Shown: positions 1 to 64,000 of the stretch, in pieces | How positions within the stretch are numbered: the first letter of the stretch is position 1 | Layout of the letters: the number at the start of each line of letters is the position of its first letter | Source: Astropecten irregularis | Taxonomy: Eukaryota; Echinodermata; Asteroidea; Paxillosida; Astropectinidae | Direction of reading: 5' to 3' | DNA: 64,000 nt | NCBI GenBank assembly: GCA_963971285.1 | Contig: OZ020263.1 | Coordinates: forward strand, 3,100,001 to 3,164,000 | The notes under the pieces: model-generated | Told to the model about the DNA's origin: nothing | Databases searched by the model: none | What the model saw: the letters and a program-made list of their open reading frames with translations, nothing else | Program-made: the position numbers and the translations under genes

Positions 1-247
1 CGTCCCGTAAAGTTAATTACTGCAAGTGTAAGTGTTTGAGCATGCTGTCTTAGTTTCGCATCAAAAGTTGCATATGATACACGTATTTGTAATTCTTCTA
101 TTGTATTTAATAATAGCACAAGGTCTTGAGGTCTAGGTTTTGGACCATCAGGTCTCAGTCTTGGTCTCGGACTTCCAGGTCGCGACTACAGCACTGCTTC
201 TGGGAGTTGATTATAAAGCTCTCTCGAGCTTCTGACTGAAAATCATC

Positions 248-397
248 CAGGGGTCGATTTCACCAAACTCTTCGTAACTTACTATCAATCGTAGGACTTG
301 CATTGAAGCCCTACGTGGGATAGGTCCCCTACGATTGGTTATCCTTCGCAACTCGAGTCACGATCGATCGCAGGGCTTTGTGAAATCGACCCCTGGT
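248..397. mobile_element. Foldback element (CCAGGGGTCGATTTCAC ends)
   Basis: CCAGGGGTCGATTTCACCAA at the left is mirrored by TGTGAAATCGACCCCTGG at the right, with further pairing inside (CGTAGGACTTGC against the CCCTACG stretches). Non-coding, about 150 bp. Bases 1-247 hold no recognised exon; 130-190 is a GGTCTCGG-type simple repeat. Confidence 0.6.
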
Positions 398-699
398 CGT
401 GTTATGTTCTTGTAAAGCGAATGCCATTTAATACCATGATAAGCATGATTCAACCACGGACAAATATCCAAGCTTTAGGGAGAGTGAAAGTCGGCTTTGG
501 AAGGGATGAGTTTTTTTGTAGGGTGATGAGTTAATAGTCGTTATGTTAATCAAAGCAGGTTCGTTTATTTAAGTGAAGTCAAATTGCATCACAGACCCAA
601 ATTAAGCGGAAAATACCCAGAAGATAAGCAAAGCGTGAGAAAAAACGTCTTTTCATAGCACAGGCCCACCAGGCTAGTGCAATATCAATCAATGTCCAT

Positions 700-939
700 G
701 GGCCAATTTCATAGAGCTGCTTAGCACAAAAAATTGCTAAGCATGACATACATCTGTCTTAGTAAAAACGGGATTAACAACCAAATTTCCAAATGTTGTG
801 TATCACTTGCAATTGTTCTTTGGCTGTTGTTCGCTGACCATAAATATCAAATGGAATTTTCAATGGTGGTTTGTTTTATTGGGCAAGCTATTTTTGGGCT
901 AAGCAATTTTTTGTGGTAAGCAGCTCCATGAAATTGGCC
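700..939. mobile_element. Foldback MITE, family A
   Basis: Terminal inverted repeat GGGCCAATTTCATAGAGCTG with TTAGCAC next to it. The whole element folds back on itself. Sister copies at 16579, 24718, 44590 and 54415 share the internal AAATTTGGTTGTTAA and AACAACAGCCAAAGAACAAT blocks, showing independent insertions of one family. Confidence 0.75.
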
Positions 940-1249
940 TGAAAAAGTCTGACTCGCCACATAAGCAAGAGGCAGGCTACTGCACAGCTTTGCAAAGGGC
1001 AATTCTTTACAAGCGATTTTTGGTGAAAAATTGAGCACCAAGCTTGAAAATCACATTCAAAGGGTTAGATAGTCAAAATCAACGGAAGTTTCTTTTTGTG
1101 CACCCTTTGCATCACACATACACATCAACATACAGCCCAGATCCAGGCGATTGGAACTGAAAGGGTTTTGTTTTAGTACAAAGCTCAGCAGAGAGCCTCC
1201 CTCCCCGGTGTGGGGAGAGTGTGTTAGTCCGGTTAGTGCCGCATTTTAC

Positions 1250-4200
1250 CTTGGCAATGTGACTAGGGTTTTGTGAGGAGGATTGCGAAGCAGGATGATG
1301 AGGTGGTGCTGCATATTGGCCTTGCCCGCGGCCCGGCGTTATAGTCGGCTGACTGCTGCTGCTGCTATACATGCCCTGGTTAGCATGGTGGCGGTATACC
1401 TGCTGCGGGTCCACCTGGGCGGGGTTGTACACGCCTTCACCAGGCACGCCGGCGGGCGAGTTGGGCGGGGTGTCCTGCGCCCCTCCGATGATGGGGGCAA
1501 CAATGGGCTCGGGGGCCACATAGTTTTGATGTTCCTGTTTAAGACAAACATGCAAACAAGCAAAATGAAATACTCAATACAAGTAATAAACACTTAAAAA
1601 TATTAAGTCAAACACTTTCGATCTCAGGCTGTATACCGTGATCATAATGGGTTGATGTGGCTGGCAGCCAAAGGACGCCCATGAATGCCAGCAACTCGGT
1701 CACGTGTAGCACCATCCTTCATAAATTAGCACCCCAGCTGCTAATAAGGATGATTAGCCTCCCAAATTATTATTATTATTATTATTATTAAACTGCTGCA
1801 AACTGCTCATAGGCCAAAATGATCTGAAATTCATAAAATGCTTGGAGTTAGGAAGGCCTGACACGTTTTGACACGTCCTAGCTTGATCTTAACCGAAGGA
1901 TTTGATGAAGATCCTGCTAGGATAGACACGTGTCAGGGCCTCCTAACTCCAAGCATTTTGAAAATTAAATACTGAACAAATTTACAATTTTGTGGCAAAC
2001 TGATATCTTCTCTTCTGAGAAGAAATGTGCCATTAAAAATCTGAACGTGCATAAGGATATATTTCTGAGATTTTTCTGAGGCTATTTATGGTGAAGGTAG
2101 CATGTCAGATAATTATCACTTTCGTATACATGTGTTGGAATTGAAAAAATTTGAGCAGACTTTCACAAAAGAGATGATAGATTTGATCTGATCCGCTTGC
2201 TTGAGCCACAACGCTGTACTTTTAAAAATAATAATTTCAACCCAGAAATTTCCGTTCTTTACCTTTGGCTTAATGAGAGGGGGGTCATTCCAGGCACCGA
2301 CGACCGCCTTTGGTTTTGAAGGATGCATGGTGACTGGCTGGTACCCGCCGGTTGGTAGCACACCAGATGATGGCGCATCAGGTGCAGTCTGCTGCCGCTG
2401 TGGATAACCGGCCAAGCCCGGCATCCGCTGCAGCTGTGGCTGCTGGGGTACGACTGGCGCTTGTGCTGTCTTCATGTACTCGGCTGGGTTGTACATGCTC
2501 GGCGACGGGTAAGCCTGACGTTGCGGCTGGGGCTGTGGCTCCGGCTGCAGTTGCTGCTGGTGCGTTGGCTCGTGATGGTAATACTGCTGCATGCTGCCCT
2601 CCTTGTAGTGTGGGTACTGGCGGGGGCCCGACAGGTTGGCGTGGTGGTCGCCGCTCGGGTTGCGCTGCCGGCCGGAGGCGTCACCCGCCGCGGGCTGCTG
2701 CACTTGTTGGCCGTAGCCGTAGTTCGAGGACTGGGCCGTCGCACTGACTTGGGATGTGTAGTACTGGCTGCTGGATACGGTGGTCGTCTTGAATGAGTCT
2801 CCGACATTCTGCACGTAAAAAGAAAGAGAGGTGATGATGATGAAGCAAATGAAAGGATGCATGTAGTTCACTTTTACCAAGAGGTAACACCTCATGGAGG
2901 CAACAGGGTTTACGCCTCAGTGCCCATGATCACTAACTTGCTGCCCCTGGCCATTGCCTTGGATCCCCTTCATATATTCCAGCAGACTTTTCAGTCCCTC
3001 TTCTAAAAAAAGGCTTTTTCCAGGGAGAACTGTCTTCTCCTTTTATCAGTAAGATTCTTGTCTTTACGTGTCAACTGCTGGATCTTTGTACCTTGTAACT
3101 TGTAGTATTTACTTCCGAAAGGTCCTCCAGGGACAATACTGGAAGGTGAGAAGCCTCAAGTTTGTGACTGAAAGACGAAATGAACGGCGGTTAGGCAAAG
3201 ACTCACCCTGCTGAATGGTGACCTCCCAGGCTGTTGCTGTTGTCCGGCCGCTTGCTGCTGTCTTGTAGGCGCAACACCCGCCGTACTACGCTGCGATCCG
3301 GCCACGGCCGCCATGCCCTGCGCCCTGAACAGCCGGTCTCGCAGCTCTTGAATCTGGGGCTGGGCCGACTCCCCTAGGTAGCCCGTGGCCGAGGACAGGT
3401 TGCCCTGGGCGGCCAGGAGCTGGGCATAGCTGGTCAGCTTCTCGGCAAGGATGGGGGAAGTGATCTCAGTGCCGTTACCCGTCTTGAGTTGGAGGGCCTT
3501 CCTGAGAATCATCACCTTCTCCACAAGGTCCTGAAAATCAAAGTTTTCACCAAAAAAAGCCTTGTTTTATTCTCACGTCAATATTTTCAAGAAAACCAAT
3601 TTTTTATTAATAATTTCATTGATTCTATTTATATTATCTTTAAGATGATATCAATTCTATTTACATTATTTTTTTTAAATGCTTGATTTACGTAATTTTA
3701 AAAGATACAGACATCAGCTCTTACCTGTAATTGCAATGGAGTGTTGGCATTGTGAGTCATCTTGGCCCAGCAGGCTACCAGTTTGTCCAGGTTACCCGAG
3801 CAGATGTAGCATAGGCAAGCCTCGGCCAGCAGGTCCCTGGTCTGGTCTGACTCCAGTCGCCCGGCAAGAGTGTCTGAGGGGGGGGGGAGTGAGACAGAGA
3901 GAGAGAGAGACAGTGGTTCAATTCATTTCCGGTGTCTAGCGTCCAACTCTGACAATTACACTAATAATAATTCTGAATTTATTCAGCGCACACATTTGTC
4001 CCAGACACTTGTGGCGCACATATTATTATCCCTGGTCATCGGGCCATAATTTACATTCCTGAAACCATCTGAACTCCCTTGGGAGTATACAGCCACGGCT
4101 ACTTTAAAGCGCACAGAGGCTAATCAAACCACAAAGCCATCTCTAGCCTCTGTATGTTAACAACTGAATGGTTAAAATCCTAGCAATTAGCAAGAATTTT

Positions 4201-7200
4201 GGAAATCTCGTGCTCTGATTATGTCAAGCAATTTTGTTTTTTTCCACTGATGGAGATTTGAGCTTACCGCATAGTGTTGAGAATTCCTTTACGGAAGCAT
4301 ACGTCAGAAGCGCAGTCATCGTCTCCTTCCAGTTATCAAGCTCGCAGCATTCGACGATGTCTGACAGGTCCTTGGTCACGACTGACGATATCAACTGCAT
4401 CAAAATCAAATCAATTATAATCATCATAAATTTACTCTGGGAAATCACTTAAATCATTTCATTTCCATCTTAGTACCGAACTTTGGTCCGACCAATTTCA
4501 GTTTCTCCCAATCTCAGATCCTCCTTTATTTAGGTTCATTCTCATTTCGAGTTCCTCCCAATTCTAGTTCCTCAAAATTTTCAGATCCCCCAAATCTCAG
4601 TTCTTTCCCAATCTTAGTACTTCCTACTCCAAGTTTCTCCCAATTTCAGTTCTGCCTCATTCCAGTTCTTCTCACACGTCAGGTTCTTCCGAATTCAAGT
4701 TCCTCCCAATCTTAGTTTTTCCTACTCCAAGTTTCTCCCAATTTCAGTTCTGCCTCATTCCAGTTCTTCCCACACGTCAAGTTCTTCCGAATCCAAGTTC
4801 CTCCCAATCTAAGTTCCTCTCTCAATCTTCACTCCCTCTCCTTCCCGGTTAATTAATCTGAATTTCAGGTTCTTCCAAATGTCACTTCGAAGTTCTCTCA
4901 CCCTTGAAATGTTGCACTTGGTCTTCTTGAAGTATCTGCGTTGTGTTGTGGCAAGAAGTTCCGGCCCGCCGGCAATAGCTAAAAGGATGGCATCGGCCAT
5001 GCGGTCATCATGGAGACACATCTCCACGGCAGCCTGGAAGTTTCCAGTCAGCACTGCCTGGCTGATCAGGCCATCAGTGTCTACGGGTCAAAACGAAATT
5101 GAAATCTCAAATATAGCACGTTCACACTTAATTTGCACAGAATTAGCATATAGCAATCCTAAAACAGGGGTCAATTTCATAGAGCTGCTTAAGCACCAAA
5201 ATTTGCATGAAAAGTTTTCCTTGATCAAACAGGATTACCAACCAAATTTTCATTCGATGTTTACTGCTTTTGACTTGTATTCGGCCATTGTTTGCTGAGC
5301 ATAACATTCAAAAGGAATTTTGGCTGACATACTGATTTCATTAACTAAGTTTTTTGGTGCTTAAGCAAATTTTGGTGCTTAAGCAGCTCTATGAAATTGG
5401 CCCCTGGGTGTCTGAGGTAATTCTGGGTCTTGAGCATTTCTATGAAGCTAACCTTCCTTTTTGGAGATGGTGAACGGCGATGCTGATCGCACCTCCTCCT
5501 CCGTTTGGTTCTCAACTTCGATGGGACCGCCGGCCGAAATGGCGTCAAAGGCTGCTGCCCCGTCAGAGTCCCCGAGAGTATCGCTTGGTGTCTGGAACAG
5601 GAAGATATAAATGTCATGTTTCAAAAGATCAAGTTAAGAAGATAGCATGCCAGCTATAACCTGGGGCCTTTCTCAAAGCTCGGCTCCGGCTCCAACTCCA
5701 TTTTGTGAATCCATTCTAAAATTATGGGTATCAAAATAGAGACTTTTGGCTTTTGTTAGGAAGTAGATTCTCTGGTTTGAAAAGGAAAACCACAACCTAT
5801 ATTTTCAGCATATGGATTACGGAGACGAAGCCGGAGCCACAGCCGAGCTTTGAGAAAGGCCCCTGGTGTAATCACACAATGGATGCATATCTTACTATCA
5901 CGATGATAACAATACGAGGAAATCTAAGCATTTGAATGAAAATCTTAAAATGACAAGAAAAAGCATTAGAAAGCTATTTTTTTTTTTTTTAAACTGACCT
6001 TTGACCCGACAGCTGGAGACCCTGCATCACTGCCCCCTTTGACCTCCGACCCAGGTAATCCCGCATCCAGATGCTGCATCCTCTCCGCAAGCTCCTCAGC
6101 GTCGACGGCCCCGGGCATGCCATTGGTCAGACCTGCGGGGGCTGCGGTTGCTGCAGCGACCTTGCGTGCCACTTCGTCCGTGTCGAAGCCGAGAAGCGAC
6201 ACAAAATGCGGCCTGGGCTCTTTCTCAAAATTCACCTAAAAAACAAGTTTTTCATTAAAAAGGTGTTTTTTACTCAATGGGAGACTTTTGAGAACCGGTC
6301 TTCAAGTCAACAGCGTACGCAATTGTGAGCATGCGCGCGTTGTTTTGTGCCTGTGCTGTTATGCGTGTGCGTGCGCTGTTGACTTGAAGACCGGTCCTCA
6401 AAAGTCTCCCATTCTTTCCTAATTTTATTGTTATGTTATATGGAAGCTTTCGTTGATATTGTGGAAGCATGCAGTTAAGGCATATTAAAAATGTTGTACA
6501 CAAAGTCCCATAGGCTTGCTATCTATGAAAGGGTCTATGGCTTGTATTTCTCCATAAGTGGCTACCGCTTCTTCAGATAGACTGATGTGGAAGCTTAAGC
6601 TATAGCCAGAATGATCGGACACTGGCTCCCTTACTACCCACCTTGAGAAACTTCCAGATCTGAGATTCCATCTTGTCTTGGGACTGGCCGATCTTGGTGC
6701 TGCAGAAGTCCAGGAAACTGCCCTTGGACAGGGCCGCTTCCAGAGCGTTGGAGCGTTTGACCAACTCAGTCTCCGTGATGACCTGGCTGATGTAGACCTG
6801 ATTGGAAGGCTGCTGCTTGGTGGTCTGGAAAGAGATGAGTTTCCCTCCGAACTGGTGGGTTGGAGGGGAGAATCGGAAGGACAGAACAAGAAGGCATTTT
6901 AAGGAATTTGTTTCGAGTCCCCTGGTATTTTTATGGTATTATAACAAAACGTAACGGAAACCATACAATAAAATTCTAAATTCTTCATCTCAACTCAGCA
7001 TAACTCAATACACGGGTTTACACTTCGGCGGCCATCTTAGATTTTGATCGCAACTTCAAAACGAGGCACTTCCACGCATGCGCACTTTTCGAAGTGTAAA
7101 CCCATATATTCCTAGAGATCTGGGGATGAGATTAACCACCATGTTCTCTTCTGTTGTGATCTGTTCTAGAAACCTAGAAATCTATGAGAGCAGCAGAAAT

Positions 7201-10200
7201 TTGAGTGGCAACCAGAAGTCAGAGTGACAAAGACCTTCGGTTTGGCATGTGGGTCCTCCCTTCTGGACCAACGGCGTAACTCACCCCAAAGGTGGCCCCC
7301 ACGGGTCGACGGAGCCACTTGGGCGGTTTCTTGAGGACCATCGGTTCGGTGGTGGCCGGGGTCTGCTGGCTAACCTGCTGGTTGAAGCCCCCTGTCCCAG
7401 GGAAGGAGGAAGCGATCTACCAGATGGAAAGACAAAAAGAGACAGGTGAGAGCTGTATCACTTGGGAACCACCTTCAAAGGCCGAGGAAACTTTACGTGC
7501 AGACTGACCTTTGTAAGGAGCTAGATGAGCATGTCCAGGACTGCCTTCTGGGCACCTTATTGGTTCTTTGCTGTAATTTCTACATCTTGTATGTAGATCG
7601 GTTTGCGGAAACACCATGTAATAATCGTTTGTACTTTCGCACTTCTATATCGTTCGCACTTCTATATCGTTCGCACTTCTCGCAATTAGGTCTCAACGTT
7701 TCGACTAGTCTGCTCTAGTCCTCATCAGGAGACCTAATTTGTACATCTTGTTTGCTGTTTTGGACACCCTTATTTTTATTTTGGACACTGCTGCTATATG
7801 ATCCTATCCATTCCCCCCTCCACCCTACAACCCTGACTGATTGAAGAGAAATGTCAATCAGTACTTCAGTTCTACTGAGTTGGCCATTCTTCTCCTTTGT
7901 TTTGTTCTTGTAGCATCTTACAGTGGCTTTTAGCCTTGTTTGGAGTGAATCTTCATCAAAAAAAGAGAAGAAGAGAAAACAGGATACCTTATCGGCTTGT
8001 CTCTGTTGCAGCTGCTCGTCGCCCTTGTGTCCGCCCATCAGCGAGTAGAATGTCACGCGGCCATCGAAGGAGGAGCTGGCGATGACGGCCGGGTTGCGGG
8101 GACACCACTGGATGTCGAAGCTCCACTGTGAGGACGTGGGCAGCTCGTAGACCACCTCGCCGCCCTGGACGGCGCTGTTGGGATTCCAGCAGAGGATGCG
8201 GTTGTCCTTGGCACAGCTGAGGAGGAGGTCTGGGTCCTGGGGGCACCAGGCGATCGACAGCACTCCCCTAAGAGAGAGAGGATCATCAACAGAGGATCAT
8301 CAACAATTTGGGAATACACAGTGGAAAGAAGAAGGGCCACCCGACAGATGTCTTCCAAGCAGATAGGACTCGACAAAACTTGTCACAAATCAGTCCTTTT
8401 TCAAAAATGCAACTCCTGAAGTTCTGATGAATTAATAATTTGAGCCGTTTGGTCAGGAAGTTTCCCGAATAAAGCCCTCAACCAAACCTTCGCCACTTTC
8501 TTTCAGACTCTTTAAGATTGGCCTGAAATCCCTTCAGCTCTACGGTCCTGTGTCTAAATTGTATCTCTGAGTATGTCTTACCTTTCGTGGTTTTCCAGAA
8601 CTTTGAGGGGTGACGTTGCAAACCTCAGGTCCCATATCTGGACGACTGGTGAGTGGTCATCTTCCGAGGCTAGCGCCATCTGCGTCGCGACCTCCGGATG
8701 CCAGGCCACTGCCTTGCACTGGATCTAAAGCCACACGATTCAAAGAAATAGATAAATAAAGCGAAGAACATTTGGAACTCTAACACAAGACCCCTGGAAT
8801 AATAAACCAGCACCAGAGATTTTCCAGCCCGTTTCAGAGGTGCTCTTTCCCAAATAGCCCTCCTTCAAAGTAATATGTTGGAAGGATGCCACTCGTAAAG
8901 ATGGATGGCTCTTAGGGCAGAGCGCTGGCATATCACTCTAGAGGTCTCGGTCTCGAGTCATGGTCATAACAATTGAAAAATTAACCAATACAAGTAATAA
9001 ACTGCTGCAAACTGCTCATCAGCCAAAATGACCTAAAATTTATAAAATGCTTAGAGTTGGGAGGGCCTGACACGTTTCGATCCCAGCAGGATCTTTATCG
9101 AAGGCTGTAATGACAAGACAACATAATGAACATATAGGTCAAGCTACATAGTAACTTATGGGTAGGCAAACAGGGGGATGAAGGTGGGTAGGATTAGAGG
9201 TGGACAATGGAGAGGGGAAGAATGGGGTAGGTGAGCTGGGATTAACAATCCCATTGTTGTCTTGTCATTTAGCCTTTGATAAAGATCCTGCTAGGATCAG
9301 AATGAGTCAGGCCCTCCCAACTCTTAAGCATTTTTAAAAATTAACCAGTTATTTTTTTTCCTTTGTGCAGAAGTAAACAACTATTGCAGTATTTCCAGAC
9401 AGTTCCAGGCGACATCTTACCCGTGCGCTGTGGTCGGTGACTTTGATGATCGGCTCATTCTTCCGCAGGTCCCACACGACACAGCGTCCTCCGGGATTTG
9501 TAGATGCCAGGATGTGTTGGACCTGTCGGTTCCACGAAACGCAGCTGATCTCGTCTGTCGGCTACAAAAAAAACCCAAAACACGAATACAAATGAGGATG
9601 CATGTCTTTATCTTCCCTTAATTCTAAACTTCTAACAAAACCAAAGTATAATCATCAAAATAACCACAAGGGAAACTGAACTGAAATTAAAGTCATTGAA
9701 AAGTGAACAAAGAAAAATTGACTGGGTCGGGATTCGAAACCGGCGACCTCCTGAACACCGAACAAGCGGTCTACCAACTGAGCTATCCAGCACTAAGTTG
9801 ATGGTGTCCCAAATAACAAATATATGTTGTTCGTTTGGCTAGCAGAAGCCTTTCAGAGTGGGTGACAGATGATTCTTTGTTTCCAATTCAATTTCTCTGA
9901 GCCTTGGCTCTTGTAAGGACAAACCAATCTCAGATTCCGATGTACCAATGTATTTTTTCCCCTAGTAGCCTTGTTCCTTTACTAAGCCAAATTTTGGACG
10001 TGCAGCACTTACCACTGACTTGGCGCCGGGTGTCATGGGGGACGCTAGGTTGTTCAGATCCCAGATGTAAATTTCCGATTCGCTGGCTCCGGAGGCAAGG
10101 AGGTTAGACTGAAAGGGGTTGAAGTCCAGTGCTTTCACGGCGCCGGAATGCTGTAGAATAAAGGCAGGAAGAAAAACATCACACTTTCAATTCAATTAAG

Positions 10201-13200
10201 TTCAATAGACTATGCTGTGGCCTAGTGGTCTGGCAGCCCCCACAGGTCTGAGCAATGGCATGCCCGGGGCTGTCAACGCCAAGGAGCTGGCCGAGAGGAT
10301 GCAGCATCTGGATGCGGGATTGCCTAGGTCGAAAATCAAGATCTTGTGGTCAAACTACAGATTGTGGGTTCGAATCCAGCCATGGGCTAGTGGTGCTTGC
10401 GTCCTTGGGCAAGACGCTTTGTCACATATTGCTCCTCTTCACCCAGGTGTAAATGGATACCTGTGAGGGTAGAGACGGCTGGTGCACTTGATCAGCCCTG
10501 CGCGTTTTTCAGGCAGCTGCGGGCTGTATACTCCCCAGGGAGCTGAGATTGTTTCAGGAATGTAAATGGGCCCGATGACCACGGATAATAATAGTGTAAA
10601 GCATTGTGATACCCTTCTTGTGTGTAAGAACGCTATATTAATGCCTAAATTATAATTATTACTATGTGAAGTCCAGCAGTGAAACCCTTCCCCACTCACC
10701 TTGTCAAGTTGTGCGATGGAAGCATCGGCATTGTCCAGCAGCTTCTCGGCGTCGTAGATGTGGATCACGCCGTTGTCTGTTCCGCCGACGATCACGCCGT
10801 TCTTCCGTGTGCCGGTGCCCATGCCAAACTTCCCCCAAACGACTTTGTGAAATCTACATACAGAGACAATCATGTTCAGTTCTTAGTATCGAAACCATCT
10901 GAAAATTCATCACATACCTAGTTTACTGTGGTTCAGCCGACTCCACAATTCTCGGTGTAAGCTTAATGAATTCATGGAAACCGATGTTTTCCGACGGAAA
11001 ACTAGACGATCATGATCGGTTCGGCGGCCATCTTGTGTGGCTCTGCTCCACACATTTTTGCCGTCCGTGTGTGTGGCGCAGTCACACAAATAAAAAAAAG
11101 AAAGAGGGCCACCGTTCCGACGTGATCGTCTGGTTTTCCGTTGGAAAACATCGATTTTCATCACACGGAATAATTGTGAGTATAAATGAATAGGCTGCAT
11201 TTCATCCCTGACAATCGAGAAGAGATGGAGCGATTTTCAAGCTGATTTGCGATGTATTTGTTGTCCAGGTCTCGAAATAGTACTAGCCCGGTGGACAATG
11301 TCTAGCGAAAACCGCTCCGGACTAGCTAGACTTGCTTTCTTGGTTGCCCGGTGGGCTAGTAAAAAATTAACAACCTGCTTTTTGGTTTTTGATAAATGTA
11401 CGAAGTTAAAAGTAAACTGAGTGTGTACAAAATGTGTCGCAATTTATTTTATTTATGATATGTTCGAGCATACGTACGTCCCGAATAGCGAAGCGCTTTT
11501 TTCCGTTCAAGCTCTAAACACCGTACGCATAGCGTAACACTTGCACAGAGCGCACGGGTAACAGCTCACACAACGCCCGCCACATGATCGATTGAACGAT
11601 GCTGCACAGCGAACACGCTGCGTGTGCCGTGTGCTCAATGTAGGCTTGTTGCTCGGAATTATTGGACTTGTCTCAGTCATTTTACCATTCTGAATACGTT
11701 ACGATGATTCTTGTGATTGGTTTAATAGTTCAACATACATGTACATGTAGTGGAAATAAGCAAGCACTCTATTATATATCGCGTCGACTCAATTTTGTGC
11801 TTACGGTCCGCTATGACCACGTGACAGCTTTTTGCAGAAGTCGCGTCGCGGTTCCTGCAAAATAGACTGATGCATGTCTACTAATCTGGTATTCGACTAC
11901 TAGTTTACTTTTGTCATGTATAACGCACTGGTCGTGAAGCCGTAACCAGCCTTCCGTTGCACACATGCATTGCATTTTGAGAGATCAGCGGTGGATGCGG
12001 AAATCAAAGCGAGTGTTTCTGAATGGCCGGCCGCAGAGGAATACTTTTCGTCTTTTCGACATTTATTGTTGTCACAAGTTAGCTAGGAAAGGAAATCTTC
12101 CATGATCCACAGTGGATGCTCATTTACTTGCGCCAAAAACCTGCTACGGGCAGAGTCATTATGATGGTGAATTAAGCCACAACAGACAGGAGAACCCAAA
12201 AAAGTTCTGAACAAGTTATCACTGGGTTATCGTAAGCATTTTGTTTACCTTCCATTTTCTCAGTAACTTTTGAACACGTCGGACCGATCGAACATGAGAA
12301 TTAAGTTTTTCCGATGTGTGTCTAAGTATTCATTACTCGGTATTACTCTCTAAAGGCTAATATTCTACACTTGGACATACATGTATTATTGTTTTTAATA
12401 TATTTTTTACCAATTTCTAAAATCATTTATCATTAAAAAGAAATACTTTTGTTTATTATTTTTTTTAACAAGGATCAGTGTTAACAGAAGCAAAACGTAC
12501 ATGTTATATTAACACGTAAGGTATTAATACTATAACTGCATGCCCCACTCCATGCACACATACACCTACCACCACCAACAACCTAGGGAAAACAGTAAAC
12601 ACTGTACACATTTTTCTTTCATATTGTTAAAATGGCCTTCCTGTAGTGATCATAACTTCCACTCTTATGGAAGTGTCTGAAACAGAGTCCCCTGTTTAAA
12701 ATCTTTTAAAATTTAAAATATGTACGGGCTAGTAAAATTCTTAACGGGCTAGTAAAATCTGAAGTTGGCTAGCCCGGTGGGCTAGCCAGGAAAAAAAGTT
12801 AGCGCAAGGCCTGTTGTCATTTAGGGAAATTTTCGGCGCATTTACTGTGAACTTGGGTGAAATACTATTTTTTCCGTGTACAACACATTTAGGGCTATGG
12901 GATTCTCTGGGGCGCTAGGCCGACTGTCAACCCCAAAATTAAAAAAGGGAGTTCAGCGCCCCAGTTACTGGGTCTAACGCTTCTTAATATCTTTTGCTCG
13001 GATGGTACCTGTGCTCAGTGTTCAGTGTGGACTTCAGCTGCATATCGACCGACGGGTCTGCGAGATCCAGGGCATAGATCTCCAGTGCCGCGCTGGTGCT
13101 GAAGGTAGCATCCAGCTGCTGGGCTGCCGTGCCCGCTGCCACATAGATGGGGTACTGCTCGGCTGGACTCCAGGCTATGTTAGCCGTCCTGCTTATCTCC

Positions 13201-13211
13201 TTCACTTTCAT
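1250..13211 (-). CDS. SEC31A: SEC31A, COPII outer-coat protein (C-terminus not found)
   Basis: Sec31 pairs with Sec13 to form the outer cage of COPII vesicles at ER exit sites and boosts Sar1 GTP hydrolysis on Sec23. Coding exons, in order: 13211-13009, 10853-10700, 10150-10013, 9561-9421, 8724-8582, 8267-7988, 7416-7285, 6851-6642, 6235-5999, 5591-5453, 5080-4902, 4394-4268, 3873-3725, 3530-3207, 2808-2263, 1534-1250. All have AG/GT borders and compatible phases, giving 1129 codons. The N-terminus ([20 protein letters not shown]) and WD40 blades occupy exons 1-6 ([36 protein letters not shown]). An alpha-solenoid region lies in exons 8-14 ([20 protein letters not shown]). A Pro/Gln-rich tail fills exons 14-16 and contains WNDPP, the conserved Trp-Asn that in yeast reaches the Sar1 active site. 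The human protein has roughly 100-150 further C-terminal residues; no exon for them was recognised in bases 1-1249, so they probably lie outside the window. Confidence 0.95.
1615..1775 (-). mobile_element. SINE-like fragment, family B
   Basis: The stretch from ATCTCAGGCTGTATACCGTG through GATTAGCCTCCCAAATTATT is present in the opposite orientation at 28019-28180. It ends in an ATT microsatellite (1766-1790), the usual tail of such elements. Confidence 0.5.
1783..1965. mobile_element. Hammerhead-type repeat, family D (short copy)
   Basis: AAACTGCTGCAAACTGCTCA, AAATGCTTGGAGTTAGGA and the core TTTGATGAAGATCCTGCTAG are the marks of a dispersed family (8985-9345, 33384-33715, 57220-57700). Inverted halves meet around 1865-1900. 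Confidence 0.6.
3955..4150 (-). mobile_element. 3' part of a tRNA-type SINE
   Basis: The minus strand reads CAGGAATGTAAATTATGG, then CCCGATGACCAGGGATAATA, matching the tail of the SINE at 10207-10650. The tRNA head is missing. Lies in SEC31A intron 12. Confidence 0.55.
4480..4830. repeat. Degenerate short tandem repeat in SEC31A intron 11
   Basis: About twenty imperfect copies of a 14-17 bp unit around TCCCAATCTCAGTTCC. An internal duplication of about 100 bp (4610-4700 against 4710-4800) is visible. Confidence 0.6.
5167..5404. mobile_element. Foldback MITE, family A2
   Basis: GGGGTCAATTTCATAGAGCT at the left and its mirror at the right, with AAGCACCAAAATTTGC next to the ends. Related to family A but with a different subterminal part. 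Other copies at 47867 and 55870 carry nested insertions. Confidence 0.7.
5663..5864. mobile_element. Foldback element, family E (GGCTCCGGCTCC ends)
   Basis: GGGGCCTTTCTCAAAGCTCG with a GGCTCC repeat at the left; mirrored GGAGCC repeat and GAGCTTTGAGAAAGGCCCC at the right. Internal GTGAATCCATTCTAAAAT and GTAGATTCTCTGGTTTGAAA recur at 15676 and 50560. Confidence 0.7.
6277..6413. mobile_element. Foldback MITE, family F
   Basis: AATGGGAGACTTTTGAG at the left and CTCAAAAGTCTCCCATT at the right, with ACCGGTCTTCAAGTCAACAG mirrored inside. A relative lies at 17261-17391. Confidence 0.75.
7683..7741 (-). ncRNA. Hammerhead ribozyme motif (Penelope/retrozyme type)
   Basis: Read on the minus strand: an outer helix strand AAATTAGGTCTC; the core CTGATGAG (7728-7721); a 6-bp stem II GACTAG with loop AGCAGA and CTAGTC; GAAA (7702-7699); CGTT; then GAGACCTAATT closing the outer helix with 11 pairs. 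All invariant core bases are present. Stem III is reduced to the self-complementary ACGT, so it could form only between two molecules, as in the minimal hammerheads described in Penelope-like elements and retrozymes. Cleavage would fall after the second T of CGTT. One extra G sits beside stem II. It lies in SEC31A intron 6, in antisense-free orientation (same strand as the gene). Confidence 0.75.
8985..9345. mobile_element. Hammerhead-flanked non-autonomous element, family D
   Basis: The left end holds CGATCCCAGCAGGATCTTT in one orientation and the right end AAAGATCCTGCTAGGATC in the other, with GACAAGACAAC/GTTGTCTTGTC pairing just inside. The interior is G-rich and non-coding. The ends resemble hammerheads (stem GATCC-TGCTA-GGATC, then a GAAACGTC-like 3' part) with a damaged CUGAUGA core. 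In SEC31A intron 4. Confidence 0.6.
9693..9850 (-). mobile_element. tRNA-derived SINE, family A
   Basis: The minus strand carries TAGCTCAGTTGGTAGACCGC (box A) and GGTTTCGAATCCCGACCCAG (box B region), then CAATTTTTCTTTGTTCACTT. The same cassette occurs about a dozen times in the window, so it is a SINE and not a tRNA gene. Confidence 0.75.
10207..10650 (+). mobile_element. tRNA-type SINE carrying a SEC31A exon 9 fragment
   Basis: The head GGCCTAGTGGTCTGGCA looks like box A. The box B part, TTGTGGGTTCGAATCC, appears only after about 100 bp of foreign sequence (10233-10332) that matches SEC31A exon 9 (6137-6037 on the minus strand) at roughly 85-90% by eye. The body CCTTGGGCAAGACGCTTTGT and CACCCAGGTGTAAATGGATA resembles the conserved core of vertebrate and deuterostome V/Deu-type SINEs. 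The tail GGGCCCGATGACCACGGATA recurs at 3955-4150. Confidence 0.7.
10968..11160. mobile_element. Foldback element (CGATGTTTTCCGACGGAAAA ends)
   Basis: CGATGTTTTCCGACGGAAAA, CTAGACGATCATGATCGG at the left pair with GATCGTCTGG, TTTTCCGTTGGAAAACATCG at the right. In SEC31A intron 1. Confidence 0.65.
11266..12813. mobile_element. Non-autonomous DNA transposon, possibly hAT-like
   Basis: Begins CAGGTCTCGAAATAGTACTA and ends AGTTAGCGCAAGGCCTG. Both ends carry the near-palindrome CTAGCCCGGTGGGCTAG just inside. The pentamer TTGTC flanks both sides (11261-11265 and 12814-12818), a likely target duplication. No ORF of note in its 1.5 kb. Fills most of SEC31A intron 1. Confidence 0.5.
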
Positions 13212-14060
13212 CGTGGATCTGAAAATAAAATCGGCGCGAAAAAATGTCAAGAACGAATCATGAAGATAAAATTGAGCTGTAGGCCTAGAGCTATATTAAA
13301 ATTACTAGAGCGCTAGCTCCGTGTTCTCTGTGCGTAGACGCTTTGAAGCCGTCCTGGGCGCAGTTATTTTGAATTTGTCTGCGTGTCTGTGGAATTCTTT
13401 GCCTTTTGAAGAATGTACAGTAAATTCAATGCACATTGTACGTGCAAACGTTTAATACAACAAGGCCCTATTTAATGTTGAATAAACAAGGGGGAGAATA
13501 TTGTGCCAGCACGGTCATTTTTCTGATTGGCCAATTCTCAATATCACTGAATATGTTATGCCAGCCTTCTCTTTTTTCTCTAAATATTATTTTGCCGAAA
13601 GTACGTTCCTGAGGGCAAGACATAATGAACATTGCCCAATCAGAACAAGGGAACGGCAAAATAGTAGTCGCAGGAAGAATGCTTGTGCCGGCAAAATATA
13701 ATCCAGCCAACGTAAAAATAAAGAATAGGGCTAACGTTAGATTGACCATTTTTGACAGCTAACGTTAGACGAAATCAGATGAAAATGTTTATTTAAAAAA
13801 TTAAACATGTAAGATTTCAAAATATTCCTCAGACACTCAGCCCCCAGATTCTATTCATTTAAACAAATATGTAGGACATGTTAAAAAGGAAAAAAAGGTC
13901 ATCTGCGATAATTATTAAAAAGAAAACCGAAGTCGCAGTGCAGAGAACCGTGTGTGAATGTGATGGAAAAACAAGCAATCCAATCCCCCATAAGAAAAGC
14001 GTTGTATCTCAGAAACCATGTCCCGATTTCCGACAACCTGTAAAACGCTAACATACTCAC

Positions 14061-14290
14061 CGTTAAAACACTCACCAAGAGGGACAGCTTGATCTAGTCA
14101 ACCGATCCAATAATCCGAGACAGTGTTCCGGTTTCTTAATTTCTGAATTACTTGACGATTTAATTTTCCTCAACTTAAAAATCGAGGTTTTTCAGCGAGA
14201 AAACTGTCAACACGACGATATCAACGTGGCATTATACACGGCCTGCCCACAATGCAATGTCATGAGGTTTGCGCATGCGTAGGACACGTG
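14061..14290 (-). promoter_or_regulatory. Probable SEC31A promoter and non-coding first exon
   Basis: The first coding exon of SEC31A is preceded by a good acceptor (TTTTCAG at 13219-13225), so a 5' UTR exon must lie upstream. On the minus strand, two good donors (GTGAGT after 14076, GTGAGTATG after 14061) sit just below a stretch holding GCGCATGCGT (14271-14280, an NRF1-type palindrome), an E-box CACGTG (14285-14290) and CCCACAATGC (near 14247-14256, resembling a ZNF143/Staf core). Motif identities are from memory. The transcription start is inferred. Confidence 0.4.
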
Positions 14291-14472
14291 GATTGATTAA
14301 AGGGAACTGCACAGTGTCTGATAATCATTAACTTTATATTGTCGATATCAGTAATTTCTGATACTTTTATTGATTATCGGCTTTCAGGCAAAACGGTGTA
14401 TTATATTTTGGTTAATTCTAAATGAGGATGAGTGTAATTTCCCTTTAATGGTCATTTTAACTTTGTAACATT

Positions 14473-14682
14473 TTAAAGGGCATGTACAACATAAAGGTGG
14501 CAATATGGCTCCTGTCTGTTCATTCGAAGGAATAAAACAAACACCTGTGAAATTTTCAATTTCAATCATTGGAATGGATACACAGAAAAAAGTAGAAAAA
14601 AATATTGCAATTATTCCGCCAAATTGTCAGGGAATATCTCTCTCATTTTTTTATCTTCCAAAGATCTTCGTATGCCCTTTAA
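14473..14682. mobile_element. TTAA-flanked foldback, family C (short copy)
   Basis: TTAAAGGGCATGTACAAC at the left and CGTATGCCCTTTAA at the right, TTAA on both sides. The interior shares CCTGTGAAATTTTCA with the copy at 25439. Confidence 0.6.
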
Positions 14683-14699
14683 AGAGAGGGAAAATTACA

Positions 14700-16008
<1,309 letters not shown>

Positions 16009-16578
16009 ATAGAATAATGAATATTCAAGAATACCATGAATATATAATATCAACTGCAAACCTTTACTGAATATATGCATTTATCATAACTAGTAGTTAT
16101 GAAGAAACACAGTGCTTGAAAAGTAGCAACGCTTTTTGTGTAATCAACATGGCCGCCTGCAGTTAATTCTTACGTTTTTATAAATAAAGCTTGATATGAA
16201 ATGATTTCCCCATAAAACCTTATGGCAGTTCCTGCAACCATCTGTTACACTAAAAAAGTGTAAAAAACAACAAATTGTTGACGGCACAATGTCAAACAAT
16301 TTTCTAAATTAAATAGCGCCCTAATTTCAATGTTTGTTTCATATATCCATACATTTATCTTACCCAAACACTAATTAATTGGCATTATAATTATTTTTAC
16401 ATGCAAAAGGATCATCAAGTGCAGAAAGGCTTTTAAGTACATATAGGCTAATGAAAAGTAAAAATAAAATGTACAAATTCACATCTTTTTTATCCAAAAT
16501 ATATCTTTCTTGGGATATCATTAGTGACAAAGGAAGATAATTGACATTTTAGGGGGCACTGGCAACATATGCAGGGCT

Positions 16579-16821
16579 GGGCTCAATTTCATGGAGCTGC
16601 TAAGCACACAAATTTGCTTAGCACAAAAATGGCTTGCCCAATAAAACAAACCACCGTTGAAAAATTCCATTTGATATTCATGGTCTGTGAACAACAGCCA
16701 AAGAACAATCACAAGCAATGCACAACGCATTGAACTTTGGTTGTTAACCCTGTTTTTATTAGGGACAGAAATATCATGCTTAGCAAATTTTTGTGCTAAG
16801 CAGCGCCGTGAAATTGGCCCC
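16579..16821. mobile_element. Foldback MITE, family A
   Basis: GGGCTCAATTTCATGGAGCT ... AAATTGGCCC, same interior as the copies at 700 and 24718. A family A SINE head (AACTCAGTTGGTGAGAGCAC, 16825-16930) follows at once. Confidence 0.7.
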
Positions 16822-16930
16822 TGGATAACTCAGTTGGTGAGAGCACCGGTACGGTATTTTCCAGCAGTTGCAGGTTCACATCCCACATCAGTCAATTTCC
16901 TTTGTTCACCTTTAAATGATAATTCAACCT
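16822..16930 (+). mobile_element. tRNA-derived SINE, family A
   Basis: CTGGATAACTCAGTTGGTGA with a weakened box B (GCAGGTTCACATCCC) and the usual CAATTTCCTTTGTTCACCTT tail. Confidence 0.6.
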
Positions 16931-17260
16931 AGTCAGCTTCCCATGCGGTTTATTTCAGAATTTCCTATTTTCCCTTGAACATTTAATTGTTAATTTAATT
17001 AATTTAATTTAATTGTTAATTCTATACTTACATATGAAAAGCAATAAGTATATTAATACTTTTTAACGTAAAACATTTAATATATTGATAAGAGATTACA
17101 ATCTATATCATTTGGCTCAGCCAATAAAATCATTTTCAATTTTACATAAATACAGTTATTGAAAGTTTCTCATCTTCACAGATGGCTCCAGATTAATAGA
17201 GAAAAAACAATTGAAATACTGTCGTTGAGTAGCTATACAATCTTGCATTGCTACTGCAAT

Positions 17261-17391
17261 CAATGGGAGACTCGGTCTTGAGTCAACAGCGCACGCACGC
17301 GCAATACAACGTGCGCATGCTTACAATTGCGCAAACATGGTTTGCGCGTGCGCTGTTGACTCAAGACCGACTCTCTAAAAGTCTCCCATTG
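17261..17391. mobile_element. Foldback MITE, family F
   Basis: CAATGGGAGACTCGGTCTTG mirrored by AAAAGTCTCCCATTG. GTCAACAGCGCACGCACGCG inside pairs with GCGCGTGCGCTGTTGAC. Confidence 0.75.
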
Positions 17392-17494
17392 CCTTACTAA
17401 TGGAATGTCGAGAAATCTTGGGGGGTGGCGTAAAAATGGGAGGGGACTGACAATTCTTGAGGAGGCGGGCCTGCTTGACTGCACCACCATAGAT

Positions 17495-17632
17495 GGCGCC
17501 ATTCGTTTAGCTATTACATGGGTCAGCCCTTACTGGGAATGGTCGTGCTATACTACACAAAACAAGCGAGAGAATGGGGACGAGGTTGACTGGTGTCAAC
17601 CCGGGGGAGCTAAACGAATGCACCCAAAGTGA
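17495..17632. mobile_element. Foldback MITE, family G
   Basis: CCATTCGTTTAGCT at the left, AGCTAAACGAATGCACCC at the right; the interior TACTGGGAATGGTCGTGC recurs inverted in the copy at 23336. A third relative is at 35926. Confidence 0.7.
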
Positions 17633-19014
17633 CAGAAACACTGAAGGGCATTTATGACATATTGCATTGAGAAGAAAAATTGGGCAAATCCCCCCAAGCA
17701 AACAAAGAAACAAAAACAAACAAAGAAACAAACAAACATCCCAAAACAACACATACAAAAGGCCATAGACTTTCCTATCAAAAAGCTAACACGCTATTCC
17801 TTAAACAAAACTCGCTGTCAAATTTTGATGCAGTCAGAATCCATCCTCATTGTATTGAGGTTATTATGTAATATGTCTAATACTTTGGTTGCTGCTGTTT
17901 AAGAAAAACAAACTATGCTTAAAATAATGTCCACGTTTTGCTGCATATTTCGTTCACACAAGGTTAATCTTTTGTTCCCACAGTTCTACCGACCACATAT
18001 CAACTCCAAAGTAAAAATGACAACTTAGAAAAGAAAATGCAAGTTGTGAAGTTGTGCTAGATTTTCAGACGGATAAAGGCACAATTAACAAGAAATGCTC
18101 TGAAAACTGCACAAAACAATAAAATAAATTAATTAATAAAAGAAAACAAAACAAAACAAAACAAAATTAAATCATCATAATTCAAATTTCCTGGCAAGGA
18201 TTAGACATGTTTAAATCTTAAAACTAAAAATTACAGGAGAATAGGTAAGTTTATTGTTAAATTTTGAGTGCTGTACTGCGGCAACTGAACTGAATTGCCA
18301 CATTGTCAATCATCCTCTAATGCAAACCTCAAAAATCACAACCATTTGGGTCAATACTAGTGCTGGGATTTTTATCCGGTTAAAGGTTGACCGACCCGGA
18401 TTTAATAATCCGGTTACAAATTTTCACTAACTGTTAGCCGAAACTGAAAAAAAAAAAAAAAAAAGGACGAACGTTTGGCTCATGCTCAACAACCCAAAAA
18501 GTGTAAACTGTAGAATTTCAGTCAGTTATTTTGTCCATTTTGCCAAGTAGAAACATGCTTTGCACATAATGGATCTAAAAGAAACATTGTGTGTACTTAA
18601 TCTGAATGATTGATTTAAAAAATAACATCAAAAGAAGCATTCCGAAAGCGCCGATCACACTGAAGAAGACGTATATACCATAAATCGCACATGTAACGCA
18701 AATCGCACGTGATTACATAGGTTAACTGTAAACCTGATTTGTATTTTTTGCAATCAGTAACCGGATAAAGAATTACCTGATTTTGCCCAGCACTAGTAAA
18801 TACTGTCCTATTTGGCAATTAGCTGTATGAAAGCAAACTAGCAAATACTGACATTCTTTCAAGACGAGATTTCAACCGAAAGCATTACAGTGTACAATTC
18901 AACAAAATAAATAAATAAACTGAAATGAAATTTGAAATTTTGATCATTACATTCTATAGTTGAGAACGGAAAGCCTTTTGGAACTTGCCGGAGATAATTT
19001 CAGGATGAGAGACT

Positions 19015-22000
19015 TTAGTAGACACCTGCTATCTTGAGGATGATGACGACGATGACAATGAGCACCACGGCGATGACCACACCCAGGATGACGCCCGTCT
19101 TTCGGTTCAACCATTTATACTTGGTGCTCACCCGCTTGGCAGACTTCTGAAAGGACTGAGCCTGTGGGACCAAAACAACAAAAGAAAGGCAGCTTGTTAC
19201 ATCGCTTGTCACACAGCTTGTTGTGTAGCTTGTCACAAAGCTTCTAACATAGTTTGTTACTGTTTGTCACAGCTTGCAATCAAACGTGTCACACAGCTTG
19301 TAAGACAGCTTGTAACATAGCTTGTAACACATCTTGTTACATCACTTGCCACACAGCTTGTCAAGAAGCTTGTAACATAGCTTGTTACATAGCTTTACAT
19401 AGCTTGTCAAGAAGCTTGTAACGTAGCTTGTCACACAGCTTGTCACACAGCTTGTTACATAGCTTGTCAAGAAGCTTGTAACGTAGCTTGTAATGTAGCT
19501 TGTAACGTAGCTTGTTACACAGCTTGTTACATAGCTTTACATAGCTTGTCAAGAAGCTTGTAACGTAGCTTGTCACACAGCTTGTTACATAGCTTGTCAA
19601 GAAGCTTGTAATGTAGCTTGTAACGTAGCTTGTCACACAGCTTGTTACATAGCTTGTCAAGAAGCTTGTAACGTAGCTTGTAATGTAGCTTGTAACGTAG
19701 CTTGTTACACAGCTTGTTACATAGCTTTACATAGCTTGTCAAGAAGCTTGTAACGTAGCTTGTCACACAGCTTGTTACATAGCTTGTCAAGAAGCTTGTA
19801 ATGTAGCCAGCTTGTTACATAGCTTTACATAGCTTGTCAAGAAGCTTGTAACGTAGCTTGTCACACAGCTTGTTACATAGCTAGTCAAAAAGCTTGTAAA
19901 GTAGCTTGTAACGTGGCTTGTAATGTAGCTTGTAACATAGCAGGTAACACAGCTTGTTACATAGCTTGTCAAGAAGCTTGTAACGTAGCTTGTAATGTAG
20001 CTTGTAACATAGCAGGTAACACAGCTTGTTACATAGCTTTACATAGCTTGTCAAGAAGCTTGTAACGTAGCTTGACTGGAGCGGGATTCAAACTGGCAAC
20101 CTCCTGAATACCATACAGGCGCTCTACCAACTGAGCCATCCAACCCTACGTTGGTGGTGTCCCTAATAGTCAATTATCTTTGTTTGTTTGGCAGTCAGAA
20201 GCCATGAAACCACTCACATACCACTATATCCCAAGGATCATTGAAGATACGTGCAGCATTAACAATGCTGCAACCTGAGAAACAGTACATGGGGGATCAC
20301 TCGAAGAGGATTACAGCTTAAAATTTTTTTTTAGACTTGGGAAGACTCCCTGAAAAAATGCAAAAAGGGATTAATGGGAATTGTTTCAGGACGGGGGTCT
20401 TACGCTTGCTTCCAGGTCCTCCGTCTTCTGCATGAGGTCGTCTAGCTTCTCTCCCCTGCTCAGTACTTTATCGATGTTCTGAATCATAATATCCTTGACT
20501 TCATCCACCTGGTTCTGCAGGTTGGTTATGTTGCTGTTGGACTCTTTCATGTGCGAGTAGTGGTCCTGTTGGAACAAATACAGGCAGTCTGAGGCTGAGG
20601 TCACTAAATACGCCCCCAGGCGACACACTTAATACGTTCGGGCAAGTGTTTAAAGGGAGCACATAGGATTTGCAAAGATGCGCGTTTTGGCTGAATTTGG
20701 TACTTAAACAGAACGTTCTCGCGTTTGAGGTCGACATGAACGAGGTCCGGTCCGTCCACGTTCACACCAATCTAAAGCTCCCTATTGATAACTCAAGGTT
20801 AAGTTTGATCTTGGCGTTTGGTGAAATCGGACACAGGATCCTCACCATCTCTTGGCTGAGCACGATCTTAAAGTCCCTGTCCAGTTCGTACTCTCCGGCA
20901 TGCTGGACCCGCTGGCCGAGACTCGTTGAGGTGATGCGACGTATGATCTCATTCAGGAAAGCGTGGGACTTCTGTCTGCTGAAGTCCGTGGTTGTGGCAC
21001 AGAGGTAGGTGATGCTGTCCTGTACGATAACCGGAAACATGTACCTGGGAGTATAAAGATGATCAGGATAAAAGATGCAGCATCTATCACTGAGATGTGG
21101 TATACTTCACCAACAATGTTAGCCCAACGACCAAAATGCAGGCCTTGAATTTGTTTCTGAAAGGGGCAAGGTCGTTTTCCCATTGCAAGGGGCACTTCCA
21201 TTGGAAAATCATAATGTCTATGGAAACATTTGAAGGGGGCACTAAGGCCAAGAACCAGGGCAATGAAGGCCATGGCCTCTGTGGCCTCCTTTAAATTCAA
21301 GGCTTGAAAATTTAAACAGAAATTCTCAGAGAGGCCAGCCCTGATAGCTGACCAGATAAAAATGATTGAATGGACAATTAAAAAAAAAGAAGAAAACTTG
21401 AGTGGGATTCGAACCTACGACTACTGGAATACCGTATTGGTGTGAACAAAAAGTGGGTTTAGAACACAGAACAGTGAATGTACGCATTGTGAACGTGGAA
21501 AACGAAGTTCTGATCTTAACAGAAAGACCAGGTCTTCATTTAAATAAAAATGAGGGGAGCTGCAAATCGCTCTCCTTCAATCAACATAGAGAATTTAGGA
21601 GAGTGATTTGCTCTCACTAACAAAAATCAAGTTTGAGCTGCAAATCTAACTCCTTCAATCAACATAGGGCCTACTCATACTAGTGAATAAAGAGAGCAGT
21701 TTGCTCTTGCTGAACCAAGTTTTTGCATCAGAACAGAATCAGAAGTTTGCTTGTCCTGTTGAAAAAGATTATAAAAAGATAACACTTTTTTAGTATTTTC
21801 CATAAAGGGTAAATGTCAGCTGGAAAAATGTATACTGTGATGTTTTGAAAAAAGGCAGCTCTCCTTAAATTGTTAAGGAGAGCTCTCTTTTTTCACTCTC
21901 CTTGGAAAACATTAAGGAGAGCGGAGGAGAGTGATCACTCTCACTCTCACTCTACTTAAAAATCAAGGCCTGAAAGACTGTGTACTACTGAGAGCCTTCT

Positions 22001-22169
22001 TCTGACTCTTAGCTCCTTACTGGTCTGACGTATACACCGTTTTGGAGTCCTGGCCCGGAATGTTCTGCAACATGGACTTGCAGACGACGGAAAAGTTGTG
22101 TTCATAGCTGGCCGAGTGCTCCACCAGCAGGACGGCGCCCCTGGCAATGCAGCTGTATAGGATTGCCAT
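19015..22169 (-). CDS. VAMP7: VAMP7-like longin-domain R-SNARE
   Basis: Vesicle SNARE for late endosome, lysosome and plasma-membrane fusion by family. Exons 22169-22021, 21044-20846, 20565-20404 and 19161-19015 join in phase to 218 aa (human VAMP7 is 220). A longin domain (MAILYSCIARGAVLLVEHSA, then VQDSITYLCATTTDFSRQKS) fills about residues 1-115. The SNARE helix (about 125-180) carries the zero-layer arginine in VLSRGEKLDDLM. A basic juxtamembrane stretch (KYKWLNRKTG) leads into one Ile/Val-rich C-terminal membrane segment ending IAGVY, so it is tail-anchored. The longin and SNARE parts fit VAMP7. The tail is unlike vertebrate VAMP7, so a lineage-specific longin VAMP is possible. Intron 3 is almost wholly a minisatellite that stops about 30 bp from exon 4. 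Confidence 0.85.
19190..20073. repeat. Minisatellite built on a 12-bp AGCTTGT unit in VAMP7 intron 3
   Basis: About 880 bp of AGCTTGTNACNT units arranged in higher-order blocks, with the longer block ACATAGCTTTACATAGCTTG recurring about every 95-200 bp. The 12-bp unit keeps the minus strand open in all frames (repeating Thr-Ser-Tyr-Val or Asn-Lys-Leu-Cys), but this is a by-product of the period. A real acceptor separates it from exon 4. Confidence 0.9.
20074..20215 (-). mobile_element. tRNA-derived SINE, family A
   Basis: The minus strand holds GGATGGCTCAGTTGGTAGAG and a box B ending TTTGAATCCCGCTCCAGTCA. It abuts the minisatellite directly. Confidence 0.75.
21136..21303. repeat. Dispersed repeat M in VAMP7 intron 1
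   Basis: The segment from ATGCAGGCCTTGAATTTG to GTGGCCTCCTTTAAATTC is closely matched at 39925-40095 in SKP1 intron 3 (shared AATCATAATGTCTATGGAA and CACTAAGGCCAAGAACCAGG). Not classified. Confidence 0.55.
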
Positions 22170-23335
22170 GCTGATGGGAGGGATCGGTTACCAGACAGCG
22201 GGCAGGGGTAGCATTCAGGGAAGGATTCTCAGGGTTGACGATGACGCTGCTTGACGGTCATGGATGGCACCATGAAGGAGCTGCAGTCCAACGACAAAAG
22301 TTATAACATTACAAAAGTGACAAACTGGAAATGGCTATAAGCGACTGGAGCACTCAATATCATAGTGCTGCCTAAAGGTATGCGACGCATCTCTTCTATA
22401 GCAGAAAAATGGTGACTGATACTAGTGTAGTTTAGGCCATCTGGAAATAAAAACCACTTTTGTAAAGTAACCAACGTATAAAAAACTTGGTTTCAAGTTT
22501 ATACTAAAACAACTGAAGACATTTATGCAACATTTCAGTGTAAAAAAGACAATTTTCTTACGCACTTGTTACGAACTTGAAAACAGCCCATCTGATTGCG
22601 TGATGCCATTTTGTCTGGCTAAACTACTACTACTGCTAGGCATTGTAACCTTCACTTCAGTTCATTTCAAGTTCAAAATAAGGCTTTTTAATTAAATAAC
22701 ACAAAGATTTTTGTGCACAAACATTTAAAAGGCAAAGCACATAAACCCAAATAGGCCTAGGCCTAACTCGCATGATAGAGCTGTGAACATCCTTAATTAG
22801 CCTAAGGTTATAAATTAACTAAGCATCCGTTGAGTGTCTTATTTCTACATCACTCAGCAAGTTCAGGAAACATTCAATTTGTACATGTAATGAATGTGTT
22901 ACTCACTTTACCGTCACGGTTGGTCACCGGTCAAGTTGATTTGGTGTTGAAAGACCTGCAGCCAAAATCCCGGAAAAGGGGTGCGTGCTATCAGTGACAA
23001 TAATGCAATGAAACTTTCCCAGAAATTCAACGTGTAGCCGCTTATTTTCACACTTTTCTTGGTGAATACTTAAACAGTTTGGGAAATCCAAAACAACATT
23101 TATTTTATCGCACATGCACGGTATGGATCCCTGTCACCATACATTGAAATGATACGTTGATGCTGCTCTGGCGCCAGACTCACCGAGACCGTGAGGGCGT
23201 TTCCAATCAAAAATCACGAGTGGATATTCCCCGTGTGTCGGCTATGGCTTTGTATTACATGCAAGGCCGTGAAAAATCGGCAGCAGCCGCTAATATACAC
23301 ACAAGCCATAGCCATGTGTAATGAGGACAATAATG
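22170..23335. other. Upstream region of the VAMP7-like gene, no gene seen
   Basis: Presumably holds the promoter and 5' UTR, since the ATG at 22169 has no acceptor beside it. No clear core element was recognised. Confidence 0.35.
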
Positions 23336-23452
23336 GGTGCATTCGTTTAGCTCCCCCGGGTCGACCACCAGTCAAACTCATCCGCGTGTTGTGCAGTATG
23401 GCACGACCGTTCCCGGTAAGGGCTGACCCGGGGGAGCTAAACGAACGCACCC
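23336..23452. mobile_element. Foldback MITE, family G
   Basis: GGGTGCATTCGTTTAGCTCC, CCCGGGT at the left; ACCCGGGGGAGCTAAACGAA, CGCACCC at the right. The best-preserved copy of the family. Confidence 0.8.
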
Positions 23453-23669
23453 ATAAAAATGCACGACAGGTTACTTGAATGAATCATCATGCGCGAAATT
23501 AAACTTAGAGCAATATTTTTCTTTTTTCACGCGGCACCGTGGCTCCATAGCCTAGCCGCGACCTAGCAGGTTGAAACTGTGCAAACTTAAAAACTGGAAA
23601 AATTAATGTACCGGTAGTTCAACGTTAAAAATGCAGAGACTTGAAAATTGCGCCAAAAGTAGTTTGGTA

Positions 23670-24003
23670 GTACCATACTTTGGTTTTTAGCAAAGAAATA
23701 CAGATTTATGGGCAAACATATCAAGACAGATACAGTAACAGTCATCTGTGAAAATTTCAGTCCCATACGTAGCCCACTTTTTGAGAAAACAGTGAAAAAC
23801 AGCCACAGCTAGTATTTAGTCTTTTGAGCTGTTAAAAGATTTTCGGTTGTTGTTTTACTAATATCTGTATAAATACACCATTTCAGGCGTAACAATTTTA
23901 ACGGTATGTTTCTACCATCACCATCTTCATACCCTGTAAGTTATAGGTAAATCTGTGAACATTTCTGTTTTGGTTTCTTACCAAAGTATGATACTACAAA
24001 GAT
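23670..24003. mobile_element. Foldback element, family C
   Basis: GTACCATACTTTGGTTTT mirrored by ACCAAAGTATGATACTAC; the interior TGAGAAAACAGTGAAAAACA and TGTTTCTACCATCACCATCT recurs in the copies at 28587, 42355 and 56069. A partial relative (ACATGATTGGTAAAGGTCAC) follows to about 24130. Confidence 0.7.
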
Positions 24004-24717
24004 GATACATGATTGGTAAAGGTCACATAACAGCACTCACACTTTGTCTAATCAAACATGTACATCAAATATTAAACCTGTGAAATTTTGAGCTCAATTG
24101 GACATTTTTTTTTAATTTGTTCACTCACATCTAGGTAATTTAACCTACCAGCACAAACATCATAAAATAAAAAACAACCATGAATTTATGATTTTAGCAA
24201 TTCAATACAAATAAATATGTTTTGATAAAATTCAAACAATTTTCTACTTTTAAAGTCAGTATCAGATTCGTTTTTAAAGAATTAAAACATTTCATTATTT
24301 GTTGTCACTCACATCGATCTTTCTCCATGCTTCTTAAAGGAATTTTTTACCTCTACCAAATTCTAACTACTAAAAAGTGGGGTGCAGAGGCAGAGCCAGA
24401 ACCTAACCCAAACACAGATCAGGAAACATGATTAAAATATTTATCAAAATGCATTGACTTCGATGTCTTAGCAAAAAGAATAAATATTATTAGCACAACA
24501 GAATGGATAAAAACACAGGAAATGAATATATCTGAACAGAAACTAAAAAAATCTACAAAACGCTGTCCATAAATATTGCTTAATATTAGCTTTGGTCCGA
24601 AATATGGCATAAAATGAAAATACACACAAATATTTTGCATACTTAAAAACAACACCTGAGTTATTTTTCAATATTTTATCTGGATTGTCAATTCCAACCT
24701 CAGACAACTAATAACCA

Positions 24718-24958
24718 GGGGCCAATTTCATAGAGCTGCTTAGCACTAAAAAATCACTAAGCATGACATTTCTATTTTAATAAAAACAGGATTAACAACC
24801 AAAATGTGTTGTGTATCACTTGCGATTGTTCTTTGGCTGTTGTTCGCTGACCATGAGTATCAAATCAAATTTTCAATGGTGGTTTGTTGTATTGGGCAAA
24901 CCATTTTTGTGCTAAGCAATTTTTTGTGTGTGCTAAGCGTCTCTATGAAATTGGTCCC
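24718..24958. mobile_element. Foldback MITE, family A
   Basis: GGGGCCAATTTCATAGAGCT ... TCTCTATGAAATTGGTCCC. The plain AT-rich stretch before it (24130-24715) has no recognised feature. Confidence 0.75.
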
Positions 24959-25084
24959 AGATGAAAACCATAGCAGTGTTAATAAACATCCAGTATGCGA
25001 GTGGTTTCATGGCTTTTGTCTAGTAAACGAACAAAGCTATTTAAACTGACATTTTGGTATGCCACAGACAATCAGCAACATAGG

Positions 25085-25220
25085 GCTGGATAGCTCAGTT
25101 GTTAGAGCACCGGTATGGTATGCCAGAGGTCACAGGTTTGAATCCTGCTCCAGTCAATTTTTCTTGGTTCACCTTTCAATAATTTAAGAATTAAACCAGT
25201 CAGTTTCCCTGGTAGTTATT
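25085..25220 (+). mobile_element. tRNA-derived SINE, family A
   Basis: GGCTGGATAGCTCAGTTGTT and GGTTTGAATCCTGCTCCAGT, with the CAATTTTTCTTGGTTCACCT tail. Confidence 0.75.
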
Positions 25221-25438
25221 TGATGATCAAGAGTATGACTGATGAAAAAGTCCAACTTACGGCGAGTATGGATGACTGCAATGCCAGTGAGAGGCCACAC
25301 AACACACTGTAACTGCTGTACGGTTGGGCGGTTTCAAAAACTGCATAAACGGTGGCCTGAGTAGCTTACATACACTGTAAAACACGCTGTAATACTAAAA
25401 AATAAACCGCATTTAAGATTGCAGCTTTTTCACAACAT

Positions 25439-25814
25439 TTAAAGGGCATGTACAACATTGGTAAAGGTGACAGAACAGCTGCGGTCTGTTCATAATTTGA
25501 CTTGTCATGGAATAAAAATAAGCCTGTGAAATTTTCAGCTCAATTGATCATTAGAAACAGTAGAAAAAACAACGAAAAACCATTGCGAATGATACACTAA
25601 ATTCTGTGGGAATAGCCATCTCATTTCTGATCTTTCTAAGATCAAAAATGTTTTTGGTGTTTTAATCTTTTCTGGATAAAATACAGCATTTCAGGCAGAC
25701 AAAATTTCACGGTATGTTTCTACCATTACCGTCTTTATACCCTGTAAGATATGGATAAATCTGTGAACATTTCTGTTTAGGTTTGTTACCAATAATGCTG
25801 TTCATGCCCTTTAA
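25439..25814. mobile_element. TTAA-flanked foldback, family C2
   Basis: TTAAAGGGCATGTACAACAT at the left and TGTTCATGCCCTTTAA at the right, TTAA on both sides. The inner part (ACGGTATGTTTCTACCATTA) belongs with family C, but the outer arms differ. Confidence 0.7.
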
Positions 25815-25904
25815 ATGACTTCATAAGGTAAGGTGGGACTGGGAAAGATATCCAATGACATGTATGGACTCTGATACAACACTGGTTTGAAGATCCGGGA
25901 TCAT

Positions 25905-28900
25905 TCAAGCAGGGAGGTGAGGGGCGCTGGTACCCACGCAGGGGTACCGGGTCCTGTACTGCATCAGCTCGATGCCAACGTGATGCCACCATAGGAATAT
26001 AAGGATGACAATGACGTGCCACCACTGGTGGCTAGAGCCGATGTAGTCCACTTTGCCTGAAACAGAACAAAGAGAGCTAGAATCAAAAATGGCATCAAGG
26101 GGAACTGGGGTCGCTAAGGCCCCAAAACACGCCTAAGTGGATCAAACAGAACTAGAGAGACCTATCATAATCAATGGCGGATCCAGGGGGCGTACACCCC
26201 TCTTTTCTTCCAGTAAAAAAAAAAAGAAAAGAAAAAGAAAAAGAAAAGAAAGAAAGAGAAAAAAATATATAGGGAGGGAGAAAGACTGAAAAAGAGAATA
26301 AAAAGAGGGGGGGGGGGAGACAAAAGTAGCTAGCTTTGATCGGCACGAAATGCATCCGTCGCTATTGAATTGGCACATTTTTTCCCCCACACTCCCCTCC
26401 CCTTTTGGGAAATCCTGGATCCGCCCCTGATAATGTCTGAAAACAAAAATTGCAAAAAACAGGATAAATATAGATAAATACATAATTCACCTAATATAAA
26501 AAACAACAACATTTAATAAAATGATGGCCCAGCAATATTCATGTTATCGTGGGCTCGCTCATATACGGTACATACTGGTCATCTCTAATAAAAAAAATTA
26601 TTTCATGCGGTTCTCTACTACGTAAAAAAAAAAGGTTTTACCTGGAAAACAACGCTCGGGAAACTTGGTCGCATAAAAGGCGAGGGCTAGTATTGCTAAG
26701 GCGTACATCAGGACTAATTTTGGGACAAATATCTGAGGGAGAAAGAAGAAGGAAAGAACGTGTTAGTGAGAGAAGGGCGGACATTAAAGTTGTGCGATTT
26801 ATGTCCTCGCTAGGCTCCCAGTCAGTGGAACCCAAAGCCCTCCTGCAAATCTTTCTGGAAGATGGCGTCCCCAGACAGGTTTGAAGGTCAAACTTGTGGC
26901 CAAAAGGACAAAGCTCTATGATCTTTTTGGCCGCACATAGCATAAAGTTGTGGCCAAAATGTCAAAATATTACCAGAATGTATTGTGATTCCAAGCATTT
27001 ACACTGAGTTCAGATCGCTGCATTTTTTTTAAACAAAAAATATATTACGTGTAATCAAGTTTTTTTCTTCTGACTGGCGCCTTCGCTGGACCAATGAGGT
27101 CCATTAAATAAGGCGGCTAGACCAATAACTAGGTCTTTTGTGGTATACAGTAATCCGAACACAAGTTTTTGAAGGGCGCCCTCTTTATTAAAGATGGTGT
27201 CAATATTATTTTGTACACCACCAATCATATTTTATTGAAATCTGGGAAGCTGGAAAGCTAATCATGAGTAAAAGACCGGCGGGGAAATCCGGGACATGTT
27301 GTATGCCGAATATTCTTCTAACTCCGTGTAGATGGAAGAGATACAACTTCTACAGGTTTTTTCAGTTTCACGGAAAGGTGAACAAAGACAAATTGACTGG
27401 AGTGCAGGATTCGAACCTGCGACCCCCAAAATACAGTATCGTTGCTCTAACAGCTGAGCAATCCAGCCCTATAGACCTATCCAACAGCACGATATACTGT
27501 CCGCCATTACAGATCTGACGGCGCGACCATGGAGGTAGGAAACACCCGCCATTACTGCAGTGTCCCCGCCTGCCTTTTGTCCGGCAACAAAAGAATTCAC
27601 GCTCCGCCCCACTCTATAATTGCAGGGTACTCGTATGATTAGGGGATGTACAACCTGCAGTAAGTGTGGTGGACGTAAGTTCTTTTGTTGACGGACAAAA
27701 TATGGGCGGGGACACACCAGTAATGGCGGGTGTTTCCTACCTCCATGGTCGCGTCGTCGGATAGGTGTATATGCAGTGTTCCATATTTCACCTACCTGAA
27801 CTATTTCTGCCTGAAATCCTCCATTGAGGTATATCCAGTGTATACTTGGACCGACGCCATATGCTACTGATATGGCAAATAGTATGAGCCTCCTCGTGGC
27901 CCAGCCGGACGTTAGGAAACGGCGATGCAACTGGACAACCAGTGTCATTATCAGGAGGAACAGCACAATGACCATGTGGACATTTTTCCAATACTGTCAA
28001 GACAGAAATAATAATATTAATAATAATTTGGGAGGCTGATCATCCTTACTCGCAGCTGGGGTGCTGAATTGCGAAGGATGCGACTTCAACGTTATCAAGT
28101 AGCAGGCATTCATGGGCGCCCTTGGCTGCCAGCCACATCAACTCATATATGATCACGGAGTACAGCCTGAGATCGAAATTGTTTGATTTTTGTTGAGGGA
28201 GGAAAACCAGAGAACCCGGAGAAAAACCCTCTTAGCATAGGAGAGAACCATCGCACAACTCTACTCACATATGACCCAAGCCGGGATCGAACCCGGGCCA
28301 CATTGGTGAGAGGTGAGTGCCTAAAGCACTTGCCACCTATGCCCTCCTAACTCCAAGCAACTCACCGGGAAGCAGAAGAATCCATAATAGACTGAAGGGA
28401 AGTAGCAACCCAACATGCCGATGGAGATACCGGCCAAGTCCAGACTGAACCAGCGTTTAGAGACCTCCTCCGAGTGGACACGGAACATGTGGTAGCCAGC
28501 AGAGCACAGCATGCAGAACTGCAACGACGAACAGAATCGAAGGGAAATTAAAACAAAAACAAAAAACAGAACCCCAAAGCAGGGTATTAAAGGTAATATC
28601 ATACTTTGGTTTTTGTCAAAGAAATGCAGATTCATGGGCATAGATATCAACGAAGATACAGTAATAGCAATCTGTGAAAATTTCAGTCCAATACGGTGCC
28701 CACTTTTTGAGAAAACAGTGAAAAACAGCCAGTCTTTTCTCTTTTATTTTTGATCTTTAATTAGATGAAAAATAATTTTTGTCATTGGTTTTACTCTTTC
28801 CTGGATAAATTTTCAGCATTCCTTTTAAAAGATCAAAAAGATTTTCTGTTGTTGTTTTACTAATTTCTGGATAAATACAGCATTTCAGGCAGAAACATTT

Positions 28901-30239
28901 TAATGGTATGTTTCTACCATCACCATCTTAATACCCCGTAAGTTATATGTAAATCTGTGGAGATTTCTGTTTCGGTATGCTACCAAAGTATGATACTATC
29001 TTTAACCTACAAATGCAAATTACAACATGTAGCGGACCAAGAGAGGGTTATGAAAATTGCGATATTTTTCAAATTGCGAGAAGGCGGCGCTCTCTCTTTT
29101 AAAACGGCACAGGATGAAATTCTGAGGTTTCAATTGAAATCGACGCATGAAGTTGTGCCGCTCTTCTGCCATTGAAAAGTGAACACAAAAAAATTGGCTA
29201 GAGCGGGATTCGAACTGGCGACCTCCTGAATACCGTACAGGCGGTCTACTGCCGTTAAAAGCAGCAAGACCCTTCAAACTTTCGACAGAAAGCCAGCAAC
29301 TGCTTCAAAAGTTGATGTGTCTAATTCAAATCTTGGGCCATTATTTGAATTAGACATGGCAGAAGTTTGACATTTGAAGCGGGCCTAAAACGCCGATGTT
29401 ACCTGGAAACAGGAGAGATACAAGGTGTAGATCAGGTGATCGTCCAGCGTGCCGTTCAGGCGAGGGATGGTCACCAGATTGTCGTACACTGTCAACGCCA
29501 AGAAGATCAAGAAACCAAAGAGATGGCTCCAAACATTGACAGTCTCATTGGACCACACAAAGGAACTAGTAGAAGATGGCATGGACAAAAAGAGACGCAA
29601 TTTGAGTCAATTTCCAAAAAGAAAAACAGTATTCTCATCAAATAACCACAAGGGAAAATGTCGTTGAAAAGTGAACAAAGAAAATTTGATTGGAGCTGGT
29701 TATGAACCAGCGACCTCCGGAATACCGTGCTGTCGTTCTTACCAACTGAGCTATCAGGTCCTATGTTGGTGGTTTCCCTAATTCCCTAATAGTCAATTAT
29801 CTTTGCTCGTTTGGCAGTCAGAAGCCATGATGTAGCGGTATGAGAGTGGTTTCATGGCTTCTGACTGACAAACGAACAAAGATAATTGACTCATGATTAG
29901 GGACACTGCCAACATAGGGCAGGATAGCTCAGTTGGTAAGAGTACCACTACAGTACAGTATTCCAGAGGTTGCTGGTTTGAATCCCGCTCCAGTCAATTT
30001 TTCTTTGTTTACTTTTCATTATTGGGGGTTTGCATGAATAAGTTCACCGTTCACCTTTGGATGCACTTTTTGTAAGACAGCTGTGCCAAGTAGCCTCGCT
30101 GGATGAACGGATTCCCCTGCATATAATGCGGTACTTCCGAAAAAAGATGCCTCGTGAACCGGTTGGAGCTACTACCTTTGAGGTACAGAGGATCTATTTG
30201 GGCCGAGTCCAAAGGTCGGTACTTGAAGCCGTCCGCCAT
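25905..30239 (-). CDS. PAQR3: PAQR3, seven-membrane-span receptor-fold protein (Raf kinase trapping to Golgi)
   Basis: PAQR3 is a Golgi membrane protein of the progestin and adipoQ receptor family. In vertebrates it is reported to sequester Raf kinase and to bind COPII inner-coat proteins. Exons 30239-30055, 29565-29403, 28518-28366, 27993-27796, 26732-26642 and 26056-25905 join in phase to 313 aa (human 311). Family signatures: SNETVNVWSH before the first membrane span, CSAGYHMFRVHSEEVSKRW, LDLAGISIGMLGCYFPSVYY, and the late GSSHQWWH with the paired histidines that bind zinc in PAQR proteins. The order of hydrophobic spans and the MQYRTRYPC tail match PAQR3 rather than the adiponectin receptors. 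The start ATG follows directly on a splice-acceptor-like CTCACAG, so an upstream 5' UTR exon is likely. Confidence 0.92.
26170..26432. mobile_element. Foldback element (GGCGGATCCAGG ends) in PAQR3 intron 5
   Basis: GGCGGATCCAGGGGGCGT at the left and GGAAATCCTGGATCCGCCCC at the right surround a purine-rich tract (26217-26310). Confidence 0.6.
27371..27474 (-). mobile_element. tRNA-derived SINE, family A
   Basis: The minus strand has CTGGATTGCTCAGCTGTTAG and GTCGCAGGTTCGAATCCTG. Box B is intact here. Directly abuts the foldback at 27471. Confidence 0.7.
27471..27770. mobile_element. Foldback element, family H, in PAQR3 intron 4
   Basis: Arms of about 70 bp: GGAGGTAGGAAACACCCGCC at the left against GGCGGGTGTTTCCTACCTCC at the right. 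A second copy with the same arms is at 58627-58905. Confidence 0.8.
28019..28180 (+). mobile_element. SINE-like fragment, family B, in PAQR3 intron 3
   Basis: Inverted match of 1615-1775 (AATTTGGGAGGCTGATCATC and CAGCCACATCAACTCATATA). A further fragment at 28190-28350 has, on the minus strand, GGCCCGGGTTCGATCCCGGC, a box B, marking a different tRNA-type SINE (family C). Confidence 0.5.
28587..29005. mobile_element. TTAA-flanked foldback, family C
   Basis: TTAAAGGTAATATCATACTT at the left, AAGTATGATACTATCTTTAA at the right, with TTAA duplicated. The longest intact copy (about 415 bp). In PAQR3 intron 2. Confidence 0.8.
29178..29260 (-). mobile_element. tRNA-derived SINE, family A (truncated)
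   Basis: The minus strand shows the box B side, CAGTTCGAATCCCGCTCTAG, but the box A half is lost. Confidence 0.6.
29655..30040. mobile_element. Inverted pair of family A SINEs in PAQR3 intron 1
   Basis: A minus copy (29655-29835) and a plus copy (29835-30040) meet head to head around AAACCACTCTC/GAGAGTGGTTTCATGG, so transcripts through the intron could form a hairpin of about 150 bp. Both keep box A and box B. Confidence 0.7.
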
Positions 30240-30284
30240 CTGTGAGAAGAAATTCCAGGAACATAACATATTAAATGCAAGTCA

Positions 30285-30345
30285 TTTCGCTTTGAGGATG
30301 ATGCTGCAGCTAGGATCGAAACGTCAGGCCCTCATCTATTCCAGG
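30285..30345 (+). mobile_element. Hammerhead-like half element, family D
   Basis: AGCTAGGATCGAAACGTCAG, then GCCCTCATC and CCAGGTCATCATTTTGGTTG. Only the 3' part of the motif is preserved. It lies about 45 bp upstream of the PAQR3 start exon. Confidence 0.45.
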
Positions 30346-31417
30346 TCATCATTTTGGTTGATGAAAATTTTGAAAACATTTCGCCAGAATTTTGGTTAAT
30401 GAGCAGTTTGCCGACTTCTTTTGTTTTTGCCAAAGAAATGCAGTTTCATTTAGGGCGGGGCAGGGTGAGGGCAGCAGGGGGAGTGGCTACTGCCGTACTG
30501 GTATAGTGATTTATTTTTGCAGATTTTAAAGTTAGGGACCCTTCTATGTTTTTTTCACGACCGTGATTATGTTCCGTACGTACGTTGTGCCGGCTGTTTG
30601 TATATGAATGAATTATGATAAAATCACAGCTGGGGTCCTGAACTTTACAATCGCCATATTTTTCTTCAGTTCTGATAGTTGCGATGATCGTCATGTCTGA
30701 CCTGGGGTTCCCAGTCCATGTCAGACCTAGGGACTAGGGTTATGATCATCGCAAAGTTGTTCTGGGTGACGTGGAAACACCACTTGGTCAAAAGGCAACA
30801 GCTAAATTTTTGGACACCAATTTAAATATAAATAATAATATTAATAGTTAGGGCCTACTTAGGCCCATTTCAATTAATTAGTCACATAACCATGGTTACC
30901 TCGTCCTTTTCACTTTTGATCATCAGTAGCTGTGTAGGTGGCTATTTAAGTAATGCAGATCAATCCCTGAGAGTATAGCCTTGAAGAGTAGGAGTCGGTC
31001 ACACACTGGTTGAGATAAGCCCGAATTCGATCATGCAATATGATTATCATTCGATCGATGAGAATTGAGATTTATTTTTTTTAACTCTGAACTTTACAAT
31101 TTCGTCAGCTGATCAATTTCATCAATTTCATGATCATGCATCCATAGCATAGTAGTTTGGAGTCTTACTTTTGTTCTCCATCAAGTCTCCGTAGAGGAAA
31201 TAACTATTCAATCAAATTCAAAGGCAAATTTGCTCTTTATTTGTACACATTTTTATACGGTAATTTTTGTTTATCAATCGCTGACTACACTGGGCACCGG
31301 TTCAATCGCACGCCCATGCACTGACCCATATGTTAAGCACATGGTATGGTTACTAGACCTGTCGTCTCATTCACTTTGTACATGAATAGTCGTCTGGTTC
31401 CAACATAGACCGGGACT

Positions 31418-31622
31418 TGGGCATTTTGGACTCCGGCTCCGGCTTCAGCTTTATTTTTGACATCCAATTTTTAGTAGATTATATCAAAAATAGGGATTTT
31501 GGACTACGTTTTCGAAAAGAATAACTCCTTCTTGGTTCAGAAAATGGTACTTCGACTTTATCAAATAGTTACAACTTTTGTTTGTGTCTTTTAGAAAACG
31601 AAGCCTAAGCCGGAGCTTGACC
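31418..31622. mobile_element. Degraded foldback, family E
   Basis: GGACTCCGGCTCCGGCTTCA at the left and GAAGCCTAAGCCGGAGCTTG at the right, with a diverged interior. Occupies the MRPS24 side of the PAQR3-MRPS24 gap. The rest of that gap (30400-31417) shows no further recognised element. Confidence 0.5.
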
Positions 31623-31646
31623 GGATCACCATAGTCATATTGATTT

Positions 31647-31658
31647 CAAGATGGCGGC
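31647..31658 (+). promoter_or_regulatory. TISU/YY1 element overlapping the MRPS24 start codon
   Basis: CAAGATGGCGGC is a perfect match to the TISU consensus SAASATGGCGGC, with its ATG being the MRPS24 initiator. TISU is known from mammals as a combined YY1 promoter site and initiator for mRNAs with very short 5' UTRs, and is enriched in genes for mitochondrial proteins. Here it predicts a transcription start only some 5-30 bases upstream. Confidence 0.7.
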
Positions 31659-34068
31659 GCCCGCACGAAGTTTCTCGAGGTTGATTTTCGTAAGTAAAAT
31701 GTTTCAACATTTTGGCAGTAAGCTGCCTGCACTCTTTCATTATATAAAAGCAAACAAAGCCGGCAACAATTTACAATGGAGAATGATTTTCATCCCTCCA
31801 TCAAAAACGTTTCTCACCACTTTTTTATAAACAGATAATTTGCCCTTATCAAAATGGATTGCCTAACGTTATAACATTAGGGGGGATTGTGGGTTAACGG
31901 GTCCTAAAACTATAAAGGAAAAGAAACTACTATTTGAAAAGTAACTTACCTACATATACTTTGTTGGTCTCCTCCTCTATATTACCAAGCTTAAATTTTT
32001 GGAAAGAGGGCAGGGCTTTGATTTTTGAGGGAAATTATGGGGTAAAAACGGTAACCAAGATTGTAACATTTCACCGCCGCACGGACGGCCGCAGACGAGA
32101 ATAGTCTGGTTTCCACTCTGACATTTTGAGGACTCTTGGTCTGTTGGGTCTGGGCACTAGACTAACCGGACCAGACAAAATGGCCTCACGCGATCAGACG
32201 GTCTGTTTTAAAGTTTACAAGAAGTGCGTAAGAAAATTGAATTTTAACCCTGAAATGTTTAACAAATTTCTTCAATGTAGGCTTTTAAGGACCCAGGAAC
32301 ATTTGCTGAAAGTCAAAAGTATCATTTTTGAGGAGTAGAAGTTAGTTCAGAGCCAAAAAAAATCAATGTATTTTGGGATCCCGTTAACCCACAATCGCCA
32401 CATTAGGCCTACAAAGTACAACTTACAAGTCAACTCGCCCCTGGCCGACTCGCCTCTTACCAACTCGCCCCTTGATCGACTCGCCTTCTATCCGACTCGC
32501 CCCTTGACCGACTCGCCCCCTCCCCGACTCGCCCCCTCCCCGATTCGCCCCTGACCGATTCGCCCCCTGACCGACTCACCCCCTGGCCATCTTGCCCCCT
32601 AATTTATTCAGAAATGACATGCAAATTGTGAAGATAATTATAATGCATCATAATTAATACCGAGTCGAGTCGGCAAGTCGGTCAGGGGGCAAGTTGGGGA
32701 GGAGGTGAGTTGGTAAGAGGCGAGTCGGCTAGGAGGCGAGTTGACCTGTTACCTCAAAATGAATGTGCTTTTATTCATTTTGACAGCGTCAATTTCCAAC
32801 CCAGTGTGCCAGACTACCCATCAGATGTCTTCAGACGTCTGCTGTGTGCCACAAAACCGTAGCTGGCCGAGTCAAAGTCAGCAAAGGGGAGAAACCCATA
32901 ACGTACGAACAAGCCAACCCTCCTTTCCAAATTGGCGTCAGAAAGGGCTGGAGTACTCAACACACAGGTAGATTCACCGGCGCACCCAGGATTTTGTCTT
33001 GGGGGGGGCTGAAAGAAAATTTTTCTCCCACAAAACATTTTGTTACTCCCCCCCCCTTCCTCCTCTCCCTTTCCCTCTCCCCCCCCCCTTTTTTCGTTTT
33101 TTTTCTTCTTTTTTTTTCATTTTTTTTTTTTTCAGGGACCCTCTTGGGGGGGGGGCTCAAGCCCCCCGAGCCCCCCCCCCCCTGGGTGCGCCACTGGGTA
33201 GATTAATCTAAACAGTGTCCTATTTGTGGCGTTACCCAAGATTAATACACTCAGGTTAGCTGATACCCAGCTTCTACAGTAAACTAACTAACCTAAATAT
33301 GACTCTTCATCTATTGGGTCTGGGCACCAGCTAACCTGAGTGTACTAATCTGAGGTAACCCCCTATTTGTAGTGAAAGTTTACTTCAATACAATTAATAA
33401 ACTGCTGCAAACTGCTCATCAGCCAAAAAAATTACTTGAACTTTATAAAATGCTTGGATTGAGGTGGGCCTTAGACACGTTTCAATCCTAGCAGGATCTT
33501 TCTCAAAGGCTAAATGACAAGAGGACAAGAACGTGCAAGTAAAGATACACATAAATGGATGAGAGGATCAGGACAAAATGGGGGTATGAACAGGGTGAGG
33601 GTAGGTGAGATCAAAAGGTGGATACCAACAAAGGGGAGGAGAAGAAAGGGGCTGGAGGAACTGGGATTAACTACGAAGTTAAATAGAGGATTAGGGCAAG
33701 TCTACTTCTAAAGATTAAGAGTCTGATTGATCATCAATTGCTTGTAATCTCTTGAATTGAATTATTTTTCCTCTCGACTTCCAGCTAACCTCAAAGATGA
33801 ACCCCATGCAGCCGACCACGCCCTGGACGACCTCTTCATCAGGAAATTCATCTACGGGACGTTTCACAATTGCCTGGCAACGGACCTCATCATCAAACGA
33901 CGAGCCAATCAGATCACTCTGGTCGGGATCATGCTCCGGAACCTTGCTCCGCAGAAGTACTACTTTCTGATTGGCTACACGGAGGAGCTGCTCTCTCATT
34001 GGTTTAAGTGCCCGGTCAAAATGGAAATTCAAATTGTGGATGGTCGGCCTATATATAAGTGGATATGA
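31651..34068 (+). CDS. MRPS24: Mitochondrial small ribosomal subunit protein uS3m
   Basis: Component of the mitochondrial 28S subunit, acting in the matrix. Exons 31651-31689, 32787-32967 and 33785-34068 join in phase to 167 aa, the same length as human MRPS24. A short basic, Arg/Ser/Ala-rich start (MAAPARSFSRLIF) looks like a mitochondrial presequence. It is followed by VSKGEKPITYEQANPPFQIG, RKGWSTQHTG, DLFIRKFIYGTF, PQKYYFLIGYTEELLSHW and KCPVKMEIQIV, all in family order. The exon 2 acceptor was chosen as ACAG at 32783-32786 because it is the one that keeps phase 0 from exon 1. Intron 1 holds two large foldback elements, and intron 2 another foldback plus a hammerhead-type element. Confidence 0.93.
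31872..32400. mobile_element. Large foldback, family K, in MRPS24 intron 1
   Basis: GATTGTGGGTTAACGGG at the left and CCCGTTAACCCACAATCGCC at the right. The interior GGCAGGGCTTTGATTTTTGA is nearly identical at 44267-44300 in GFPT intron 1, where the relative (43790-44335) has lost its right arm. Confidence 0.65.
32420..32750. repeat. Foldback of GACTCGCCCC tandem units in MRPS24 intron 1
   Basis: The left arm is about ten units around GACTCGCCCCTTGACC. The right arm (32660-32745) is the reverse (GGCGAGTCGG, GGCGAGTTGA). The outer ends CAAGTCAACTCGCC and GGCGAGTTGACCTG pair. Confidence 0.65.
32976..33198. mobile_element. Foldback element (GGCGCACCCAGG ends) in MRPS24 intron 2
   Basis: CCGGCGCACCCAGGATTT at the left and CCTGGGTGCGCCACTGG at the right, with C-rich and T-rich runs between. 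It starts 9 bp after the exon 2 donor. Confidence 0.6.
33384..33715. mobile_element. Hammerhead-type element, family D, in MRPS24 intron 2
   Basis: CAATACAATTAATAAACTGC, AAATGCTTGG and TTTCAATCCTAGCAGGATCT match the left part of the element at 8985. The right hammerhead half is missing. Confidence 0.6.
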
Positions 34069-34191
34069 GCTTGACATCTAGACTGTAAATTGTGTAAAGT
34101 GCATTTTTCTTTCTGGAGTCATTCAGTGTTGTGCCAGTATCGATTCTTTTGAACTAGAAGAGTTGGCATTATGACAAATGCAAACACATTG

Positions 34192-34197
34192 AATAAA
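34192..34197 (+). terminator. Probable MRPS24 polyadenylation signal
   Basis: AATAAA lies 124 bases past the MRPS24 stop, at the end of a plain 3' UTR. Other AATAAA-like hexamers occur further on near 34665-34720, so the exact end is not settled. Confidence 0.5.
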
Positions 34198-34199
34198 TT

Positions 34200-35640
34200 G
34201 ACTTGAGAAACATTGGAATAACCCAGTGACGTCAGATCAAGTCCAACAAGTCTCATTGTTCAAGTTATTCCCTTTGTCTTGATTCACTAACAGCAAACTG
34301 TTTGACTCGAATCATGTCATTGACACCTTGTAAATGACTGTGACTTGACTCTGAGAAAATCATTGACTCTCTAGATCACCTCAGATTTGTATCCACCAAC
34401 AGCATGTCTAATCCCCTTAAAAAAATTTTGAATGTCCAGATAAAACATTAAGTTTTAACATTTTTGCAAAAGAATGTTTTGCTTTTTTTCCTCAAAAGTA
34501 AGAATTTTTTTTTTGTAAAACTGTTGGCTGTGTTGTACATGATGGAAAAAGATGTACTATTTGTGCATTTGCCAAAGTGTTTTGAGTGTAAATGTATTTC
34601 AATACTGCAATTTATTAACAATAACAATGGTGGATAGTTTTAGCATGATTAATTTTCAAATAATAATAATAAAAGTATGCAAGTACACAGTTTTAATGGT
34701 TTGGGAATCTAAATAAAACTGCAAAAGAAAGAAACACATAATGTCAGTCTTTTTGCCAATGGTGTTTTGTGAAATGTTTTTTGTGTAGTCCAGATATTGT
34801 TCTTATATATTTTGGTTATGAAAATATAAATACTTATCTATGGTGGAGCTTTTGGGAAGTTTTGGGAGCAAAAGATGATGATGTAATTATTTTCGGACCA
34901 TGTTAATTTAATTAATGTACAAGGAGCCCTTGGGGGGGGGGGGGGGGGGTCGAAGTTACTCTATGAAAGGGAAGATCCTACACTGAATATGTTATTATTA
35001 TTATTTATGGTTTATTTACCAAACTCTCACAGTCAGAACCTGAATTACAGTTTGATTTACAATTATTACATTAAGACAATAACAATTACAAAGACATGTA
35101 TAAAAAGCCAAAGCCGGGACTAAAAAACCGAAAAACCCAAAAAACAATTATGTTCATCAGATAAAAAGTTTATTATAAGGTCGAAAGATAAAAATACCAG
35201 AATTTTATCAAACAAAATTAATGAGTGATCAATTAACACACACATTATACATAAAAGGCCAAGAGGATTCAAGATATATTGTGACCTGGTTTATCAATGA
35301 CCCATATCAGTCAGTATCTGACCGTTTTTTGACCTTGGGAGAAAAGAAAACATGAAATAAAAGCATGGGGATTTTAATATAATCATGGAGGTAGAAATAA
35401 ATACCCCCATGATATAATACAAGAATGCAAGATAAGTACAACTATTGCATGCAATATGAAAACAACTATTTAGAGAGTGGGGCATTTTGGTTTTAAAGGG
35501 GAAAATTTGACACAACTTTTATTTTTAGTTTCTACATGACAAATACTGATCCTCCAGCGGGTTCTGAATCACGGTTTTGAAAAAAGAAATTACACACGTA
35601 ATAAAGATTTGCTTGACAAAAGAACTAAACTGTATTATGC
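34200..35640. other. Intergenic DNA between MRPS24 and SKP1, no gene seen
   Basis: AT-rich, with a G run at 34934-34950 and several AATAAA-like hexamers that may be alternative MRPS24 ends. A degraded family E foldback (35650-35885, GGCTATGGCTTCGTC to GACGAAGCCGTAGACG) lies at its right. Confidence 0.4.
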
Positions 35641-35925
35641 CCTTTTTTGGCACCGGCTCTTTTCGACAAGTTAGCTCAGGCTATGGCTTCGTCTGCTTTA
35701 TCTAAAAGGCTGAACAATCCAAGTTGTGCCCTTGATGTTAGGTTGAATTTCTAATTTCCCGTCTAAATTAGAGTACCTCTGATTCGGATCTGTTGTCGGA
35801 AGCCTCTATTTTGATACATAGGCCCTATTATATTGGTTTAAAAATTATACAAAATTGAGACGAAGCCGTAGACGTAGGCCTATATCAATGTGAGCGATTG
35901 CGGTATATGATGTGATGTGGATAAT

Positions 35926-36068
35926 GAGGAGACGTTCGTTTAGTTTCCATAGAGCAGTCCTGACCTGGGAGTGGTCGCGTGTACTGCAGAAAACAAGGGA
36001 GAAGGCGAGTGCGAGGTTCCATGGGATCGACTCGTATAAGGGAAGTCTGAGCTAAACGAACGCATCCT
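35926..36068. mobile_element. Foldback MITE, family G (diverged)
   Basis: GACGTTCGTTTAGTTTCC at the left and GAGCTAAACGAACGCATCC at the right. Just upstream of the proposed SKP1 first exon. Confidence 0.6.
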
Positions 36069-36119
36069 GATTCTGACGTCACAGCTGCGCATGCTCAAAG
36101 TAAGGCTGATTCATTGTAA

Positions 36120-36192
36120 GTTCATAAATAACATTGACCAGTCGTAACATTCTCCACGTCATTTTGCGGCGAACTTACCAAGAAAACAGAAG
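36120..36192 (+). other. Possible SKP1 5' UTR exon end
   Basis: The SKP1 coding start follows immediately on a splice acceptor (ACACAG then ATG at 37048), so the gene needs an upstream non-coding exon. ACAGAAG followed by GTAAACTT at 36193 is a reasonable donor, in a GC-richer stretch (TTGCGGCGAAC). No coding evidence can confirm it. Confidence 0.3.
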
Positions 36193-37032
36193 GTAAACTT
36201 GTCGATTTTCAATGTTTTAAACATGAAGGACCTCGTGAGAAGAAATATGTGGCCATGCTCATGAGGATCGGGGGAGTACGGGGCTAGTTTTTGTTAATTT
36301 TGTAACTACTTTTTCCATTTAAGATTTGTAACAACATGCTGTCGGCCCGTAGTCATGCACGGTTACAATGGTGGCGCCATTGCATGCAGGCGCCCCTATT
36401 CTCTGGCCTCGGCTGTCGATTGAAAAGTGCAAATAGCCTACTGAAATAGGACTCCGAATTTCAGTTTTGGACTTGGCTTGATCACTCTCTGTTGTTGGTG
36501 TTTGTGCAAGTTTTACTGGCCTTCAAGTTCCATACGACATTTAAGGGGCCTACCTAGCCTAGGGCGGCCCTAAAGTAAATAATTCGTAGCCGTAGGGCCT
36601 TACGTTAATCGTGTTCATCTTCGTACATTTACGTTAGACCCCCAGTAACTGGGGAGCTGAACTGAACTTTTTAAATTTGGGGATTGATGGTCGGTCTAGC
36701 GCCGTAGAGAATTCCATGTACCAGGGTTAAATGTGATGTACACAAAATAAATTGTACTTCACGGTACTTTGTTACGCTAAAAAATGTCCCCAAAATCCCA
36801 AATGACATCGAGTTTTTCAAAGACGTCACAGATCTGTTTAAAAATTGCTCCGCATCTCTTCTCCGAATGTCAAGGATGAAATGCAGCTTAGGATATTTGT
36901 TTGCGCTCACTATCTTTCTGTATGACAATAATCAATGTTTTCTGAATGAAATCTTGACGATCGTTTTGGACTTTAACGGATTGTCTTGTGTGGTTCTTTC
37001 CACAAAATTCTGATTGTTTATTTTAATTTTGA

Positions 37033-40263
<3,231 letters not shown>

Positions 40264-42111
40264 ACGCTCCCGATGATAGTCACCCCTCGGTCTCCAAGTC
40301 TCTCTCCCGCCACTTCTTGTTACCGTTACCTGCGGATTCTGCCGATTGTTGACACGACCCCTTCAAGCTTCACACCAATGTCAAAGTTTTGTCCACCTGG
40401 AAGATCTTCCTCTGGAGAACTTTAATTAATTGTTTCGCAGAAAAATCCCGGACTTTTATTGTCGGTGTCCCCAAAGTTAATGCTCTAACCGCTTCCCCGG
40501 ACAGCTACCCTACTGCCTCGCCCACAAACCTCAACAAAGGTATTGTTGTGCTCCCATTGCATTTTCCAAAATTATAATTCTTCTTTTTGTATAAAATGCT
40601 TCAAGAATGTATTTAAACCAAAATCTGAAAATACGGAAGCTGTAAATATGTGATATTTGCAGGCAGCAAGGAAACTTTGTTCAGGTTTTTTTTTTTGAAC
40701 TGTAATTTGAGCGCTTTGCAATGTTTGTGCCACCAGGAGAGGGCGCTATTTAAGAGGCTTTATCCTGTTCACAACTGAACTGTACGTACGTATTCTTTTT
40801 AATTTTCCTCATGGCACATCACACTTGAAGTTTGAAAAATGGAATGTGGGCACAAAAACTCAACTGAATTTTAAAAGCTGAAGACAAAAAGTTCAAAGAA
40901 ACGACGCTTTGATTTGGTGTTTATTATAAGAACTTAAGCTTCGTTGCACAATATTTAGTAAACTGTTGCGAGATGTGAGCAGAGTGCTGGGTCTACAATT
41001 AGTAGCTTCTTTGGTCAAAGATAAATTGTAAATTGAGTGAAACCCATAGTTTTTTGGTAATGTTTGAGTAGTTTTTTGGCAGGTTGTTGATTTCACTGTT
41101 AAGAATTGCTAGCTTACGCTGTGACAGCACAATTAATAACCACCCCAATATTTTGTGAATATATTAACGTGTGTAACTATTAATACTCTGTGTATCATAG
41201 TAATGGCAAGTGTATCTGATTCAGATTCTTCTGTTTATCCATTTTATTTTATTTAAAAATTATTTTATTTGCAACAAGCCAACAACATTTATTATGGATA
41301 TTGGGCATTCCTACGTAGCCACCTTGCTTTTTTAGATGAAAAAATTTAATTATCTCCAATTAATTGCCGGTACAACAAAGGCATGTGGCTATTCTTTATC
41401 TTAAAGAGGACAACAAAAGAAAAGTGAAGCTCTTTAAGGAGCAGTATTCATGCTGTGCACATGATTATTATTTTGAATTTGCATTTTTTAACTTCATCAT
41501 TTCCATGGATATCACAGATTTTGTTTTTACAGTTCCTGTGTGGTCAAGTTAAATATTTAATGCTTACATTCACTGGTTGGTGTCGCATGTTGCAAATCCG
41601 TGCGTTGCATACACTGCAGGACTCAAATTTCGTGGAAAAAACAACCCAAAAAAGTTAAATACGGTACATAAGTCTGTGAACATTTCTGTTTGGGTATGCT
41701 ACCAATCCTGTACTGTACCTTTAATCTTCAGATACATGTATGTAAAAAGATATTAACAACAATTTCACACTTTGGGAAAGCTATAAAGATTGAATCTAAA
41801 TGTGTGTGTTAAGAGTAAAACATTTTACAGTTTTTGGAATTTATTTTCCCAAACACCTTAAAAATAAGCTTTTTGTGTTGTGAATTCTACACTGTTAAGA
41901 TGATGCTCCCAAAGTATTTTTGTTTTAAGTTGAAATACAAACAAATTAATAAATTTACAATGTCGCATTCATGATTTGAAAGGATTCCCTAATTACAGTA
42001 CATATTGATTTCAAGTGTATTGTCACTAGACAAAAGTTGACCCGAAACTGATCATATTTTCTCTTTAAACATTCACAGGTGTTTTTTTGTGTGTGTATGT
42101 GCAAAATATCG

Positions 42112-42117
42112 AATAAA
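42112..42117 (+). terminator. Candidate SKP1 polyadenylation signal
   Basis: AATAAA after a long AT-rich, repeat-poor stretch following the SKP1 stop (40264-42110), which fits a long 3' UTR. A second AATAAA lies near 42168. Earlier use of other signals is possible. Confidence 0.3.
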
Positions 42118-42354
42118 CAAGCTCATTAGTACATTTTTATGAATTATTGATTTGAAAAAAAAAAAGGAATAAAATATCTGGCAAAGTATAGATTTGACAT
42201 CTTGTAAATTATTGTAATGATCCACTTTTAGAAATTGTTTACTCCACTATTTAACTGTTTGTGGTTGATGTTATTAAAATAAGAAGTTGTCGTGCCAGAC
42301 TAGTTAAGTTTATTTGCCTTGTATTTACTCAGTCGTTTGATAAAATTGGTAAGT

Positions 42355-42712
42355 TTAAAGGTAGTATCATACTTTGGTAGGAAACCAAAACAGAAATGTT
42401 CACAGATTTACCGATAACTTACAGGGTATAAAGATGGTGTTGGTAGAAACATACCATTAAAATGTTTCCGCCTGAAATGCTCTATTTATCAAGAAATTAG
42501 TAAAAAGCAACAACCGAACATATCTTTAAAAGATAAAAAATAATGGTAAAAAGAAAAAAGAAATTCCGTGGGCGTTTTTCATTGTTTTCTCTCAAAGTTG
42601 ACAACGTTTTGGACTAAATTTCACAGATGACTGTTACTGTATCTTCATTGGTAGTTTAATTTGCACATGAATCTGCACATATTATTGGGAGGGAACAAAA
42701 TATGATTCTTTT
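42355..42712. mobile_element. Foldback element, family C
   Basis: TTAAAGGTAGTATCATACTT at the left; the right arm is eroded to AAAATATGATTCTTTTT. Lies between SKP1 and GFPT. Confidence 0.65.
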
Positions 42713-43117
42713 TATCGTGATCGAGTTGAAATCTCGGAGTTTCTAAACAAAGATAAGAATTTTGAAGAATATTCTATCAGCTTATCACTGAAAGTAGGTT
42801 GATGAGAATCTGACGTCAGTGTGGTAAAATATTGCATCATTGTAACTGCATGAAGTGTACCACGCCCACAATTTTGTTTATTTTGCTCATTAATATTGTT
42901 CATGGCAAAGAATGAACAACGGAAAAAAGGGCGGCGCTCTTCATGCTATGCAAGTCACACGTGTCAAAGGTCAAATTTTGATGTTTTTGACACGTTGCTG
43001 AATGTTGATGAATTGTTGTGTAGATCGTAACTACTTGAACTGCAGTAAATCTTCAGTTACATTACATCCCATCGGTAGGACGAATTCACGGATTGTGGGT
43101 CGGTTTCTGCTGTCGAA

Positions 43118-59646
<16,529 letters not shown>

Positions 59647-60531
59647 GGACGACGTCACCAGATAAGACTGACGTCTTGATGGAAAGTGTGGCCAAGGGAC
59701 CATGTGCAGTAATTGTGGTGACATCTCCTTGACTCTTAGTCCCCTTCCCCCACCCACCCTCACCCCCTGTCCTCCATCCCTTCCCCCTTTTCCTGAACCC
59801 CTCCTTTAAGCAGAGTGTACACTGTCAATATTTTCCGTAACATTCTCGGTTAACATATTGGCCAGATAGGGCAACAACACATCTAGGCAACGCGATTTTG
59901 GGCCCTGTGTACACTAGCAATCTTTTTTCCAACATGTTACTGAGATGTTGCTGCGACACATTACCAAACTCGTTTTGCTCTGTACACTGACAACATTTTC
60001 AGCAACAACGTACCTGGGCAACAAGAATGTTGGCCCTGTGTACACTTAGTAACAATTTTCCTCTTTCTTTTTGTTCCATTCCATGGTAGCTACCATTTTG
60101 TCAAAATCACATGATCACACTAGGTCAGGTGACCCAAAGCCTACGCCCGATTGGTTAATACCAGCAACATCTCGTTGCATCCGATGAAGTAGTTGTTGCT
60201 ACGAAAGCTCATGTGCACATTTTAAAATCTAGTTAGTCAATGAAGAGGTAGGCCTACTTGTATTTTTCTATTTGATAGCAACATCTCGGTATCATAAATG
60301 CGTTTTCATTCTTTCGTCACCATCTGAGCGACAGTCGAGCGACATGTTGTTAACCCAACTCTTTTTTGCTCTGTGTACACTGACAACATTTCCAGCAACA
60401 AGGTACCTGGGCAACATGTTACCGAAAGTGTTGCCGAAAATGTTGAATGCTTTTACCGATTTCCGCCTCTCCTCTCCAAATTTTAACTCCCATTCTGCAT
60501 CTGCTTTGCCTCGTGCAAAGTTCTACCTTGA

Positions 60532-60537
60532 AATAAA
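60532..60537 (+). terminator. Probable GFPT polyadenylation signal
   Basis: AATAAA 886 bases after the GFPT stop. The 3' UTR before it (59820-60440) contains several diverged copies of a module with TGTACACTGACAACATTT and GCAACAAGGTACCTGGGCAA, so it is itself partly repetitive. Confidence 0.45.
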
Positions 60538-60539
60538 TT

Positions 60540-63369
60540 CTTAATTCGAGTGCGGTTTTTATATTCTGGACCAATTTGTGTCAATGTGACTGAATGTACA
60601 ACTGAGATGGACTGCTATAAATACTTAATGCTGCACAGCGCTGGTATAGCAAAACCATATACTTTTTCTATACTTTTTTTTTGTAATACTCAAATCTGAA
60701 TTGTCAAATGGAGAGTGGGGTTAGATAATGAATTGGTTTTTATTTTGGTCGTTTTCTTTTTTTTTTTTGGTGTGAATTGTCCAGCTTTAAAGGTCATATG
60801 ACCATTCCACTGTCCTTAGAAATATTCTCTCCTAGGTCATTCCATATTATCCCAATTTGGGACTCGTCGTAAGGATTTGCGTGCCATTATGTGGTTCCAT
60901 ACAACATTCATTATATCGCTGTGAGATATTTGCTCGGAAATTCCACCATTTTGTAGCGGGCCATTTTTTTCTTTCTACTTAATAATGAAGGTTGTTAATT
61001 ATTTAAGATGACAATTCCATTTTTTGGGTCAACAATTTTAAAGGCATGATATAGTAAGGGTAAATGTGGGCATTTTGTTGAGTGATCAAATTAATTAATA
61101 ATCAATTAATAGTTCTTGGTTTCTGCGGCCAGTAAATTGCAGGCGATAATTAATTAACCTGCATCATTAATTAATTACAAGTAACTAACAGTGATTTTTA
61201 TATTGAAACATGATAAGAAGAGGCGGTTTTGTATTCTGTGAATTCCCGTGATTGCTACATTCCAATTGAAAATGAGATTCGCGACTTATTCCTGAAGACA
61301 ACTCGCGATAAAGGAATGATGGGGATTTTTTAGGGTAGGAATGCTCAGATTCAAAATGTAGATATTTAAACTTGTTTATTTTTCATTATAATCATCAATC
61401 GTCTTTCATGCATGTATAATTGTTGTAGATGTAGGTAATGTCTAGAATTTATAGAAGTAGCGAATTAGATTTTATTTTGTTTAAACTGCAGTATGTTCTG
61501 ATAGGTGCAACACACATGTCACTGGTCTCTACTTATTTAGTGGTCGTGAATAAAACAAATACCTGTATACGAGGACAAACAATCTTATATGGTCACAATA
61601 ATTATGAAAGATATAAAAAAAATAAAATCTTGAAGTGATAAACAGTTTCATTTTAACATAATGGGTCCCGAGACAGTGTTGCGTTTTTTCTGGGACACCC
61701 TGTATACAGATTTATTATTTCTAACAATTCTAATTATTGTTTTAATTATTATTATTCCAATTAAAGGTATGACACGGCATTGTACCGTCGAAATAAGATG
61801 TTTTCAGCATAAGGTTACGTGGGCGTTTAAACTTATGTCTAGTTTTTTCTTCGTTACTATTATCATTATTACAACACTGTAATTTAAATCTTGTTATAAG
61901 TGCCTTATTTTATTGGACAGATTATTGTAAATGTCAACGTGCGGTTTAATTTTATTTTCTAGTTTGCTTTATTTTATGAATCGTTATTATTGTTGTAGCT
62001 TCGTCTGTTTTATCTGTGTATAAATTCCTCCATGATTCAAGCGAGAATAACATCAGCAACAGCAGCAGCAGCAACAGCAACGCCAACAGTAGCAGCAACA
62101 GCTATAACACCAACAGCAAAACAGCAGCAGCAACAACAGCAACAGCAACAGCATTAGAAGTAGCAGCAGCAGCAGCTAAAATATTCAATTGAATTGAATA
62201 TAAATATTTGAATTATTACCCGCAAAGGTGCGCTGCGCTGTCGGTATTTCGGCTGAATTTAGGAAGACTGATCGGGACTTAAATTCGAAATTGCTCCAAG
62301 TTACATTCTGTAGCTTTGCCATGGTTTTTAGGAATCGTAACCGTAAGTTACAAACGGCATAAGGCCAGTGCCAAGTAAGAAGATGTGTGTTGTAACACTA
62401 ATACCGATTCTTTGCGCGTGACTAAAAACACAATAGAATAGTTATAGTCCTAATGGTTGTAATCGTAGCCCATGCTACGCAAACTCATTGTGCCTATAGC
62501 CAAAAAAAATGCTTAAAAATACTGGATCTTTTCAGTTATTGCGTGCCAATTACATGTGCATGTTTTTCTAATCCAAATAAGACATAGCAGGAGCGAGTGT
62601 TAGAAGAAGGGTCGCGCCCCCCCCCCTAGAAAATCATGGCTCTTCTAGGCCCCCCCCCCCAAAAAAAAAAAAAAAAACCATGTTGGCTCTATAGAACCGC
62701 GCCTGGTGCTACATATTATATATACATGTAGTGTGTATTACTTTGCTGGGCAGAAAAACGACTTGTCGACTTAAAAAAAAATCGATAGTTGCCCAGCACT
62801 AGGTGTGTATATGAATTTGATGTAATATTCAACGACGTAATACTTGGGCGATAACGACTTATAAAAATTAGTAGTTTCCACCCTAAGTTCTCCAAAGTTT
62901 ACATGTACAAAGGATAGATACAATCGCCAAGAAGTATTGCAAAGAAGCAGTTGCGACCAACTGGCCTTGTTATATTGGCCGTTGCCCATCTTGAAGTTGG
63001 TCATCTGTAGTTATTTTCAACGATTGTGCATGATGCTTGGCCACCATTTCTTTTGACCACTTTAATATTAAACCACGCATGCAAGCTTGAGTCCGGCATG
63101 CAACGGCGCAGCGAAGCAAAAAGGCCGCAAAATTCACTGAAGCCTGTTTTATTGGACATTTTTTTACCTCTCACCTCAGTTAATGGCTGGTTAATTGATG
63201 GGTCATTTTTGCCGCAACGAAGGGCCTTTGAGAGGACCCTTAATTTATCCGGTCAGGCGATGCCTGAATTGTGGACTGTTCAGGCGTTGATATTCAACCG
63301 GCCCCATCTGTAATGAATCTCTGCTTGCATGCCGTGATTGTCAATTTTGTCTTAATGATCTGGACAATG
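60540..63369. other. Gene-free region after GFPT
   Basis: No exon-like frame on either strand. A CAGCAA/CAGCAG microsatellite lies at 62047-62175, C and A runs at 62617-62680, and a short block TTTTTTCTGGGACACCCTGT at 61686 resembles a transposon end. Otherwise plain AT-rich sequence. Confidence 0.5.
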
Positions 63370-63384
63370 ATACATCACTTAAAC

Positions 63385-64000
63385 AAATGCTTCTTGTTTT
63401 AGCCCTTTGTGTGACTTAAACAAATGCTTCTTGATTTAGCCCTTTGTGTGACTTAAACAAATGCTTCTTGATTTAGCCCTTTGTGTGACTTAAACAAAGG
63501 ATTGTTGTTTTAGCCCTTTGTGTCACTTAAACAAATGCTTCTAATTTTAGCCCTTTGTGTGACTTAAACAAAAGCTTCTTGATTTAGCCCTTTGTGTGAC
63601 TTAAACAAATGCTTGTTGTTTTAGCCCTTTGTGTGACTTAAACAAAAGCTTCTTGATTTAGCCCTTTGTGTGACTTAAACAAATGCTTGTTGTTTTAGCC
63701 CTTTGTGTGACTTAAACAAATGCTTCTAATTTTAGCCCTTTGTGTGACTTAAACAAAAGCTTCTTGATTTAGCCCTTTGTGTCACTTGAACAAAGGATTG
63801 TTGTTTTAGCCCTTTGTGTGACTTAAACAAATGCTTCTTGATTTAGCCCTTTGTGTGACTTAAACAAATGCTTCTTGATTTAGCCCTTTGTGTCACTTAA
63901 ACAAAGGATTGTTGTTTTAGCCCTTTGTGTGACTTAAACAAATGCTTCTTGATTTAGCCCTTTGTGTCACTTAAACAAATGCTTCTTGATTTAGCCCTTT
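63385..64000. repeat. 37-bp satellite running off the right edge
   Basis: About 17 units of TTTAGCCCTTTGTGTGACTT, AAACAAATGCTTCTTGA. Units differ by shared variants (AAAGGATTGTTGTTTTAG, AAAAGCTTCTTGATTTAG, AAATGCTTCTAATTTTAG) that recur in order, pointing to multi-unit block duplications. Confidence 0.9.

Follow-up and report, generated by a model that had tools for sequence, protein, structure and literature searches.

A segment of SEC31A exon 9 within a SINE in intron 2 of the same gene

SEC31A and the SINE in its coding intron 2

The window (the whole stretch of 64,000 nt analysed) contains on its minus strand nine coding exons (Table 1), which together give one open frame of 546 aa and are separated by introns with GT/AG ends. 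The first 340 aa of the deduced product match human Sec31A (7sul, E 6e-153), and the product is, judged from its sequence, SEC31A. Coding intron 2 (549 nt) consists mostly of a SINE that is antisense to SEC31A, and the head of this SINE is interrupted by a copy of part of SEC31A exon 9. The donor in exon 9 is intact and in frame, and the segment now in intron 2 was thus copied, not moved.

Table 1. Features of the SEC31A locus and of the SINE copy in its intron 2 (window positions)
Feature	Position	Strand	Basis
SEC31A coding exons 1-9, overall	5999..13211	-	546-aa open frame and 7sul match
SEC31A coding exon 1	13211-13009	-	
SEC31A coding exon 2	10853-10700	-	
SEC31A coding exon 3	10150-10013	-	
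SEC31A coding exon 4	9561-9421	-	
SEC31A coding exon 5	8724-8582	-	
SEC31A coding exon 6	8267-7988	-	
SEC31A coding exon 7	7416-7285	-	
SEC31A coding exon 8	6851-6642	-	
SEC31A coding exon 9 (wholly contains the donor segment)	6235-5999	-	
Donor segment in exon 9	6039..6145	-	BLASTN match and gene model
SEC31A coding intron 2, host of the SINE	10151..10699	-	Flanking exons join in frame, GT/AG ends
SINE 5' end, box A-like head, CTGTGGCCTAGTGGTCTGGC	10215..10234	+	Aligned with 29 other copies
5' junction, GC common to SINE and donor	10233..10234	+	Chimera compared with donor and SINE copies
Strictly foreign insert (93 nt) from SEC31A exon 9	10235..10327	+	BLASTN, genome search, copy alignment, junctions
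3' junction region, GTCG-AAAA-TCAA	10328..10339	+	Chimera compared with donor and SINE copies
Rest of SINE: box B-like region, body, ATT-rich tail	10340..10660	+	Genome matches, copy alignment

A box A-like sequence (TGGCCTAGTGG, 10218-10228) and a box B-like sequence (GGTTCGAATCC, 10367-10377) were read by eye in the SINE; we take them to fit the Pol III box A and box B consensus and regard them as candidate boxes. Rfam and ARAGORN gave no tRNA match on the window copy, whose head is split by the insert. When 10207-10660 was compared with the window's own genome (475.7 Mb), the best 40 of 2676 first-look candidates being scored, matches were obtained to its own locus, to 39 other places at 90-93% and to two short fragments. 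The alignments to these 39 places start only at query base 126-139, where the exon piece ends or further to the right. In an alignment of 29 other loci (L002-L030) the family head reads CTGTGGCCTAGTGGTCTGGC-GTGTCGTACTC-AAGATCTTGTGG..., and 594 heads with the normal spacer were found in the genome by an exact-flank pattern, which sees only part of the family.

The body of the window copy differs from the majority of the 29 copies at 18 of 331 columns, and 11 of these 18 differences are private (shared with at most one copy). The sequence ACTATG is present before the head (10209-10214) and again after the tail (10661-10666). Since copies L002 and L008 read CTAGTGCTGTGG, its status as a target-site duplication is uncertain, and ACTATG may be either such a duplication or part of the SINE; the other copies mostly have no clear target-site duplication, with a few (e.g. 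L012) showing about 10 nt. A further, incomplete copy of the SINE body is present at 4021-4150, in the opposite orientation and with greater divergence (80% over 133 columns), apparently within a later intron of SEC31A.

The exon 9 piece, its junctions and other inserts at the site

BLASTN within the window aligned 10233-10339 (plus strand) to 6145-6039 (minus strand) without gaps, with 94 of 107 bases identical (E 1.1e-33), the next-best match overlapping 10233-10339 having an E value of 0.42. The copy differs from exon 9 at 13 bases (about 12% diverged), and its translation of 35 aa can be aligned to 35 aa of SEC31A exon 9. The presence of a SEC31A exon 9 piece within an intronic SINE, as proposed in the preliminary description, is confirmed. 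The ends given there (10233-10332 and 6137-6037) were a few bases off, and the term 'inverted' holds relative to the gene, whereas on the SINE strand the piece is in sense. The location of the piece between the boxes agrees with the box A-like and box B-like sequences read by eye, and the view that its host is a SINE, probably of tRNA type, is in line with the many other genomic copies.

A genome search with 10200-10345 (146 bases), in which very common words are ignored, matched two places only, the locus itself and exon 9 (2 candidates, 2 scored); no spread of the chimera was seen in this search. Whether other SINE copies carry the exon piece had been raised as a check on the preliminary description: it is absent from 29 of 29 aligned copies, 28 of which retain the site while L014 is truncated there. 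Because these copies lack the piece and only two places in the genome contain it, the transfer was from exon 9 to the SINE, and by these comparisons exon 9 is the donor and the SINE the recipient. On the same grounds, a segment native to the SINE and an exon 9 derived from the SINE were refuted, as was chance similarity by an E value of 1e-33. Against an assembly error stands the 12% divergence, since a mis-join of identical reads would not be expected to give so many differences. No support for chance similarity, assembly error or a SINE-native origin was found in any of these comparisons, and all three can be regarded as practically negligible.

At the insertion site the family reads GGTCTGGC-GT-GTCG, whereas the window copy reads GGTCTGGC-93 exon bases-GTCG, so that GT has been replaced. 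Apart from the missing GT, nothing of the SINE is lacking to the left or right of the insert, and the insert has neither a target duplication nor a poly(A) of its own. At the right-hand end, SINE and donor have in common both GTCG (10328-10331) and TCAA (10336-10339), and the AAAA between them is a full match to neither parent. Since a genomic copy at C1:18039688 reads GTCGAACTCAAG, the comparison suggests GTCG as the right junction, with AAAA closer to the SINE side.

Other inserts at the inter-box site were sought among spacers of 26-141 nt with exact flanks, and the 24 hits, several of which belong to one array, were classed by eye. Foreign sequence was present in 3 of the 24 and a gene piece in 1 of the 24 (the window copy only). 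Among the 16 hits with spacers of 80-110 nt, 14 contained a second head, one (L034) was a repeat of the box A unit and one was the window copy. Tandem tRNA-like heads (two or more) occur in loci L033, L035-L042 and L044-L048 of the family, the second head being partial in L038 and L044, and L046-L048 forming one array. Of the remaining loci, L049 and L051 contain a duplication of head or body and L053 and L054 an internal duplication, and L052 and L055 proved to be L034 once more. In L050 (G000:C18:10206762-10206902), a reversed piece of SINE tail with GTCAT on either side occupies the same inter-box spacer. In the inter-box region of L056, 34 nt (bases 1532-1565) lie between two copies of AAGATCTTGT; comparison of these 34 nt with the rest of the fetched SINE loci gave no convincing match.

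Origin of the insert

The distance between donor and recipient within SEC31A is 4.1 kb, and the two have opposite orientations. A random donor would fall within 4.2 kb with a probability of about 1.8e-5 (475.7 Mb genome), although the apparent coincidence is inflated by the original observation having been limited to donors in the same window. Given 3 foreign inserts among the 24 hits in the family, chance fails to explain the near donor even if the family is several times larger, and a local source of the exon piece, whether by repair or fork restart or by a switch onto SEC31A RNA, is therefore strongly favoured.

The distance also bears on the proposal that SINE RNA and SEC31A mRNA recombined elsewhere in the cell and that the chimera later landed in SEC31A by chance. 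The orientation and exon-only content of the insert fit such a course, as does an insert at least as old as the SINE in 11 of 12 dating variants (see below), but the genome search matched no further copy of the chimera, and the probability of a chance landing so close to the source exon (about 4 kb) would be of the order of 2e-5, making this origin highly improbable. Of the two origins put forward in the preliminary description, insertion of the exon piece into an existing SINE (or into one being made there) is thus the one favoured, the free chimera of SINE and SEC31A RNA being highly improbable at this distance.

With the donor, the recipient, the junctions and the uniqueness of the chimera in the genome established, we consider the insert to be probably the product of a single, local event of templated insertion, at a break or where synthesis had stalled. 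In such an event, i) a break or stalled DNA synthesis would have occurred in the tRNA-like head of the SINE in SEC31A intron 2, ii) the free end would have been extended by copying about 93-97 nt of exon 9, on the other strand and 4.1 kb away, and iii) rejoining to the SINE would have taken place almost at the exit point, with loss of 2 bases, via GC and either GTCG or TCAA. The template may have been DNA, or SEC31A RNA present at the locus. Local insertion is supported by the microdeletion (GT) together with the 2-nt and 4-nt sequences shared at the junctions, although shared sequences of 2-4 nt can arise by chance. Two intact sides of the SINE, a loss of just 2 bases and short shared sequences speak for repair. 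An RNA template is suggested by the exon-only content of the insert, which about 10-11% of placements within 13211-5999 would give, and by its sense orientation relative to the SINE (one of two orientations).

The age of the insert was compared with that of the SINE, using 13 differences from the exon in 107 bases or, with the right junction at GTCG, 10 in 98. The ratio of insert age to SINE age ranged from 0.94 to 3.66 over 12 variants, with lower limits from 0.39 to 1.51; it was at least 1 in 11 of the 12 variants, and the lower limit exceeded 1 in 4, values which ancestral polymorphism of the donor would inflate by making the insert appear older. An insert younger than the SINE was not borne out in these 12 variants. 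Ratios below 1 would tend to be expected from a later break; the ages somewhat favour a piece that came together with the SINE or shortly afterwards, and speak to the same degree against a break long after it.

Because the dating fails to make the insert younger than the SINE, a template switch during integration of the SINE has to be weighed beside local templated insertion. The reverse transcriptase (RT) would have left the SINE RNA close to the 5' end, copied SEC31A RNA tethered to the gene during transcription and gone back to the SINE RNA. The piece consists of exon sequence throughout and runs in the sense of the SINE, it lies near the SINE 5' end, where reverse transcription finishes, and the ages of insert and SINE are compatible; furthermore, chimeras formed by LINE-1 RT switching, as described in the available part of PMC13174262, carry both parts in the same orientation. 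Such an origin, however, presupposes two switches, the second of them bringing the enzyme back to within 2 bases of the point of exit, while the jump described in that part of the paper is from RNA to RNA without return, and the target-site duplication is uncertain. We therefore regard the integration switch as a tentative alternative, and it is rather doubtful that integration of the SINE used the nascent host RNA as a second template, with the sense exon piece as its fossil.

Pairing with exon 9 and related systems

The intron 2 transcript carries an antisense copy of exon 9, and strong pairing between the two is predicted by modelling, so that exon skipping or circular RNA would be physically possible. 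The predicted duplex of intron 2 and exon 9 has an energy of -214.6 kcal/mol; a perfect complement would give -258.5, and 100 shuffled partners gave -71.9 kcal/mol on average (sd 6.2). The 13 differences between insert and exon are distributed 6/1/6 over codon positions 1/2/3, and at 7 of them the exon has G where the insert has A; 10 are transitions, 8 of which leave G-U pairs.

These values could be read as a sign that the antisense piece has been kept since its pairing with exon 9 regulates SEC31A splicing, by skipping of exon 9 or by formation of a circular RNA of exons 3-8. In favour of such a role are the strong predicted duplex and the 8 of 13 differences that still pair as G-U. Pairing strength, however, follows from common origin, the 6/1/6 distribution gives no sign of conservation of the insert, and the G-U excess is weak (8 of 10 transitions), three of the eight being clustered at the junction. 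Neither the codon-position counts nor the G-U counts gave a sign of selection to keep the pairing. Regulation of splicing by the piece appears improbable on this modelling, and the exon piece in the SINE is most likely a passenger without function.

FoSTeS and MMBIR are replication template-switch mechanisms. The insert resembles replication template switching as described in PMC7954356 in a transient switch to a nearby template with return to nearly the same place, but the short-range events there are seen as mutation clusters, whereas the SEC31A insert is 93 nt taken from 4.1 kb away. Class 2 templated sequence insertions (TSIPs) are characterized, according to Onozawa and Aplan (PMC5110952), by microdeletion, microhomology and no target duplication around the insert; they are described there as derived from distant genomic regions and are argued to derive from RNA. 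Compared with that description, the SEC31A insert was likewise copied with the donor left intact, with a microdeletion, short shared junctions and no duplication flanking the insert, but its donor is part of the same gene, at a distance of 4.1 kb, and with about 12% divergence the event is an old one. Since the donor is not distant, the insert is only TSIP-like and is not classed as a TSIP. The LINE-1 chimeras (PMC13174262) resemble it in that a retroposon is linked to part of a host RNA, both having the same orientation, but in the SEC31A case the host piece is internal and flanked by retroposon sequence on either side, the element is a SINE, and the gene that supplied the piece is also the target. 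No equivalent case appeared, judging from titles, among the matches listed for literature on templated insertions and on exon copies in inverted or antisense orientation, and a literature search with the SINE's own letters returned no paper on SINEs by title.

The kind of event is ordinary but unusually readable, a fossil of the patching of a genome with nearby sequence. Since many intact copies of the recipient repeat exist, the donor, the site of insertion and the missing bases can all be placed almost to the nucleotide. If the SINE and the exon piece are found to have arrived together in a relative, the locus would be evidence that RT used the transcript of its own target gene; if they did not arrive together, it would be a clean example of local templated repair.

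Elsewhere in the window, self-comparison detected tandem repeat arrays at 19190-20074, 57220-57630 and 63375-64000, and an Rfam match to the histone 3' UTR stem-loop was found at 39655-39699.
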